A DNA stretch of 64,000 nt from Maricaulis maris (lineage in GTDB: Bacteria; Pseudomonadota; Alphaproteobacteria; Caulobacterales; Maricaulaceae): contig NZ_RBIM01000003.1 of assembly GCF_003634045.1 (NCBI RefSeq), positions 308,158 through 372,157 on the forward strand. The letters are read 5' to 3'. The notes beneath the pieces were generated by a model. It ran no database searches, was not told the origin of the DNA, and saw nothing but the letters and a program-made list of their open reading frames with translations. A program made the position numbers and the translations under genes. Below are positions 1-64,000 of the stretch, one piece after another. Position 1 is the stretch's first letter, and every line of letters begins with the position of its first letter.

Positions 1-39
1 CCCCCAGTCATGGACTCCGACACCATCGGCAGCAAGTGC

Positions 40-1275
40 TTATTGCGAATGGTGGAAATGCGCGTCGAGAAATTCCAGGAAAGCGTCCCAGTCCGAGGGT
101 TGCACCCCGTGCAGCCCGCGGCGCATGAAAGCGGCGATATCAGCGCCCGGCTCAAAACCGCCCAGGCGTGATTGTCGCAGCCCGTCCGAGCCATAGAGTT
201 GATAGACAGGGCTGGCCGCCTGCGCCGCCCGGAAACTGCCCTGCGGGTCGGACCAAGCATCGCGCCAACCGCCACTGATCAGCAAGGGACGCGGCGCCAT
301 CAGGGCAATCAGCTGGTGCTGGTCGACGGGAATGGCCGCTTCATTGCCGGCATAACCGGCGTAGGTCTCGTTGAACCAATACGGATAGGTTTCGGTGATC
401 TGGGCGACACTCTCGCCGGCATGACTGCGGGTCAGCGTCGTACCACCGGTTCCGCCCTGATGCGCCAAGACCAGGTCGATCCGCGGATCAAAGGCTGCCG
501 CAACAAGCGCCGATTTGGCGTTGCGCGAATGCCCCCACACCGCCATCCGTTCCGGGTCAAAGCGCGGATCGCTTTCCAGCGCATCAATGGCGCGGGCGTA
601 ACCCCAGGCCCAGGCGATGATGGCACCGCTTTCGCGCCCCGGCATCAACGCGTCCAGCGCCGGCGCCGCGCCGGCCGGATTGTCCGGCACGATCTCACCG
701 GGATGCTGGAAGGCAAGTGCATAGCCGCGATCGAGGATCTGTTCGAACGGTGGCGAGGCGATGTAGCGCCCGAAGATCATGGACATGAGCTGGTTTTGCC
801 ATCCCCCACCCGAACCACACTCACGGGCCGACGGATTGGTGGGCGCCGACAGGTCGGTCCGACCGCCAAAAGCCGTGCGGGTGCCACAGAAAGTCTGCAT
901 CACAACGACCGGGACGGGTTCGCTGGCCGCTAACGGCAGCACCACGACGAGGCGGGTCTGCAGCGAACCCATCGCGACATCCCATTCCTCGATCCGGCCC
1001 CGGCCGCCAAAGGCGTCGACCTCGATCTCGCGGCGCTCAGTCACATGGACCGGCGCGTCGCCCGGCCAGGCGCCGTAAACCTCGGCCTCGAAACGGGCCA
1101 GCAGGTCGTCCCGCCCCGCCTCCCAGCCTTCGCGCGTCAGGTCATCGGATTGCAGGGCTGGGACAGCCGGCGGGCCCGCCGTCTCCGGCGACACCCGTGG
1201 CAGGACCATCGACACACAGCCGACCAGCATCAACGGCAGGGTGATGCCGACAAGGAACAGGAACGCACGGATCAT
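40..1275 (-). CDS. alpha/beta-hydrolase lipoprotein, CE15/acetyl-xylan-esterase-like
   Basis: This 411-residue protein is probably an exported carbohydrate ester hydrolase. The N-terminus is hydrophobic and ends in a lipobox (LVGC, Cys20), so it should be a lipoprotein. The nucleophile elbow is GHSRNAK with Ser250, followed by a stretch rich in FDPRI and GGTGGT, which is the pattern of glucuronoyl-esterase-like (CE15) hydrolases. A later GGWRDAWSD segment and a His near residue 392 could complete the triad. It is the last of three minus-strand genes, 101 bp after the small membrane protein gene. Substrate is not evident from the sequence; a general serine esterase is the alternative. Confidence 0.7.
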   Translation of the reverse strand: MIRAFLFLVGITLPLMLVGCVSMVLPRVSPETAGPPAVPALQSDDLTREGWEAGRDDLLARFEAEVYGAWPGDAPVHVTERREIEVDAFGGRGRIEEWDVAMGSLQTRLVVVLPLAASEPVPVVVMQTFCGTRTAFGGRTDLSAPTNPSARECGSGGGWQNQLMSMIFGRYIASPPFEQILDRGYALAFQHPGEIVPDNPAGAAPALDALMPGRESGAIIAWAWGYARAIDALESDPRFDPERMAVWGHSRNAKSALVAAAFDPRIDLVLAHQGGTGGTTLTRSHAGESVAQITETYPYWFNETYAGYAGNEAAIPVDQHQLIALMAPRPLLISGGWRDAWSDPQGSFRAAQAASPVYQLYGSDGLRQSRLGGFEPGADIAAFMRRGLHGVQPSDWDAFLEFLDAHFHHSQ

Positions 1276-1376
1276 GAGGCAGGCCGGATGGTCAGAAGGA
1301 GCATCATCAAAGCCTAGCCGCAGCCGACGCCCGACCCAATCACAATCGTGTGTGGAAACCGGGCTTTATCCGGTCG

Positions 1377-1697
1377 TCAGCGCGAGCTCGGGCCGACGCC
1401 ATCGACGGTCCAGCCTTCCGGACCGCGCGTGGCGACCAAGATTTCAGGACCGCTGGAGCGTGCCTGCGACGTGCGGGCCGAGGCCCGGCCACCGCGCAGC
1501 TTGCGCCAGACCCAGAAACCCGCCGCGGCAAGCACGGCAATACCGGCCACCACGAGGAAGGCGGCCGTCAGCATGGCAGCAAGGAAGATCACAAGTCCGA
1601 CGACGGCAAGCGCGATGAGGGCCGCGAGAATATCGCGTACCACCCGGCCGGCGCGTCCGGAGAAACCTGATGCGAATGTATGTCGAGCGTCCGTCAT
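1377..1697 (-). CDS. small membrane protein, function unknown
   Basis: A 106-residue protein starting at an ATG preceded by GGAAAGAGG. Upstream in-frame codons exist but lack a ribosome site and overlap the end of the neighbouring TerB/DnaJ-like gene. After a basic amphipathic N-terminus there is a long hydrophobic stretch (about residues 25-65) that can form two membrane helices, then an Arg-rich cytoplasmic segment and a Gly/Pro tail. I do not recognise a family. It lies between the DjlA-like gene and the esterase gene on the same strand. Confidence 0.55.
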   Translation of the reverse strand: MTDARHTFASGFSGRAGRVVRDILAALIALAVVGLVIFLAAMLTAAFLVVAGIAVLAAAGFWVWRKLRGGRASARTSQARSSGPEILVATRGPEGWTVDGVGPSSR

Positions 1698-1755
1698 GAA
1701 CCTCTTTCCGTGTTCGCCCCCGCTTCCCACCATGTTGGCATCAATGGGCCAAAGG

Positions 1756-2457
1756 TCAATTGGTGAGCGGTGTGACCAAACCACGCTGCGCCAGGATCTC
1801 GCCGTAAGCCGCGTTGATGGCTGCCATTTTTTCATCGGCCAGACGCTGGATTTCGAGCGGTGCGCCGCGCGCGATCAACCGGTCCGGGTGATTCTGCGAG
1901 GCAATACGGCGATAGGCCGTGCGCAGATCAAGGTCGGAGATGCCGGCCTCGATGCCCAGGATCACATAGGGGTCCTTGTCGTCCGGCTCGACATGGCCGG
2001 CCAGGATGCGGCGGAATTCGGTTTCGGAGAAGCCGAAAATGTCGGCCACGCGCTGCAGATAATCCATCTCGTCCGGGGTGATCGTGCCATCGGCCTTGGC
2101 GACGTGGAAAAGCCCGTCGAGCACATCTTCCAGGATCGCCGGATAACAGCGGAAACGGCGCGCCAGCCGGCGGGCATAGCCGTCAAAGCCGAGCGTGGTC
2201 TGCATCGCCAGTTCAAAGGCCCGGTCGAGCGCGTCGCGGCCTTCAGGCGGCGGCTTGAAGACCTCGTAGAAAGCGCGGATCTCGCTGCGTGAGACCATGC
2301 CGTCGGCCTTGGCCATCTTGGCGCCCAGCCCGATCAATGCCATGGCGAAATCGGCGTCATTGACCTTGTGTGCGGCGGCGCGGTCATCGCAGCCATCACA
2401 CTCCAGGAAACAATCGCGACCACTGATACGGTCGGCCAGATTTCGCCAAAATCCCAT
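1756..2457 (-). CDS. DjlA-like protein: TerB domain plus C-terminal J domain
   Basis: A 233-residue protein. The start at 2457 is chosen because GGAGGGTGA precedes it and the longer frame begins with non-typical residues. The middle (about 35-155) is a TerB-type helical domain with acidic metal-site-like motifs (KADGMVSRSE and KADGTITPDE). The C-terminus (about 165-230) is a J domain with DPYVILGIEAG and the HPD triplet in QNHPDRL, which stimulates Hsp70/DnaK ATPase. Unlike E. coli DjlA there is no clear membrane helix; a Cys-rich stretch (CLECDGCDD) follows the N-terminal amphipathic helix. It is likely a DnaK co-chaperone; the client is unknown. Confidence 0.82.
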   Translation of the reverse strand: MGFWRNLADRISGRDCFLECDGCDDRAAAHKVNDADFAMALIGLGAKMAKADGMVSRSEIRAFYEVFKPPPEGRDALDRAFELAMQTTLGFDGYARRLARRFRCYPAILEDVLDGLFHVAKADGTITPDEMDYLQRVADIFGFSETEFRRILAGHVEPDDKDPYVILGIEAGISDLDLRTAYRRIASQNHPDRLIARGAPLEIQRLADEKMAAINAAYGEILAQRGLVTPLTN

Positions 2458-2610
2458 ACGCGTCACCCTCCGGTCGCCCATGTAGGAAGCGCGCACTCAT
2501 TGCGCGAGTGGGCGGAGCCGGTCTTGTGCAGTTGGTGACCAGCTTAAGCCGGTTGCACCACGCCATGCCATGCTTAACCTCCGCGACAGATTGAAACGGA
2601 GTGCGACGGC

Positions 2611-5600
2611 ATGAGCGAGCGCGGGCGCGAGGCGTGGGAATTCTGGATCGACCGGGGCGGCACTTTCACCGATGTGATCGGCCGCGCGCCCGATGGCCGC
2701 CTGCACGCGCTCAAACTCCTGTCAGAAAGCCCCGACTATCGCGATGCTGCGACCGAAGGCGTGCGGCGCCTGTCGGCGGGTGCCGCTGTGAGCGCTGTGA
2801 AAATGGGCACCACCGTCGCCACCAATGCCCTGCTGGAACGCAAGGGCGCCCGCACGCTCTTACTGGTCACACGCGGCTTTGCGGATCTGCTGATCATCGG
2901 CGACCAGACCCGGCCCGACATTTTCGCCCTCGACCTCAAACGTCCCCGCCCACTCTATGACCGCGTGGTGGAAATCGACGAACGCCTGGACGCGAATGGC
3001 GAGGTCCTGACCCCGCTGGACGAGGAGGCCGCCCGCCGGGCGCTGGATGCCGCCAGGAAGGACGGGCTGGCCACAGTCGCCATCGCGCTGATGCACGCCT
3101 ATGGCAATGACACCCACGAAGCGCGGCTGGAGACGCTCGCCCGCGAAGCCGGTTTTGCCACGGTGATCCGCTCCTCCATCGCTTCGCCTTTGGTCAAGAT
3201 CGTGCCGCGCGCCTCGACCACCGTGCTCGACGCTTATCTGACCCCGGTGCTGCGCGACTATGTCGACCGCGTGGATCGCGGGCTGGAGGGGACACCACTC
3301 TTCTTCATGCAATCGTCCGGCGGTCTCGCTCCGGCGGGAGCCTTCCATGCCCGCGACGCCGTGCTCTCGGGTCCCGCCGGCGGTGTGGTCGGCATGGCCA
3401 AGACAGCGAAACAGGCCGGGCATCGCAAGGTCATCGGATTCGACATGGGCGGCACCTCGACCGATGTCTCGCGCTATGATGGCGACAGCTATGACCGGGT
3501 CCAGGAGACGCTGGTCGCCGGCCATCGCCTGCGCGCGCCGATGATGGCGGTGCACACCGTGGCGGCGGGTGGCGGTTCGATCCTCACCTTTGACGGCGAA
3601 CGGGCCCGGGTCGGGCCGGACAGTGCCGGCGCCATGCCAGGTCCCGCCGGTTATGGCCGCGGCGGACCGGCCGCTGTCACCGATGCCAATATCGTGCTCG
3701 GGCGCATCCAGCCGGACTGGTTCCCGCATGTCTTCGGTGACACCTCCGACCAACCGCTCAATGTCGACGCCTCGCGCGCGGCGCTGGGTGACCTCGCCGA
3801 CGCCATGGGCCTGGACACGCCGGAAGCCGCCGCCGAGGGCTTCCTCGCCGTCGCCGTGGAAAGCATGGCCCAGGCGATCAAGCAGATCTCGATCGGCCAG
3901 GGCGTTAATCCGTCCGGCTATGCCCTGTCTGCCTTTGGCGGCGCTGGTGCCCAGCATGCCTGCCGGGTCGCTGATGCGCTGGGCATGAAAACCGTCCTCA
4001 TCCACCCCTATGGCGGGCTGCTCTCGGCTCTGGGCATCGGCCTGGCTGACATTCGCGAGACCCGCATGGCCGCAGTCGAGGGTGACTTCGCCGACGCGTT
4101 CGACAGCGCCTGTGCCGTCGCCGACCGCCTGGCCGACGACGCCCGTGACGCGCTGGCCGCGCAGGGCCTGCCGCTCGCCGAGGTCCGGGTGAGCCGCGAA
4201 TGGCGCCTGAAAGTCTCCGGTTCCGACACCTCCATCCCGGTCGCCGCCGACAATGCCGAGGTGATGGTCGCAAATTTCCGCACCGCCCATGAGCGCCTGT
4301 TCGGCTTCGTGCCCGAAGGTGACCTGGTCATCGAGTCGGTCACCGCCGAGGCCGAATGCGCCCCGCCCGGCTCCGGTGACTGGTCGGTGGAGATGCCGCC
4401 GGTAAGCGGTGGCACGCCGCGCCCCACCGGCCTCGCCCGCCTGTTCGACAAGGGTAGCTGGCAGAATGTGCCGGTCTACAGGCTCGACCAGTTCGGTCCC
4501 GGCGGTGAGGAGATCGGCCCGGCCCTGATCATGGACCCCAATGCGACCATCGTCGTCGATGCCGGCTGGAAAGCGGTCCGGCTGGACGACGGCACCCTCT
4601 CCCTCCAACGCGCCATTGCTGCCGCCGAGGCCAGCGGCGATACCGCGCTCGACCCGATCCGGCTGGAATTGTTCAACAAGCGTTTCATGTCAGTCGCCGA
4701 GCAGATGGGCGTGGCGCTGGAACGCACCGCCCACTCGGTCAATATCAAGGAGCGGCTCGACTTCTCCTGCGCCGTCTTTGACGCCGAAGGCGGGCTGGTC
4801 GCCAATGCGCCGCACATGCCGGTCCATCTCGGCTCGATGTCGGCCTCGGTCCGCGCCGCCGCCGAGGCGCATCCCGACCTCGGCCCCGGCGACGCGGTCG
4901 CGGTCAATGCGCCCTATGATGGCGGCACGCATCTGCCTGACATCACTCTGGTCACCCCGGTGCATGATCCCGAGACCGGGACTCGCATCTTCTATGTCGC
5001 GGCCCGCGGACACCACGCCGATGTCGGCGGTATCGCGCCCGGCTCCATGCCGCCCTTCTCGACCTCGATCGAGGAAGAAGGCGTACAATTCCGCAATGTC
5101 AAAGTGATGGAGAAGGGCCGCTTCCTCGAAGAGGTCGTCACGGGCGTGCTCGCCTCCGGCCCGCATCCGGCCCGCAAACCGTCCCAGAACATCGCCGACA
5201 TGAAGGCCCAGCTGGCCGCCTGCGCCAAGGGGGCGGGCGAGCTGCACCGGCTGGTCGCCGACAACGGGCTGGCCGTGGTCAAAGCCTATATGGGCCATGT
5301 CCAGGACAATGCCGAGCGCGCCGTCCGCCGGGTCATCGACGCCTTGTCGGACGGGTCTCACACGGTGAAGCTGGATGATGGTGCCGATATCCGTGTCGCC
5401 ATCCGCGTCGACCGCGAGGCCCGCTCGGCCGTCGTCGACTTCACCGGCACCGCGCCCCAGCGCCCGAGCAATTTCAACGCGCCCGCCTCGGTCGCCCGCG
5501 CCGCCGTGCTCTATGTCTTCCGCTGCCTGGTGGGCGATGCCATCCCGCTCAATGAGGGCTGTCTCAAGCCGATCGAGATCATCCTGCCCGAGGCTTGCCT

Positions 5601-6183
5601 GCTCAACCCAAAACCGCCCGCCGCCGTGGTCGCCGGCAATGTCGAGACCAGCCAGCTGGTCGTCGACGCCCTGTTCGGCGCCACCGGCCGCCTCGCCGCC
5701 AGCCAGGGCAGCATGAACAATCTCACCTTCGGCAATGACCGCCACCAGTATTACGAGACCATCTGCGGCGGCGCCGGCGCTGGCAAGGACGCAGACGGCA
5801 AACCCTTCGCCGGCGAGAGCGCCATCCACACCCATATGACCAATTCCCGCATGACCGACCCGGAAGTCCTGGAACGCCGCTTCCCGGTCCGCCTCGAGCA
5901 TCACCGCATCCGCGAAGACTCCGGCGGTAAAGGCGGCGCGCCGGGTGGCAAGGGATCGGTCCGCCGCCTCACCTTCCTGGAACCCATGGAAGTCGCCCTC
6001 CTCTCCTCCCGCCGTATCGAGCGCCCTTTCGGACTGGATGGCGGCGGCGAGGCCCTCAGTGGCAGGCAGCGCGTGATCCGGGCGAGCGGTGAGAGCGAAG
6101 ACCTGCCCGGCCTGTTCCGCATTGATGTCGAGGCTGGCGACAGTGTGGAGATTGAAACGCCGGGTGGTGGCGGGATGGGTTGA
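2611..6183 (+). CDS. 5-oxoprolinase / hydantoinase, HyuA-HyuB single-chain
   Basis: A 1190-residue ATP-dependent amide-ring hydrolase, probably cleaving 5-oxo-L-proline to glutamate. The N-terminal half (about 1-680) is HyuA-like: [10 protein letters not shown] near the start, [14 protein letters not shown], and the second phosphate motif [11 protein letters not shown]. The C-terminal half (about 690-1190) is HyuB-like, with [20 protein letters not shown] and a Gly-rich end ([12 protein letters not shown]). The fused arrangement and length match eukaryotic-type and bacterial single-chain OplAH enzymes. An RBS (ACGGAG) lies 9 bases before the ATG. It stands alone, divergent from the DjlA-like gene. 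A hydantoinase/carboxylase-type substrate cannot be excluded. Confidence 0.88.
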
Positions 6184-6358
6184 TAGGGGCGAGGTGGCGG
6201 ATGACGCCAGGCAATCGGACCAAGTCGCGGCAATCCCGGTGCAGGCCGACCCAGGCCAGTGCAGGCCACAAGCTATCACAAATCGATTCAGCCGGTGAAA
6301 AGCCCGGTCAAAAACCGGTCAAACCGCTGGCCAAGCCTACCGCTCGCTGAGAAGGCTT

Positions 6359-6390
6359 CCCTTATAAGGCAGCCTTGCCTCTTATAAGGG
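6359..6390. repeat. inverted repeat CCCTTATAAG / CTTATAAGGG
   Basis: Two perfect 10-bp arms at 6359-6368 and 6381-6390 with a 12-base loop. The same core occurs a third time at 6507-6524. It could be a hairpin in RNA or two adjacent protein-binding sites. There is no U-tract, so it is a poor intrinsic terminator for the upstream oxoprolinase gene. Confidence 0.7.
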
Positions 6391-6506
6391 ACTACAAGTT
6401 TGCCACCCAAGCCCCCGCATGACATTGTAATATGTTGAATTGGCCGCAATATCTGGAACCTCGTGGCGTTTCAAAGTGGCCGTCGCGCGGTACCAACGCC
6501 AAAATT

Positions 6507-6524
6507 CATCCCTTATAAGGGATG
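6507..6524. repeat. perfect 18-bp palindrome with CCTTATAAGG core
   Basis: CATCCCTTATAAGGGATG reads identically on both strands. It directly abuts the left end of the 169-bp palindromic element (starting 6525) and shares its core with the 6359-6390 pair. Confidence 0.75.
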
Positions 6525-6693
6525 GCGCCCCGCGCACACCCTGCCATAAACCGCTTGCCGGGAGACAGCCCTATCCGCTTCTTGAGCTCAAGGGGCATGC
6601 CCGCGGAGCGGCGCCTGCGGCGCCCTTGACCTCAAGAACCGGATACGGCCGGCTGGCTGACAAGGAATTTATGGGTGGGTCCGCGCGGGGCGC
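6525..6693. repeat. 169-bp palindromic element, copy A
   Basis: The ends are a perfect 11-bp inverted repeat (GCGCCCCGCGC / GCGCGGGGCGC). Inside, the left arm (CCATAAACCGCTTG, then TATCCGCTTCTTGAG) is answered by the right arm (CTCAAGAACCGGATA, then CAAGGAATTTATGG), giving imperfect arms of about 70 bp around a GC-rich centre. A second copy in the same orientation lies at 8803-8966. The size and lack of coding capacity resemble MITEs or the long intergenic inverted repeats known from Caulobacter-type genomes. Confidence 0.85.
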
Positions 6694-6855
6694 AGGACGG
6701 GGAACGTGAACCCTCAGGCTTTCGAATAATTGGTGCCTGACACCACCTTTTTCCTGTCGCCATTTTTCCAGACAAGAGCTTCGCTGCCGGAGCTTTCGAT
6801 GGCGGGCGACACTCTGGCGCCCTATCATGGTTCAGAAGGACTTGGAGATGCGACC

Positions 6856-7344
6856 ATGACTCTTGAGCAAGCGGCACTTGTTGCGCAAATCGTCGGTGCT
6901 ATCGTCGTTGCCGCGACCCTTATCTACCTCGCGCTGCAGGTTCACCAGGGCGCGCGGCAAATGCGGTCCGAAGCTCGGCAGGCTCAGCTCACCTATGACC
7001 AGACCGGCGTCTACAAATTCGTCGACTTCCCGGAACTTGGCCTCATCATGTCGAAGGCTGAACCTCCAAGCTTCGAGGAAAAAACGAAACTCGTTTTCTG
7101 GATGATCGGGCAGATGCGGGCTCGGGAATATGAGTGGCTGCAATACAAGAACGGCGCGATCACGAAGGAGTCGTGGGAGACCTATCGCGGCGTGATTTTC
7201 TTTGTGCTTGGCACGGAACGCGGTCGGGCGCTCTGGGAGGTCACCAAGGGCTATTTCAATGCCGACTTTGTCGCCATGGTCGCCGACATGACGAAGGATG
7301 CGCCTCCGATTGACATGTGGGACAAGCTGCACGCCATCAAATAG
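6856..7344 (+). CDS. single-pass membrane protein, function unknown
   Basis: A 162-residue protein starting at the ATG after TTGGAGATGCGACC; earlier in-frame ATGs run into the repeat region and lack good ribosome sites. One N-terminal transmembrane helix (about residues 8-27, VAQIVGAIVVAATLIYLALQ) is followed by a cytoplasmic, mostly helical domain with Trp- and Tyr-rich segments (REYEWLQYKNG, SWETYRGVIF). This resembles a group of uncharacterised marine-bacterial membrane proteins, but I cannot name the family. It lies inside the island bracketed by the two palindromic elements. Confidence 0.7.
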   Translation: MTLEQAALVAQIVGAIVVAATLIYLALQVHQGARQMRSEARQAQLTYDQTGVYKFVDFPELGLIMSKAEPPSFEEKTKLVFWMIGQMRAREYEWLQYKNGAITKESWETYRGVIFFVLGTERGRALWEVTKGYFNADFVAMVADMTKDAPPIDMWDKLHAIK

Positions 7345-7383
7345 CCCAGGATTGCCGGCGTCGCGCCGAAGGCCGCCGATCGG

Positions 7384-7911
7384 TCAGCCCAGTCGACAGC
7401 GCATGAAGCGCCAGCCATGGTGCAGCGCTTCCGGCACCTCTGCTTCCGGATAGGGCGGGATATCGGCAAAGCCCGCCGCCTCGTAAAGACGATGAGCGGA
7501 CGTCATGAAGGGGCCCGTGTCCAACACCAGGTCTTGATAGCCAAAGCTCCGCGCGTCACGGACGAGCCGGTTCAGGACCTTTGCGCCCACGCCTCCGCCG
7601 CGGCTCGTGCGGGAGACATAGATGCGTTTGATCTCGCCAACGCCGTCTCGGATGCGGCGGAGCCCGCCCATCCCAAGCGCGACCTCCCCATCAAAGACGA
7701 GATAGACAACGCCGTCTGGCGGCGTTCCCTCACACAGCTTGTCCAACGAGCTGTGGACATAGTCCGGGATAGGCATGCCCAGGAGGCTTGGCAGCGAGAG
7801 CCCGTACCGATCCTGCACCGAGTCATCGATCCAGCTGAGGTACTCAATATTGAAGTCTATGAGCAAGTCGCGGTGCTGATCGAGATTGGCTCGCACGAAT
7901 TCGATATTCAT
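7384..7911 (-). CDS. GNAT-family N-acetyltransferase
   Basis: A 175-residue acetyltransferase. The start is placed at 7911, where the GNAT fold begins (MNIEFVRANLDQH); the open frame extends upstream without family similarity. The acetyl-CoA-binding motif A appears as IKRIYVSRTSRGGGVGAKVL (about residues 108-127), and motif B as LDTGPFMTSAHRLYEAAGF. The substrate is unknown. It is convergent with the small membrane protein gene and divergent from hicA, within the repeat-bracketed island. GNAT toxins of the TacT type are usually paired with an RHH antitoxin, which is not adjacent here, so a housekeeping or resistance role is as likely. Confidence 0.8.
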   Translation of the reverse strand: MNIEFVRANLDQHRDLLIDFNIEYLSWIDDSVQDRYGLSLPSLLGMPIPDYVHSSLDKLCEGTPPDGVVYLVFDGEVALGMGGLRRIRDGVGEIKRIYVSRTSRGGGVGAKVLNRLVRDARSFGYQDLVLDTGPFMTSAHRLYEAAGFADIPPYPEAEVPEALHHGWRFMRCRLG

Positions 7912-8159
7912 CTGCAGTCCCGTCCCACGCGCACTACCTATCGAATTGGTACAAAAATGTCTTGAAGGAAGGGAGAAGGCAACGAGGAAAAGCCAGGACA
8001 TACACAATTGGTCTGGCAAAACGGCTTTGGGTACCAACACCTGAGCGCCCTTGGATCGTGCTTGTCCCAGCCTCCAGGACAGCCCGAGCAAAGGCGCATT
8101 ACCGATTGACCACGGAGGGTCAAGGGCGCATAATAATGCGTATACATGGAGCGATCCTG

Positions 8160-8351
8160 ATGGAGCTCGAAACCAATAGCCGCAAGCTCATCAAGCTGCT
8201 TGAGAAAGACGGTTTCGAGCACGTCACGACGAAGGGGTCGCACCACAAGTATCGCAAGGGCATGATCACCCTGGTCGTGCCGCACCCCAAAAAGGACCTG
8301 CCGACCGGTCTGGTCCGTGCGATCTACCGGCAGGCCGGCTGGATCGACTAG
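8160..8351 (+). CDS. hicA: HicA-type mRNA interferase toxin
   Basis: A 63-residue toxin of the HicA family, which has a dsRBD-like fold and cleaves mRNA. The family core is clear: SRKLIKLLEKDGF, then the catalytic-His segment TTKGSHHKYRK, then VPHPKKDLPTGLVRAIYRQAG. The ATG at 8160 is preceded by GGAGCG with 7-base spacing; a longer frame beginning at 7962 carries no family residues. The hicB gene follows after 15 bp, the usual toxin-first order. The pair should be autoregulated by HicB. Confidence 0.92.
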   Translation: MELETNSRKLIKLLEKDGFEHVTTKGSHHKYRKGMITLVVPHPKKDLPTGLVRAIYRQAGWID

Positions 8352-8366
8352 GACGGAGGCTCAACC

Positions 8367-8771
8367 ATGCCCAATTTCTACGCCATTGTGACCCAAGAGG
8401 GGGACAGTGCGCACGGCATCCATTTCCCCGACCTCCCTGGCTGCTTCTCGGCAGCCGATACGCTCGACGAGGTTCCCGCCAAGGCACGTGAGGCGCTGTC
8501 CCTCTGGTTCGAGGATGAGGCGATGATCGCGCCGAGTTCGCTCGCCGACGTGCACGAGAAAATCCGCAACGACGTCGTTTATGCCAAGCTCATGTCGAGC
8601 GGCGCGTTTCTGATGTCCATCCCGGTCGTCTCGATGACCGGCCGCACGGTTAAGGCCAACCTGACGATGGATGCCGGCCTGCTTCAGGCCATCGACGAGA
8701 CCGCCAGAGAGCGCGGCGTCACGCGTTCGGCCTTCATCGCAGACCTGGCCCGGCGCGAGATCGCGGCATAG
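8367..8771 (+). CDS. hicB: HicB-type antitoxin with RHH DNA-binding tail
   Basis: A 134-residue antitoxin. The N-terminal half is the degenerate RNase-H-like HicB domain (YAIVTQEGDSAHGIHFPDLP, then GCFSAADTLDE), which binds and blocks HicA. The C-terminal 40 residues form a ribbon-helix-helix motif (VKANLTMDAGLLQAIDETA, then RERGVTRSAFIADLAR), so this is the CopG/RHH class of HicB that represses its own promoter. GGAGG lies 8 bases before the ATG. The second palindromic element begins 32 bp after its stop. Confidence 0.93.
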   Translation: MPNFYAIVTQEGDSAHGIHFPDLPGCFSAADTLDEVPAKAREALSLWFEDEAMIAPSSLADVHEKIRNDVVYAKLMSSGAFLMSIPVVSMTGRTVKANLTMDAGLLQAIDETARERGVTRSAFIADLARREIAA

Positions 8772-8802
8772 TCGACCGGTGGCAGGAGCGCGTGAACAAG
8801 AG

Positions 8803-8966
8803 GCGCCCCGCGCTCACCCGTCCATAAACCGCTTGCCGAGAGATCGCCGTATCCGGTTCTTGAGGTCAAGGGTGTAACCGCGAAGCGGCGGCTGCGCCGC
8901 CCTTGACTTGAAGAAGCGGATACGGCCCGCTGGCTGACAAGCGATATATGGATCAAAGAGCGCGTG
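8803..8966. repeat. palindromic element, copy B
   Basis: A second copy of the element at 6525-6693, in the same orientation. Shared blocks include GCGCCCCGCGC, CCATAAACCGCTTGCCG, TATCCG-TTCTTGAG-TCAAGGG, GGATACGGCC and GCTGGCTGACAAG. The arms again pair (left TATCCGGTTCTTGAGG with right TTGAAGAAGCGGATA). The outermost right end is less well preserved than in copy A: CGCGCTC pairs with GAGCGCG. Confidence 0.82.
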
Positions 8967-8974
8967 CACGCCTG

Positions 8975-9093
8975 TTGTCATCCCTGATGGACGCCCCGCG
9001 ACGGCGCGGCGAAAGTCAGGGGCCTAAATGTTGTAACCTGTTAGGTCCCCGCCCTGCGTCCGGCCTTCGCCGGACATCCGGCGGGGATGACAA
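8975..9093. repeat. compound palindromic repeat with TTGTCATCCC ends
   Basis: TTGTCATCCC (8975-8984) is matched by GGGATGACAA (9084-9093). Nested inside are GGGGCCTAA with TTAGGTCCCC (about 9019-9050) and the small hairpin TCCGGCCTTCGCCGGA. It is adjacent to copy B, and is the remaining content of the hicB-to-M14 interval. No gene is seen. This type of CGTCATCCC-style dispersed repeat is common in proteobacterial intergenic DNA. Confidence 0.65.
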
Positions 9094-9125
9094 ACCCGGT
9101 TTCCGGTGCATCCCTCACCCCCCGC

Positions 9126-10163
9126 CTAAATAATCTCGTCCTCGTCAAACAGCGGGTCATTGCTCAGCGCTTCGCCGAGCTGGACCATCGGCTCCTCATT
9201 GCGGCGTTTGAGGATTTCCGCAATATGGACGACGGCGTCGCCCTCATTGACGATGGGCAGGACGGTGCGGCCGATGATGAGGCCGTCGCAGGGTGCGGTG
9301 ATCTCGACTTCGGTGGTGCCGAGCGGGTCGGACAGGGTGGCGATCAGCGTGCCTTCCTCGACATGCTCGCCGCAATCGCGGTGCATGCGCAGGACGCCGC
9401 CCATTGAAGCCCTCGCCCAGCTCGACTTGTTGCCGATCTCCGAGCGCAGCGTCGCCTTGATGCGCTTGTCCGAGCGGATCATGCCCAGCTTGCCGAGCAC
9501 GCGCAGAATGCCCTTCACCCCCATGCGCAGCGCCGTCTCGTCAAAGCGCAGCGCCTCGCCGCTCTCATAGACGATCACCGGAATGTCGCGCTTCTGGGCG
9601 GCTTCGCGCAGCGAACCGTCCCGCAAGGAAGAATGCACGATCACCGGGGCGGCGAATTCCTGGGCCAGCTCGAGCGCCTTGGGCACTTTCGTGTCGACCC
9701 GGATCTGCGGCAGATTGGTGCGGTTGACGGCGGCCGAGTGGAGATCAATCCCGGCCTCGCAGCGCTCGACCACCTCGGTCATGAAAATATCGGCCAGCCG
9801 CGCCGCCAGCGAGCCGGTCGGCGCGCCCGGGAAGGAGCGGTTGAGGTCGCGCCGGTCGGGCAGGTAACGCGAATGGGTGATGAAGCCATAGGTGTTGACC
9901 ACCGGCACACAGATCAGCGTGCCGGCGATCGAGCGCATTTGCGGCGTGCGGATCAGGCGGCGGATCATCTCGACGCCGATGATTTCGTCACCATGGATGG
10001 CGGCGGACACAAAGATGACCGGGCCCGGTCGCTTGCCGTGCAACACCTGCACCGACAGCGACATCGGCGTGTGATCGGACAGGACCGAGACCGGAATCTG
10101 GACGATCTTCGTGGTCCCCGGCGCGACCTGCTCGCCGGCAATCTCGAATGGTTCGCGCATCAT
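9126..10163 (-). CDS. M14/AstE-like succinylglutamate desuccinylase/aspartoacylase family protein
   Basis: A 345-residue zinc hydrolase of the succinylglutamate desuccinylase/aspartoacylase branch of the M14 carboxypeptidase fold. Zinc-site motifs are [10 protein letters not shown] and DLHSA; the substrate-binding segment is [11 protein letters not shown]. The C-terminal 80 residues (from about 260) look like a beta-barrel, lipoyl-like domain ([17 protein letters not shown], then [11 protein letters not shown]). The ATG overlaps the stop of the upstream RimK-like gene (ATGA), so the two are translationally coupled. In this context it may remove or trim glutamate-type additions made by the RimK-like ligase; that role is inferred. 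Confidence 0.85.
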
Positions 10164-11065
10164 CCGGTGCCGCGGGTCTTGGTCTTGCCGGGCACAGCCG
10201 TCTTTTCAACGAAATCGATGATCTTGTCGGCGACATCGACGCCGGTGGCGGCTTCGATGCCTTCCAGGCCCGGCGAGGAATTCACTTCCATGATCAGCGG
10301 GCCATGATTGCCGCGCAGCATGTCGACACCGGCAACATTGAGCCCCATGACCTTGGCCGCGCGCACGGCGGTCGAGCGTTCTTCCGGGGTCAGCTTGATC
10401 TTGGTGGCCGAGCCACCGCGATGCAGGTTGGAACGGAAATCGCCCTCGGCGCCCTGGCGCTTCATCGCCGCGACGACCTTGCCGCCGACCACGATGGTGC
10501 GGATATCGGCGCCGCCGGCTTCCTTGATGAATTCCTGGACCAGGATATTCACCTTCGCGCCGCGGAAGGCTTCGATCACCGACTTGGCCGAGCGGCGGGT
10601 TTCCGCCAGCACGACGCCGACGCCTTGTGTACCCTCCAAGAGCTTGATCACGACCGGCTCACCGCCGGCAATATCGAGCACATCATCGGTCATCGAGGTG
10701 TCGTGGGCAAAGGCGGTGACCGGCAAGCCGAGGCCGGCGCGCGACAGCAGCTGCAGCGAGCGCAACTTGTCGCGCGACCGGCCGATGGCGACGGACTCAT
10801 TCGCCGACCACACACCCATCATCTCGAACTGGCGCACCACAGCCATGCCGTAATTGGTGATCGAGGCACCGATGCGCGGAATGACCGCGTCATAGCCTTT
10901 CAGGATGCGGCCCTGATAGCGCACCTCGGGCCGATGCGAGGTGATGTTCATATACATCTTCAGCGTATCATAGATGTCGATCTCGTGGCCGCGCGCCTCG
11001 GCCGCCTCGACCAGCCTCTTGTGCGAGTAGAGGTTGGGATTGCGGGCCAGCATGAGCAAATGCAT
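10160..11065 (-). CDS. rimK: RimK-like ATP-grasp glutamate ligase
   Basis: A 301-residue ATP-grasp enzyme of the RimK family, which adds glutamates to the C-terminus of ribosomal protein S6 in E. coli. The start at 11065 ([20 protein letters not shown]) matches the family N-terminus and follows GGAG. ATP-grasp signatures are [19 protein letters not shown] (about residues 144-162), the QEFIKEA segment, and the Mg-binding [15 protein letters not shown] near the end. It is the middle gene of a RimB-RimK-M14 operon. Whether S6 is the target here is not shown by the sequence. Confidence 0.9.
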
Positions 11066-11125
11066 CGAGATTATCTCCGGTGTGGCGGCTGCCTGGGGAC
11101 GGGGTAACACGAAACAGACCGCAGC

Positions 11126-11599
11126 CTAAGCCACGGTCGGACACAGAAAGGATTTCGACGGATTGACCAGCGCACCCGGCTTCAAGGCGGTGCGACCGAC
11201 CAACATGCGAAAGCCCATTTCATCCCGCCGCGTCAGCGTCAACTCGATTGGCCAGACATGCGGGCCGAGCTGCATCGCGGTGCGGACCACATAACGGCGT
11301 TGTTCCTGCCCGTTCGAGCTCTTGATCAAGCGGCTGTCGACCACCCGCGCCTCGCAGGGGATACGGGTCTTGTTGTCGTCCTGGTTGGGATGCAGTTCAA
11401 AGCGAACCCAATTCTCGCCGTCCTTGTCGAAAGGCTGGATTTTCCAGGCATGGATGGCCGAGGTGCGGGCGCCGGTATCGATCTTGGCCTTGACGCGGAC
11501 CGCGCCGAGATCGGGCAGACACACCCATTCACGCCAACCCACCACGATCGACGGCGCGCCCGGCTGGGCCGATGATTTCGATTTTGTCTTGCGAACCAT
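11126..11599 (-). CDS. RimB-like retropepsin-fold protease (PF05618 family)
   Basis: A 157-residue protein of the family annotated as ATP-dependent zinc protease. The motif KIDTGARTSAIHA (about residues 39-51) carries the DTGA of retropepsin-like aspartic peptidases, and the FRMLVGRTAL segment near the end corresponds to the second conserved loop. It is the first gene of the operon, 60 bp upstream of rimK, matching the rimB-rimK linkage known in pseudomonads, where the protease is implicated in S6 modification. A short lysine/serine-rich N-terminus precedes the domain. Confidence 0.85.
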   Translation of the reverse strand: MVRKTKSKSSAQPGAPSIVVGWREWVCLPDLGAVRVKAKIDTGARTSAIHAWKIQPFDKDGENWVRFELHPNQDDNKTRIPCEARVVDSRLIKSSNGQEQRRYVVRTAMQLGPHVWPIELTLTRRDEMGFRMLVGRTALKPGALVNPSKSFLCPTVA

Positions 11600-11680
11600 G
11601 GCGCTGGCATTCCCGTCGGGCGTTCAAAGGCATGCAAGCACCGGCGCGCGGAAAAAGGCAAGCGGGAAGGGTCGGGCCGG

Positions 11681-11853
11681 TTCTTCTTTTCTTCCCCACG
11701 ATGTGGGGAAGTGGGCTCAGCTTCGCATCGCGAAGCTGAGGTCGATGGGGTCCGAGCACAAGCGAGGAAGGGCCCATGCCGCCAGCGGCGTCACCCCTCC
11801 GTCACGCACTGCGTGCGCGACACCTCCCCATGAAATGGGGAGGAAAGAAGGGT
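11681..11853 (-). repeat. CTCCCCATNNNATGGGGAGG palindromic repeat, copy 1
   Basis: The left arm (TTCCCCACGATGTGGGGAAG) and the right arm (CTCCCCATGAAATGGGGAGG) are each hairpins and pair with each other, with matching CTTCTTTTC/GAAAGAAGG flanks. Between them is a second stem (CAGCTTCGCATCGCGAAGCTG). Read on the minus strand, the block from GGGGAGGTGTCGCGC to CGCTTGTGCTCG matches 18225-18304. It fills the interval between the RimB-like gene and the next secreted-protein gene. Confidence 0.8.
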
Positions 11854-11869
11854 GAGCGCCCCGTCGCGA

Positions 11870-12511
11870 TCAATCACCAATCCAGAAGGCAAAACTCGCC
11901 GGCTGGGTGTCGCCATTCAGCGTTGCCGTCCCGACCAAAAGCTCAGCGACCGAATCCGCCCCGGTCTGCCATTCGGCCAGGGCACCGTCGACATAGGTCG
12001 CCTCGATGACCAGCGTGCCGATCTCGGCATCGGTGGCGGTGATCATCACACCGTCATCAGTGATGGACGCGCTGTCGATGGTCATCGCGTAGAGGCGGAA
12101 ATAGGGTCCGTACTCATTTTCGCCGAGCTGGTCGGACGTGTCCTCCACGGCGAGGCGGACATAGGCCGGCTCGTCGCATTCCGGCATGGCCGGCCACAGC
12201 TCGATATTTTCCAGGACGAGATCGCCGAAGCGGATTTCTTCTGTGGCGATGAAATAGCCCGACGCGGTGCCTTCGACCGTATAGACAATGCCATTGGCGG
12301 TCGGGTCGATGACCTCGTCGACCAGCGGATCGTCGGGCACGCTGTCGACGACCGGTGCCGGGTCCGGCGCCCTATCATCGCCAGCCAATTGATCCGCCCC
12401 GGGGTCAGCGACCACGACCGGATCGGTCTCCGGATTGTCCGCCCCGAAATAAATGCCGCCGGCAATCGCACCGAGAACGACGATACTGAAAAGATTCAAC
12501 GCAGTTTTCAT
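11870..12511 (-). CDS. exported or membrane-anchored protein, function unknown
   Basis: A 213-residue protein with one N-terminal hydrophobic helix (LFSIVVLGAIAGGIYFG), an acidic Asp/Pro-rich linker (about 25-70), and a C-terminal beta-rich domain of about 140 residues. It lacks a lipobox, so it is either secreted or anchored by the N-terminal helix in the periplasm. A G-rich ribosome site precedes the ATG. No family is recognised. Confidence 0.65.
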   Translation of the reverse strand: MKTALNLFSIVVLGAIAGGIYFGADNPETDPVVVADPGADQLAGDDRAPDPAPVVDSVPDDPLVDEVIDPTANGIVYTVEGTASGYFIATEEIRFGDLVLENIELWPAMPECDEPAYVRLAVEDTSDQLGENEYGPYFRLYAMTIDSASITDDGVMITATDAEIGTLVIEATYVDGALAEWQTGADSVAELLVGTATLNGDTQPASFAFWIGD

Positions 12512-12578
12512 GTCTGCCCCCCCTGCAAGACAAGGCAGACGCTACACCGTCATCGCGAGGGCGTGAAGCGCATTCGCG

Positions 12579-13532
12579 TCAGGCGGGAGCGCTTGGCTTG
12601 CGGCGGGCGATCCAGATCTTCATGGTCAACTGACCGCTGGGCTCGTCCGGATGCAGGGCGCTTTGATGCGCCAGTTCGAGACCGGCATGACCGATCAGGT
12701 CCGCCATTTCCTCATCGGCAAAACCGAGCCGGCGGTGGAAATGATCCTCGCGCAGGGTTTCCAGCTGATGCGGCGCGAAGTCGACGATCAAGAGATTGCC
12801 GCCGGGCTTGAGCACGCGGGCGCATTCATCAACCGCCAGGGCCGGGTCCTCGAGATAGTGCAGCACCTGGTGCACGGTGACGAGATCGGCGACGGCACTG
12901 TCAAATGGCAGCGCTCCGACATCGGCATGGCGGACGGAACAATGCTTCAGCCCGGCCCGCTCGAGATTCAGGCGCGCCACATTGAGCATGGAATGGTTGA
13001 TGTCGACGCCGATGCCGCGGGCAACACGATCGGAGAACAGCTCCAATACACGGCCGGTGCCGACCCCGACATCGATCATCAGGCTGAACGGGCCGGGACC
13101 GGCCAGCTCGCGCATCGCCGCTTCCACCTTGTGATCGGCCAGGTGAAGCGAGCGGATCGTGTCCCAATCCCCGGCGACGCTTTCGAAATAGGCCTGCGCC
13201 GCCTGGGCGCGGGCATATTTGATCGCTTCGAGGCGGGAGACGTCGCGGGTCAGCACGGCGTCATCTTCCGGCACCAGCTCATTGGCCATCTGCGCCAGTT
13301 TGCGACCGCCGCCGGCATCGGTGAGCCGATAGAAGACATAGGCGCCTTCGGGCAGGCGTTCGGCGAGGCCGGCATCGGTCATGAGTTTGAGATGCCGCGA
13401 CACGCGCGGCTGGCTCTGACCCAGGATGGAGACAAGCTCCGACACCGTCAGCTCCCCGCGCGACAGGAGGGCAATGATGCGCAAGCGTGTCGGTTCGGCG
13501 AGCGCTTTGAGCTGGGTGACGACAGCGTCCAT
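12579..13532 (-). CDS. ArsR-type HTH fused to SAM-dependent methyltransferase
   Basis: A 317-residue two-domain protein. Residues 1-90 form an ArsR winged helix (VVTQLKALAEPTRLRIIALL, recognition region QSQPRVSRHLKLM). Residues 140-250 form a class I methyltransferase with the SAM motif MIDVGVGTGRVLELF and the later DLVTVHQVLHYL and LKPGGNLLIVDF segments. The start at 13532 fits the usual ArsR N-terminus; a TTG-initiated frame extends 20 residues further. Such fusions occur in many alphaproteobacteria, often near methionine genes. It is divergent from the DadA-like gene, with about 97 bp between them. Confidence 0.83.
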   Translation of the reverse strand: MDAVVTQLKALAEPTRLRIIALLSRGELTVSELVSILGQSQPRVSRHLKLMTDAGLAERLPEGAYVFYRLTDAGGGRKLAQMANELVPEDDAVLTRDVSRLEAIKYARAQAAQAYFESVAGDWDTIRSLHLADHKVEAAMRELAGPGPFSLMIDVGVGTGRVLELFSDRVARGIGVDINHSMLNVARLNLERAGLKHCSVRHADVGALPFDSAVADLVTVHQVLHYLEDPALAVDECARVLKPGGNLLIVDFAPHQLETLREDHFHRRLGFADEEMADLIGHAGLELAHQSALHPDEPSGQLTMKIWIARRKPSAPA

Positions 13533-13629
13533 GTAATCCCGGAAAACCTGCAAAAACAGCCTTGCTTTTATCTGCATCCCCACGAAGTTCAAACCGAGCC
13601 GCTCAGGCGGGCCGATTCAGGAGCGTTAC

Positions 13630-14898
13630 TTGGCCAAACAGGATGTGATCATCGTCGGGGCCGGACTGGCCGGTATTTCCGCCGCCTACACGCTGCGTCA
13701 GCGCGGCCATGACGTGCTGGTGCTGGACGCCCACGCCGGACCCGGGCTGGAAACCAGTTTCGCCAATGCCGGCGCCCTGACCCCGTCCGAACCGGAACCA
13801 TGGAATGCGCCGGGTGTGCACTGGCAATTGCTGGCCTCCCTGCCCGATCCGCATTCCGCCATGAAGCTGCGCCTGGCACCGCTGCCCGGCCTCATCCCCT
13901 GGGGCCTGAAATTCCTCGCCAATTCCAGCCGCAAACGGTTTGAAGCAGCGTCGCTGGCGAATTTTGCCCTGTCGCGACACTCGCTCGCCCTGACCCAGGC
14001 GGCCCGCGACGCCCATGCGTTGGAGTTTGCCAATCTCGCCCGCGGCACGATGAAAATCTGCCGCGATGCGCGGGCGCTGGAACCGGCCCGCCTGACCAGC
14101 CGGGCGCTGAGCGATGCCGGCCTGCGCTGGGAAGTACTCGACCGCGCCGCCATGGTCGCCCGCGAACCCTTGCTGGCCGACGTCGCCGACGCTTTCGCCG
14201 GGGCTGTCTTCTTTCCCGATGACGAGAGCGGCGACGCCCATCTTTTCACCAAGGCCCTGGCCGGCATCGCCGCCGGCATGGGCGTGCGGTTTGAATATGG
14301 CTCGACCGTCGAGAGCCTGATTGACCGGGCCGGGCAGATCACCGGCGTGCGCACACCGACCGAGGAAATCGAGGCCGATCAGGTCGTGCTGGCCACCGGT
14401 CACACCTCGCGCCGCCTGCTCGCCCCGCTCGGCCTGCACATTCCGGTGCGCCCGGTGAAGGGCTATTCCTTGAGCCTGGACATGTCAGACCTCAACCAGC
14501 GGCCCTCCCTGCCGGTGGTCGACGATGTGCTGCACGCCATCGTCACCCCGCTGGGCGACACGTTGCGGATCGCCGGCACCGCCGAATTCGCCGGCGAAGA
14601 CCGCACAATGCGCAGCGAGCGGGTCAACAATCTGCGCATGCTGCTGCGCCGGGTCTATCCCGACCTCGCCGATCGCCTGTTGACCGGCGAGGAAAAAGCC
14701 TGGTGCGGCTTCCGGCCGATGTCGGCCGATGGCCGACCGGTCATCGGCGAAACCCGCGCCAAAGGCCTGTGGATCACCACCGGCCACGGCCATCTCGGCT
14801 GGACCCAGGCGATGGGTTCGGCGGACGTGCTGGCCTCACTGATGGCTGGCGAGACCCCGCCGGTTCCGGCCGAGGCGTTCTCGGCGAAGCGTTTCTAG
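13630..14898 (+). CDS. D-amino-acid dehydrogenase-like FAD oxidoreductase
   Basis: A 422-residue flavoenzyme of the DadA/DAO family, expected to deaminate D-amino acids oxidatively at the membrane. The Rossmann motif VIIVGAGLAGISAAYTL starts at residue 6, followed by TSFANAGALTPSEPEPW, typical of DadA small-subunit-like proteins. The C-terminal FAD loop WCGFRPMSADGRPVIGETR and TGHGHLGWTQAMGSA are conserved. Initiation is at TTG with CAGGAGCG just upstream. Its stop codon overlaps that of the convergent CPBP protease gene. Confidence 0.87.
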   Translation: MAKQDVIIVGAGLAGISAAYTLRQRGHDVLVLDAHAGPGLETSFANAGALTPSEPEPWNAPGVHWQLLASLPDPHSAMKLRLAPLPGLIPWGLKFLANSSRKRFEAASLANFALSRHSLALTQAARDAHALEFANLARGTMKICRDARALEPARLTSRALSDAGLRWEVLDRAAMVAREPLLADVADAFAGAVFFPDDESGDAHLFTKALAGIAAGMGVRFEYGSTVESLIDRAGQITGVRTPTEEIEADQVVLATGHTSRRLLAPLGLHIPVRPVKGYSLSLDMSDLNQRPSLPVVDDVLHAIVTPLGDTLRIAGTAEFAGEDRTMRSERVNNLRMLLRRVYPDLADRLLTGEEKAWCGFRPMSADGRPVIGETRAKGLWITTGHGHLGWTQAMGSADVLASLMAGETPPVPAEAFSAKRF

Positions 14899-15629
14899 GG
14901 CGACCAGAACAGCCCCAGCCCGATGCCCAGCGCATTATTGGTGATGTGAGCGGCAATGGCCGGCCAGATCGACCCGGTGCGCCAATAGAGCCAGCACAGG
15001 ATCAGCGCCATCAAGGCCGCCGAAATGACCTGTGGCGGCAGGATATGGGCGACGCCGAACATCACGGACGATATCCCCGCTGCCAGCCAGACCGGATGAT
15101 GACCGGACATCCAGCGAAACAGGAAACCGCGAAAGAAGACCTCCTCGGCGAAGGGCGTGACGAGAACTGTCATGACCAGAAAGCCGACGCTCATCCACAA
15201 CCCGTTGACGGGGTCGAGCGCGAAGGGGGTGCCCATGAAGGCGATCCAGTCGGGCATGACAACAACCATCAGCTTTGCCAAGGCCAGCCGCAGGGCAAAG
15301 GCGATGGCACCGACCAGCACGGCCAGCCCGATCCAGCGCCAGGACACCGACCTCAGTCCGACCCGGCCCGGCCCGACCCGGTGCAACGCCAGCGCCCCGA
15401 TCGCAACCGCGGCCAGCACGGCAATGGCCTTGTTGATCTGGCCGATCATCAGGATGGAGGGCGGCAGGCGCGGCCCCTCGCCCAGATAGGCCTCCATGCC
15501 GATGGTCTGACGCACGATTTCCATGTGCGCCCAGCTGAGCAGCATGTAGCCCGTCATGGCGGATGCGAGGATGGCGACACCGGGCCAGAAACGCCACGGA
15601 CTGTCAAAATTTTCGGATTTGGCGGACAT
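14895..15629 (-). CDS. CPBP-family (CAAX-like) intramembrane metalloprotease
   Basis: A 244-residue polytopic membrane protein with about seven hydrophobic segments. The ATG at 15629 follows GGGAGG. The family motifs are PFAEEVFFRGFLF (EExxxR) and SSVMFGVAHI (the distal His motif), which form the metal site of the Rce1/CPBP (PF02517) superfamily. These proteases act inside the membrane; bacterial members serve in bacteriocin self-immunity or in processing, and the target here is unknown. It is convergent with the DadA-like gene. Confidence 0.86.
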   Translation of the reverse strand: MSAKSENFDSPWRFWPGVAILASAMTGYMLLSWAHMEIVRQTIGMEAYLGEGPRLPPSILMIGQINKAIAVLAAVAIGALALHRVGPGRVGLRSVSWRWIGLAVLVGAIAFALRLALAKLMVVVMPDWIAFMGTPFALDPVNGLWMSVGFLVMTVLVTPFAEEVFFRGFLFRWMSGHHPVWLAAGISSVMFGVAHILPPQVISAALMALILCWLYWRTGSIWPAIAAHITNNALGIGLGLFWSP

Positions 15630-15718
15630 GTTGCCTCCCTGAATGTTCACAAGGAGGTTGTCGCGCCGCGCTTCAGCCGACCATCGACAGATGTCGGCAA
15701 TCTGTCAGTCAACAGATG

Positions 15719-16426
15719 TCAGGCCTTGTCGGCCGGGTCGTCCAGAAGGCCAAAGCGCTCGGCCAGCGCGCGCACCTGACCGCGGCGCTGGATGCCCAGC
15801 TTCAGGTAAAGCTCTGAGTTATAGGTCCGCACCGTCGCCGGCGAGAGATTGAGCGCGCGCGCAATATCCTTGTCGGTCAGGCCCCGGGCGAGCAGGCGGA
15901 TCAGGGCGTGCTCGCGCGCCGAAAGCTCGGCGAAATGCGTTGGCAGCGGCTCGTGATCGGTCGGGACAGCGCGGCTCTCTACCGCCGAGATCGACAGGAT
16001 GGCCCGGCTCTCTGGCGCAAAGCGGACCTTGTAGACCAGTCCAGGCATGATCTGGTCTCGCCAGAATTGGGCCAGCGGAAAGCGCTGACCGCCGATATGC
16101 AGTGTTTCATGTGTCGGGGCGATCAGACCAATTCCGCGCTGACCGCGAATATCGGCATGCCCGCGAACCTCCCGGACAAGGCGCGCCGCTTCATCTCGCT
16201 TGGCCTGCCGCCAGCGCAGTGGCGCGCGGGCGAGAAATATGGCGAGGCCAAGAAACGAGAGCAGGACGAGTCCCGAGGGACTGTTAAAAAGAGCCGATGG
16301 GTCGCGCACGGCGCCGTGAATCGACATACCAAGAAACGGCAAAATCAAAACAAACAGAGCAAACATGAAAAGGACCTGACGCGACCGCCAGGCCCTCAAT
16401 TCACGGAGCTCGTCGTCCGACAGCAA
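15719..16426 (-). CDS. membrane-tethered LuxR-type transcriptional regulator
   Basis: About 235 residues. A TTG start at 16426, immediately after the ettA TAA (TAATTTG), gives a protein without the out-of-family upstream stretch. There are two membrane helices near the N-terminus (VLFMFALFVLILPFLGMSI and GLVLLSFLGLAIFLA), then a middle domain of about 100 residues, then a C-terminal LuxR/GerE helix-turn-helix (AREHALIRLLARGLTDKDIA, then NLSPATVRTYNSELYLKLGI). The arrangement puts DNA binding directly under membrane control, in the manner of ToxR/CadC-like one-component sensors. It is probably co-transcribed with ettA. Confidence 0.78.
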   Translation of the reverse strand: MLSDDELRELRAWRSRQVLFMFALFVLILPFLGMSIHGAVRDPSALFNSPSGLVLLSFLGLAIFLARAPLRWRQAKRDEAARLVREVRGHADIRGQRGIGLIAPTHETLHIGGQRFPLAQFWRDQIMPGLVYKVRFAPESRAILSISAVESRAVPTDHEPLPTHFAELSAREHALIRLLARGLTDKDIARALNLSPATVRTYNSELYLKLGIQRRGQVRALAERFGLLDDPADKA

Positions 16427-16427
16427 A

Positions 16428-18095
16428 TTATCGCCCGAACTTCTGGAACTTGATCTTCTTGGGCATGTCGGCGTCCGGACCGAGCCGGCGCTTCTTGTCC
16501 TCGATATAGTCCTCGAAATTGCCCTCGAACCATTCGACATGGCTGTCGCCTTCAAAAGCCAGGATGTGCGTGGCCAGACGGTCGAGGAAGAAACGGTCGT
16601 GCGAGATGACCACGGCACAGCCCGGATAGGCTTCCAGCGCCTGTTCCAGCGCCGCCAGGGTTTCCACGTCGAGATCATTGGTCGGCTCATCGAGCAGCAG
16701 CAGGTTGCCGCCGGTCTGCAGCATTTTGGCGAGGTGGACGCGATTGCGCTCACCACCGGACAGGAGGCCGACCTTTTTCTGCTGGTCGCCGCCCTTGAAG
16801 TTGAACGTGCCGACATAGGCGCGCGAGGGGACTTCCTTGCCGCCCAGCTCGATCATGTCATTGCCGCCGGAGATTTCCTGCCAGACCGTCTTGTTGGGGT
16901 CGAGCGTGTCACGCGACTGGTCGACATAGCCCAGCTTGACCGTCTCGCCGAGACGGATCGTGCCTTCGTCGGGCGTTTCCTGACCGGTGATCATCTTGAA
17001 CAGGGTGGATTTACCGGCGCCGTTCGGACCGATCACACCGACCACACCGCCCGGCGGCAGTTTGAAGGAGAGGCCGTCGATCAGCAGCTTGTCCTCGAAG
17101 CCCTTCTTGAGGTTCTCGACCTCGACCACGACACCGCCCAGGCGCGGCCCCGGCGGAATGGTGATCTGGGCCGTGGTGATCTCGGCGCGTTCGGCCGCGT
17201 CGCGCAGATCCTCATAGGATTTGATACGCGCCTTGGACTTGGCCTGACGGGCTTTCGGCGAGGAGCGGATCCATTCCAGCTCGCGCATCAGGGCGCGATC
17301 CTTGGCGCTCTTTTCGCGGTCTTCCTGGGCCAGGCGCTTGGACTTCTGTTCCAGCCAGGCCGAATAACCGCCCTCATAGGGCACGCCGCGGCCGCGATCG
17401 AGCTCGAGCGTCCAGGTGGTGATCGAGTCGAGGAAGTAACGGTCGTGGGTGACGACCAGGACGGCGCCCTTGAAGTCTTCCAGATAATTCTGCAGCCACT
17501 GCACACTCTCGGCGTCGAGATGGTTGGTCGGCTCATCGAGCAGCAGCATGTGCGGGTCGGACAGCAAGAGGCGGCACAGGGCGACGCGGCGGCGCTCACC
17601 ACCGGACAGGTCGGTGACCGGCCAGTCGGCAGGCGGGCAGCGCAGCGCCGTCATTGCCATCTCGATCTTCGAGTCGATGTCCCAGGCGTTCTCGTTGTCG
17701 ATCTTCTCCTGGAGCTCGGTCATCTTCTCCATCAGCTCGTCGGTATAATCCTCGGCGAGCTGCATCGAGATGGCGTTGAATTCTTCCAGCAACTGTTTCG
17801 GAGCCGAACCCTCGATCACGTTTTCCCAGACCGTCTTGCTCTCATCGAGCTGCGGCTCCTGGGCGAGATAGCCGACCTTCACACCCTTTTCCGCCCAGGC
17901 CTCACCGGTGAATTCGGTGTCCATGCCGGCCATGATCTTCAGCAGGGTCGATTTACCGGCACCATTGACGCCGACAACACCGATCTTGGCATCGGGCAGG
18001 AAGTGCAGGGAAATCCCATCGAAGACGGGCTTGGCAGCGCCCGGATAGGTCTTCGACAGCTTGTCCATGTGATAGACGAATTTGTATGCGGCCAT
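16428..18095 (-). CDS. ettA: energy-dependent translational throttle ABC-F ATPase
   Basis: A 555-residue soluble ABC-F protein, the usual EttA length. It has two nucleotide-binding domains, with Walker A GVNGAGKSTLLKI (about residue 40) and GPNGAGKSTLFKM, signatures LSGGERRRVALCRLLL and LLSGGERNRVHLAKML, and Walker B LLLLDEPTNHLD and LLLLDEPTNDLD. EttA binds the ribosomal E site and gates the first elongation step according to ADP/ATP. The arm insertion in domain 1 (AEDYTDELMEKMTELQEKID) and the P-site tRNA interaction linker are present. No membrane domain is encoded nearby, as expected. Confidence 0.96.
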   Translation of the reverse strand: MAAYKFVYHMDKLSKTYPGAAKPVFDGISLHFLPDAKIGVVGVNGAGKSTLLKIMAGMDTEFTGEAWAEKGVKVGYLAQEPQLDESKTVWENVIEGSAPKQLLEEFNAISMQLAEDYTDELMEKMTELQEKIDNENAWDIDSKIEMAMTALRCPPADWPVTDLSGGERRRVALCRLLLSDPHMLLLDEPTNHLDAESVQWLQNYLEDFKGAVLVVTHDRYFLDSITTWTLELDRGRGVPYEGGYSAWLEQKSKRLAQEDREKSAKDRALMRELEWIRSSPKARQAKSKARIKSYEDLRDAAERAEITTAQITIPPGPRLGGVVVEVENLKKGFEDKLLIDGLSFKLPPGGVVGVIGPNGAGKSTLFKMITGQETPDEGTIRLGETVKLGYVDQSRDTLDPNKTVWQEISGGNDMIELGGKEVPSRAYVGTFNFKGGDQQKKVGLLSGGERNRVHLAKMLQTGGNLLLLDEPTNDLDVETLAALEQALEAYPGCAVVISHDRFFLDRLATHILAFEGDSHVEWFEGNFEDYIEDKKRRLGPDADMPKKIKFQKFGR

Positions 18096-18207
18096 GGGGG
18101 AGAGGCTCTCTTGTCAGGCAGGGAATCTTGAGCCGCACCGTGTAGCGGAGAGCGGCTGCAAGGGCAATGCAGTAAGGGTGTGGGGGATTGTCGCCAAGCG
18201 ATGGCCG

Positions 18208-18304
18208 CCTTTTCCGCCCCACATCGTGGGGAGGTGTCGCGCCCGAAGGGCGGGACGGAGGGGTGGTGCCGCAGGCGCCATGGGGCTTCCCGCTTTGCTC
18301 GTCC
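18208..18304 (+). repeat. CTCCCCATNNNATGGGGAGG-type repeat, copy 2 (partial)
   Basis: This matches the reverse complement of the repeat at 11681-11853 over CCCCACATCGTGGGG, GAGGTGTCGCGC, GACGGAGGGGTG, GCCGC-GGCG-CATGGG and CGCTTTGCTCG. The left hairpin and the central part are present; the second terminal hairpin seen in copy 1 is missing. Confidence 0.75.
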
Positions 18305-18307
18305 TTT

Positions 18308-18427
18308 CATTTTTCCCGGAGGCGCACAGCACCATCCGGGACCGACCGGAGACTCATCGCTTGCCGGAGGGTTTCGTTGGTCCCGGCTCTCCGCCCCGCT
18401 TTTGCGGGGCTGCGGCCGGGAAAAATG
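18308..18427. repeat. 120-bp palindromic element with CATTTTTCCCGG ends
   Basis: A perfect 12-bp inverted repeat (CATTTTTCCCGG at 18308-18319; CCGGGAAAAATG at 18416-18427) encloses further matching blocks (GGGACC / GGTCCC) and an internal hairpin CCCCGCTTTTGCGGGG. It directly follows the copy-2 repeat. Confidence 0.7.
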
Positions 18428-18497
18428 TGTTTTGGTTTGAAAGGGCTGTATTTTGGCGAGGCTTGCTCGCAAAACATGAGCTTATCCCCGCTGTGCA

Positions 18498-18613
18498 CCC
18501 CTTTCCTTCTCCCTTGGGAGAAGGTGGCCGAAGGCCGGATGAGGGGGAATTCTCCTGCGACCACCGGGATTTACCCCTCACCCTGCCCCTCTCCCCAGGG
18601 AGAGGGAAAGCGT
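18498..18613. repeat. palindromic repeat of the CTTCTCCC...GGGAGAAGG type
   Basis: The left hairpin CCTTCTCCCTTGGGAGAAGG is followed by TGGCCGAAGGCCGGATGAGGGG. The right part (CCCCTCACCCTGCCCCTCTC, then CCCAGGGAGAGGG) is its imperfect inverse. Elements of this sequence type are dispersed in many proteobacterial genomes. Only this copy was seen in the window. Confidence 0.7.
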
Positions 18614-18862
18614 TCCCCGCGAGAAAAATCAAAAAACTTATCCGCCCCCCTTTTGCGCCATCCCATAATCCCCCTGTCCCGCGTCACTCGAGGCCCGGAT
18701 TGGTGATCCGGGGGCGTTGGGAGTACGGAGCTCGTCCGGTTGCCTGGAAACACCGCCAGACCAACCCGGCGTGGCCATCGGCAGGACGGCGGCACAAAGC
18801 TCGACCGTTTGTTCCTGTCGGTTTCGAGACGGGACCCGCAAGGGACCTGACCAAATCTCCGT

Positions 18863-18928
18863 GTGCGAGGTGCCCCCGGCGCCACCCACAAAACTTACAT
18901 AGCTAGGCACCGGCAAGGCACCTCGCAC
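18863..18928. repeat. 12-bp inverted repeat with 42-base loop
   Basis: GTGCGAGGTGCC (18863-18874) and GGCACCTCGCAC (18917-18928) are perfect inverses. There is no downstream T-tract. It lies 130 bp before the CVNH protein gene and might be a leader structure or a degenerate repeat. Confidence 0.5.
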
Positions 18929-19058
18929 CCCTCAACTGCCCAAAACGCCAGGCGCAAGCGCCGTGGCGCGATTGGTGCTGAGCGGGGACAGGTGCACCAA
19001 TCATTGCGCAGTCATTGATAGCCCGCCACACTACCCTGACAAAGTTGGGGCAATTGAA

Positions 19059-20396
19059 ATGATGAGAACTCTCGGGCATGCCGCACGCCAAGCGCTGACG
19101 ATCAGCTTTGGCCTGGTTACCATCGCAACCGCAGGCGCCCAGGAGGTCACAGTCCCGAGCGGCAGTTGGCAGCAGTCCTGCCAGATCCGCGGATTTGACG
19201 GCCCCGTCCTGGTTGCGGAGTGCCGCGATTTGCGTGGGGAGATGGCCTACACCCGCTGGGACACGCGAAACGGCACGCCCGATCTGCTCAATTGCAATGG
19301 CGAACTCACTGCCCGAGCTCGCTGCGATGGCGCACCGGAAATGCGTGCCCCCGGGGGCTCGTGGCGCCGCGATTGCGCGTTCACACGCTTCGAAGGCACC
19401 ACGCTTGTTGTGGGATGCTATGAGCAGGCTGGCGGCTCGCAATATCTGAGGTTTGATACCCGCACATGGTCGGGACCATTGGCGATCTGCAATGGCGCAC
19501 TGATGGCCGGTGCCAATTGTGACAGCCTGGCCGTTCCGCAATCCTCGTCTGCAATCACTTCAACAATCGGCACAGGCGTCAAACCCGGAGCCCCGGTGTC
19601 GACATCGCCCGGCAATCGACCGCCCCAACCCAGACCTCAGACACCCAATACGCCGCCCCGGCCCCCCGGCTCATCGACACCGGTCGGCGCATCCGCCTTT
19701 GATGGTTTTCCGTCCGGGTCCTGGCAGGCCTCGTGCTCCAGCCCGCGTTGGGAAAACCGTGATCTCATCGCCCTTTGCCGGACGGATGATGGCGGAATTG
19801 TCCGCGCCAGCTTCGACACCAACCTTTACTTCACGACACTCAGCAATTGCGATGGCCGCCTGACCGCCGGCACCAGCTGCGGCAATACCAGCCCGGCCGT
19901 CGCCAACAATCCGTCACCGCCGACCCGCTCGCGGCCAAGCCCGGCTCCCGCACGGCAAGCTCCACAACAGCCCGGAACGCGGCCTTTTCCGGACGGTGTC
20001 TGGCGCCATACCTGCCACTCCCCCAGTTGGCCACAAGCGGACCGACTGCAGGCAAGCTGCCGGACAGACAGCGGCAGCACCCGCACGGTCTGGGTCGATC
20101 TGGATGGCTATACAGGCCGGGTCACCAACTGCAATGGCTGGCTCGTCGCCCAATCAGGATGCGGCGTCGAGCCCGGCCTGCCGGCCGGCCAGTGGTCACA
20201 GTACTGCGCAGACGGTCAGATGGACGGGCGTGTTTTTTCGGCCGGCTGCTGGATCGCCGGACGGCCCGCCTATTTCGAGCGCCTGTCGATCAATCTTGAG
20301 CGCTATTTCGGGCCGGTTTCCCTATGCCATGGCCAGCTGCGGCGCGGCCTCGATTGCCCGGCCGGCGTCACGCCCCATCCGCCTGTCCGGGACTAA
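19059..20396 (+). CDS. secreted protein with five cyanovirin-N-homology (CVNH) repeats
   Basis: A 445-residue exported protein. The ATG at 19059 (after TTGGGG) opens a signal peptide ending near ATAGAQ; the longer frame upstream does not fit. Five repeats of about 55-60 residues share the CVNH pattern: SGSW..SC, an L.A.CR segment, and a closing NCNGxL motif followed by Cys. Repeat openings are SGSWQQSC, GGSWRRDC, SGSWQASC, DGVWRHTC and AGQWSQYC. Repeats 2-3 and 3-4 are joined by Pro/Ser/Thr-rich linkers. CVNH domains bind mannose-type glycans in cyanobacterial and fungal members, so a cell-surface or secreted lectin is likely; the ligand is unknown. Confidence 0.8.
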   Translation: MMRTLGHAARQALTISFGLVTIATAGAQEVTVPSGSWQQSCQIRGFDGPVLVAECRDLRGEMAYTRWDTRNGTPDLLNCNGELTARARCDGAPEMRAPGGSWRRDCAFTRFEGTTLVVGCYEQAGGSQYLRFDTRTWSGPLAICNGALMAGANCDSLAVPQSSSAITSTIGTGVKPGAPVSTSPGNRPPQPRPQTPNTPPRPPGSSTPVGASAFDGFPSGSWQASCSSPRWENRDLIALCRTDDGGIVRASFDTNLYFTTLSNCDGRLTAGTSCGNTSPAVANNPSPPTRSRPSPAPARQAPQQPGTRPFPDGVWRHTCHSPSWPQADRLQASCRTDSGSTRTVWVDLDGYTGRVTNCNGWLVAQSGCGVEPGLPAGQWSQYCADGQMDGRVFSAGCWIAGRPAYFERLSINLERYFGPVSLCHGQLRRGLDCPAGVTPHPPVRD

Positions 20397-20398
20397 AG

Positions 20399-21121
20399 TC
20401 AAAACACCACCCAGCGATCAGCCTCGTCGCGCATGCGCTGGCGGCGCGGTTTCCAGTCCGGCATCAGGCTTTCCACCACACGCCAATAGGCCGGCGAATG
20501 GTTGGCCTCGACCAGGTGGGCGGCCTCGTGGGCGCAGACATAGTCGATCAGGTCTTCCGGAAAGCCCATCAGGCGCCAATTGAGCCGGATGGTGGCATCC
20601 GACGCACACGAGCCCCAGCGGCGTTTCTGGTCGCGCACGATCACCTTGCGCACCGGCTTGCCAAGCTGGCGGGCATAGGCTTCGACCTTCGGCGTCATCA
20701 GCGCCGCGCCCTCGCGCTTGTAGAAGCGCTGCAGGGCCCGGGTCAGCGTGCGGGTGCGGAGTTCCCCGGCAAGGTCGGGATCATGCTTGAGAACGAGGCT
20801 GTCATCCTCGCGGCGCACGATGGTGCGCACGCCCTCGCCGCGCAGATTGAGGGTCAGTTCGCCGCCCAGCCAGGGCAGGATGGCACCGCTTTCCAGTACC
20901 AGTTCGGGCGCTGCCGGACGGGTGGCCCAGGCGTCGAGCTTTGCGAGGATCCAGCCCGATTTGGTCTCCAGCGCCCGGCGGATTTCGCGTTCACTGGCCT
21001 GGCGCGGTGCGGCGACAGCCAGACCGTCGCGGGAAATCGTGAAACCGATGGTTCGCCGTGCCGAGCGCCGCAAGGAAAAGCGGACCTCGCGGCCGGCCAG
21101 CTCGATGATCTGATCGCTCAT
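20399..21121 (-). CDS. YgjP-family M48-like metallopeptidase
   Basis: A 240-residue protein of the YgjP/DUF45 family. The gluzincin motif HEAAH sits in DYVCAHEAAHLVEANHSPAY, and RRWGSCASDATIRLNWRLM is the family signature just before it. It is cytoplasmic with no signal peptide. Its ATG overlaps the stop of the upstream tetR-type gene (ATGA), so the two are coupled. The cellular substrate is not established for this family. Confidence 0.88.
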   Translation of the reverse strand: MSDQIIELAGREVRFSLRRSARRTIGFTISRDGLAVAAPRQASEREIRRALETKSGWILAKLDAWATRPAAPELVLESGAILPWLGGELTLNLRGEGVRTIVRREDDSLVLKHDPDLAGELRTRTLTRALQRFYKREGAALMTPKVEAYARQLGKPVRKVIVRDQKRRWGSCASDATIRLNWRLMGFPEDLIDYVCAHEAAHLVEANHSPAYWRVVESLMPDWKPRRQRMRDEADRWVVF

Positions 21122-21723
21122 GCGCCGCCGCCCGGGATCAGGCCTTCAACGCCGAACCGCCGGATCAGGCAGAGTTGCTCGACGACCTGTTCATCGCGCA
21201 TCCGGGTCGGGTCATCCAGCCACCAGTCCAGAAGGTGGAAGACGGCGCCGACCTCGCAACGCGCTGCCGCTTGGGGGTCGAGGTCCTTGCGGGCCCAGCC
21301 ATCGCGCTGGCCCGCCTCCAGCTCGGTGACCCGCAATTGTGCGATCGCATCCACGACTTCGCGCTGCATGGGATCCGTGCCGGCGCCGCGACTGAGGAGA
21401 AGCCGGAACAGCGCACCGTAAAGACTGGCGAAGGCAACCACGCCCTCCATCGCCGCCCGATCCTTGACCTCGCGCGACCCCGGCGTCTGCTGCGCAATCG
21501 CCAGACCGGCGAGGACCGTTTCCTTGCCGGCCCGCATCACCTCGGCGAACAACGCCTCCTTGTCCGGAAAATGGGTGTAGAGCGTGCCCATGGCGACGCC
21601 GGCCTCGCGGGCGATATCGCCGATCCGGGCACCTTCAATCCCCTTGGCCGCGAACACGATACTGCCGGCCGAGAGCAGCTTGGCCCGGGTTTCGTCTTTC
21701 TGGTCGCTTCTACGCTTGGCCAC
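21118..21723 (-). CDS. TetR-family transcriptional regulator
   Basis: A 201-residue repressor starting at GTG (GGAG upstream). The N-terminal helix-turn-helix reads SIVFAAKGIEGARIGDIARE, then AGVAMGTLYTHFPDKEALFA, standard for TetR. The C-terminal ligand domain is divergent. It is transcribed divergently from the secreted CARDB-like/OmpA-like pair, and the 100-bp spacer holds AT-rich palindromes that are the likely operators. It also leads the YgjP gene. Confidence 0.9.
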   Translation of the reverse strand: MAKRRSDQKDETRAKLLSAGSIVFAAKGIEGARIGDIAREAGVAMGTLYTHFPDKEALFAEVMRAGKETVLAGLAIAQQTPGSREVKDRAAMEGVVAFASLYGALFRLLLSRGAGTDPMQREVVDAIAQLRVTELEAGQRDGWARKDLDPQAAARCEVGAVFHLLDWWLDDPTRMRDEQVVEQLCLIRRFGVEGLIPGGGA

Positions 21724-21751
21724 ACACGGCTCCGGAGCTTGTTACAAGTTC

Positions 21752-21783
21752 ATTGAAAATATATTCATTGAATATTTATTCAA
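21752..21783. promoter_or_regulatory. probable TetR operator region, overlapping AT-rich palindromes
   Basis: Within a GC-rich genome this spacer is strikingly AT-rich. TTGAATA-TT-TATTCAA (21768-21783) is a perfect 7-2-7 inverted repeat, TATTCA-T-TGAATA (21762-21774) a perfect 6-1-6, and TGAA-AATATA-TTCA (21754-21767) a third. They lie between the divergent tetR-type gene and the secreted-protein gene, so one repressor could cover both promoters. Confidence 0.55.
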
Positions 21784-21824
21784 CAACTGTATTCTCATTC
21801 CCGTCCACGGGACAGGAGGACGCG

Positions 21825-22988
21825 ATGCGGATTCTGGTACTTCTGGCAAGCTTGGTCGCCACGCTGGCTGTTGCCGCGTCGGCCGAGGCCAATTGCCGCT
21901 GGCAGGTCGCGACCCGCCTGGTCGGCAGCCAGCCGGGCGTCGGGAACATTGCCGGTCAAACCTGGCCGCTCGACGGGATTCAGACCCGCGTCCAGGCCCG
22001 CACGCCTGGTGGGTTCTGGAACACCGCCAACTGGCCCGCGACCACCGCCGACAGCGACGGTTTCGTCCGCATCACCTCTGCCATCGCCTTTGCCGATCCG
22101 GACTGCCAGACCGCGCGCGAGTTTCGCGTCCAGGTCCGCAGTTACGACACCGGCATGAGCTGGCGCACGGTCCACCAGCAATCCCGCTCCGGTCATTCCG
22201 ATCATGTCGGCCTGTTCAATCCGGCACCGGTTCACGCCGTCACCCTCGGCAATCTCGTTCTCAGCGGGGAGTTTCGCGGTGATGGCGTCATCTTCATCGA
22301 GAATATCGGCGACCCGCCGCTGTTCTGGAGCAATGATGATGCCGACGAAAATGGGGGCCCGGTCGCCCAGCCCGCCGACCCTGGTTTGACCCATGGCGAC
22401 GCCGATGATGACGGCACCGCACCGGACATCACAGGCGCGACGCTGGAGGCCGATCCCTGCCATGTCTACCGCCTGCCGATCGATCTCGATATCGAGTTCC
22501 GTTTCGGCCAGATGCCGGCAACACCCGGTCCGCTTTCGTCAGACATGGCCATGCGCATCGAGACGCGGACCAATGGCGGCGGCGACATGACACGCAACCG
22601 CCTGACCCACCACATCCGGGTCGAAAATGCCGGCAGCCGGGACTTCAATGCCATCCATCATTGCCCGGTCGAGGTCCATGTCCGCGTCAATGAAGGACCG
22701 GACGCCCGCGGCGGAGACGGTTGGTCACCACCGTGGACAGCACGCATTCCCGATCTTGCCGCCAATGCCATTGCCGAGATCGCTGTCGACACCAACCTGC
22801 TGGGCGCGGGCGATGATTTTGCGGGCGAGTGGGGCCAGGACTATGAATTCGTCCGGGTCGAAGTCGTGCTCGATGCGACCAACCGGATCGCGGAAAGCGC
22901 CGAGGGCGATAACCGCATCGCCCATTGTTATCACGCCCCGACCAACACATTCGCCGCCATGAGCCAATGCGAAGGAGATCTGCCATGA
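21825..22988 (+). CDS. secreted CARDB-like beta-sandwich protein
   Basis: A 387-residue exported protein. The ATG at 21825 follows AGGAGGACGCG and opens a signal peptide ending in ASAEA. The mature part begins with a Cys-containing domain (CRWQVATRLVGS) and is rich in beta structure and Asp. The C-terminal region (about 265-375) resembles CARDB adhesin-like repeats: a conserved EVHVRVNEGPD start, NAIAEIAVDTN, and a closing VLDATNRIAESAEGDNR. The stop overlaps the start of the OmpA-like gene (ATGA), so the two are co-expressed and perhaps assembled together at the cell surface. Confidence 0.68.
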   Translation: MRILVLLASLVATLAVAASAEANCRWQVATRLVGSQPGVGNIAGQTWPLDGIQTRVQARTPGGFWNTANWPATTADSDGFVRITSAIAFADPDCQTAREFRVQVRSYDTGMSWRTVHQQSRSGHSDHVGLFNPAPVHAVTLGNLVLSGEFRGDGVIFIENIGDPPLFWSNDDADENGGPVAQPADPGLTHGDADDDGTAPDITGATLEADPCHVYRLPIDLDIEFRFGQMPATPGPLSSDMAMRIETRTNGGGDMTRNRLTHHIRVENAGSRDFNAIHHCPVEVHVRVNEGPDARGGDGWSPPWTARIPDLAANAIAEIAVDTNLLGAGDDFAGEWGQDYEFVRVEVVLDATNRIAESAEGDNRIAHCYHAPTNTFAAMSQCEGDLP

Positions 22989-23899
22989 TCCGCGCCATCG
23001 CCGCCTGCCTCACCCTCGCCCTCATCCTTGCCGCGACCGCGACGGCCGTACTTGCCCAGCAAAGCGTGAGCGGTCACCCGCTGATCACCCCCTATGAAGG
23101 TTCGCAAGGTGATGGCGAATTCTGGCAGTTTGACGAATACGCACTGGTCACCGGTTTTGATTTCGAGGCCCGTGCCGCAATCACCCGGCCCGTGCAGGGC
23201 CGCGTCACCCGCCTCGACTATGACAATCCGGATGATCGCTCGGAGTTGGAGATTTTCACCAACTACCGCGAGGCTCTCGACGCCGCCGGCTATGAAGCGA
23301 TCTGGTCCTGCGCCCGCGACGGCTCCTGCACCACCGGCTCGACCCGCAACGCCTTTTACCAGGCCAATGGCATGCGCGCGATCAACGGACCGAACTCCCA
23401 CTACACCGCCGGAACCCTGAGTTATGACGGGCGACTGGCCTATATCGCCGTTGGCGTCGGCCGCCACACCACCTCGATCGTCATCGTCGAGACCGACGAG
23501 ATGGATCGCGGCATGGTCACCGTCTCAGCGGAAGCCCTGGCGGCCGGGCTGGATGCTGACGGCCATGTCCGTGTCGATGGCCTGTTGTTCGCCCATGACA
23601 GCGACACCTTGCTACCGGAATCGCAAGTCGCGCTGGAAGCCTTGCGGGACTTGCTGGCGGCGCGACCAAACCTGTCGCTCTACGTCGTCGGCCATACCGA
23701 CATGACCGGCCGGCTCACCTACAACATGTCCCTGTCAGACCGGCGTGCGGCATCAGTCGTCACAGCCCTGGTCGAGCAATTCGGGATCGATACGGAGCGG
23801 CTGGTTTCCGCCGGCGTTGGTCCGTTGGCGCCGGAGGCCAGCAATGGCACCGAGGACGGGCGCGCCCGCAATCGACGGGTCGAGATCGTGGCGCGCTAG
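22985..23899 (+). CDS. OmpA-family (peptidoglycan-associated C-domain) protein
   Basis: A 304-residue exported protein with signal peptide (LALILAATATAVLAQ). The N-terminal part (about 25-185) is an OmpA-partner domain seen in DUF4892-like proteins (binding FTNYREALDAAGYEAIWSC). The C-terminal part is an OmpA/MotB domain: FAHDSDTLLPES, VVGHTDMTGRLTYNMSLSDR, then NRRVEIV. The conserved Asp and Arg that hold diaminopimelate are present. Its ATG is inside the stop of the preceding gene. It probably anchors a surface structure to the peptidoglycan. Confidence 0.85.
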   Translation: MIRAIAACLTLALILAATATAVLAQQSVSGHPLITPYEGSQGDGEFWQFDEYALVTGFDFEARAAITRPVQGRVTRLDYDNPDDRSELEIFTNYREALDAAGYEAIWSCARDGSCTTGSTRNAFYQANGMRAINGPNSHYTAGTLSYDGRLAYIAVGVGRHTTSIVIVETDEMDRGMVTVSAEALAAGLDADGHVRVDGLLFAHDSDTLLPESQVALEALRDLLAARPNLSLYVVGHTDMTGRLTYNMSLSDRRAASVVTALVEQFGIDTERLVSAGVGPLAPEASNGTEDGRARNRRVEIVAR

Positions 23900-24019
23900 A
23901 CACGCCCAACCGACATCCCGCTCGCCGCCATCATGGCGGGCCCCAAACGGGCGGGACAGGGGGCAGCGTCATGCCCAAACCCGAACCGGCGCTGCCCCCG
24001 ACCCATTCCGGACGACCGG

Positions 24020-24493
24020 TCAGGCGATCGTCAGGAGTTCACCGCAAATGGCTTCGAGCCCGGCCTGGTCCTCGGCGTCGAAGGCGCCGAACTCGGTCGA
24101 GTCGATGTCCAGAACGGCGACCAGCCGGCCGTCGGCATCACGCACCGGCACCACGATCTCGGAATTGGAGCGGCTGTCACAGGCAATGTGGCCGGGAAAG
24201 GCGTGCACGTCTTCAACCCGCTGGGTCTCGCCGGTCGCCGCCGCCGCACCGCAGACGCCCTTGCCGAACGGGATGCGCAGGCAGCCCATCGTGCCCTGAT
24301 AGGGACCCACGACCAGCTCGGTCGGCTTGGCCGGATCGACCTCGTAAAAGCCGGTCCAGAAGAAGCGCTCGCCAAACATTTCGCGCAGCAGGCAACTGGC
24401 GGTGGCGAGACGCGCCGTGCGGCTGGTCTCGCCGGCGATCACGGCGGCGATCTGCTTGCGGACATCGATATAGTGTTCGGCCTTGGCGCTCAT
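24020..24493 (-). CDS. free methionine-(R)-sulfoxide reductase, GAF-fold
   Basis: A 157-residue single GAF-domain enzyme that reduces free Met-R-sulfoxide. The length and motifs fit fRMsr: FFWTGFYEV, QGTMGCLRIPFGKGVCGAAA and HIACDSRSNSEIVVPV, which together carry the three Cys used in catalysis and recycling, and DIDSTEFGAFD in the substrate pocket. It is cytoplasmic, a stand-alone gene, with GAGGAA before the ATG. Confidence 0.9.
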   Translation of the reverse strand: MSAKAEHYIDVRKQIAAVIAGETSRTARLATASCLLREMFGERFFWTGFYEVDPAKPTELVVGPYQGTMGCLRIPFGKGVCGAAAATGETQRVEDVHAFPGHIACDSRSNSEIVVPVRDADGRLVAVLDIDSTEFGAFDAEDQAGLEAICGELLTIA

Positions 24494-24596
24494 GACTTCA
24501 TTCCTCGCTGGTCGCGGGGAAGATCGGGTCGGCGGCGGGCCGGTTCAAGCCCGCGCCACAGTCACCGGATATTCTCAACTGTCATCATTGCCGATG

Positions 24597-25637
24597 TCAG
24601 AGCCGGACATTGCCGCGCAGCGACTGGCGTATGGCGCGCTCGATCGCCTGCTCGGCCTCATCCCCCTTGCCCTCATTCGGCCCGTCCTCGCTCTCCATCC
24701 GGCGGGCCTCGAATTCCAGCCGGGTGTGGATCATGCGGATACGGGCATCGACCAGGCCGTAAATCAGGTCCGGGATCTTGGCCGAGACATTCATGCCCAG
24801 ATCCTTGGCGTCCTTGGGCGTGATGGCCTGGCTGTGCGACAGCGTGCCGGCTGACAGCGTGTCGGCAATGTGGTGCTCGGCCTTTTCATCCACCCGGTGC
24901 ACCGGATTGACGATGTCGCGCGCCACCTTGCCGGCATAGCGGTCATATTTTTCGGCCTCGTGGGCCAGCATGACCAGAACATCCTGGGTCGCCAGCGGCC
25001 CCTTCTGGGCCAGCAGCTCCTTGTAGGCTTCGGTCGGGAAGCCGCCATAGATCGTGTCGATCGGCCCCAGCGAGGCGGTCGGGTCCATCATGATCTTGTC
25101 GGCGGCCAGTGCGATCATCGTGCCGCCGGACATGGCGACATAGGGAACATAGGCGATCACCTGCGGCTCGCGCTTGGGGTTGTAATGCCCCTTGGCCTTG
25201 GCTTTCGCCAAATGCTGCTTGAGGGCCAGTGCGATCATGTGGGCCGGGCGGGCATAACCGCCCAGCGTGTGCAGCACGACCACGATCTTCGCCCGCGGAT
25301 TGGCCTGGCGGATCGAGGCAACGGCCTCGAACGCCTCGTCAAAGGCGATCTGCTGCTGGGCGCTGTCGCGGCCGACGAAATCATCGCCAAGGTCATGGAT
25401 GAGATCGATCAGGACGGTATTGCCGCTCTCGATCTTCTTGCGATGCTTTTCGTATTCCTTCTTGGCATCCTCATAGCGCGCCACCCGCTTGGCCCGCAGC
25501 TTGTAGACCTGCCGCTCGTCGGAGACCGCGCGCTGCCGGTTGAGATGCATCGAGATGGCACTGATCGCCAGGATCAGGACAAACAGCCCGGCCCCGGCCA
25601 CACCGTAGAGCACCGTATTGTCCACACCGTCGATCAC
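24597..25637 (-). CDS. SDH-family Clp-fold serine protease, membrane-anchored
   Basis: About 346 residues. The start is taken as GTG at 25637 after GGGGGTGGGT; an ATG within the first helix region would also be possible. One N-terminal membrane helix (LFVLILAISAISM) is followed by a charged coiled segment, then a ClpP/crotonase-like domain (SDH proteinase, PF01972). The oxyanion/nucleophile region is AYVPYVAMSGGTMIALAADK, followed by MDPTASLGPIDT. The fold is shared with SppA, whose membrane-bound members clear signal peptides. It is divergent from the SIMPL lipoprotein gene. Confidence 0.8.
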   Translation of the reverse strand: MIDGVDNTVLYGVAGAGLFVLILAISAISMHLNRQRAVSDERQVYKLRAKRVARYEDAKKEYEKHRKKIESGNTVLIDLIHDLGDDFVGRDSAQQQIAFDEAFEAVASIRQANPRAKIVVVLHTLGGYARPAHMIALALKQHLAKAKAKGHYNPKREPQVIAYVPYVAMSGGTMIALAADKIMMDPTASLGPIDTIYGGFPTEAYKELLAQKGPLATQDVLVMLAHEAEKYDRYAGKVARDIVNPVHRVDEKAEHHIADTLSAGTLSHSQAITPKDAKDLGMNVSAKIPDLIYGLVDARIRMIHTRLEFEARRMESEDGPNEGKGDEAEQAIERAIRQSLRGNVRL

Positions 25638-25675
25638 ACCCACCCCCCAAACGCGCACAACGCCCGCCTCGGATA

Positions 25676-25690
25676 TTAACCAAACGCTAA
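25676..25690. promoter_or_regulatory. CtrA-like box TTAA-N7-CTAA
   Basis: TTAACCAAACGCTAA matches the CtrA consensus (TTAA-N7-TTAA, often beginning TTAACCA) with one mismatch. It lies about 40 bp upstream of the SDH protease start, in the spacer shared with the SIMPL lipoprotein gene. Placement fits a cell-cycle-regulated promoter; binding is inferred. Confidence 0.35.
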
Positions 25691-25828
25691 CGGCGGCAAC
25701 AAGCAAAAGCGTGAGCGGTGACCATGACCGACCAATTATCTCCGCTGGCGTTGCGGGTGCGCACCAATGGTGGTTGGCGACGAGCGGGAATCGCCCGCCA
25801 AATCCTTCCGGAATGAGAGGGATCACCG

Positions 25829-26761
25829 ATGAAAAAACCAGTCTTGCTGGCCGCCACCCTGCCAGCCCTTGCCCTGGCCGGCTGCGGCTTTGGCGCCAAG
25901 AGCGAGTCCACCGATACACGGGCGCCGGTCTGGGCGCGCACCGCGTCTGTCGAAGCGATTGGCCGTGCCTATATCGAAGTCCTGCCCAATCGCGGCCAGT
26001 TCTCGGTCACGTTTGAAGCGCGCAATGAAGTCAGCGAGGACGCGGTCGCGGAAGCTGTGGCCCGCGCCAACTCGGCCACCCAGGCCATGCGCGAGATCGA
26101 TGGCGACAATATCCGGATCACCTCCGACCTGTCAGTCTCGCCCTATTATGAGCAGTTAACGCGGCAGACCGGGAGGTATCAGAACCAGCTGGTGGAGAAC
26201 GAGCACCCTGATGCCCTTCTTGGCTATACAGCTTCCGTCACGGTAAACATCGTCGCCTTTGACCTTGAACACCTCGCCGCCGTCCGCGGTGCCGCTATGG
26301 CGGCCGGGCCAGCAAACGCTGGCGATGTTGGCTTTTCGATCCAACCCAGCGCAGAACTCTATCGCGAAGCGTTTGCCGCAGCGGTGGACGACGCGACCGA
26401 GCGGGCCCGGATCGTCGCCGAGTCAGCCGGTGGACGCTTGGGACCGGTCCAGATCCTGCTGGAAGGCCAGCAACCCTGCCTGCGCCCGCCGGCGACACCG
26501 GCCGGGTTCGATAATCGCGACTACGGCCAGATTGGTCGTAATGATGACGGCGACCGCGTGGTTGTGACCGGCAGTCGCATCCAGGGGACCGACGTCATGG
26601 CCCCGTCGCCGTTGACCACTGTCGACGCGGAGCAGCGGAATGCAATCGGCTTCATCGATCCCGCCACTCTGGTCGCCGCATCCGGCAATTTCGCACTCGC
26701 CGCCGACTTCGAGCCTATGCGGTTCGAGACCCGCGTCTGTGCGGTATTTGCAATCGAATAG
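25829..26761 (+). CDS. SIMPL (DUF541) lipoprotein with TonB-receptor-like insert
   Basis: A 310-residue lipoprotein (lipobox LALAGC, Cys19). The SIMPL/DUF541 fold runs from about residue 40 (SVEAIGRAYIEVLPNRGQFS) to the conserved EAFAAAVDDATERARIVAES segment near 195 and ends in RFETRVCAVFAIE. Residues 244-270 hold VVVTGSRIQGTDVMAPSPL, very like the N-terminal leader (EIVVTGSRI) of TonB-dependent receptors. Some SIMPL proteins act at the envelope; the role here is unknown. A second, shorter SIMPL gene is at 54584. Confidence 0.83.
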   Translation: MKKPVLLAATLPALALAGCGFGAKSESTDTRAPVWARTASVEAIGRAYIEVLPNRGQFSVTFEARNEVSEDAVAEAVARANSATQAMREIDGDNIRITSDLSVSPYYEQLTRQTGRYQNQLVENEHPDALLGYTASVTVNIVAFDLEHLAAVRGAAMAAGPANAGDVGFSIQPSAELYREAFAAAVDDATERARIVAESAGGRLGPVQILLEGQQPCLRPPATPAGFDNRDYGQIGRNDDGDRVVVTGSRIQGTDVMAPSPLTTVDAEQRNAIGFIDPATLVAASGNFALAADFEPMRFETRVCAVFAIE

Positions 26762-26764
26762 GCG

Positions 26765-27667
26765 CTAGTTCAGCGCGCCGGACACCGCAGCCGGTGCGGT
26801 CCGACCCGACACCTGGCGCTCCTCGACCAGCTGGTTGAGCAGGCCGGCCAGACGCACGCCGCCCTGCTTGAGCTGCTGCATGCTGACCGGCAGGTTGCGT
26901 TCGTAATAGGCATCGCCCGGCTCGATCGTCTGTTCGGCATTGGCCCAATAATAGGCAAAGCCGCGCGAACGGACGATGTCATGGCTTTCCTGGGCCCAGG
27001 CGATCGGGGCCAGCGGCGCATAGACATCAACGCCGGTCAGCGGGATGTCAGCGGCAAGCTCCTCGACCAGCGGCTGCCAGCGGTCTTCCTCGGCCAGGTA
27101 GGGCCAGGTCTCGGCCATATAGTCGAGCAGGATCTCACTGTCCCAGACCCGGTGGAGATTGGTGTGACGTTCGCCGCGCCACAGCACATTGATGTCGTTG
27201 CCGCCACGATCCCCCTCGATCGAAACATGCAGCGGCTGGTGGATGTCCCCCATCCAGTGGGCGAGGAATTTCAGGGCTTCCAGACGCTCCGCGTCGGCGC
27301 GGGCCCGATCAGCAAAGATACCGGCATGCAAGTCGATGGCGGAGGTGATGCAGCCGCCTTCGGCGCAATCCTCGGGGTCAACATGCGGGTCGTTGCGGGT
27401 CTGGTTGATATAGTGCCAGGGCGCAGTGTGACGATGCGTCGAGCCGCGCACTTCATCGGCCCATGAACAGACATCGCGGAAATGGTCGAATTGCGTATCC
27501 AGCGCCACCAACCGATCGACTTCAGCGCGGGTTTCATCGGAGAGATAGCGATAGGCCAGGTCACAGACGATACGGTGGCCATCGCGGCCATAGGCCTCCA
27601 CGGACGCCGTCGGGACAAGGGTGATCAACAGGCTGGCAGCCGCCAGGGTGCGCAGGAAGACAGACAT
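26765..27667 (-). CDS. secreted S1/P1-type nuclease
   Basis: A 300-residue zinc nuclease that should degrade single-stranded DNA/RNA or 3'-nucleotides. After a signal peptide (ending SVEA) the mature chain begins YGRDGHRIV; the family usually has Trp at this first position and uses it as a zinc ligand, so the Tyr is notable. Other ligands are in CSWADEV, PWHYIN, LAHWMGDIHQPLHV and LHRVWD. It is a stand-alone gene and probably serves phosphate or nucleotide scavenging. Confidence 0.9.
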   Translation of the reverse strand: MSVFLRTLAAASLLITLVPTASVEAYGRDGHRIVCDLAYRYLSDETRAEVDRLVALDTQFDHFRDVCSWADEVRGSTHRHTAPWHYINQTRNDPHVDPEDCAEGGCITSAIDLHAGIFADRARADAERLEALKFLAHWMGDIHQPLHVSIEGDRGGNDINVLWRGERHTNLHRVWDSEILLDYMAETWPYLAEEDRWQPLVEELAADIPLTGVDVYAPLAPIAWAQESHDIVRSRGFAYYWANAEQTIEPGDAYYERNLPVSMQQLKQGGVRLAGLLNQLVEERQVSGRTAPAAVSGALN

Positions 27668-27865
27668 CGAGCTCTCCGGTATGGCGACACCCGCCCGGTG
27701 CCTGCCCGGTCTCTAGAAGAGCTGACCGCCCACCTCCACTAGTCAGGGCGGGCAGAGCGACTCTGGCGCAACCCATAGTCGCGGTTTGGGAAAATTTAAT
27801 TCTGCAGGCCCTGGAACGGCCTCGCCCCGGCGCGTCGACCGGTCTGTGCAGACCACCATGACTAT

Positions 27866-27902
27866 ACCGTCTGGACGGTGTTGACTGTACCGTCTGGACG
27901 GT
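27866..27902. promoter_or_regulatory. tandem TetR operators overlapping a sigma70-type promoter
   Basis: ACCGTCTGGACGGT, a near-perfect palindrome, occurs twice (27866-27879 and 27889-27902), 23 bp apart start to start. The second copy fills the spacer between a TTGACT -35 (27881-27886) and a TTATGT -10 (27903-27908). A repressor bound there would block the promoter of the tetR-adaptor-pump operon, so the regulator likely represses itself and the pump. Confidence 0.75.
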
Positions 27903-27937
27903 TTATGTGCGCTGCAACAATTCAGGACCGAACCGAC

Positions 27938-28489
27938 ATGACTGCGCACAAACCCTCCACCCGTGACACCATTCTCGACGCGGCGGAAACCGTGGTCGGT
28001 CGCGATGGCGCACGCCGTCTGACGATCGACGCGGTCGCCGCCGAAGCCTGTGTCTCAAAGGGTGGTGTCCTCTATCATTTCCCCAACAAGATCGCCTTGC
28101 TCAAGGGCATGGTCGAACGGATGATGGCGGATGTCAGCCAGGACTTCGCCAACTGCGAGGCCGCAGCCCATGCCGCCGGCGAGCCGCCGCTCGTCCATGT
28201 TTTCAACGCCATGTTCGACCGGCACGACGCGCGCAAGGCCCTGTCGATGGCGCTTCTGGCCGCCTCGGCGGAACACCCTGATCTGCTGGACCCGGCGCGC
28301 GACTTCCTGTCATCGACCTTCCAGCGCCTCAGCGACGACACGCCGGACCCGATCGGCGCCCGGCTTCTCCTTCTCGCCATGGACGGGCTGAAACTTTCTG
28401 CCCTGCTTGGCTTCGACACCATTCCTGAAAATCAGCTCACCCAGATCCGCGATCGGCTGGTGCGCCTGACCCACGAGCTTTATCAATGA
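27938..28489 (+). CDS. TetR-family repressor of the adjacent RND operon
   Basis: A 183-residue regulator. The start at 27938 is preferred because an upstream in-frame ATG (27905) lies in the probable -10 element. The helix-turn-helix is ILDAAETVVGRDGARRLTID, then AVAAEACVSKGGVLYHFPNK, the second Tyr-His-Phe being typical of TetR. The stop overlaps the ATG of the adaptor gene (ATGA), so the repressor is the first gene of the pump operon and is probably induced with it by pump substrates. Confidence 0.9.
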   Translation: MTAHKPSTRDTILDAAETVVGRDGARRLTIDAVAAEACVSKGGVLYHFPNKIALLKGMVERMMADVSQDFANCEAAAHAAGEPPLVHVFNAMFDRHDARKALSMALLAASAEHPDLLDPARDFLSSTFQRLSDDTPDPIGARLLLLAMDGLKLSALLGFDTIPENQLTQIRDRLVRLTHELYQ

Positions 28490-29562
28490 CCCGCTTCCCG
28501 CTCCTCGCCGCCCTCGGCACCAGCCTCCTCCTCGCGGCCTGCGCCGAGGAGATTGCCGCGCCGCCATCGCCGCCGCGCCTGGTCCAGCTTGCCGAAGTGG
28601 TCGCCGACAGCGGCGAGACACGGCATGAATTCGTCGGCCGCGTCGAGGCTCGCCTCAATGTCGACATGGCGTTTCAGGTCGGCGGGCAATTGGCCGAACT
28701 GCCGCTCAATGAAGGCGTCCTGATCGAACAGGGCACGCTGGTCGCAGCACTGGACCGTGAAGATTTCCAGCGCGCCGAACGCGAAGCTCGCGTCCAATTG
28801 CAGCAGGCCAATACCGAGTTGGAACGCCAGCGGACCCTGCACGAGCGCGGCATTGCCTCGCAGGCGGCGCTGGACAGTGCCCAGACCAATTACGATCTGC
28901 GGGAAGTGGCGTTGCAGACGGCGCGCCGCAATCTTGGCTATGCGACCCTCACGGCACCGTTTGACGCGCTGGTCAGTCGCCGGCTCGTCGACAATTACAC
29001 CATCGTCTCGCCCGGCCAGCCGGTGGTACGATTGATGGATGTCTCGGAGCTGCGCGTCTCGATACCGATCTCCGAAAGCATGGTCGCAACCTTCGACCGC
29101 GACTCCCTCGTCTCGCTCGAAGCCGCCTTCGCCTTCCTGCCCGGTCAGACCTTCGCCCTCGAACCCCGCGAACTGGTGTCCGAACCGGACGCCGCATCGC
29201 GCACCTATCGCGCCATTGCCGCCCTGCCAGCCGACATGCCGGCCAATATTCTGCCGGGCATGACGGCGACTGTGTATGCCGAGTTCGCGAGCAATGGCGC
29301 GTCGGTTTCCGGGCTGCGGGTGCCCTTGCCGGCCGTCACCGCGGCCCCGGATGGTGGGCAGCGGGTCTGGGTGTTCAACGCTGAAAGCGGCGTGGTCAAC
29401 GCGCGGGCCATCACGTCCGACGGATATGATGGCGACATGATCATTGTCACAAGCGGCATCGCAGCCGGCGACCGGGTGGTAACGGCGGGCGTCAACGCCT
29501 TGCATGAAGGCATGCCCGTACGTCCCCTCTCCGACAGCACCCGTTTCGGACAACCGCAATGA
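28486..29562 (+). CDS. RND efflux periplasmic adaptor (membrane-fusion) lipoprotein
   Basis: A 358-residue adaptor of the AcrA/MexE type. The lipobox LLLAAC (Cys near 18) makes it a lipoprotein. The lipoyl half-motifs (RLNVDMAFQVGGQLAELPL and ATLTAPFDALVSRRLVD) flank a coiled-coil hairpin (RAEREARVQLQQANTELERQ). The C-terminal beta-barrel and membrane-proximal domain follow. It overlaps both neighbours by four bases. It links the inner-membrane pump to an outer-membrane channel. Confidence 0.93.
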   Translation: MTRFPLLAALGTSLLLAACAEEIAAPPSPPRLVQLAEVVADSGETRHEFVGRVEARLNVDMAFQVGGQLAELPLNEGVLIEQGTLVAALDREDFQRAEREARVQLQQANTELERQRTLHERGIASQAALDSAQTNYDLREVALQTARRNLGYATLTAPFDALVSRRLVDNYTIVSPGQPVVRLMDVSELRVSIPISESMVATFDRDSLVSLEAAFAFLPGQTFALEPRELVSEPDAASRTYRAIAALPADMPANILPGMTATVYAEFASNGASVSGLRVPLPAVTAAPDGGQRVWVFNAESGVVNARAITSDGYDGDMIIVTSGIAAGDRVVTAGVNALHEGMPVRPLSDSTRFGQPQ

Positions 29563-32500
29563 GTACCGCCTCGACCCCGTCCAGCGCCCTTGCGCGCCTG
29601 TCGATCGAAAAGCCCGTCCTGACCTGGATGGTCATCCTGTTCTGCCTGCTCGGCGGGCTGGCCGGCTTCATGAATGTCGGCCGCCTGGAAGACCCGGCCT
29701 TCACCGTCAAGGAAGCCATCATCTTCACGGCCTATCCGGGCGCGACTGCGGAAGAAGTCGAACAGGAAGTCACCGAGGCGCTGGAAATCGCCATCCAGCA
29801 GCTTGGTGAAGTGCATGAAATCCGGTCGGAATCCTCGCCGGGCATCTCGGAAATCCACGTCACGATCGACGACACGATCGACAGCGGCGACATGCCGGCC
29901 GTGTGGACCCGGCTGCGGGCCAAGATCAACGACACGGTCGGCAGCCTGCCGCCCGGTGCCGGCGAGCCCGTCGTCTATGATGATTTCGGCGACACTTACG
30001 GGATTTTCTACGCTGTCACCGCAGAAGGCTATTCCGACAGTCGTATCCGCGATGTGGCGCGCATGTTGCGGCGCGAATTGCTGACCGTCGAGGACGTCGC
30101 CAAGGTCGCCGTCGAGGGCGAACCGGACGAGCGCATCTATATCGAGATACCGCAGGAAAATCTCGCCCGCCTCGGCCTGTCCTACGCCGACCTTCTCGAG
30201 GATCTGGAGCAGGAAAATGCCGTCGTCGCGGCCGGGTCGGCGCCGCTGAATGACCGGCTTGTCCGGGTCGACATTCCGCAAACGCTTGGCGGCACGGAAG
30301 CGATTTCCAACCTGCTGATCACGCCGCGCGACAGCGACCAGGCGATCCGACTGTCCGACATTGCCGAAGTCCGCCGCGACACGGTCGAACGCCCCACCCA
30401 GCTGATCTATCACAATAATGTGCGGGCCTTCACGATCGGCGTGGCCGGTCTGCCGACCGCCAATATCGTCGATGTCGGCCACGCGGTCGAAGCGCGTCTG
30501 GCAGAGCTTGAATCCAGCCTGCCGCTGGGTGTCGAGCTGCATCCGATCTATCAGCAACACCTGGTCGTCGATGGCGCGATCAACAGCTTCCTTGTCAGCC
30601 TCGCCCTGTCGATCGCCATCGTGATCGGCGTGTTGTGCATCTTCATGGGCTGGCGGGCCGGGCTGACCGTCGGCGCCGTGCTGTTCCTGACCATCGCCGG
30701 CACGATTTTCTTCATGAGCCTGTTCTCGCTGGAGATGGAGCGCATCTCTCTGGGCGCGTTGATCATCGCCATGGGCATGCTGGTCGACAATGCCATCGTG
30801 GTGACCGAAGGCATGCTGACCGGCGTCATGCGGGGCAAGCCGCGCATGCAGGCCGCCGAGGAGGCCGTCGCCACCACGCAATGGCCGCTGCTCGGTGCCA
30901 CCGTGATCGGCATTCTTGCCTTTGCCGGAATCGGCCTGTCGCCGGATGCGACCGGGGAATTCCTGTTCTCCCTGTTCGCCGTGATCGCGATCTCGCTGCT
31001 GTTGAGTTGGGTCATCGCTGTCACCGTCGTGCCGATGGTGGGCTTCCATCTCTTCTCGGCCCAACGCGCCGCAGCGCAAGCCGCCGCCGATCACAGCCAT
31101 GATGAGCAAGACCTCTATACCGGCCGCCTGTTCAACGGCTATCGCGGGATATTGAACCTCGCCCTGTCACGGCGCTGGATCGTGCTGGCCCTGCTGATCG
31201 TCATAACGATTGTCTGCTATGCCGGCTTCGGATCGGTTCGCAATTCCTTCTTCCCGGCAACCAACACGCCGGTCTTCTACGTCAATGTCGAATTGCCCGA
31301 AGGCACCGACATCCTGACCACCGACGCCACCATGCGGGAGATTGGCAGCTTCATCTCGGAACAGCCGGAAACCACGGCCATCGATACATTTGTCGGCGCC
31401 GGCGCGACCCGCTTCATGCTGACCTATACGGCCGAACAGCCCAATACCGCCTATGGCCAGATCATCGTCTGGGCTCGCGACCTTGAGTCCATCCCGGGCC
31501 TGGCCGACCGCATCCTGACCCATGTCCGCGACACGGTCCCCGATGCCGAAATCCGCACCGACCGGATCGTCTTCGGCCCGCCATCGGGCGCCAAGCTGGA
31601 AGCGCGTTTCTCGGGACCGGATGCCGATGTTCTGCGCGAACTGGCCGAACAGGCAATGGCCGCGCTGCACACCGATGCCGATGTCATCGACATCCGCACC
31701 GACTGGCGCAATCGCACCCCGGTCCTGCGTCCGGTCATCATCGAGGAAACAGCACAAACCATCGGTGTGACCCGTGAGAATATCGCCAATGCGCTGCGCT
31801 TCGCGACCGACGGCAATCAGATCGGCGTCTATCGTGAAGGCGAGACCCTGATCCCGATCCTCGCCCGGGCGCCGGCAGAAGAACGCGCCGATCCGGCCTA
31901 TCTCGATGACCGTCTGGTGTGGAGCCCGCAACAGGCCGCCTATGTGCCGATCAGCCAGATCGTGTCGGAATTCGCGCTTGAGTTCGAAGACGTGCTGATC
32001 CAGCGGCGGGACCGGACCCGGACAATTTCCGTGCGCGCCAATCCCCATGGCTGGGAGACCGCGGCGGAGGGCTTTGCCCGCTTCCAGCCGGTGATTGCGG
32101 CCATCGACCTGCCGCGCGGTTATTCGCTGGAATGGGGCGGCGAGTATGAAGCCTCGGCGGAAGCCAATGCCTCGCTGGGCGGACAGCTGCCGCTCACCTT
32201 CATTGCGATGCTGACCATCTCCTTCCTGCTGTTCGCGACCATCCGCCAGCCGCTGATCATCTGGGCGGTTGTGCCGATGTCGGTGAACGGGGTGGTGATC
32301 GGTCTTCTGGCCACCAATGTCGCCTTCTCCTTCACCGCCCTTCTGGGCCTGCTGTCGCTGTCCGGCATGCTGATCAAGAATGCGATCGTGCTGGTCGACG
32401 AGATCGATATGCGGATCCGCGGCGGGTCTGACCGTCTGGTGGCGGTGCGCGATGGTTCGATCAGCCGCTTGCGGCCGGTCCTTCTCGCCGCCAGCACCAC

Positions 32501-32690
32501 GATCCTGGGCATGACGCCGCTGATCAGCGATGCCTTCTTCCAGGGCATGGCGGTGACGATTATCGGCGGGCTGACCTTCGCCACCGTGCTGACCATGATC
32601 GCCGTGCCGGTGCTGTACGCGCTCTTCTTCGGCATCAAACCGGAAAAGCCCCGCAAGGATGACGCGCTGCCAGCACCTGTCGAGGCTTGA
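29559..32690 (+). CDS. RND-family multidrug efflux permease
   Basis: A 1043-residue inner-membrane pump, the usual RND length, with two repeats of six membrane helices and large periplasmic loops. Helix 4 carries MGMLVDNAIVVTEG, including the proton-relay Asp. It resembles the AcrB/MexF multidrug group rather than metal CzcA pumps, and it lacks the DFG-type metal-site motifs. No outer-membrane factor (TolC/OprM-like) gene follows, so the pump must borrow one encoded elsewhere. The next gene, 33 bp on, is unrelated. Confidence 0.93.
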   Translation: MSTASTPSSALARLSIEKPVLTWMVILFCLLGGLAGFMNVGRLEDPAFTVKEAIIFTAYPGATAEEVEQEVTEALEIAIQQLGEVHEIRSESSPGISEIHVTIDDTIDSGDMPAVWTRLRAKINDTVGSLPPGAGEPVVYDDFGDTYGIFYAVTAEGYSDSRIRDVARMLRRELLTVEDVAKVAVEGEPDERIYIEIPQENLARLGLSYADLLEDLEQENAVVAAGSAPLNDRLVRVDIPQTLGGTEAISNLLITPRDSDQAIRLSDIAEVRRDTVERPTQLIYHNNVRAFTIGVAGLPTANIVDVGHAVEARLAELESSLPLGVELHPIYQQHLVVDGAINSFLVSLALSIAIVIGVLCIFMGWRAGLTVGAVLFLTIAGTIFFMSLFSLEMERISLGALIIAMGMLVDNAIVVTEGMLTGVMRGKPRMQAAEEAVATTQWPLLGATVIGILAFAGIGLSPDATGEFLFSLFAVIAISLLLSWVIAVTVVPMVGFHLFSAQRAAAQAAADHSHDEQDLYTGRLFNGYRGILNLALSRRWIVLALLIVITIVCYAGFGSVRNSFFPATNTPVFYVNVELPEGTDILTTDATMREIGSFISEQPETTAIDTFVGAGATRFMLTYTAEQPNTAYGQIIVWARDLESIPGLADRILTHVRDTVPDAEIRTDRIVFGPPSGAKLEARFSGPDADVLRELAEQAMAALHTDADVIDIRTDWRNRTPVLRPVIIEETAQTIGVTRENIANALRFATDGNQIGVYREGETLIPILARAPAEERADPAYLDDRLVWSPQQAAYVPISQIVSEFALEFEDVLIQRRDRTRTISVRANPHGWETAAEGFARFQPVIAAIDLPRGYSLEWGGEYEASAEANASLGGQLPLTFIAMLTISFLLFATIRQPLIIWAVVPMSVNGVVIGLLATNVAFSFTALLGLLSLSGMLIKNAIVLVDEIDMRIRGGSDRLVAVRDGSISRLRPVLLAASTTILGMTPLISDAFFQGMAVTIIGGLTFATVLTMIAVPVLYALFFGIKPEKPRKDDALPAPVEA

Positions 32691-32723
32691 CGCTGTGGCG
32701 GGAAGCGGACAACGCTCGCGCCC

Positions 32724-33869
32724 ATGACAGCGATTGACCAGGCCCACAATATCGAGGCTTTGCGGGCCTTGGCCCGCAAACGCCTGCCGCGCATGGTGTT
32801 CGACTATATCGATGGCGGCGCCGACGACGAGATCACGCTGGGACGCAATGACCGCCGCTATGGCGATTACGAACTGAACTTCAAATCCCTGGTCGACATC
32901 TCGAATATCGAGTTGGAAACGACGATCATGGGCGCGCCCAGCAAGGCGCCGATCATCGTCACCCCCACCGCCGCCCAGCGACTGTTCAACCCGCGCGCTG
33001 GCGAAGCCGCCGTGGCCCGGGCCGCCAGGGCGAAGGGGCTGGTCTATTGCCTCTCCACCCTCGCCTCGACCACGATCGAAGACATTGCAGAGCACACTGA
33101 CGGGCCGAAATGGTTCCAGGTCTATGTCTGGAAGGACCGGGCGATTGTCGAAAAGGCGCTTGAGCGGGCCAAGGCCGCCGGTTTCACCGGTCTGATCCTG
33201 ACCGTCGACGTGCCGGTGGCCGGCAATCGCGAACGCGACCATCTCAACGCTTTCACCATCCCGCCGAAGATCAACGCCAAGACGGTCAGCCAGGTCCTCG
33301 CCCGGCCCGGCTATCTCTGGGACATGGCGACAACGCCGGACATCCTCGCCGCCAACTGGGCCGACATGGATACCGGCGGCATGGGCATCATCGAATTCCT
33401 GAACTCGCAATTCGACCGCACGGTGAGCTGGGAAGATGCGAAATGGATCAAGGACATCTGGGGCGGTCCTTTCGCGATCAAGGGCATCGCCCGCCCGGAT
33501 GATGCCAGGCGCTGCCTCGATGCCGGTGCCGATGCGGTGTGGATTTCCAATCATGGCGGCCGCCAGCTCGACACCGCCCCGGCCACCATCGACACCCTGC
33601 CCGACATTGTCGCGGCGGTGCGCGGCCAGGCCCAGATCATCCTCGATGGCGGCATCCGGCGCGGGACCGACATCATCAAGGCGCTGGCCCTGGGCGCCAA
33701 TGCGGTCGCGGTCGGACGTCCCTACCTGTACGGGTTGGGCGCCGGTGGCCAAGCCGGCGTCGAGCGCGCGCTCGACATCCTGCTGACGGCCTTGGAACGC
33801 GACATGGCGCTGGTCGGCGCCGCTCGCCTGTCGGAATTGACGCCGGACTTTGTCCGCCAGCCACGCTAG
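32724..33869 (+). CDS. FMN-dependent 2-hydroxy-acid oxidase/dehydrogenase (LldD family)
   Basis: A 381-residue enzyme that oxidises an L-2-hydroxy acid to the 2-oxo acid. FMN-fold motifs are MVFDYIDGGADDEITL near residue 21, the catalytic His segment WISNHGGRQLDTAPATID and the phosphate-binding DGGIRRGTDIIKALALGANA. Members include L-lactate dehydrogenase LldD, mandelate dehydrogenase and glycolate oxidase; the long YDRTVSWEDAKWIKDIW-type loop segment favours a dehydrogenase. It is followed 45 bp on by a ThDP enzyme, suggesting a two-step oxidation-decarboxylation route (inference). Confidence 0.9.
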   Translation: MTAIDQAHNIEALRALARKRLPRMVFDYIDGGADDEITLGRNDRRYGDYELNFKSLVDISNIELETTIMGAPSKAPIIVTPTAAQRLFNPRAGEAAVARAARAKGLVYCLSTLASTTIEDIAEHTDGPKWFQVYVWKDRAIVEKALERAKAAGFTGLILTVDVPVAGNRERDHLNAFTIPPKINAKTVSQVLARPGYLWDMATTPDILAANWADMDTGGMGIIEFLNSQFDRTVSWEDAKWIKDIWGGPFAIKGIARPDDARRCLDAGADAVWISNHGGRQLDTAPATIDTLPDIVAAVRGQAQIILDGGIRRGTDIIKALALGANAVAVGRPYLYGLGAGGQAGVERALDILLTALERDMALVGAARLSELTPDFVRQPR

Positions 33870-33914
33870 GCTCACACCAAACCAACAAACAAATCATCAC
33901 AACGGGGTCGATCC

Positions 33915-35468
33915 ATGTTTGCAGCCGAGAGCCTTGTCCGCACGCTCATCAATCAGGGCGTCGAGGTCTGCTTCACCAATCCGGGCACGTCGGAAATGCA
34001 CATGGTCGCCGCCCTCGACCGCACCGAGGGCATGCAATCGGTTTTGTGCCTGTTCGAGGGCGTCGCGACCGGAGCGGCCGACGGCTATGCCCGCATGGCG
34101 GACAAGCCGGCCTGCACCCTCCTCCATCTCGGCCCGGGCGCCGGCAATGGCTTGGCCAATCTGCACAATGCCCGCCGCGCCCATGCGCCAGTCGTCAACA
34201 TTGTCGGCGATCATGCCCGCGACCACATCAAGCTGGACGCCCCGCTGACATCGGACGCAGCCGGGGTCTGCCGGCCGATGTCACGCTGGGTCGGATGTGT
34301 CAGCGACGCCGCCGAGTTGTCGACCATGGCCGTCGAGGCGGTCCGCCAGTCCTATGGCCCCGAGCGCGGCGTGGCCTCGCTGATCCTGCCGGCGGATTGT
34401 GCCTGGTCGGACGAGGAGCCGGATGTGCTCGATGCCGTCGCCATGCCCGGCCCGACACCGGTCGCCGACGACCGGATCGCCGATATCGCCGCCGCACTGA
34501 AAGCGGCGGACAAGCCGGTCATCCTGCTGGGCAATGATGCCTGCCGCGAAGCCGGTCTCAGCGCTGCCGGACGGATTGCCGAAGCGACCGGCGCCCGACT
34601 GTTCATGGACACATTCGTGCCGCGCATCGCCCGCGGCCATGGCCGGGTCTCACCCAAACGCCTTGCCTATTTCGGCGAGCAGGCGATCGAGGAGCTGGGC
34701 GACGCCGACTTGCTGGTCATCGCCGGTTCCAAACCGCCGGTCGCTTTCTTCGCCTATCCCGGCCAGCCGGGGGAATTGACGCCGGGCAGCGCGCGCAGCG
34801 AGACCCTGGCCGGACCCGCTGATGACGTGATAGCAGCGCTGGAAGCGGTCGCCGACGCCCTGGACATCACCGCCACGCCGCTGGACCTGCCCGACCTGTC
34901 GCAAGCGCCGAAACTCTTCCCGGACGAAGCGCTCAATCCCGGCTATGTCGGAATTTCCCTGCTCCGCCACATGCCGGAGGACTCGGTGATCTGTGACGAT
35001 GCCACCACAAGCGGCATGGGCGTGTTCCCTTGGATCGAACATGGTCCGCGACATGACTGGCTGTGCCTGACCGGCGGTGCGATCGGGTCCGGCATGCCGC
35101 AAGCGGTCGGCGCCGCCCTCGCCTGTCCCGACAGGCAAGTCTTCGCCCTGTGCGGCGACGGGGCGGCGGCCTACACGCTGCAAGCCCTGTGGACCCAGGC
35201 GCGCGAGAAGCAGAACGTGATCAACGTGGTGTTTGCCAATCACTCCTACCTGGTGCTCAATGTCGAACTGGCCCGCGTCGGGGCCGGAGATCCCGGACCG
35301 GCCGCGCAGCAAATGCTGTCACTCGACAATCCGAAAATGGATTGGGTGAAGCTCGCCGAAGGATTTGGTGTGCCGGGTCAGCGCGCGGCAACCGCCGGTG
35401 AATTCGACGATGCCCTCAAGCGCGCGCTCGCGGCCAGCGGACCACAATTGATCGTCGCGGAGATCTGA
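33915..35468 (+). CDS. thiamine-diphosphate enzyme, acetolactate-synthase/decarboxylase family
   Basis: A 517-residue ThDP enzyme. The cofactor-activating Glu (about residue 48) lies in CLFEGVATGAADGYARMAD, and the Mg/diphosphate motif is ALCGDGAAAYT followed about 25 residues on by FANHSY. It is shorter than acetolactate synthase (about 560-600) and has no FAD-binding insert clearly visible. Possible activities are a 2-keto-acid decarboxylase, a benzoylformate-decarboxylase-like or a 2-hydroxyacyl-CoA-lyase-like reaction. It sits next to a 2-hydroxy-acid oxidase, which would supply its 2-oxo-acid substrate. Confidence 0.85.
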   Translation: MFAAESLVRTLINQGVEVCFTNPGTSEMHMVAALDRTEGMQSVLCLFEGVATGAADGYARMADKPACTLLHLGPGAGNGLANLHNARRAHAPVVNIVGDHARDHIKLDAPLTSDAAGVCRPMSRWVGCVSDAAELSTMAVEAVRQSYGPERGVASLILPADCAWSDEEPDVLDAVAMPGPTPVADDRIADIAAALKAADKPVILLGNDACREAGLSAAGRIAEATGARLFMDTFVPRIARGHGRVSPKRLAYFGEQAIEELGDADLLVIAGSKPPVAFFAYPGQPGELTPGSARSETLAGPADDVIAALEAVADALDITATPLDLPDLSQAPKLFPDEALNPGYVGISLLRHMPEDSVICDDATTSGMGVFPWIEHGPRHDWLCLTGGAIGSGMPQAVGAALACPDRQVFALCGDGAAAYTLQALWTQAREKQNVINVVFANHSYLVLNVELARVGAGDPGPAAQQMLSLDNPKMDWVKLAEGFGVPGQRAATAGEFDDALKRALAASGPQLIVAEI

Positions 35469-35471
35469 TCG

Positions 35472-37295
35472 TCAGCTGCCGGCGCGGCGCGCTTCGTCCG
35501 GTTGCGCGTCTGCGTCGGCGGACTGCGGCGGCATCACCGTTTTCAGGACCCGACGCAGTTCGGCGATCTCGACCGGTTTGGGCAGATAGTCAGTAAAGCC
35601 GGCGGCGAGGAATTCGCGGCGATGATCGTCGGAGGCAAGGGCGGTGACCGCGATGATGCGGGCGTCGGCCGATTTGCGGGTCTCGCGGATACACTGCATC
35701 GCGCTGACCCCGTCCATCTCCGGCATCTGGATGTCCATCAGTACGACATCATAGGCCAGAGAGGTGGCCTTGTTGACGGCTTCTCGACCGCCCGAGGCGC
35801 AGTCGACGATCAGCTCGTCGGCCTTGATGATCTGCTGCACCATCGCCTTGAGCACGAGCTGATTGGTCATGACATCATCGACCACCAGGACGCGTCCGGC
35901 GACAGCCAGCGGCGCTATGCTGGCCGGGTCACGCTTGGCGACATCCGGCTCGGACGCCACGACACGTTCCATCGGCACATCGACGGTGAAGGTGGAGCCA
36001 CGCCCCATCTTGCTCGACAGGGTGATCTTGCCATCCATTTTCGCAACCAGGCGGCGGCAGATCGCCAGACCCAGCCCGGTGCCGCCATAGCTTCGCGTGA
36101 CCGAAGCATCCACCTGTTTGAACGGGTCGAAAATCGCGTCCTGCTTATTGCCCGGAATACCGATCCCGGTGTCACGGACCGCGAAACGAATACGGGTCTT
36201 GCCATCACGCACTTCACCGACCGTGGCCAGCGAGACACTGATGCGACCGGTATGGGTGAATTTGACCGCATTGCCGAGCAGGTTGTTGATCACCTGGCGA
36301 AGCCGGATCGGGTCGCCTGACACGAAGGCCGGTTCGCCGAGTTGGTTGTTGACTGTCAGCGCGACGCCCTTGGCTTCAGCTTGCGGACGCCAATGATCAG
36401 TGGTGTTGCGGACCAGCGCCGACAGGTCAAACTCGCGCGTTTCGAGCTCGAGCGCGTCGGCCTCGATCTTTGAAAGGTCGAGAATGTCATTGAGCAATTC
36501 CAGCAGTGCCTTGCCGCTGTCATCAATGAGATCAAGGCTGCGGCGATGCTCGTCCGACAGGCTTTCATCGGCTTGGAGAACATTGGTCATACCCAAAACG
36601 CCGTTCAGCGGCGTGCGGACTTCATGGCTCATATTGGCGATGAAATCGGACTTGGCGCGATTGGCTTGCTGCGCCGAAATCAGCGCCGTTTCCAATTGCT
36701 TGTTGGCTTCGGTGAGGGCCGCTTGCGCGTCAGTGGTCGCCGAACGGAAGCTCGATCCGAACAACACGATCCAGACGCAGGACAGGGCCCCGGTAGCGAT
36801 CAGCATGTTGAGCAGTTCTGTCGGCCTGAAACCGAGCGGTCCGGTACTCGAATATTCGGCGGTTGCCAGGATCAGGCTGAAATAGGCGGTGAGCGGCAAA
36901 ACCGCGAACAGGGCCGCACGGGCGCCCCAGGCAATATAGGCGCCGAGTACAATACCGGGCAGGTAGAGCGTGGCAGGCGGGAAGGATCCGCGATTGGCCC
37001 AGGCGGCCGCAAACAGCACGATCGAGGCCAGGGTAATCATGACCAGAATGGTCAGATTGGGTCGGCGCAGTCGCAGGCCCGTAAAGCCGACGGTCGCTGC
37101 CAGGGCCGCCGATGCCAAGCCGAGTTCGGCCATGCCCGGTCGTCCGTCCAGGATAAAGGTGAGCACCGAGGCGTTGACCAGGCCCATGAGCGTGAAGATC
37201 GCTGTGTAGGCAACGGCAATGCGGGATTTGACCGCAAAATCGAAATCGATTTGCGGGTCGGCCCCCGTCCAACGGTCGATCTGCCTCCAAAGCAT
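35472..37295 (-). CDS. hybrid sensor histidine kinase with receiver domain
   Basis: A 607-residue membrane kinase. The ATG at 37295 follows AAGGAGGGA. There is a bundle of six or so membrane helices (about 25-195), then a short coiled linker. The HisKA domain carries SDFIANMSHEVRTPLNGVLG (phospho-acceptor His); the HATPase has GDPIRLRQVINNLLGNAVKF and GTGLGLAICRRLV. A C-terminal receiver domain follows (VLVVDDVMTNQLVLKA, phospho-Asp in VLMDIQMPEMDGV). The ligand is unknown because the N-terminus has no recognised sensor fold. It is convergent with the ThDP gene and lies beside nagE. Confidence 0.92.
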   Translation of the reverse strand: MLWRQIDRWTGADPQIDFDFAVKSRIAVAYTAIFTLMGLVNASVLTFILDGRPGMAELGLASAALAATVGFTGLRLRRPNLTILVMITLASIVLFAAAWANRGSFPPATLYLPGIVLGAYIAWGARAALFAVLPLTAYFSLILATAEYSSTGPLGFRPTELLNMLIATGALSCVWIVLFGSSFRSATTDAQAALTEANKQLETALISAQQANRAKSDFIANMSHEVRTPLNGVLGMTNVLQADESLSDEHRRSLDLIDDSGKALLELLNDILDLSKIEADALELETREFDLSALVRNTTDHWRPQAEAKGVALTVNNQLGEPAFVSGDPIRLRQVINNLLGNAVKFTHTGRISVSLATVGEVRDGKTRIRFAVRDTGIGIPGNKQDAIFDPFKQVDASVTRSYGGTGLGLAICRRLVAKMDGKITLSSKMGRGSTFTVDVPMERVVASEPDVAKRDPASIAPLAVAGRVLVVDDVMTNQLVLKAMVQQIIKADELIVDCASGGREAVNKATSLAYDVVLMDIQMPEMDGVSAMQCIRETRKSADARIIAVTALASDDHRREFLAAGFTDYLPKPVEIAELRRVLKTVMPPQSADADAQPDEARRAGS

Positions 37296-37407
37296 GTCGC
37301 TGTGTCCCTCCTTAATGCCGGTGGAGACTAGCGCTACGAGGTTAATAAATCCGTGTGCCTGAGAAGCAATCACACCTTCGATTGCGGCGCGCAATCACTT
37401 TCTTTGG

Positions 37408-39240
37408 TCACGCGCCCAGACTTGCCGAAGCGAACACCTGCTGTCGAAGGGCGTCGTCAACAATCAGGAATTGGGAGACCGCCGCATCGCCGGCTGGCTT
37501 GACGGCATATACGCCGAGTTTGGCCAGAGCATCAGTGTCGAGATTGTCCCTGATGCCGGACTCAATGATCAACCGATTGGTACCGGCCAGCCAAGCCGCG
37601 CCCAGTCCCGCGGGACCGGCCAGGAGATGTGCGATGGCCTCCGGCAGATCGGCGCGAACCTTGCCCGCAGTGGTCTTGGCCGACCCGGCAATCTCGGCAG
37701 GCGCGGTGGCCGCCGCGGGACCCGACATCGCGGCCCGGATCTCGTCGGCAACACGCTCAGCCGTCGGCCCGATGATGACCTGCAGCGTGTTCGCCGACGG
37801 CCGGACAAAACCCTTCGCGCCGAGCGCGCGCAGCGCGGCCTCGTCGACCAGGTCCTGTTTTTTGATTTCCAACCGCAGACGCGTCGTGCACGCCCCGATC
37901 GAGACCAGATTTCCGGCCCCGCCCAGCGCCACGACGAAGCCGGTCGCCGCCGTCAAGCCGCCACCGGATGCCGCGGCGGAGCTGCCGGATGCCGCCGCGA
38001 TGCCGGCCGCAGCCGGCTCGCGCCCTGGCGTCTTCAGGTCGAGCCAGCGGATCGCAAAGGAGAAGACGAAATAATAGATCGCCGCATAGGCCAGGCCGAC
38101 CGGGATCAGGAGCAACGGATTGGTGGCATCACCGAAATTGATCACATAGTCGAACAGACCGGCCGAAAAGCCGAAGCCCAGCTTGACCTGCAGGAAGTCC
38201 ATCAAAGCCATGGCGACACCGGTCAGGACGGCGTGCAACGCAAAGAGCGCCGGTGCCAGGAACATGAAGGTGAACTCGATCGGCTCGGTCACACCGGTCA
38301 AAAATGACGTCAGCGCCATCGAACCGAGCATGCCGCCGACCTCTTTTCGGCGTTCCGGCCGGGCCTGTCGGTACATGGCATAGCAAGCCGCCGGCAGGCC
38401 GAACATCATGACCGGGAAAAAACCGCTCATGAAGCCGCCGGCCTCGGGGTCGCCGGCAAAGAAACGGTTCAGGTCACCGGCCGCGCCCTGGAAATTACCG
38501 ACCTGGAACCAGGCCAAGTTGTTGATGATATGATGCAATCCGGTCACGATCAGCAGCCGATTGAGCAGGCCGTACACGAATAGTCCGATCCCGCCGGCAT
38601 CGAGAATGGCGCGGCTCGCCTGCTCCATTCCGGCGACGATTGCCTCGACTGTCAGGCCGAGCAGAAGGGCATAGCCCAGCCCGGCGACCGCGGCGGCGAT
38701 CGGCACAAAGCGGCGACCGCCGAAAAAGGCAAGATATTCGGGCAGGGCGATATTGGCGTAACGGTTGTAGAGCATGCCCGCCGTCGCACCGCAGATAATA
38801 CCGACCGGCACATGCACGCGCGCCATCAGGCCGTCGCGATAATCATTGGCAACCAGACCAGCCAGCCCGTCCGGCACGCCCGCCAGGACGTCCGGCGGCA
38901 CCGTCAACAGCGCTTCGGCCCCGGACAGGGTGACGAAATAAGCCACCACGCCGGCAAGTGCGGCGGCGCCATGCCCTTCCCGCGCAAAGCCGACCGCGAC
39001 ACCGATGGCAAACAGGATGCCGAGCTGCGAGAAGAGCGCACCGCCCGCTGCGCCGATGAAGGGCAGGGTCGCGTGCAGCATGCTGATCGCGTTATCGCCC
39101 TGTCCGACCATGTCCGGGGCGATCAGTTCCAGCCAGTCAGGCTGGCCGAGGCGCAGCAGGAGCGCGGCTGCGGGCAGGACGGCAATCGGCAGCATCAGCG
39201 CCCGACCAAGTTGCTGTACGCCTGACATCATCTGTTTCAT
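37408..39240 (-). CDS. nagE: N-acetylglucosamine PTS permease, EIIC-EIIB with a second degenerate EIIB
   Basis: A 610-residue permease. Residues 1-385 form the EIIC domain with about ten helices (MLPIAVLPAAALLLRLGQPD near the start; GVTEPIEFTFMFLAP). The EIIB domain (about 415-485) carries the phospho-Cys in SIGACTTRLRLEI. A further domain (about 525-600) repeats the EIIB pattern, but with no Cys. No EIIA is attached; this is supplied by the fusion protein encoded upstream. It imports GlcNAc as GlcNAc-6-P. The gene starts 11 bp after the fusion gene stop and is the last gene of the locus. Confidence 0.92.
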   Translation of the reverse strand: MKQMMSGVQQLGRALMLPIAVLPAAALLLRLGQPDWLELIAPDMVGQGDNAISMLHATLPFIGAAGGALFSQLGILFAIGVAVGFAREGHGAAALAGVVAYFVTLSGAEALLTVPPDVLAGVPDGLAGLVANDYRDGLMARVHVPVGIICGATAGMLYNRYANIALPEYLAFFGGRRFVPIAAAVAGLGYALLLGLTVEAIVAGMEQASRAILDAGGIGLFVYGLLNRLLIVTGLHHIINNLAWFQVGNFQGAAGDLNRFFAGDPEAGGFMSGFFPVMMFGLPAACYAMYRQARPERRKEVGGMLGSMALTSFLTGVTEPIEFTFMFLAPALFALHAVLTGVAMALMDFLQVKLGFGFSAGLFDYVINFGDATNPLLLIPVGLAYAAIYYFVFSFAIRWLDLKTPGREPAAAGIAAASGSSAAASGGGLTAATGFVVALGGAGNLVSIGACTTRLRLEIKKQDLVDEAALRALGAKGFVRPSANTLQVIIGPTAERVADEIRAAMSGPAAATAPAEIAGSAKTTAGKVRADLPEAIAHLLAGPAGLGAAWLAGTNRLIIESGIRDNLDTDALAKLGVYAVKPAGDAAVSQFLIVDDALRQQVFASASLGA

Positions 39241-39251
39241 CGCCTGTCCCC

Positions 39252-41807
39252 CTAGAGCCAGCAATCAAGTTGCGGCCATTCGGCCACGATGCGCGCACGG
39301 ATCTCCGCGGCACTGTCGAGCGTGTGCAGCTCGCGGGCAAATTCGCGGCAATGGGCGGCATCCAGATCCCGCACGATCGCCTTGATCGGCCCGATCATCG
39401 ACTGAACCACTGACAATTTTCCGATACCCAGACCGATCAGGACCGGCACCGCCAGCGGATCCGACGCCAGGCCGCCGCAGACGCTGGCCGGAATATCGGC
39501 GCGACCCGCAGCCGCCCCGACCTGCCCGATCAATGCCACCACGGCCGGATGCAAGGCATCCATCTGCCCGGCCAGGGCCGCATGACCGCGATCCATCGCC
39601 AATGTGTACTGGGTCAGGTCATTGGTCCCGATCGACACGAAATCAGCCACGCGGCAGATCTGGTCCGCGATCACAGCACTGGCCGGTGTCTCGATCATGG
39701 TGCCGATCTTCGGCAGCGTCTCGATCTCCATCTCTCGCGCGAGATCGCGCACGACGGCGCGAAAATCGGTGACCTCCGACGGGCCGGACACCATTGGCAG
39801 CATGACGAGGACATCGCGTCCCTTGGCAGCTTTCAGGAGGGCACGAACCTGGTCGCGCATGATCTGCGGATGGGCCGTCAGTGTCCGGATGCCACGCAGA
39901 CCCAGCGCCGGATTGGGTTCATCGCCAAGATCCAGGAAGGGCACTGGCTTGTCACCGCCGATATCGAGCGTGCGGATGGTCAAGGGATGCCCTTTCAGGC
40001 ACTGGGCGATGGCCGTGTAGACTTCCGCCTGCTCGGCCTCGTCCGGCGCCTGGCGGCGATGGGTGAAGAGGAATTCGGTCCGCAACAGGCCGCAGCCTTC
40101 GGCGCCATTGCGCAGGGCGCTGGCCGCCTCATCGACCGAGGCCAGATTGGCCATGACGTGGATGCGCTGCCCGTCCCGCGTGCGCGCTGCATCGCCCGCC
40201 GCCAGCGCGGCGAGCGCTTCGGCTTCGCGGCGACGCCCGGCCTTGGCCTGGATGCGGGCGACTTCTTCGTCACCCGGCTCCACCTCGAGACGGCAGGCGG
40301 CGGTATCGATCAGGGCCATTGCCCCGGCGGCGTGACGCAGCACATCCCTGCCCAAGCTGACGAGAGCCGGAATATTCTCGGCTGCGGCCAGGATTGCGAC
40401 ATGCGAGGTCGCCCCGCCCGCCGACAGGGCAAGGCCGGCAATGCCGGCGGCGGCATAGCGCATGAAATCGGAGGGCAGCAGGTCCTCTGCGACCAGGATC
40501 GCCCCGTTCAGATGCGACAGATCGGTCGCGCCGCACGCGCCGTAAAGCGTGCGCAACAGGCGGGCCTCGACATCGCGAAGATCGGCGACGCGCTCGGACG
40601 TCCGCTTGTCCCCGGTCGCTTCAAGCTGCGCGATCTGGGCCGCCGTGGCGACCTGCCAAGCCCGACCGGCCGACCGACCGGTGGCGATCTCAAGGCGGGC
40701 AGCGTCGATCATGTCCGGATCATCAGCCATTTCTGCGTGGGCGGCGAGCAGGGCCGCCTGTTCACCGCGGGTGGGGCACGCCTCTTCATCGATTTCGGCA
40801 ATCAGCGCCGCCAGTCCTTCGCTGAGGCGGGTGCGCTCGACGGCGGGGCCATCACCCTGGTCGGGGACATCAATCGCGTCGCCGACATGAAAGGCCAAGG
40901 GACCGACGACCACGCCGGCGCTTGCGGCGACGCCACTCAACACCCGGGCCGGCGCGGCCGTGTTGGCTGTGGCCGCGCCATCGCCATTTGCGGCAAGCGG
41001 GACAATTTCGTCGCCAGCGCCGTCACGGATCAATTCCAGCAGCGCCGTCAGCGCCTTGTCAGCATCAGCGCCCGTCACGGAAATTTCGACGCGGTCGCCA
41101 TGTTTGACGCCCAGCCCCATCAAGCCGGCAACGCTCTTGCCATTGACACTGTCCGTACCGGTGCTGATCCGCACAAGGCCTTGATGCGCCTTGGCGCAGC
41201 GGGCGATCTGCGCCGCCGGACGCGCATGGATGCCATCGGCCATTTCGATCAGGATGGACGCGGTGACGGTCTGGTCGTCGCCCTCAGCGGTATCCGCCGG
41301 CCCCGGCTGTGAACCGGCAGCGAGTTGCAGGATCGGCGTGCCCGTCTCCACCAGTCCCGACGGGACCAGTATGGCGTCGTCGGCCAGGCTCCCGTCCAGA
41401 ATGATGAGCGGGGTGCAAAGGCTCGGTGCCCGGCCGGCGATCAGGTCGAGATCAAGGGTGAGAAGCGGATCGCCGGTCGCGACCCGGTCGCCAACCATGA
41501 CCCTGGGTTCAAATCCCTCGCCATCCAGACGGACCGTATCGATCCCGGCATGCAGCAGGATTTCGGCACCATTGCCGGCCCGCAGCGTGATCGCATGCCG
41601 GGTCCGGCTGATGGCAATGACCTCGCCGTCGCAGGGCGCGTGGAGCACACCCTCCAACGGCTCAATCCCCAGACCCGGGCCAAGCGTACCGGACGCGAAT
41701 GCCGCGTCCGGGATATCGGTCAGCGGCACGATCACGCCGCGACAGGGCGCGACAATCACCAGCGCGGCATCAGTGATGGCAGGGACATCCTTGACCGGAT
41801 AATTCAT
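39252..41807 (-). CDS. PTS multidomain phosphotransferase: EIIA(Glc)-HPr-EI fusion
   Basis: A 851-residue general PTS protein dedicated to the GlcNAc permease. Domains in order: EIIA-Glc-like (about 20-160, phospho-His in ILLHAGIDTV), HPr (about 180-265, His in GIHARPAAQIA; Ser in NGKSVAGLMGL), and EI (about 290-850, phospho-His in GGATSHVAILAAAENIPALV; PEP site GTNDLTQYTLAMDR). It carries phosphate from PEP to NagE EIIB. The start at 41807 is chosen by family comparison; a GTG at 41819 overlaps the hexosaminidase stop and would add four residues, so the two genes are coupled either way. Confidence 0.93.
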   Translation of the reverse strand: MNYPVKDVPAITDAALVIVAPCRGVIVPLTDIPDAAFASGTLGPGLGIEPLEGVLHAPCDGEVIAISRTRHAITLRAGNGAEILLHAGIDTVRLDGEGFEPRVMVGDRVATGDPLLTLDLDLIAGRAPSLCTPLIILDGSLADDAILVPSGLVETGTPILQLAAGSQPGPADTAEGDDQTVTASILIEMADGIHARPAAQIARCAKAHQGLVRISTGTDSVNGKSVAGLMGLGVKHGDRVEISVTGADADKALTALLELIRDGAGDEIVPLAANGDGAATANTAAPARVLSGVAASAGVVVGPLAFHVGDAIDVPDQGDGPAVERTRLSEGLAALIAEIDEEACPTRGEQAALLAAHAEMADDPDMIDAARLEIATGRSAGRAWQVATAAQIAQLEATGDKRTSERVADLRDVEARLLRTLYGACGATDLSHLNGAILVAEDLLPSDFMRYAAAGIAGLALSAGGATSHVAILAAAENIPALVSLGRDVLRHAAGAMALIDTAACRLEVEPGDEEVARIQAKAGRRREAEALAALAAGDAARTRDGQRIHVMANLASVDEAASALRNGAEGCGLLRTEFLFTHRRQAPDEAEQAEVYTAIAQCLKGHPLTIRTLDIGGDKPVPFLDLGDEPNPALGLRGIRTLTAHPQIMRDQVRALLKAAKGRDVLVMLPMVSGPSEVTDFRAVVRDLAREMEIETLPKIGTMIETPASAVIADQICRVADFVSIGTNDLTQYTLAMDRGHAALAGQMDALHPAVVALIGQVGAAAGRADIPASVCGGLASDPLAVPVLIGLGIGKLSVVQSMIGPIKAIVRDLDAAHCREFARELHTLDSAAEIRARIVAEWPQLDCWL

Positions 41808-41815
41808 GGCTGGCC

Positions 41816-44203
41816 TCACGGACGGGTTTCAAGAAGTTGGACATCGGCAAGCGTCCACATCGGATCCATTTCGCCGGTGTGGAAGACGAAGCAGAGGTCG
41901 GAGACGGCCTCATCGGTGTCGAGATCGGCAGTCAAACGGGTCACCCCGTGATCCTCCGATGCCGGACCCAGATCGAGGCGGGCCGCCACCGGCCCGTCAC
42001 AGTCCTGCGTGTGGATCAGCAACTCGTCATGCTCGGCCAGACGCGGGCGGACCACGACATTGTCGATATCCGCCATGAGCTGGAAATTATACGGCACCTG
42101 GCCAACACCGACCCGGATCGCGGACATGCCGGCAAGCGGCGCATCCGGCCAGATCCAGCACGGATCCATGATATCGACCTGGAAATAATCGCGCGGCCCG
42201 TCGAGCGGCGCATCGTCTTCCAGATAGAGGACCAGCGCATCGCCACAAGTACGCAGCTGGTTGTCATTGCGGTAGCGCAAAGTCTCTGGCCCAACCACGC
42301 CATGGGCGATCCCGGAAAGTACGCGCGCGCCATCGAATGTGGCCGCTCGTACCTCGATCCCGGCGACGACGCTGAACGCGTCGGCATACAATGCGGCCGT
42401 GGCGGTCGGGTCGCTCCCGTCCGTCGTGTAGCGGATATCGCCAAAGCCGGTCTGGCTGGACAGGCTCACGGCATAGCCGTCGCCGGCCTGGGCGACATGT
42501 ATTGCCGGCCGGAAGGCACTATCCGCCGCCGCAATGCCAAGACCTTCATAACGCGTCATCATCGGTGACAGGCGAGCGAGGAAATCGTCAAAATCCGTCG
42601 ACGCGGTGTCTGACCAGGAAAGCTCGGCCAGCGCTGCCAGGCGCGGAAAGGCCATGTGCGACATCCGGGCTTCGGTGCGGATATGCTCGCTCCACAGATT
42701 GGCCTGGAAGCCGAGCGCATGGGCGCGAACGTCGGCATCGAGTTCACCGTCGAAGGGACGGAAATTGAACACGTCGGCCAAGGCGATGACCCGACCACGG
42801 CCCGGCGGCTCACTGTCCAGGGTCGACTGGCGGTAATCGAGATAGAGGTTGGAGCCGGGCGCGACCACGGCGTCCAGACCGGCAGCAGCGGCAGCCTCTG
42901 CACCCTCAAGACCGCGCCAGGACATCACGGTGGCATTGGCGCTCAGCCCGCCTTCCACGATCTCGTCCCAGCCAACCAGGCGGCGGCCGCGTGCGGTCAG
43001 GTATTCATCCAGCCGGTGGGTGAAATAGCCCTGCAGCGCATCGACATCGGCGATCCCGAGTTCAGCCATGCGGGCCTGCACGGCTTCAGACTCAAGCCAT
43101 TGGACTTTCGGCGCTTCATCGCCACCGACATGGATATAGGTCGACGGGAACAGATCGAGCACTTCGTCGAGCACCGTCTCGATGAAGGTGAAGGTCGGCT
43201 CGTCGACATTGAAGAGATAGGGATAGACTCCCCAATCGGCGAGCACCTGGTCGGGCAGGTCATCGCTCACCCCGACCTCGGGATAGGCAATCACCGCGGC
43301 CAGCGCGTGGCCCGGCATGTCGATTTCAGGGACAATGGTGACATGGCGCGCGCGGGCATGGGCGACGATCTCGCGAACCTCGTCCTGGGTGTAATACCCG
43401 CCATAAAGGCGCGGTTCGCCAGTGGGCGGATCGATATCAGCCGCCGGAGCCGCGCCAGCGGGAACCCGCCAGGCACCGATTTCGGTCAGACGCGGATAGG
43501 CATTGATCTCGATCCGCCAGCCCTGGTCATCGGTCAGATGCCAATGCAGCGTGTTGAGCTTGTGGATCGCCATCCAGTCGATGAAGTCCTTGATATAGTC
43601 GACCGATTGCATGTGGCGGGCACTGTCCAGCAGCACGCCGCGCCAGGCAAAGGCCGGTCCGTCCGATATCTCCATGGCCGGGATGCGAACGGCATTGGCA
43701 TCGGCCGCACCCAACCAGGGTGTGGCCATCTGCCAGAAGCTGATCATGCCGTAAAACAGGCCCGCTTCATCCGCCGCGACGATGTCGACCCCGTCCGTTG
43801 TCACCCGCAGGGCGTAGGACTCAGACGCGAAATCACGCTCGGGATCGAGTTCCAGACGGACAAGCGAGCCGGCTTGGGCATCATGCGCCACGGCCAGCGC
43901 GGGACCGCCCGCCAACTCAAGCCGTGACACCAGCTCATCCGCGACGCGCCGCGTGGCCGCCTGGTCCCCGACCGTCAGGATGTATGTGTCAGGGCCGAGC
44001 ACAAACCCGCCCTCACCTGCCTCGATCACGATCGGGCGCGGTATGATGGCGACCTCGCTTGTCGGCAGGACAGTCGGCGTCGCTGCCATATTGCCGGCAT
44101 CATCGGGCGCCGTCGGCGATTGCGAACACGCGGCCAGGCTGGCGACAAGCGCCATGACAATGGTCCGGCCGGGCTTGAATATCTGGTTCGTGATCGCGCT
44201 CAT
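41816..44203 (-). CDS. beta-N-acetylhexosaminidase, GH20 lipoprotein
   Basis: A 795-residue glycoside hydrolase that releases terminal GlcNAc from chitin-derived oligosaccharides. A lipobox (SLAACS, Cys near 26) anchors it in the envelope. The GH20 domain includes a substrate-assisted Asp-Glu pair in IHVGGDEAPK, an earlier HWHLTDDQGWRIEI, and ETVLDEVLDLFPS. The N-terminal 120 residues are the usual GH20 helper domain. The last 150 residues are a beta-rich accessory domain, possibly carbohydrate binding. GGGAGGGG precedes the ATG, which overlaps the upstream stop (ATGA). Confidence 0.93.
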   Translation of the reverse strand: MSAITNQIFKPGRTIVMALVASLAACSQSPTAPDDAGNMAATPTVLPTSEVAIIPRPIVIEAGEGGFVLGPDTYILTVGDQAATRRVADELVSRLELAGGPALAVAHDAQAGSLVRLELDPERDFASESYALRVTTDGVDIVAADEAGLFYGMISFWQMATPWLGAADANAVRIPAMEISDGPAFAWRGVLLDSARHMQSVDYIKDFIDWMAIHKLNTLHWHLTDDQGWRIEINAYPRLTEIGAWRVPAGAAPAADIDPPTGEPRLYGGYYTQDEVREIVAHARARHVTIVPEIDMPGHALAAVIAYPEVGVSDDLPDQVLADWGVYPYLFNVDEPTFTFIETVLDEVLDLFPSTYIHVGGDEAPKVQWLESEAVQARMAELGIADVDALQGYFTHRLDEYLTARGRRLVGWDEIVEGGLSANATVMSWRGLEGAEAAAAAGLDAVVAPGSNLYLDYRQSTLDSEPPGRGRVIALADVFNFRPFDGELDADVRAHALGFQANLWSEHIRTEARMSHMAFPRLAALAELSWSDTASTDFDDFLARLSPMMTRYEGLGIAAADSAFRPAIHVAQAGDGYAVSLSSQTGFGDIRYTTDGSDPTATAALYADAFSVVAGIEVRAATFDGARVLSGIAHGVVGPETLRYRNDNQLRTCGDALVLYLEDDAPLDGPRDYFQVDIMDPCWIWPDAPLAGMSAIRVGVGQVPYNFQLMADIDNVVVRPRLAEHDELLIHTQDCDGPVAARLDLGPASEDHGVTRLTADLDTDEAVSDLCFVFHTGEMDPMWTLADVQLLETRP

Positions 44204-45783
44204 CGCGCCCCTCCCATTGATGCGGTACGCGGCGCGGCGGCGCCAAATCTGTGTGTCTGCAGGCTTTCAACCAGGGTCCGGTGATCCGGCAAGGCCGCCA
44301 TGGCGCGACCGGTTGCGTCCTGGATACGGGCAAATTCGGCGCTCGCCTCGGACATGAACGGGTAGCGCGCGCGGTCGCCGGCAAGGTCCGGCGCGGCGCC
44401 CATGCCGATCAGGACATAGGCGTAGTTGATATGGCGGAAACTGTCGTGAGCGCTGTCGAGATCATGGGCGTTGGGCAGCCGGACCTGCCAGCGATCAAGC
44501 TTGTCACGCAGGCTCAAGGGCCAACTCGCCGGGTCGGCATTGTCGCGCCAGAACGCGGTATCGCGGCGATTGCTCAAGGCATAATGCAGCTTGAGGAAGT
44601 CGACCGCGCACGTGAAGCGCTGACCCATGGCACTGTTGAAATGCCGGGCCGCGGGGGCGAAGTCGCCGCGGCGGGGGAGATTGTCGGCGATCAGGTGGGC
44701 GGCAGCCTCGATCAGGAGAATCCCGGTTGATTCCAGTGGCTCAAGAAAGCCGGCGGAAAGACCGACGGCGACGCAGTTTCCGACCCATTGGCGGCGGCGA
44801 AACCCGGTGGTCATCGTCAGGTGCCGGACCGGGTGATCGTCGGCGTCTTGACCGACATAGCGTCGCAGGATGGTCTCGGCCGCGTCGGCATCGCTGTGTG
44901 CCGAGGACCAGACATAGCCGACACCGCGACGCTGACGCAGACCGATATCCCAAGTCCAGCCGGCCTCGTGCGCGGTCGAGATGGTGGCCGAGGGCAGCGG
45001 CGCGTCGGGCCGTTCCCACGGGACCTGGATCGCAACCGCCCTGTCGCAGAAAAGACTGTCGCCGACCGGTACCAGCGGTTCCCCGAGGGCGTCGCCGATC
45101 AGGCGCGCCTTGAAGCCGCTGCAATCGACATAGAGATCCGCCGTCAGACGCCCGGACGCTTCCCCGTCCAGCCCGGCGATATCACCGGTCTCAGCGCGTT
45201 CGACGGCAGTGATGTGGTCGGAGACGTGTTTAACACCGAGCCCGAGCGCATAGGCTTTCAGAAACTCGCCGAAGCGGTGAACATCAAGATGATAGGCATA
45301 GTTCAGGGGACCGGAGAAGGGTGCATCCTCAAGGCGCTTGGGCGCCTTCATGGCGGTGTAAACGTCATGCTGCGGCGTGATCGCGCGGGTATAGCTGTCG
45401 CCCTTGCCCGCTGCGCCCAGTGACCAATAGGGGGCGAGATCGATCCCGCCCAACTGGCGCGGCGAGTTGAACGGATGGAAATAGCTGGCCGGCGAACCGT
45501 CGGGGGACTGGCTCCAGCCGGAAAAATGGATGCCCTGTTTGAACGTCGCCTCGCTCGCCCGCATGAAGGCGGCCTCATCCACGCCCAGCGTGGCCAGGGT
45601 CAGACGCAGCGACGGCAAGGTGCCCTCACCGACACCGACACTCGGCACATTCGGCGACTCGACCAGGGTGATGGTCGGCCCATCCGGCCGGCCACTGCCA
45701 AGACGGCGCGCCAGATAGGCAGCCGTCAGCCAGCCGGCACTTCCGCCGCCGAGGATGAGAATGGAATTGCAGGTCTGGTTCAT
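44200..45783 (-). CDS. tryptophan-halogenase-like flavoprotein
   Basis: A 527-residue flavoprotein of the PrnA/RebH superfamily. It has the FAD motif LILGGGSAGWLTAAYLA, GVGEGTLPSLRLTL, and a Lys in SEATFKQGIHFSGW at the position of PrnA Lys79. The WxWxIP signature is altered: WTWDIGL, with Pro replaced by Gly. It is encoded between the TonB receptor and hexosaminidase genes, an arrangement also common in other proteobacterial sugar-utilisation loci, where its reaction has not been settled. No reductase partner is encoded nearby. Start alternatives at 45795 and 45819 exist. Confidence 0.82.
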   Translation of the reverse strand: MNQTCNSILILGGGSAGWLTAAYLARRLGSGRPDGPTITLVESPNVPSVGVGEGTLPSLRLTLATLGVDEAAFMRASEATFKQGIHFSGWSQSPDGSPASYFHPFNSPRQLGGIDLAPYWSLGAAGKGDSYTRAITPQHDVYTAMKAPKRLEDAPFSGPLNYAYHLDVHRFGEFLKAYALGLGVKHVSDHITAVERAETGDIAGLDGEASGRLTADLYVDCSGFKARLIGDALGEPLVPVGDSLFCDRAVAIQVPWERPDAPLPSATISTAHEAGWTWDIGLRQRRGVGYVWSSAHSDADAAETILRRYVGQDADDHPVRHLTMTTGFRRRQWVGNCVAVGLSAGFLEPLESTGILLIEAAAHLIADNLPRRGDFAPAARHFNSAMGQRFTCAVDFLKLHYALSNRRDTAFWRDNADPASWPLSLRDKLDRWQVRLPNAHDLDSAHDSFRHINYAYVLIGMGAAPDLAGDRARYPFMSEASAEFARIQDATGRAMAALPDHRTLVESLQTHRFGAAAPRTASMGGAR

Positions 45784-45918
45784 GGATTCGCACATTCTGA
45801 CCGACGGGGATAATGGCACAGACGCCAGACGGCTCGCGAGCGAGCCACCCGGCGCCTGGACGCGTCCCCACCCAGGGAACGGGGCCGACCGGACAAAGTC
45901 CAGCCGGCCCGGCTCACA

Positions 45919-48630
45919 TCAGAAGGATGCTTTCACGCCGAAGAAGACAACCCGGCCATTGTCATAGAGACGGGCCGGCCGGCCTTCATCGACATAGTAC
46001 TGCTCGAGGGTTTCCTCGGTCAGGTTCACCGCTTCAACGGTGAAGGCATAGGTATCGTTGAAATACCAGGTCACCGACCCGTCGATCGTGGTGATCGGCT
46101 GGTGGTAGAGTTCGCGATTGCGATCCACACCGATGAAGAACTGGTCGCGATGGTTGAGCGACAGGCGGGCATTGACCACCTCGTTCTCGTAATAACCGAT
46201 CAGGTTATAGGCGTGCGGCGAGTTTTCCGGGATCGGATCGCCCGCATCCGACTCGGCATCCGAGTAGGTGTAGTTGGCGATGAAGCCGAAATTGTCACCG
46301 ACCGGCTGCTGATAGCTGATCTCGATACCGCGGTTCGTGCCGCCTAGACCGTTGACCGGTCGGGTGATCGCGAAGTCACAGGTATAGAGATTGGGATCAC
46401 CGGCAGACGGTGTCGACGAGCAATTATTGCTCGGATCAAGAACGCGGGTATCGGTTGCCGGATCCGCGATCGAGACCGGCTGTTGCTCGGTAAAGGTCGC
46501 ATTGGTGATGTAGGAACCGATATCCTTGTAGAAGATCGCCACAGCCAGCAGGGAATCCTCGCCCGGATACCATTCGAGCCCGAAGTCGAAGGCGGTCGCC
46601 CGGAAAGGATCGAGCGACGAGTTGCCACCGGCGCCCGACAACAGGGTCGGGTTCAGGCTGACGGCACCGGCCAGCTGGTTGTAGTCGGCCCGGGCCATGA
46701 CCCGCGACGCCGAACCACGCAGCAGCATGTCGTCATTCAGCTCGAACACCAGGTTGGCGCTGGGCAGGATGTCGGTATAGCTGCGGTTCTCCGTGGTGCG
46801 GACGGTGCGACCGAACGGATTGTCGAAGCTGCCCGGCGTCGCCGGGTCAACACCGACGGAATAACCGTCGACCGTCTGGTCGGTATTGACGATGCGCACA
46901 CCGACATTGCCGCGGATACGGTCGACGTCGAACTCGCCCATCACGAAGCCGGCAAAGACATCTTCGGTAACGGTGAAGCTGTCGAGCGGGCCGGAATGGT
47001 AGAAGTCCGGGAAGTCCGTGCCATAGCTGATCTGGTCATAGACCGCACGAATGGCCGCTTCGTCAGCGATGAGATAGCTGTCGAGCGGATTGCCGCCGAG
47101 ACCGGACAGGAAATTACCCGGCGTGGTGGCACCATTGGCCACGGTCGCCAGGGTGCAACGCGCCCCGCCGCAAGCCGGTGAGCCAGCCGCATCGAGAAGC
47201 GAGCGGGTCTGGCCATAGGTCACGACAACATCGCGCTCATGGCTGGAATAACGCAGGCCCGCCTGGACATTGGTGAACGGCCCGTCGTCGAACTCGCGCG
47301 TGATATCACCATAGGCGAAGAATTCTTCGTCGAAATTCTCGATGATGTTGTGCGAGGCCCAACCCAGGACCATGGACTCGGCGTCGGTCATCGAAGTGGG
47401 ATCGATATCGCCGAAGGACACCTGCGGCACACCGCTGGTCAGGTCATAGCTGAACGAGGTCGGTGCATTGGTTTCCCAGAAGGGTTGCGCCGAGGTGGCC
47501 CCTTCCGCGGTCGTATAACCGACCAGACCATGGACCGAGAGATTGTCGGACAACTGATAGTCGAAATCGATATCAAACGCCGACGTCTCCGTGCGGGCAT
47601 CGCGGACGATGGCGTCATAGACAACACCGTTGGCCGTCCCGGCCGCGAAGTCACCGGCCAGCAATGTGCCGCTGGCGCCAACCTGAGTATTGGTCGGCTG
47701 CACGCCGGACCCCATCGCCTGGGACACCCAGGCCATGTAGTTGTGGTTGACATTATTGGCTTCCATCTCGGTGTGGAAGGCATTCACCACCACGTCGAGC
47801 TGGTTGTTGGGACGAAATTGCGCCGTGACATTGCCGCCGATGCGCTGGCGGGTCTGCTGGAACAGGGCCGAACCGATGAGATCGGGCACTTCAAACGTCG
47901 CCCCGCCCTGATCGGCAATCGCGCGCTCGGAATAGCCCAGCACTTCGAGACCGTCACGACGCAGGTCACGTTCCTGATAGACGCCGGAGAACAGGATGCC
48001 GAAGGTTTCGGCCTCGTTTTTCCAGCTGAACAGGCCCGATGCGTAAGGCGTGATCGAGTCGGCCAGCTCGGAATAGGCGCCCTGCAGGCTGACACGGCCT
48101 TCGCCGGCATCGAGATCAAGCGGGCGACGGGTGATGACATTGACCGTGCCGCCGACGCCGCCTTCATCGATATTGGCCTGGCCGGACTTGTACACATTGA
48201 CCGAGGACACGATTTCCGACGGCAACATCAGATAGTTGAAACTGCGCGTTGCCGACAGCTGGTCCAGGATGAACCAGTCGGCCGTGGCCACCGCGTGACC
48301 ATTCAACTGGGTCAGGTTGCGATTCGACGCGATACCGCGAATGGCGACACGCTCGCCTTCGCCATATTCACGCTGGATGGTGACACCGGTCAGACGCTGC
48401 AGGGATTCTGCGACATTCTTGTCCGGAAAACGCCCGATATCCGTGGCGCTGATCACTTCCATGATCGCATCGGAATCGCGCTTTTGATCGATGGCGGCCG
48501 CCAGGGACTGGCGGATGCCCTGGACGGTGATGACGTCCTCGGCCTGATCGCTGGTCTGGGCCTGTGCGGCCCCGGCCAGAACGACACTCAAACTCGTCAT
48601 GCCCAACAGGGCACTCTTGAAGCTCAACAT
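45919..48630 (-). CDS. TonB-dependent outer-membrane receptor, chitooligosaccharide/GlcNAc type
   Basis: A 903-residue receptor starting at 48630 after AAGGAGATCTC. The signal peptide ends in GAAQAQ. A TonB-box-like segment (DVITVQGIRQSL) is followed by the plug domain (SLQRLTGVTIQREYGEGERV, then AIRGIASNRNLTQLNGH) and a long beta-barrel that closes in Phe (VVFFGVKASF). It belongs to the CirA/OAR-like group with the LAAAIDQKRDSDAIMEVIS leader seen in sugar receptors. As the first gene of the minus-strand locus and the divergent partner of nagR, it should import the oligosaccharide substrate. Confidence 0.92.
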   Translation of the reverse strand: MLSFKSALLGMTSLSVVLAGAAQAQTSDQAEDVITVQGIRQSLAAAIDQKRDSDAIMEVISATDIGRFPDKNVAESLQRLTGVTIQREYGEGERVAIRGIASNRNLTQLNGHAVATADWFILDQLSATRSFNYLMLPSEIVSSVNVYKSGQANIDEGGVGGTVNVITRRPLDLDAGEGRVSLQGAYSELADSITPYASGLFSWKNEAETFGILFSGVYQERDLRRDGLEVLGYSERAIADQGGATFEVPDLIGSALFQQTRQRIGGNVTAQFRPNNQLDVVVNAFHTEMEANNVNHNYMAWVSQAMGSGVQPTNTQVGASGTLLAGDFAAGTANGVVYDAIVRDARTETSAFDIDFDYQLSDNLSVHGLVGYTTAEGATSAQPFWETNAPTSFSYDLTSGVPQVSFGDIDPTSMTDAESMVLGWASHNIIENFDEEFFAYGDITREFDDGPFTNVQAGLRYSSHERDVVVTYGQTRSLLDAAGSPACGGARCTLATVANGATTPGNFLSGLGGNPLDSYLIADEAAIRAVYDQISYGTDFPDFYHSGPLDSFTVTEDVFAGFVMGEFDVDRIRGNVGVRIVNTDQTVDGYSVGVDPATPGSFDNPFGRTVRTTENRSYTDILPSANLVFELNDDMLLRGSASRVMARADYNQLAGAVSLNPTLLSGAGGNSSLDPFRATAFDFGLEWYPGEDSLLAVAIFYKDIGSYITNATFTEQQPVSIADPATDTRVLDPSNNCSSTPSAGDPNLYTCDFAITRPVNGLGGTNRGIEISYQQPVGDNFGFIANYTYSDAESDAGDPIPENSPHAYNLIGYYENEVVNARLSLNHRDQFFIGVDRNRELYHQPITTIDGSVTWYFNDTYAFTVEAVNLTEETLEQYYVDEGRPARLYDNGRVVFFGVKASF

Positions 48631-48777
48631 GAGATCTCCTTCCCCTCTGCTCCCCGGAAACGATAATACCAATGCTCTGTGGCTGGTCTATTTGTATGCT
48701 TCCAATTTCAAAAGGGCACGAAAAATGTGCCATTTCAAGCCCTATTTCGAATTTTTACGGGGTGCACACATGAGGAT

Positions 48778-48806
48778 TTGACTTTAATGGTACGATGCCA
48801 ATTATG
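48778..48806 (+). promoter_or_regulatory. putative nagR promoter with dre-like operator
   Basis: TTGACT (48778-48783) and ATTATG (48801-48806) are spaced 17 bp, as in a sigma70 promoter. Between them is TGGTA-CGA-TGCCA (48788-48800), an inverted repeat with one mismatch, resembling the dre sites (TGGT...ACCA) bound by NagR/DasR-type GntR regulators. A related half-site (ATTGGTATTAT, minus strand) lies on the TonB-receptor side near 48663-48673. Assignments are by eye. Confidence 0.4.
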
Positions 48807-48827
48807 GAAAAGGCGATAACAGACGGG

Positions 48828-49577
48828 ATGCCATTGATGGGACATGACCTCATCTTCAAAGCGTTGGAACCAGAAAGCGGCGAACCGCTCTATGTCCAGC
48901 TGCAGCGCAATCTGCGTGAGGCGGTGGAATCCCAGGCACTCGCCCCGGAATCCATGCTGCCGACCGAGCGCGTGATCGCCGAAACGCTCAGCGTATCGCG
49001 GGTCACGGTGCGCAAGGCGGTCGAGAACCTCGTCGCCGAAGGACTTTTGACCCGGCGTCAGGGCGCCGGCACCTTCGTGGCCGGGAGAATCGAGAAGAAT
49101 TTCGCCAAGCTGAGTTCCTTCACCGAAGACATGGAAGCACGCGGCCGCAAGCCCACCAGTGAGTGGATCCTGCGCGACCGGGGCTCGGTGACGCCGGACG
49201 AATCGCTCGGCCTGGGTCTCAGCCCCGGCACCGCCGTTTTCCGCTTCCACCGTCTGCGCATGGCCGACGGCGATCCGATGGCGCTGGAGTATTCCACCAT
49301 TCCGGCCGCCTCGATCGGTGACTTCAACAAGGTCGGCTCATCACTCTATGCGGCGCTGGAAGCCTCGGGCCATCGCCCGGTTCGCGCCCTGCAGCGCCTG
49401 CGGGCCATACCATTCACGGGCGAAATTGCCCGGCAACTGGGCGTGCCGGACGGGTCTGCGGGCCTGTATATCGAGCGGCGCGGCTATCTGGAAAGCGGGC
49501 AGACCGTTGAAATCACACAATCTTATTATCGCGGGGATGCATATGACTTCGTCGCGGAACTGGGAATCGGGCAATAG
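48828..49577 (+). CDS. nagR: GntR-family regulator with UTRA domain, NagR-like
   Basis: About 249 residues. The open frame begins at 48795, but that ATG lies inside the putative promoter/operator, so a start at 48828 or 48837 is preferred. The N-terminal winged helix is GEPLYVQLQRNLREAVES followed by LPTERVIAETLSVSRVTVRK and the wing EGLLTRRQGAGTFVAG. The C-terminal UTRA domain (about 100-245) normally binds a phosphorylated amino sugar such as GlcN-6-P. It is divergent from the TonB receptor gene and leads the SIS and nagA genes, so it likely controls both operons. Confidence 0.85.
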   Translation: MPLMGHDLIFKALEPESGEPLYVQLQRNLREAVESQALAPESMLPTERVIAETLSVSRVTVRKAVENLVAEGLLTRRQGAGTFVAGRIEKNFAKLSSFTEDMEARGRKPTSEWILRDRGSVTPDESLGLGLSPGTAVFRFHRLRMADGDPMALEYSTIPAASIGDFNKVGSSLYAALEASGHRPVRALQRLRAIPFTGEIARQLGVPDGSAGLYIERRGYLESGQTVEITQSYYRGDAYDFVAELGIGQ

Positions 49578-49593
49578 CCTGTCCGATCTGGGG

Positions 49594-50640
49594 ATGGAAT
49601 TGAGCAAGCAAAGTGACGCATTGCCCACCCGCATGCACCGGGAGGCAGCGGAATCGGCGGCAACGGCGCGCCGGATCAACAGCGAAAACCGGACCCTGTT
49701 CCGCGAGGTCGGCGCCCGTCTGCGCGAGCGCGATCCAAAATTGGTCATGACCAATGCCCGCGGCAGTTCCGACCATGCCGGCGTTTTCGGCAAGTATCTG
49801 ATTTCAACACGGCTTGGCCTTCCCGTCGCATCGGGCGCGCCGTCAGTCAGCTCGGTTTACGGCGCACCGATGCGCCTCGAACAAGCGATTGGCTTGTCCA
49901 TTTCCCAGTCCGGCCGCAGCCCGGACATCGTGCGCGCCGGTGCCGCCATGCGCGAAGCCGGCGCCTTCTGCCTCGCCCTGGTCAATGAGGCCGGATCGCC
50001 GCTCGGCGACACGGCCGACATCACGGTTCCGCTCCTGGCCGGTGCCGAGACCAGCGTCGCGGCCACGAAGAGCTATATCGCCTCGCTGATCAACCTGCTC
50101 TGGATCACCGCCGAATGGCGCCAGGATGACATTCTGATCGCCGCCCTGGAGCGCCTGCCTGACCAGTTGGAAGACGCCTGGGCGCTCGATTGGACAACCC
50201 CGCTCGCCCCGCTCGCCTTCGCCGAGAACCTGTTTGTTGTCGGGCGTGGTGTCGGCCTGGGTGTGACCAATGAGGCCGCGTTGAAATTCAAGGAGACCTG
50301 CCAGATCCACGCCGAAGCCTTCAGCGCCGCCGAATGCAGCCATGGCCCGCTGGCCCTGCTGGGTCCGGAATTCCCGGTCCTGATCTTCTCCCAGAGTGAC
50401 GATACGCGTGCCAGCGTGTCAGCGCTGGTCGAACGCCTGAGCGGCATGGACGTGCCGGTCTATCTAGCCGGCGGCGAACAGGAGGGCACGGTTGCCCTGC
50501 CGACACTGGACGCCCACCCGATGGTGCAGCCGGTCCTGATGATCCAGAGTTTCTATCGCGCCGTAGCCGACATCGCGATCAGTCGCGGGCGCAATCCGGA
50601 CGAGCCGCCAGCGCTGAAAAAGGTCACGGAAACAGTTTGA
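49594..50640 (+). CDS. SIS-domain glucosamine-6-phosphate deaminase (NagB-II type)
   Basis: A 348-residue protein with two SIS domains, resembling the isomerase half of GlmS. Sugar-phosphate motifs are TNARGSSDHAGVFGKYL and SISQSGRSPDIVRAG in the first SIS domain, and VVGRGVGLGVTNEAALKFKE with AECSHGP in the second. In alphaproteobacterial GlcNAc loci such proteins replace classical NagB and convert GlcN-6-P to fructose-6-P. The start at 49594 is 16 bp after nagR; a start at 49537 or 49543, within nagR, is an alternative. It overlaps nagA by one base (TGATG). Confidence 0.88.
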   Translation: MELSKQSDALPTRMHREAAESAATARRINSENRTLFREVGARLRERDPKLVMTNARGSSDHAGVFGKYLISTRLGLPVASGAPSVSSVYGAPMRLEQAIGLSISQSGRSPDIVRAGAAMREAGAFCLALVNEAGSPLGDTADITVPLLAGAETSVAATKSYIASLINLLWITAEWRQDDILIAALERLPDQLEDAWALDWTTPLAPLAFAENLFVVGRGVGLGVTNEAALKFKETCQIHAEAFSAAECSHGPLALLGPEFPVLIFSQSDDTRASVSALVERLSGMDVPVYLAGGEQEGTVALPTLDAHPMVQPVLMIQSFYRAVADIAISRGRNPDEPPALKKVTETV

Positions 50641-51812
50641 TGCGAACAGTCATAGCCCATGCTCGCATCCTGACGGACACCGGTTTCCAGGATGATGCCT
50701 CCATCCTCTTGGAGGACGGTCGTGTCCTGGCCCTGAACGCCGACACCGCGGACGCCGATGTTTTCGTCGATTTTCAGGGTGATCATCTGGTTCCCGGATT
50801 CTTCGACATCCAGGTCAATGGTGGCGGCGGGGTGCTGTTCAATGACACGCCTGACGTCGAGGGGTTGCAAGCCATCGCCCGGGCGCACCTGGCCAACGGG
50901 ACAACCAGCCTGCTGCCGACCCTGATCAGCGACACGCTGGACGTGGTCGATGCCGGGATGCGCGCGGTCGAAGCCGCCAGGGATGCGGGCGAAACAATGA
51001 TCGCCGGCATCCATATCGAGGGCCCGTTCCTCAATCCCAAAAAGTGCGGCATCCACGATCCGGATCGTTTCATTCCGCTCGATGACGACGCGATTGCACT
51101 GCTGACCTCCCTCCGCAGTGGGCGCACCCTGGTCACGCTGGCGCCGGAAATGTGCCGGCCTGACCAGGTGCGCAAACTCGTCGAGGCGGGCGTCACGGTC
51201 TCCCTCGGACATACCAATGGCCGCTATGCCGACGCACAGTCAGCCCTGGCCGCCGGGGCGACCGGCTTCACCCACCTGTTCAACGCCATGCCACAAATGC
51301 ACAGCCGTGAGCCGGGTATTGTCGGCGCCGCCCTGGAATCCGGCTCGGCCTGGACCAGCCTGATCGTCGATGGCCACCATGTTGATCCGGTGATGCTGAA
51401 ACTGGCATCCCGGCTGCGACCCGCCGACAAGCTAATCCTGATCACCGATGCGATGCCGAATGCCGGCACCACGATGAAGGAATTCACGCTGCAAGGCCGG
51501 GCAATCCACGTCGCCGACGGCCAATGCCGTGATGCCAATGGCGTGCTGGCAGGTGCACATCTCACCCTGATCGACGCGGTCCGCAATGCGACGCACCTGA
51601 TGGACATTCCCATCGCGACAGCGCTTGCAATGGCCTCCGCCAATCCGGCTGACTTCATGGGACTGGGCTCCGCCATCGGCCGGATCGCGCCGGGACGGCG
51701 GGCCGATTTCGTCCGGTTGACGACAGATTTCAACATTGCCGACACTTGGCAGGCTGGCGCGCCCCTGGCGTCGGCACAGAATTCGCGCCGCCGGTCATCC
51801 GCCTCACACTAG
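50640..51812 (+). CDS. nagA: N-acetylglucosamine-6-phosphate deacetylase
   Basis: A 390-residue amidohydrolase that converts GlcNAc-6-P to GlcN-6-P and acetate. It shows the single-metal E. coli-type active site: VPGFFDIQVNGGGG (Gln/Asn in place of HxH), the metal Glu in AGIHIEGPFLN, metal His in SLGHTNGRYADA and HLFNAMPQMHSREPG, and the catalytic Asp in LITDAMPNAGT. The ATG shares an A with the SIS gene stop. It ends the plus-strand operon. Confidence 0.94.
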   Translation: MRTVIAHARILTDTGFQDDASILLEDGRVLALNADTADADVFVDFQGDHLVPGFFDIQVNGGGGVLFNDTPDVEGLQAIARAHLANGTTSLLPTLISDTLDVVDAGMRAVEAARDAGETMIAGIHIEGPFLNPKKCGIHDPDRFIPLDDDAIALLTSLRSGRTLVTLAPEMCRPDQVRKLVEAGVTVSLGHTNGRYADAQSALAAGATGFTHLFNAMPQMHSREPGIVGAALESGSAWTSLIVDGHHVDPVMLKLASRLRPADKLILITDAMPNAGTTMKEFTLQGRAIHVADGQCRDANGVLAGAHLTLIDAVRNATHLMDIPIATALAMASANPADFMGLGSAIGRIAPGRRADFVRLTTDFNIADTWQAGAPLASAQNSRRRSSASH

Positions 51813-51929
51813 CCTCGAGCTGTGACCGGGTATCGCTCCCGCTGAAATTGCAATAATCTCGCATCGATAAAAGCCTGATCCAGGGGCTATCGACATGCGC
51901 ATGCACTTTTCGGCGGGAGGTTTAACCAG

Positions 51930-53537
51930 GTGAGCAAGCGGACACATCCGTGGACGGCATTCCGTTCGATGCAGGCAAAGCTCTTGCTGCTTGTCTGCAC
52001 GATCACGCTGCTCTCTGCCCTGATCATGACGTGGGTCAACCAGGTCCAGACCTACCGTGTGGCCCGCGGCGCTACCATCGAACAACTCGCCAGCGAAGCC
52101 GACCTGGTCGCCGCTGCCTTGTCAGAAGCCATTCGGAACTTGCGTAACGACGCGCAAATCATCGGCCAGACTCCGCCGGTTCAAGGCCTCGCCCGCACCG
52201 CAGCCAATGGTGGAATTGACCCCCTTGGCGGCGCGACCGATGGAACCTGGCGAACGCGACTTGCGTCGATCTTCAGTTCGACCATGCAAACCCAAACCCG
52301 CCCGTCCTACATGCAAATGCGCTATATCGGTCTATCCGATGGAGGTCGCGAGCTGGTCCGCGTCAATCATGTCAATGGCGAGAATTTCGTCGTTGAACCC
52401 AATCTCTTGCAGCAAAAGGGCGATGAGCATTATTTCCAGGCTGGCCTGGCCGTCGCGCCGGATGGCGCCTATCTGTCCGATGTGACGTGGAACCGGGAAT
52501 TCGGCGAGGTCGACCCGCGCGAAATTCCCACCATCCGCCTGCTGCTACCCATCGCGACAAGCGATGGCACACCATTCGGATTTATTGCCATCAATGCTGA
52601 CTATGAGGCACTGCTGCGGCAGGCAATCGCGACCACAACCTTGGCCAACCGTCTGCTCATTTCCAACCAGAATGGCGATTTTCTGGCGACCGATCCCGGC
52701 CAGACACACATCCGCTTCGGTTATCATGCAGACCACACCTACCAAGCCCACCCACTGCTCGGTCACGTCACAGCATCGCACGGGCCAACGCGCGGCGAAT
52801 TCGATGGCGAGATATTCGCCACCCGGCAGATCGAGTTTTCCGACATCGAAACCCCGCTCGACCTCCGCGTCACGGTGTTGCGTGATACCGCGTCCGTAAA
52901 TGCAGCCGCGCTCGAAAACCTGCCGGTGATCGTCATCAGTTCGGTCATCCTGATCCTCGCGAGCCTGAGCGTCACCGTTCTGGCGATCAATCATGTCATG
53001 CGCCCCTTCCGGGCGTTGTCGACACGGATCGAAAGTGCGGGCTCACTCCGCCAGATCGAGGATTTTCCGATCGAGCGGGTGGATGAGGTGGGCACGCTGG
53101 CGCGCGCATTCAGCGACGTGACGGCCGGGCTGGTATCCAGCGAAGCCCGCACCCGCGCCATTATCGAAGGTATCGCCGAAGGCGTGATCGTCATCGATGG
53201 GGCGGGGCATATCGAAACCTTCAACCCGGCCTGCGAGCGAATGTTCAACTACCGTGCTGACGCGTTGATCGGGACCAATATCAGTCTCCTGATACCGTCC
53301 GACAGTGCCAACGGGCACGATGGCTTCCTGGCACGGCGGGCCGACGGCGAGCTGACAGATGTCATCGGCACTGTCCGCGAAGTGCACGGCGTCCGCAAGA
53401 ATGGTTCGCGCTTTCCCATGGAGCTTTCGGTCAGCGAGATCGAGCTGCCTGGCGGTCGCCTTTACTGCGGTATTGTGCGCGACATTTCCCAGCACACGCA
53501 AGTCGAGCAGGTGAAGGATGGCTTCATTGCACCGTGA
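51930..53537 (+). CDS. dCache-HAMP-PAS sensor protein, kinase part lost
   Basis: A 535-residue membrane sensor starting at GTG after GGGAGG. Two membrane helices (about 15-35 and 330-355) flank a double-Cache-like periplasmic domain. A HAMP segment (MRPFRALSTRIE) and a PAS domain (RAIIEGIAEGVIVIDGAGHI, ending VRDISQHT) follow. The chain stops at VKDGFIAP, exactly where family kinases continue into the His-containing DHp helix. The remaining DNA downstream still reads like DHp in another frame, so this is a truncated histidine kinase. It may still be made as a sensor fragment. Confidence 0.75.
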   Translation: MSKRTHPWTAFRSMQAKLLLLVCTITLLSALIMTWVNQVQTYRVARGATIEQLASEADLVAAALSEAIRNLRNDAQIIGQTPPVQGLARTAANGGIDPLGGATDGTWRTRLASIFSSTMQTQTRPSYMQMRYIGLSDGGRELVRVNHVNGENFVVEPNLLQQKGDEHYFQAGLAVAPDGAYLSDVTWNREFGEVDPREIPTIRLLLPIATSDGTPFGFIAINADYEALLRQAIATTTLANRLLISNQNGDFLATDPGQTHIRFGYHADHTYQAHPLLGHVTASHGPTRGEFDGEIFATRQIEFSDIETPLDLRVTVLRDTASVNAAALENLPVIVISSVILILASLSVTVLAINHVMRPFRALSTRIESAGSLRQIEDFPIERVDEVGTLARAFSDVTAGLVSSEARTRAIIEGIAEGVIVIDGAGHIETFNPACERMFNYRADALIGTNISLLIPSDSANGHDGFLARRADGELTDVIGTVREVHGVRKNGSRFPMELSVSEIELPGGRLYCGIVRDISQHTQVEQVKDGFIAP

Positions 53538-53759
53538 AGCATGAAGTCAGCCCCGCTGACCGACCGGGCGGGATCGCTGGGCCTGCTCAGGACCGAGGCC
53601 AGGGGCCACTTCCACCAGACGCTCGGCAACTGGCTCTCCAAGACCGCCAAGACACGCATTGAGACATTTGACGGCGAGATGAAATTCGATTCAGTTGAGG
53701 GGCAGGATCACGCGTCCATTCCCACCGGCCCGTCCACGACGACTGCGAAGAAAGCTCCG
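53535..53759 (+). pseudogene. decayed histidine-kinase DHp region (ATPase domain deleted)
   Basis: After the stop at 53535-53537 the DNA still encodes APLT, AGSLGLLRTEA (53568-53600) and GEMKFDSVE (53673-53699), which match the DHp helices and start of the ATPase region in kinases with the pattern SHELRTPLTSI-GSLGLL. The H-box itself is damaged: in the +1 frame, GTG AAG CAT GAA still reads VKHE. About 13 codons between the two remnants and the whole HATPase domain (about 110 codons) are missing before the response-regulator gene. This is interpretation from comparison in memory. Confidence 0.65.
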
Positions 53760-54155
53760 ATGCCAAAATCGCTGGATCGAATTCTCTATCTTGAAGACGT
53801 GCAGGCGATCGCCGACGTGGTGGTCATGGCCCTTGAAGACCTGGCCGGCTTTGAAGTCCACCACGCAGATCGCGGCGCCAAGGCGATCACGGCAGTCGAG
53901 AGTTTCCAACCCGATTTGTGCCTGTTCGACGTGATGTTGCCGGACATGGATGGGCCGGAGACCCTCAGGCGCATTCGCGCCCTCGCCGGACATGACGACA
54001 TGCCGGCGATCTTCATGACCGCCAAGACCCAAACCCAAGAGCCGGACGACTATGCCCGCATGGATAGTCTCGGCGTCATCATGAAACCCTTCGACCCCAT
54101 CACGCTCGGCGACACCATCCGCGAGATGTGGAATACACGCCATGACCGGTCCTGA
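53760..54155 (+). CDS. single-domain response regulator (CheY-like)
   Basis: A 131-residue stand-alone receiver domain. The start at 53760 matches the family N-terminus (LDRILYLEDVQAIADVV). The acidic pair is in LYLED, the phospho-Asp in LCLFDVMLPDMDGPETL, the Thr in IFMTAK and the Lys in VIMKPFDP, so all receiver residues are intact. No output domain is present. It lies directly after the decayed kinase, so it was presumably that kinase's partner and now needs another phospho-donor. The open frame extends upstream to 53541 through the decayed kinase region. Confidence 0.87.
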   Translation: MPKSLDRILYLEDVQAIADVVVMALEDLAGFEVHHADRGAKAITAVESFQPDLCLFDVMLPDMDGPETLRRIRALAGHDDMPAIFMTAKTQTQEPDDYARMDSLGVIMKPFDPITLGDTIREMWNTRHDRS

Positions 54156-54291
54156 GTGCCAGCTCGTCCACCGCGCAGCGTCCACAAACCAACATCGAAC
54201 CCGCAGAGTTCGCAAGCGCGACCGCGCGCCGGCCGGCCAGGCCGCCCCATCGGAGGCGTCCGCAAAGCGGATTGCCGTGAGATCGGGGATA

Positions 54292-54368
54292 TGGTGGGCC
54301 CGGAGGGACTCGAACCCCCAACCAAGCGGTTATGAGCCGCCGGCTCTAACCAATTGAGCTACAGGCCC
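54292..54368 (-). tRNA. tRNA with CAU anticodon (Ile2 more likely than Met)
   Basis: A 77-base cloverleaf on the minus strand with encoded CCA. The acceptor arms GGGCCTG / CGGGCCC pair. The D-arm reads TAGCTCAATTGGTTAGAGC, the anticodon loop is CT-CAT-AA within CGGCGGCTCATAACCGC, and the T-arm GGGGGTTCGAGTCCCTC is canonical. The anticodon stem and the CGCTTGGT variable region resemble E. coli tRNA-Ile2 (CAU, modified to lysidine by TilS) more than elongator tRNA-Met. The surrounding 54156-54583 interval holds no gene that I can support. Confidence 0.88.
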
Positions 54369-54583
54369 CGCTGTTAAAGCGATGCGCCATGGTTACTGGC
54401 TCTTCGCGCCGCCGCCAAGACAGGTTTGCAGGCAAGGTTACAGGCATGACATCATGATGGCGGAATTCGAGCGCGCGCGTTCAGCGTGCAGTCAGGCACC
54501 GAAATGATAGGGTCACCGCAACACCAACAGGTCGCCGCCTCCAATGCCGGAGCCGACGGCACCCAGCTTCCCGGAGTTCATCC

Positions 54584-55291
54584 ATGATACGCACGCTGAT
54601 CACCTCGACCGCCCTCGCCGCAACGCTGTGCCTGCCGGCCTTCGCCCAGGCGCAGGAGAGCGAGCCGACCCTGTCGCTGTCGGAAAGCGCGACGGTGCAG
54701 ATCGCGCCGGAATTTGCGACTGTCTCGTCCGGTGTTGTCACCCGCGCCGACACGGCCCAGGCCGCCGTGCGCGCCAATGCCGATGCGATGAGCCAGGTCT
54801 TCGCGGCCCTGCGCCGCGCCGGGGTCGACAGTGACGACATGCAGACGGCCCAGCTCTCGGTGTCACCAGTCTATGCCGACCGCCGCCAGCCCAACCAGGT
54901 CGAGCTGACCATTATCGGCTATGAAGCCCGCAACCAGGTCTCGGCGAAGGTGCGTGATACCGCCCGCGTCGGCCAGGTGATCGATGCCATGGTCTCGGCC
55001 GGCGCCAATAATATCAATGGTGTGACCTTTGGTGCGGAAGAGACCGGCGATGCCCTCAATTCGGCGCGTCGCGAGGCGATTGCTGCGCTTTTGTCCAAGG
55101 CCGAACTGTTTGCCGATGCAGCCGGGTTCGAGCTGTGCGGGATCCGCCGCATGGGTGAGAGCAATTACCGCCCGCAGCCGGTCTATGAATCGCGGATGAT
55201 GGCGATGTCGGATGGCGCGTCGACACCGGTCGCGGCCGGCGAACTCACGCTCACCGCCACCGTCTCGGCTGATTTCTGCATTTCCCAGTAA
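54584..55291 (+). CDS. exported SIMPL (DUF541) protein
   Basis: A 235-residue periplasmic protein with signal peptide ending AFAQAQ. The SIMPL fold starts at LSLSESATVQIAPEFATVSS, with YEARNQVSAKVRD and the helical ALNSARREAIAALLSKAEL stretch, and ends in a beta strand (ELTLTATVSADFCI). It lacks a lipobox, in contrast to the larger SIMPL lipoprotein at 25829. Function is unknown; related proteins form periplasmic oligomers. Confidence 0.9.
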   Translation: MIRTLITSTALAATLCLPAFAQAQESEPTLSLSESATVQIAPEFATVSSGVVTRADTAQAAVRANADAMSQVFAALRRAGVDSDDMQTAQLSVSPVYADRRQPNQVELTIIGYEARNQVSAKVRDTARVGQVIDAMVSAGANNINGVTFGAEETGDALNSARREAIAALLSKAELFADAAGFELCGIRRMGESNYRPQPVYESRMMAMSDGASTPVAAGELTLTATVSADFCISQ

Positions 55292-55296
55292 AGGGG

Positions 55297-55662
55297 TCAG
55301 GCGGCCTTGGGTTTGGCAATGACCTGGTTGTGTTCGTCGAACAGGACCACAGCCGGGTCATGCTGCTCGGCCTCGACGGCCTCCATCTCGGCGTATGCGA
55401 CGACGATGATGCGGTCGCCGACCTGGGCCAGACGGGCTGCGGCGCCGTTGATACCGAATGTGCGGCTGCCGCGCGGTGCCTCGATGGCATAGGTGGTGAA
55501 ACGCTCGCCATTATTGATGTTGAGCACATCGACCTGCTCATAGGGCAGGATGCCGGCCGCTTCGAGGAAATCCCGGTCGATCGAGATCGAGCCTTCATAG
55601 TGAAGGTCGGCCTGGGTCACGACGGCCCGGTGCAATTTGCATTTCATCATGGTGAGGCGCAT
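55297..55662 (-). CDS. panD: aspartate 1-decarboxylase (pyruvoyl enzyme)
   Basis: A 121-residue proenzyme making beta-alanine for pantothenate. The start at 55662 aligns with the family ([13 protein letters not shown]) and follows AGGAGATGCGCG. The self-cleavage site is [11 protein letters not shown], cut between Gly and Ser to give the pyruvoyl group. The substrate-binding region [20 protein letters not shown], then [12 protein letters not shown] and IIVVAYA are conserved. It is convergent with the SIMPL gene. Confidence 0.95.
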
Positions 55663-55892
55663 CGCGCATCTCCTGAACACTAGATATTGCGCTGCACATA
55701 GAGGCAATGGCGGAAAAGTTCAACGCTCGCCCGCCGTATGCGCGGATCACAAGGATGTTGGCGTGCCGGTATCGCCAGCCCGGCGATCCGCCCTCCCCGC
55801 CCGGACCGTCGACCCCGTCCAGCCGGCCCGCCTCATCGAAGGTTCATGCAGAGGATGTAAAAACACGCTATACTCTGCGCTGGGAGAGATTG

Positions 55893-56648
55893 ATGACATA
55901 CAGATCCACGCTTTGGGCACCACTCGCCATCATCTTGCTGGCCAGTCCGGCCTCGCCAGCGCAGCAACAGCCTGCGACACCGGCACGGCAGCCCGCGCCG
56001 ACGCAAATCGACCCGTCCCGGCTCGACACCTCCCAGCTCGACACCTCCCAGCTGACACGACTGACCACGCAGCCGCCGACCCGGGAACCGCGCCCGGATG
56101 CGCCGGTCGCCATGCCGATCAGCTGGGGTCAGGCCGCCGAAGACATCCAGTTGCAGGCCCGCCAGTTTCAGCGCACTGACACGGTCGCCGCGGTCGCCCA
56201 GGGCAATCTGCCCTTTGCCCGCCCGACCAATCCGGAAGCGGCCGGTGTCGCCAATACCGGCCTGCCGGTCCTGATCCCGGGCACCGCCGCGCTCGGCCTC
56301 GACGGCAATGCCCGGGTTCTCCTCTTCCCGCGCGAGAATTTCTACAATCTCTCGATCACGGCACCGGGCCTTGTGATCGAGGTTTTCGGTACCCGCCTCG
56401 CCCATGCCCGGGCACCCGACCCGCTGAGCACGCGCCGCCTCAATGCCGGTGACAGCGATGGCTATCGCATCAGCCAAACCGAATATGGCCGGGAGCTCAG
56501 CTTCAATCGCTACGGCGCCGCCTATTCCATCACGGTGGAATGCGACAGCCCGGACAGCGATCCGCGCTGCCGGACTGACGCTTATGTTCGAAACCTCGCC
56601 AACTCGCTGATCATCGCTGCCGGCAATCCGGCATCAGGAGGTCAGTAA
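55893..56648 (+). CDS. secreted protein, partner of M23 peptidase
   Basis: A 251-residue exported protein. The ATG at 55893 follows GGGAGAGATTG, and a signal peptide (WAPLAIILLASPASPA) follows. After a Gln/Pro/Thr-rich linker with a short tandem repeat (LDTSQLDTSQL), the C-terminal domain has alternating beta strands and a pair of Cys (VECDSPDSDPRCRTD). It overlaps the peptidase gene by one base (TAATG), so the products are likely to work together at the cell wall. No family is recognised. Confidence 0.68.
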   Translation: MTYRSTLWAPLAIILLASPASPAQQQPATPARQPAPTQIDPSRLDTSQLDTSQLTRLTTQPPTREPRPDAPVAMPISWGQAAEDIQLQARQFQRTDTVAAVAQGNLPFARPTNPEAAGVANTGLPVLIPGTAALGLDGNARVLLFPRENFYNLSITAPGLVIEVFGTRLAHARAPDPLSTRRLNAGDSDGYRISQTEYGRELSFNRYGAAYSITVECDSPDSDPRCRTDAYVRNLANSLIIAAGNPASGGQ

Positions 56649-57514
56649 TGTCGCGCGAAGCCGAACTGACCCTCGCGGCAGCGGTCGCGGCCGCCGGGAT
56701 CGCTGCGATGTTCTGGTGGCCGATGGAAGACGGAGCACCGGCCGAAGAGGCCGCGCCGGTCATTGAACCCGCCGAGGAAGAACCGGTTCCGGCCGAAGAG
56801 CCAGAACCTGAGCCAGAGCCAGAACCTGAGCCTGAGCCTGAGCCGGAACCCGTGCCCGATCCGGACCCGGTCGATGACTCCGGCGAGACCTTCACCTACA
56901 TGCCGCCCGGCGACCTGGTCGAGGACTCCGGGACGGGGCAGACCACACAGCTCAATTACGCGCCGGACATGCGCTTCCCGATGGAAGCCGGCCAGGCCTA
57001 TGCCAACAGTCAGGTCTACGGGTATGGCGGCTATCTCGGACCGGCCGGCGGCCAGTGCAATGCCGCCAATTACGCCTACGCCTGGCGTGACAATTTCTGC
57101 GAAACTCGCGGCTATGGCACGCCGATGTGCCCGGCCGGGGTCGGCCATCAGGGCCAGGACATCCGTCCGGCCAGCTGCCAGGATGACGTCCATTGGGCGG
57201 TCGCGGCGGAAGACGGAACCATCACCTCGATCGGCACCTATTCGGTGCGTCTGATGACCGATGAAGGCGTGCGCTACACCTATCTCCATCTCGACAAGGA
57301 CACGCTTCTCGTCGAGCCCGGCGACACGGTCAGCCGCGGCGAGCGGATCGGCTATGTGTCCAATGAGTTTGGTGACACCGCCACCACGATCCACCTGCAT
57401 TTCGAGATCAAGATGGCGGTCGATACCGGCTCAGGCATCCAGAACACGCCGGTGCCGCCCTATCTCGCCCTGGTCGAAAGCTATGAAACCCTTCTGACAG
57501 GCGACGAAGACTGA
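56648..57514 (+). CDS. membrane-anchored M23 (LytM-type) peptidase
   Basis: A 288-residue protein with an uncleaved-looking N-terminal helix (ELTLAAAVAAAGIAAMFWWP), then a Glu/Pro spacer of about 40 residues (EPEPEP repeats), then an M23 peptidase domain. Zinc ligands are in AGVGHQGQDIRP and the HLHFEIK motif; a VEPGDTVSRGERIGYVSN segment is typical of the family. The domain has several extra Cys. It should cut peptidoglycan cross-links or regulate amidases, reaching the wall through the stiff acidic spacer. Confidence 0.88.
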   Translation: MSREAELTLAAAVAAAGIAAMFWWPMEDGAPAEEAAPVIEPAEEEPVPAEEPEPEPEPEPEPEPEPEPVPDPDPVDDSGETFTYMPPGDLVEDSGTGQTTQLNYAPDMRFPMEAGQAYANSQVYGYGGYLGPAGGQCNAANYAYAWRDNFCETRGYGTPMCPAGVGHQGQDIRPASCQDDVHWAVAAEDGTITSIGTYSVRLMTDEGVRYTYLHLDKDTLLVEPGDTVSRGERIGYVSNEFGDTATTIHLHFEIKMAVDTGSGIQNTPVPPYLALVESYETLLTGDED

Positions 57515-57617
57515 CCGCGCCAGCGCCTTAGTCCAGACGTTTTTTACGCTAGCATGCGTCACAGCAGGGATGGTTCGCCGTCAGCCCGTTACCGGACTGC
57601 GGCCAAAGGGATGACCA

Positions 57618-58568
57618 ATGAAACCGATTGTACTGGCTTGCCTCGCCTCGCTGACCCTTGTTGCCGCATGCGAGAACTCCGCCCCGCAAGACGATGCTGA
57701 ATACGGCGAAAGCCTCAGCATGTTTGACGCCGGCGACGCGGTCATGGAGGCGTCAAGTTACGCGCCCGCAGCTCCGCCGCCACCACCGCCATCCCCGACC
57801 CGGGCCGGCATGACTGACAGCGAGCGTTCCGGCAATCCCGATACCGCACCCGATACGCGTCTCATCGCCTACAGCTACAGCTACCAGCTGGAAACGCCGG
57901 CAGCGGCGACGTCCGGCCTGATCGACACCCATCGGGAGGCCTGCCTGTCGGCCGGTCCGGAAGTCTGCCAGGTCGTCAATGCCAATATCTACCAGCAGGG
58001 CGATCACGGCGTGGCCGGTTCGCTGGCGCTGCGCGCCGTTCCAGCCTGGATCGACACATTCCGCGCGGGTCTTGGCGGCCAGCTCGAAACGGCTGCTGGC
58101 CGGATCCGGCACCAGGCCCAAGACGCCGAGGACCTGACGGCAGCGATCGTCGATCTTGAGGCCCGGCTGGAGGCCAAGCAGACCCTGCGGACCCGTCTGA
58201 CAACCTTGCTCGAACGCCCCGGCGCCACGGTCGAGGAGCTGGTCCAGGTCGAACGCGAACTGGCCCGCCTCCAGGGTGATATCGAAGGTTCGCAAGCCCG
58301 GGTCCGCGCCATGCGGGGTCGGGTGTCGATGTCATCGCTGACGGTCAATTACAGCTCGCGCGTCGACCCGGTCTCGCGCAGCGCCTTCGACCCGTTGGGT
58401 CGGGCCTTGCGCAATCTGACCGGCAATTTCGCCTCTGGCCTGGCCGATGTCCTGACCTTCATCGCCGGCGCCTTGCCGTGGCTGGTCGTCATCCTGCCGG
58501 TCGGTTGGCTCTCAGCGCGCTGGATCGGCGGCATGATGCGGCGGCGACGCGACCAGAAGCAGAGCTGA
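57618..58568 (+). CDS. DUF4349 lipoprotein with C-terminal membrane helix
   Basis: A 316-residue protein. The lipobox VAAC (near residue 18) is followed by a Pro-rich linker (PPPPPPSPT), then the DUF4349 region with a long helical pair (AQDAEDLTAAIVDLEARLEA, then RERELARLQGDIEGSQARVR-like coiled coil), and a C-terminal membrane helix (DVLTFIAGALPWLVVILPVG) with a basic tail. DUF4349 proteins are envelope proteins of unknown role. Confidence 0.85.
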   Translation: MKPIVLACLASLTLVAACENSAPQDDAEYGESLSMFDAGDAVMEASSYAPAAPPPPPPSPTRAGMTDSERSGNPDTAPDTRLIAYSYSYQLETPAAATSGLIDTHREACLSAGPEVCQVVNANIYQQGDHGVAGSLALRAVPAWIDTFRAGLGGQLETAAGRIRHQAQDAEDLTAAIVDLEARLEAKQTLRTRLTTLLERPGATVEELVQVERELARLQGDIEGSQARVRAMRGRVSMSSLTVNYSSRVDPVSRSAFDPLGRALRNLTGNFASGLADVLTFIAGALPWLVVILPVGWLSARWIGGMMRRRRDQKQS

Positions 58569-58611
58569 CGCGAGGCCTGCGCCGCCCACGGCGGCGCAGA
58601 TCGCATCGCCA

Positions 58612-58626
58612 TAAAGTGCGAGTTAA
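58612..58626. promoter_or_regulatory. CtrA-like box TAAA-N7-TTAA
   Basis: TAAAGTGCGAGTTAA differs from TTAA-N7-TTAA at one base. It lies about 40 bp upstream of the CHASE hybrid kinase start, where an activator or repressor of that gene could act. By eye only. Confidence 0.3.
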
Positions 58627-58666
58627 CCGTGACGGGTGTCTTCTGCCTCCAACCGAGGTCACCCGC

Positions 58667-61129
58667 ATGCCACGCTACCGCCTTCTGATACCGCTCAGCG
58701 CCGCCCTGTTTTGCCTGGTGGTATTCACCGTCCTGTCGCTGCACGTGCGGTCGCAGGAACACTATGCCGTGCGGGTGCATCTCGAGGAGATATCGACCAA
58801 CCTGCAATACAATCTCGCCGAACGGGTCGACATGGATATCGCCGGCCTGCAACGACTGGCGGACCGGTGGGTAAGGGCTGGCGGCACCGTGGAAGCAGAC
58901 TGGCGCGCCGATGCCCGCGCCTATGTCAACGACACGGCGGAACTTCGCGCGGTCCAGTGGGCCAATCCGGAATTCAGGCTGGAATGGATCGAACCCCTGA
59001 CCGGCAATGAAGCCGCTCTGGGCCTCGACATATTGTTCGAGGAATACCGCGCGCGCGCAGTCATGCAGGCAGTCGATACACGCCGCCCCAACAATAGCGC
59101 TGCCATCCATTTCGTGCAGGGTGGAACCGGTTTCCTCGCCTATTTTCCGCTTTTTGTGGACGGGCAGTTTGACGGCTTGATCGTCGGCGTCTTCGACGTC
59201 GCCAACATGGTGTCCGCAGGCCTTCCCGAGAGCTATACCGACTATATCGCGATCCGGGTGAATGAGGCCGGCGACACGATCGCATCTTTGGGGACGCCGA
59301 TCAGCAACCGGATCGTATCGACCCATTCGGTCGAACTACCAGGTTCGGTCTGGACGGTCGAGGTCTACCCCGCCGCCGCCCTCTATGCTGAAGAATTCAG
59401 CTCCATCCCGATTTTCCTTCTCGTGCTCGGGGTTCTGGTCGCGGCTGGAATCGGCGCCGGCTCACACCTCGTCCTGACCGGGCAGATCCGCCAGAGCGAG
59501 CTGGCATTGGAACGCGAAGCCGCCTTTGACGAGCTGGAACGCAATCGCGAGCGCATGGCGCTCGCCGTCCGCGGTTCATCGGACGGTTTCTGGGATTGGG
59601 ACCTGGCCGAACGGGCGCTGTACCACTCGCCGCGGCTGCGGGCGCTGCTCGGTTATGACGAGCAGGCGGTGACCATGTCCCAGGATGACTACTCCGCCGA
59701 TGTGCACCCGGACGACCGCGACCGGAACACGGCCGCGCTTCGGGCTCACCTGGAGAAGGGTCACGACTACGACCTTCAGATCCGGTTCGTCTGCGCAAAT
59801 GGCGAATACCGGTGGTTCAGGGCGCGCGGCCTCGCCCATCGGCGCGACGGAAAGGCGGTGCGCATGGCCGGCTCGATCACCGATATCACCGATCTTGTCG
59901 CCGCCCGCGACAAGGCCGATGCCGCCAACCGCGCAAAATCCGACTTCCTCGCCAATATGAGCCATGAAATCCGCACACCCATGAATGGCATACTCGGCAT
60001 GGCCCGGGTGCTGGCCGACAAGGCGCTGCCCGAGGACGTCCACGCAAAGCTCGATATCATCGTGCGCTCCGGCGACACGCTGATGCACTTGCTCGACGAT
60101 ATTCTCGACCTGTCGAAAATCGAGGCCGGCCAGATCGAGCTGGAGGACGTCGCCTTCCAGCTCGACAGCATCGCCGCACGGGTCGCGGCGCTCTACGCCG
60201 ATGCCGCCGAGAAAAAAGGGATCAAATTCGAGATCGACCTGCCGGCGGGTGAGCCCGCAGCCCGCTTTGGCGACCCGCTTCGCTTTGCCCAGATCGCCAA
60301 TAATCTGGTCGCCAACGCCATCAAATTCACCAACGAAGGGTCCGTCCGGGTGACGCTCGGCCCGGTGATCGCCGACACCAACGACGAGACAGACACGGGT
60401 GACCTTGTGGAGCTGGTTGTCACCGATACCGGTATCGGGATGAGTGACGAGCAATGCCGGTTGGTGTTCGACAAATTTGTCCAGGCCGACAGCTCGACCA
60501 CCCGCCGTTTTGGCGGCACCGGCCTCGGTCTCGCCATCTGCAAGGGGCTGACCGAGCAGATGGGCGGCACGATCTCAGTCGCCAGCACAGCGGGTCAGGG
60601 CACGCGCTTCTGCGTCCGGGTGCCGATGCCGGCAGTGGAACCCGACACCAGCCTCAGCCAACGGCCCGACCTGATCACCCTCGGCGGTGCGTTGACCATC
60701 GAGGACCGCCCCGTCCGCGTGCTCGCGGCCGAGGACAACCTGACCAATCGCCTGGTACTCAAGGCCTATCTCGACAAGATGAAGGTCGATCTCGAAATGG
60801 TCGAGAATGGCGAGGACGCCGTCGCGGCTTTCCGCCGCGAGCAGTTCGACATTGTGCTGATGGATATCCAGATGCCGGTCATGAATGGCGAGGATGCGCT
60901 GAGCGAAATGCGGAATTTCGAGCGTGCCGACGGCCGCCTGCCCACGCCCGTCATGGCGCTGACCGCCAATGTGATGGCGGATCAGGTCAATCGCTACGCC
61001 ATGCTTGGCTTTGATGCGCACACCGAGAAACCACTCAGCCCGGAAGCGTTGGAGCGGACCATGCGACGGCTGCTACGGGGCAATCAGATCCGGCGTTCCG
61101 CCCGCCCGGCCACCGCGACACCCAGCTGA
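58667..61129 (+). CDS. CHASE-PAS hybrid sensor histidine kinase
   Basis: An 820-residue membrane kinase. The start at 58667 (MPRYRLLIPLSA) follows GAGG. A CHASE domain lies between two membrane helices (RDYE-like AVQWANPEFRLEWIEP; FVQGGTGFLAYFPLFVDG). Next come a PAS/PAC pair (SSDGFWDWDLAERALYHSPR; VRMAGSITDITDL), HisKA with DFLANMSHEIRTPMNGILGM, HATPase (NNLVANAIKF; GGTGLGLAICKGL) and a receiver domain (VLAAEDNLTNRLVLKAYL; VLMDIQMPVMNGEDALS). CHASE domains sense small extracellular molecules such as cytokinin-like ligands. It is followed by yjbQ on the other strand. Confidence 0.93.
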   Translation: MPRYRLLIPLSAALFCLVVFTVLSLHVRSQEHYAVRVHLEEISTNLQYNLAERVDMDIAGLQRLADRWVRAGGTVEADWRADARAYVNDTAELRAVQWANPEFRLEWIEPLTGNEAALGLDILFEEYRARAVMQAVDTRRPNNSAAIHFVQGGTGFLAYFPLFVDGQFDGLIVGVFDVANMVSAGLPESYTDYIAIRVNEAGDTIASLGTPISNRIVSTHSVELPGSVWTVEVYPAAALYAEEFSSIPIFLLVLGVLVAAGIGAGSHLVLTGQIRQSELALEREAAFDELERNRERMALAVRGSSDGFWDWDLAERALYHSPRLRALLGYDEQAVTMSQDDYSADVHPDDRDRNTAALRAHLEKGHDYDLQIRFVCANGEYRWFRARGLAHRRDGKAVRMAGSITDITDLVAARDKADAANRAKSDFLANMSHEIRTPMNGILGMARVLADKALPEDVHAKLDIIVRSGDTLMHLLDDILDLSKIEAGQIELEDVAFQLDSIAARVAALYADAAEKKGIKFEIDLPAGEPAARFGDPLRFAQIANNLVANAIKFTNEGSVRVTLGPVIADTNDETDTGDLVELVVTDTGIGMSDEQCRLVFDKFVQADSSTTRRFGGTGLGLAICKGLTEQMGGTISVASTAGQGTRFCVRVPMPAVEPDTSLSQRPDLITLGGALTIEDRPVRVLAAEDNLTNRLVLKAYLDKMKVDLEMVENGEDAVAAFRREQFDIVLMDIQMPVMNGEDALSEMRNFERADGRLPTPVMALTANVMADQVNRYAMLGFDAHTEKPLSPEALERTMRRLLRGNQIRRSARPATATPS

Positions 61130-61137
61130 GTTTGCGG

Positions 61138-61560
61138 TCAGCCGGTCAGGTGCAACACGACTTCGCGGCGATGGGGCCGGTCGCGATGTTCAAACAGGTA
61201 GACCCCCTGCCATGTCCCCAGCACGAGTTCGCCGTCGGCAACCGGAATGCCGATCGAAGTCTGCGTCAGCGCCGCCTTGATATGCGCCGGCATGTCATCA
61301 GGGCCTTCGGTCGTATGGGTGAGCCAGGCCATCGACGGATCATCGCCCGACGGCACCAGTCGCCGGAAGAATGCGTGCAAGTCACGCTGCACGTCGGGAT
61401 CGGCGTTTTCCTGGATGACAAGCGAGCAGGATGTGTGACGGACAAAGATGGTTAGGAGTGCGTCGGGACCACATTGTTCGGACACGAAATGTTTGATCTC
61501 TGATGTGATGTCATGAAGGCCGGGACCGCTGGTCCGGACACGCAGATACTGAATTGTCAT
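61138..61560 (-). CDS. YjbQ/UPF0047 family protein
   Basis: A 140-residue protein. The ATG at 61560 follows CAGGGGATGTG and agrees with the family N-terminus (MTIQYLRVRTSG). The family signature His, Ser and Glu are in IFVRHTSCSLVIQENADPDV, and the GTWQGVYLFEHRDRPHRREV segment is conserved. Members have been reported to have weak thiamine-phosphate synthase activity in E. coli; the biological reaction is unresolved. It is convergent with the CHASE kinase gene. Confidence 0.92.
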   Translation of the reverse strand: MTIQYLRVRTSGPGLHDITSEIKHFVSEQCGPDALLTIFVRHTSCSLVIQENADPDVQRDLHAFFRRLVPSGDDPSMAWLTHTTEGPDDMPAHIKAALTQTSIGIPVADGELVLGTWQGVYLFEHRDRPHRREVVLHLTG

Positions 61561-61612
61561 CACATCCCCTGCTCCGGATTCAACCGCCATCATGCTGAAT
61601 GGCTGATGCCGT

Positions 61613-62734
61613 CTACTGCCAGCATTGCGGGCCGGTAGACGGAATGCTGGCATCAATGGCATGCATCGCCGCCCAGGCCATGTCGAGCGGTGAGATCATC
61701 CCGCCGGCATCCTCGCGATTGGTCAGGACAATCACCGCGAGACCGGAAGCCGGTTCGCGAAGATAAGCAGTGCCCGCATAACCGCCGTGCGAGACAAGGA
61801 GCCGACCATTGATCTGATAGGCCATCCAGCCGCGCGCATAACCCCAGCTATCGCAATTTTCGCCGGTGTCGAACGGACGCTGGATTTCATGCGTGGCCGC
61901 CAAGGCCGCGGCATCGACAATCGTCGGCGCCGAAAGTTCGGCCTCCCAGCGCATCATGTCGGTGAGTGACGACAGGGTGCCGAAATGCGCCATCTGCCCG
62001 AACTGCCAGACGCGCCGGTTTCGGCGCAGCCGGCCCTCGACAACGGCATAGCCCTGGGCGAGGTGCGGGATGATGGCCGACTGGTCCAGGCGCCCGGTTT
62101 GCACCATGCCGAGCGGCGCGAAATAATGCGTCTGCATATGCGCCGAATAGGACTCACCGGTTACGGCCTCAATCACCATCCCGGCGAGGAAATATCCCTG
62201 GTCCGAATAGTTCCAGTCCTCGCCCGGGTTTGCGACCATCTCGGTCGCCATGGCCGAAGCCAGCATTTCGTCAACACTGTAATTCAGCTGGAAATGGCCA
62301 TTGGGCCGAGCCTCGAAACGATGGGCCAGGCCCGCCATGTTGCTGAGCAGCTGGCCGACCGTGATCCCGTCCCAACGCTCGGGAGTCTCGGGGATGAACT
62401 GGCCGAGCGGATCATCCAGCGACAACCTCCCCTCCTCCACCAAGCTCATCACGGCGAGAGCGGTCATGGCCTTGGTCAGGGATGCCAATTCAAAGACGGT
62501 CTGCGGCGACACGTCCACACCGTGTTCGATACTCGCAACCCCATGCGTGCCAACATGAATCGGCTCGCCATTGCGCATGACGGCGATGGCGACACCTGGA
62601 AAAAGGCCTTCATCCATCAACGGGATGACGGCTTCATCGACGGCGTCCAGATGCGGTGCACCGGTTTGTGCAACGATCGGCGTTGCTGCAAGGATGATGG
62701 CCGACACTGCGAAACCGACCCAAGACTTCAACAT
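61613..62734 (-). CDS. secreted beta-lactamase-fold serine hydrolase (class C-like)
   Basis: A 373-residue exported hydrolase; the ATG at 62734 follows GGGGAGG, and the signal peptide ends TPIVA. The active Ser is in ELASLTKAMTALAVM (SxxK), and the second motif (YxN-type) is WNYSDQGYFLAGMV, where Asp replaces the usual Asn. A GHGGYAGTAYL-type segment (LLVSHGGYAGTAYL) provides the third motif. Such serine hydrolases are often D-aminopeptidases or esterases rather than true beta-lactamases. Signal peptide and context do not resolve the substrate. Confidence 0.87.
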   Translation of the reverse strand: MLKSWVGFAVSAIILAATPIVAQTGAPHLDAVDEAVIPLMDEGLFPGVAIAVMRNGEPIHVGTHGVASIEHGVDVSPQTVFELASLTKAMTALAVMSLVEEGRLSLDDPLGQFIPETPERWDGITVGQLLSNMAGLAHRFEARPNGHFQLNYSVDEMLASAMATEMVANPGEDWNYSDQGYFLAGMVIEAVTGESYSAHMQTHYFAPLGMVQTGRLDQSAIIPHLAQGYAVVEGRLRRNRRVWQFGQMAHFGTLSSLTDMMRWEAELSAPTIVDAAALAATHEIQRPFDTGENCDSWGYARGWMAYQINGRLLVSHGGYAGTAYLREPASGLAVIVLTNREDAGGMISPLDMAWAAMHAIDASIPSTGPQCWQ

Positions 62735-62798
62735 GATACCTCCCCTCAGAGCCACGGCCAGCCGAACGCGAAAATGTGGCGAGAGTATGAGGCGCAGA

Positions 62799-64000
62799 TC
62801 AGCCCGATGCGCCACGCGTGAGGCTGCGGACATGGTCTGCCGTCAATACATCATCCTCATCCTTGCCGATGATTGCCAGCACCCGGGCGCGCAACGTCGG
62901 GTCCTGCAACATCGCCGGCAGCCCGGCAGCTTCGTCATCATCCGGCCCGGCCGCGATCAGGACATCGACCAGACCCGCACGATCCGTCAACAGGTCAGCA
63001 ACCGCCGGGTAGCGTTGTTCGAGAATGGTCCAGCGTGCGAGCGTGTCGACACCCAGCTCGTCATCCTCGAGAATTCCGATGGCCTGGCGCATGGAGTAGG
63101 CATTGATCATCCGCTTCATTACGCGCGGATTGTCCGGGAGAAAATCGGCGAAGCGCGCCAGCACGTGACGGATTTCCCGGTCGGCTGCCGCCGAGGTCGA
63201 AAGTTCGAGTGCCACGGCGGCACGACGGGTATCGCTGTCCTCTTCATCGAGGACAGAATCGGCTGCATCCCGGGTCATTCCGCCGGCAAAGCGCGCCTTC
63301 AACCGCGCCCGTTCAATCGCGACATCGGCGTCGTAATTGCGGACAGACGCGCGTTCCTCTCCGGTCGGAGCTTCGTCTGTTTCGGCCAATTCGGGCGGCC
63401 GTGTCGCAGCGTCACGGTCGGTGACCGGCGCGCTTTCACCGAGCAGACGTGACCAATAGCGGCGTCGGCGACGCAGGCCCATGCCGGGCACGGTGGTTGA
63501 TACCTGGAATATCTTCTCAAGAAAGAGATAGCCCAGCGGCTGACCAGGATCGCTGACCGGCTCCACGAAACTGGCATAGTGTTTTTCAAAGCTGGCCCGG
63601 ACCCAGGTCCGGTCGGCGGCCACGACGTAGCTCACCTTGCGATGCCGGAAACAGGTCTGGATGCCCTCCAGCAGACCGACGACATAGTCGGCATTGCACC
63701 GATCAAGATCATCGATGAAGACGCAGACCGGGCGGTTCGATTGCTTCACGATGGTGTCGAACAGGCCACGAATGCGGCGCAATGGGTCACGCGACAGATC
63801 GGCGTAGAATTTGGCATTGTCCGGCGAGCCGAAAACCCAGAGCCGCCCCGCCGCAATGAAGCCGGCAACCACTGTGACGACTGCGGTTACAAGTTTGAGT
63901 ACATTGCTGAAAATGGGTTCCCAAGTGTTCACGACATCGACCATGGGATGGCCGGCATCCAACGGCTCACCCGAGGCCGCACCTTCCTTGGCGGCCTGGA
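62799..64000 (-). CDS. KAP-family P-loop NTPase, partial (5' end outside window)
   Basis: The reading frame is open to the right edge, so the N-terminus with the Walker A motif is missing. The visible part (about 400 residues) has a hydrophobic stretch (ILKLVTAVVTVVAGFIAAGR-like segment), then the KAP Walker B PVCVFIDDLDRC followed by YVVAADRTWVRASFEKHYA. The Walker B aspartates and sensor residues are conserved. The C-terminal helical region lacks recognised motifs. KAP NTPases often sit in the membrane and are found in plasmid-maintenance and anti-phage contexts, but genes on the other side cannot be seen. Confidence 0.8.
   Translation of the reverse strand, partial: QAAKEGAASGEPLDAGHPMVDVVNTWEPIFSNVLKLVTAVVTVVAGFIAAGRLWVFGSPDNAKFYADLSRDPLRRIRGLFDTIVKQSNRPVCVFIDDLDRCNADYVVGLLEGIQTCFRHRKVSYVVAADRTWVRASFEKHYASFVEPVSDPGQPLGYLFLEKIFQVSTTVPGMGLRRRRRYWSRLLGESAPVTDRDAATRPPELAETDEAPTGEERASVRNYDADVAIERARLKARFAGGMTRDAADSVLDEEDSDTRRAAVALELSTSAAADREIRHVLARFADFLPDNPRVMKRMINAYSMRQAIGILEDDELGVDTLARWTILEQRYPAVADLLTDRAGLVDVLIAAGPDDDEAAGLPAMLQDPTLRARVLAIIGKDEDDVLTADHVRSLTRGASG

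Follow-up and report, generated by a model that had tools for sequence, protein, structure and literature searches.

The question raised by this locus is what becomes of a single-domain response regulator when the histidine kinase encoded beside it no longer has a catalytic half. The two genes lie in a 64,000-nucleotide stretch of Maricaulis maris DNA (the window, by which we mean the whole stretch that was analysed), one part of a 3.57-Mb genome of 12 contigs. The main features were as follows.

51915..51920, plus strand: Shine-Dalgarno-like GGGAGG, 5′ of the GTG start of the sensor (read directly from the sequence).
51930..53537, plus strand: truncated sensor open reading frame of 535 amino acids, GTG start and TGA end (Pfam and alignment with relatives).
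53760..54155, plus strand: intact single-domain response regulator of 131 amino acids (PF00072, 71.5 bits).
54292..54368, minus strand: tRNA-Met, downstream of the locus and on the opposite strand to the receiver.

The sensor frame was found to encode, in order, an N-terminal membrane segment (membrane segments were judged by eye), a PF21623 domain, a HAMP-like linker, and a PAS domain, followed by the TGA; HAMP was called by Pfam in the relative L051 but not in the window sensor. The sensor and signal-relay domains that precede a kinase core are thus present (PF21623 and PAS), and the frame aligns with kinases. The TGA (53535-53537) follows directly after VKDGFIAP, a point past which the aligned relatives go on as KDEF(I/V)STVNHELRTPLTS, so that the stop does fall where the kinase core should start, as the initial annotation had proposed. 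This sensor is present in one copy in the host genome, the window's own. A promoter and terminator scan of the locus gave nothing useful, and a PAS domain model was the only specific hit that passed the NCBIfam cut-offs.

Sequence downstream of the stop was compared with a core profile built from 16 of the 17 aligned order-level kinases (L062, with a distant core, was left out), and four damaged stretches were distinguished.

53529..53549, plus strand: damaged H-box with two frame-changing lesions, near 53530 and 53549 (frameshift-aware profile alignment).
53550..53606, plus strand: remnant of DHp helix 1 (APLTDRAGSLGLLRTEARG), including AGSLGLL (core-profile HMM and frameshift-tolerant alignment).
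53607..53651, plus strand: remnant of the CA N-box (HFHQTLGNWLSKTAK), aligned to RFNQALVNLLSNAAK, with the conserved Asn now Lys.
53652..53734, plus strand: remnant of the C-terminal end of CA (TRIETFDGEMKFDSVEG, a frame change near 53704, then GSRVHSHRPV; HMM and frameshift-tolerant alignment).

The three kinase fragments after the stop (DHp helix 1, N-box, and CA tail) were colinear with the family core, and an HMM of the relatives' kinase core matched the post-stop frame at model positions 6-46 (DHp) and 204-224 of 248 (CA end). Three frame changes were detected by the frameshift-tolerant alignment, near 53530, 53549, and 53704. The H-box lesions, between which sits the out-of-frame fragment TVKHEV, give rise to the TGA stop; the stop precedes the H-box, and the codon of the phosphoacceptor His (CAT, 53540-53542) survives in another frame only. 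Two internal deletions flank the N-box, skipping core positions 36-120 and 136-200 of 243 (about 85 and about 65 codons of the family core, together about 150); in the family core the second block holds the G1 and G2 boxes, and the window's CA lacks the N-box Asn and all of positions 136-200. The alignment of 53538-53734 to the core profile scored 71.1, compared with a maximum of 34.4 among 1000 dinucleotide shuffles, none of which reached it. Taken piece by piece, 0 of 1000 shuffles matched the DHp fragment, 1 of 1000 the N-box, and 0 of 1000 the CA tail, and the best ungapped position of the N-box was 121 of 243 (score 31.6; next-best distinct site 9.5). A control stretch inside the sensor behaved as background on the same profile, its score being reached by 114 of 300 shuffles. 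In the remnant 18 of 28 family-conserved residues are retained. The initial annotation had read AGSLGLL and GEMKFDSVE as DHp remnants beside a frame-damaged H-box and an ATPase domain that was wholly absent: the H-box damage and the first assignment stood, GEMKFDSVE was reassigned to the C-terminal end of CA (positions 204-224 of 248), and the ATPase domain proved to be gutted rather than absent, an N-box fragment and the CA tail having persisted.

The kinase core of the window is a pseudogene: colinear remnants carry three frame-changing lesions, a premature stop, and two internal deletions here, and intact homologues occur elsewhere. The sensor protein therefore cannot autophosphorylate and, with DHp and CA missing, cannot phosphorylate anything. 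A programmed frameshift restoring the kinase was rejected, as most of the CA core is missing in every frame. Relocation of the catalytic half within its own genome was also considered; among 28 matches to the M. salignorans kinase core (the best at 37% identity, in a 640-amino-acid frame) no relocated half was evident.

The same conclusion, loss of a catalytic half next to an intact receiver, is backed by the intact relatives. Sensor homologues were found, with the window's own genome included, in 2 of 19 genomes of the genus, 17 of 398 of the order, and 7 of 385 of the class; in the family the count was 7 of 137 genomes, and 4 of 72,556 plasmid records carried one, all below 60% identity. The searches of the genus, family, order, class, and plasmids yielded no sensor orthologue close enough for dN/dS. 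All 17 aligned order-level kinases, the distant L062 included, were found to run through DHp and CA (L068, which a contig end cuts, was left unaligned, as was the second kinase of L063), and at most order-level loci the kinase is followed or flanked by a receiver related to that of the window. A scan of contigs with a single protein returned nothing, and an alignment-based scan returned 80 homologous loci, 67 of which keep the CA domain in the sensor frame. The other 13 comprise 11 with tails of 409-1086 residues (among them L133, which runs to its contig end), L107, which is cut by a contig end, and the frame-broken L144; three of the long tails were inspected by eye and are GGDEF-EAL-like by their motifs. 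Thus, cut or broken copies aside, no homologue examined had the truncated length of the window sensor with a conserved end, an outcome that would have spoken against truncation.

Two loci of the genus were informative for the history of the pair. Maricaulis salignorans DSM 16077 (NZ_FNHG01000029.1; L051/L090; G003) has the same sensor, HAMP, and PAS layout, the stop of its kinase adjoins the start of a receiver that is 61% identical to the window's, and its kinase, unlike that of the window, is 759 amino acids long with HisKA and HATPase_c; its sensor is only 37-39% identical, and its genomic neighbours are different. The second locus, in G016, shares with the window a receiver of 74-75% identity on the same side of two neighbour genes, SIMPL-like and PanD-like, and a decayed kinase fragment just upstream (2.5 kb separate the receiver from the SIMPL-like gene downstream of it, itself 87% identical). 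Unlike in the window, the whole sensor, PAS, and DHp are gone: no match to the sensor was found in G016, nor did the stretch match sensor or PAS above background. The G016 remnant lies immediately upstream of the receiver, covers core positions 162-229 with two in-frame stops, and scored 54.0 on the core profile, where the highest of 500 shuffles reached 34.1; it was also found with the CA profile alone (20.8 bits). It keeps 7 of 23 conserved residues, compared with 21-23 of 23-26 in functional members. About 300 bp from the G016 receiver there is also a divergently placed hybrid kinase, which is unrelated. The block covered by the G016 remnant is mostly missing in the window, whose own frame changes are unseen there; the kinase was lost either twice or only once, through a lesion that can no longer be seen, with later decay along different paths.

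The receiver, which had been described as intact with all its active residues, was confirmed to be so: PF00072 is its sole domain, and in an alignment with 16 receivers from relatives Asp, Thr, and Lys are present in the columns that we take to be the active site. It is orthologous to receivers paired with intact kinases. At E <= 1e-28, receivers of this kind were found at 17 places in 16 of 398 order genomes, and at 13 of the 17 a same-strand kinase-core frame ends at or near the receiver start; at L234 (= L066) the kinase lies divergently beside it, at L235 a weakly matching kinase-core frame lies on the other side, and the window and G016 are the places with only kinase remnants. The window receiver is an orphan in that no kinase-core match lies within its 3.4-kb locus (L079). 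With respect to selection, the dN/dS of the receiver between the window and G016 was 0.213 (bootstrap 95% 0.122-0.365), and that of two nearby genes was 0.128 and 0.159. Family-conserved receiver residues are kept at 27 of 31 positions in both genomes; the near-duplicates L055, L058, L064, and L065 were left out of all conservation counts, and L091 (truncated start) out of the receiver count. Retention in the receiver exceeded that in the kinase remnant strongly in G016 (Fisher P = 3.6e-5) and less clearly in the window (27/31 versus 18/28, P = 0.06). Among the four conserved residues that the window receiver has lost are a His and a Gly; the mean distance of this receiver to the others is slightly larger than that of the M. 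salignorans receiver (1.43 versus 1.25), and mild relaxation is possible. Part of the purifying selection on the receiver could date from before the kinase was lost, above all in the window, since the loss looks younger there.

These results point with good confidence to a kinase that has become a pseudogene and, next to it, a retained orphan receiver that would draw its phosphate elsewhere. In the ancestor, a gene for a membrane histidine kinase (PF21623 sensor, HAMP, PAS, HisKA, and HATPase) would have been followed directly by one for a single-domain receiver, as is standard for such pairs; in the window's genome the kinase core has since become a pseudogene, with autophosphorylation lost. 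Given the Asp, Thr, and Lys positions that it keeps, the orphan is probably still a phosphorylatable regulator, supplied by another histidine kinase of the genome, an Hpt protein, or acetyl phosphate; alternatively, it may work without phosphorylation. With less assurance, the sensor fragment may still be produced, as a membrane protein lacking the kinase; the data can be explained without any function for it. Between the dying system and the new role offered by the initial annotation, the outcome was mixed: the kinase no longer works, purifying selection acts on the receiver both here and in G016, where the kinase has decayed further, and the evidence on the sensor fragment is no more than suggestive.

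As to the donor, 28 kinase-core matches occur elsewhere in the window genome, and several of its own kinases match the family DHp profile at 40-47 bits, none of them standing out as partner. A second stand-alone receiver of the same subfamily is encoded both in the window genome (L169 4191-4733, contig 2, about 35190-35732) and in G016 (L224 5984-6514). It is 36-37% identical to the window's, has no kinase core beside it in the 9-12 kb read around it, and gave a dN/dS of 0.18 at near-saturated dS. With the 28 matches and this second stand-alone receiver, cross-phosphorylation or acetyl phosphate would be a plausible supply.

An alternative that we consider possible but doubtful is that the whole operon is dying, the sensor frame and receiver being intact only because the kinase was lost recently. 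In line with this, some conserved residues are gone (PAS keeps 16 of 20, the receiver 27 of 31), and in trees the mean distances of the window sensor, PAS, and receiver to their relatives are somewhat greater than those of M. salignorans. The receiver is also dispensable, being present at E <= 1e-18 in 3 of 19 genus genomes (window, G003, and G016) and absent from 16; the stretches read around the SIMPL-like gene in seven other genus genomes (eight loci) gave no nucleotide match to the receiver/kinase region except for 47 bp in G017 and 48 bp in G015, which match within the first 65 bases of the G016 stretch, next to a neighbouring kinase gene. However, the receiver of G016 holds 27 of 31 conserved residues, with a dN/dS of 0.21, although no sensor is left there and the kinase remnant retains only 7 of 23. 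Furthermore, the lesions of the window are unevenly placed: the 1605-bp sensor (535 codons) has none, and all three frame changes fall within the 225 bp of the remnant. On a uniform null this distribution has P = 0.0019, which rises to 0.015 when the two H-box changes are taken as a single event (both values post hoc), such that the absence of lesions from the sensor fragment is weakly non-random.

This same clustering, with 535 codons free of stops and frameshifts and the damage lying downstream, also speaks for a reading that we regard as unlikely, in which the sensor fragment has been kept as a working kinase-less receptor that would bind its signal and act through PAS on another kinase or on the receiver, or as an antagonist. 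The fragment retains 65 of 78 family-conserved residues (49 of 58 in the sensor and 16 of 20 in PAS), changes at conserved sensor residues are mostly conservative, and its choice of synonymous codons remains that of a gene (0.194 per codon in frame, against -0.206 and -0.338 out of frame). A first count, with the N-box left out of the remnant, gave 12 of 19 in the remnant versus 39 of 47 sensor and 14 of 16 PAS columns; two more relatives were used for sensor and PAS, and a 12-row family for the remnant, in the later counts, so that the Fisher comparison with the remnant mixes slightly different reference sets. Against such a receptor, the difference in conserved residues between sensor and remnant is only at P = 0.06, no homologue of the truncated length was found among those examined, and G016 has kept the receiver and lost the sensor altogether, which argues that the receiver does not need the sensor. 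Overall, the sensor-fragment data fit either recent loss or a kept receptor. The fuller combination, in which (i) the receiver moved to another phosphate donor and has been preserved in two Maricaulis lineages that lost the kinase independently, and (ii) the sensor-PAS half of the window was preserved as a kinase-less membrane receptor, appears rather improbable.

Translation might instead stop at 53537 and restart at 53541, yielding a new protein in which the kinase remnant is fused to the receiver.

53541..54155, plus strand: putative 204-amino-acid open frame that spans kinase remnant and receiver; the first ATG comes 3 bases past the sensor stop.

The frame is open, with its ATG close behind the stop; however, the remnant part consists of scrambled fragments, an open frame of about 73 codons is not unusual at the local G+C (a rough estimate), and the receiver's own ATG at 53760 agrees with the start in relatives. 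The frame may be a fused reading or a chance opening, and we judge a new fusion protein very unlikely. An assembly or sequencing error within an intact kinase gene, which small frame changes close together might suggest, is hardly credible, as two separate blocks amounting to about 150 codons are gone, conserved residues are also substituted (18 of 28 kept), and the lesions found at this operon position in G016 are different ones.

Orphan receivers are common, and the steps from a paired receiver to an orphan are seldom caught. The genus shows three stages: an intact pair (M. salignorans), a gutted core with an open sensor (the window), and a decayed fragment upstream of a conserved receiver (G016). 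Taken singly, the locus is one more case of ordinary two-component decay, a kind already known, and what it adds is a receiver that outlasts kinase loss in two related genomes. Most of its value lies in this series within one genus, which opens to experiment the question of whether some other kinase now supplies the receiver, and which one. Similar events are described in passages of a myxobacterial survey (PMC4603909), where small indels and frameshifts altered two-component genes, leading to pseudogenes and changed gene organisation; like the window, these cases show indels making two-component pseudogenes, although they concern other bacteria, with frameshifts in about 1% or fewer of the orthologous clusters. 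Orphan response regulators are portrayed as functional without a known partner kinase in parts of the reports on HP1043 of Helicobacter pylori (PMC5253667) and NnaR of mycobacteria (PMC6277429). Both resemble the window receiver in containing a receiver and having no known partner, whereas both are, by these same parts, OmpR-type with a DNA-binding output and the window regulator is a receiver alone. Literature searches returned no paper that stood out as dealing with the window locus, which is no proof of absence.

Several minor observations were made among related loci. In contig 2 of the window genome (L194, about 124070-124462), a receiver match lies in a 463-amino-acid frame containing one TGA, possibly another broken two-component gene. 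The kinase relative at L057 4324-6612 (G027) is full-length (762 amino acids, strong HATPase_c match), with the H-box VNIEIRAP placing Ile at the phosphoacceptor His position; it is perhaps a pseudokinase, and no related receiver was found in its 11-kb stretch. At L063 11898-14197 (G234), a second kinase copy nearby is split into frames of 129 and 614 amino acids and is followed by its own receiver. Proteins of about 280-306 amino acids with a C-terminal receiver were found beside several kinase/receiver pairs (L053 2813-3655 and L061 8415-9335). With the L061 protein as query, the window genome gave receiver-level matches only. The L053 protein also carries an Hpt domain, and proteins of this type are possibly a third relay component.
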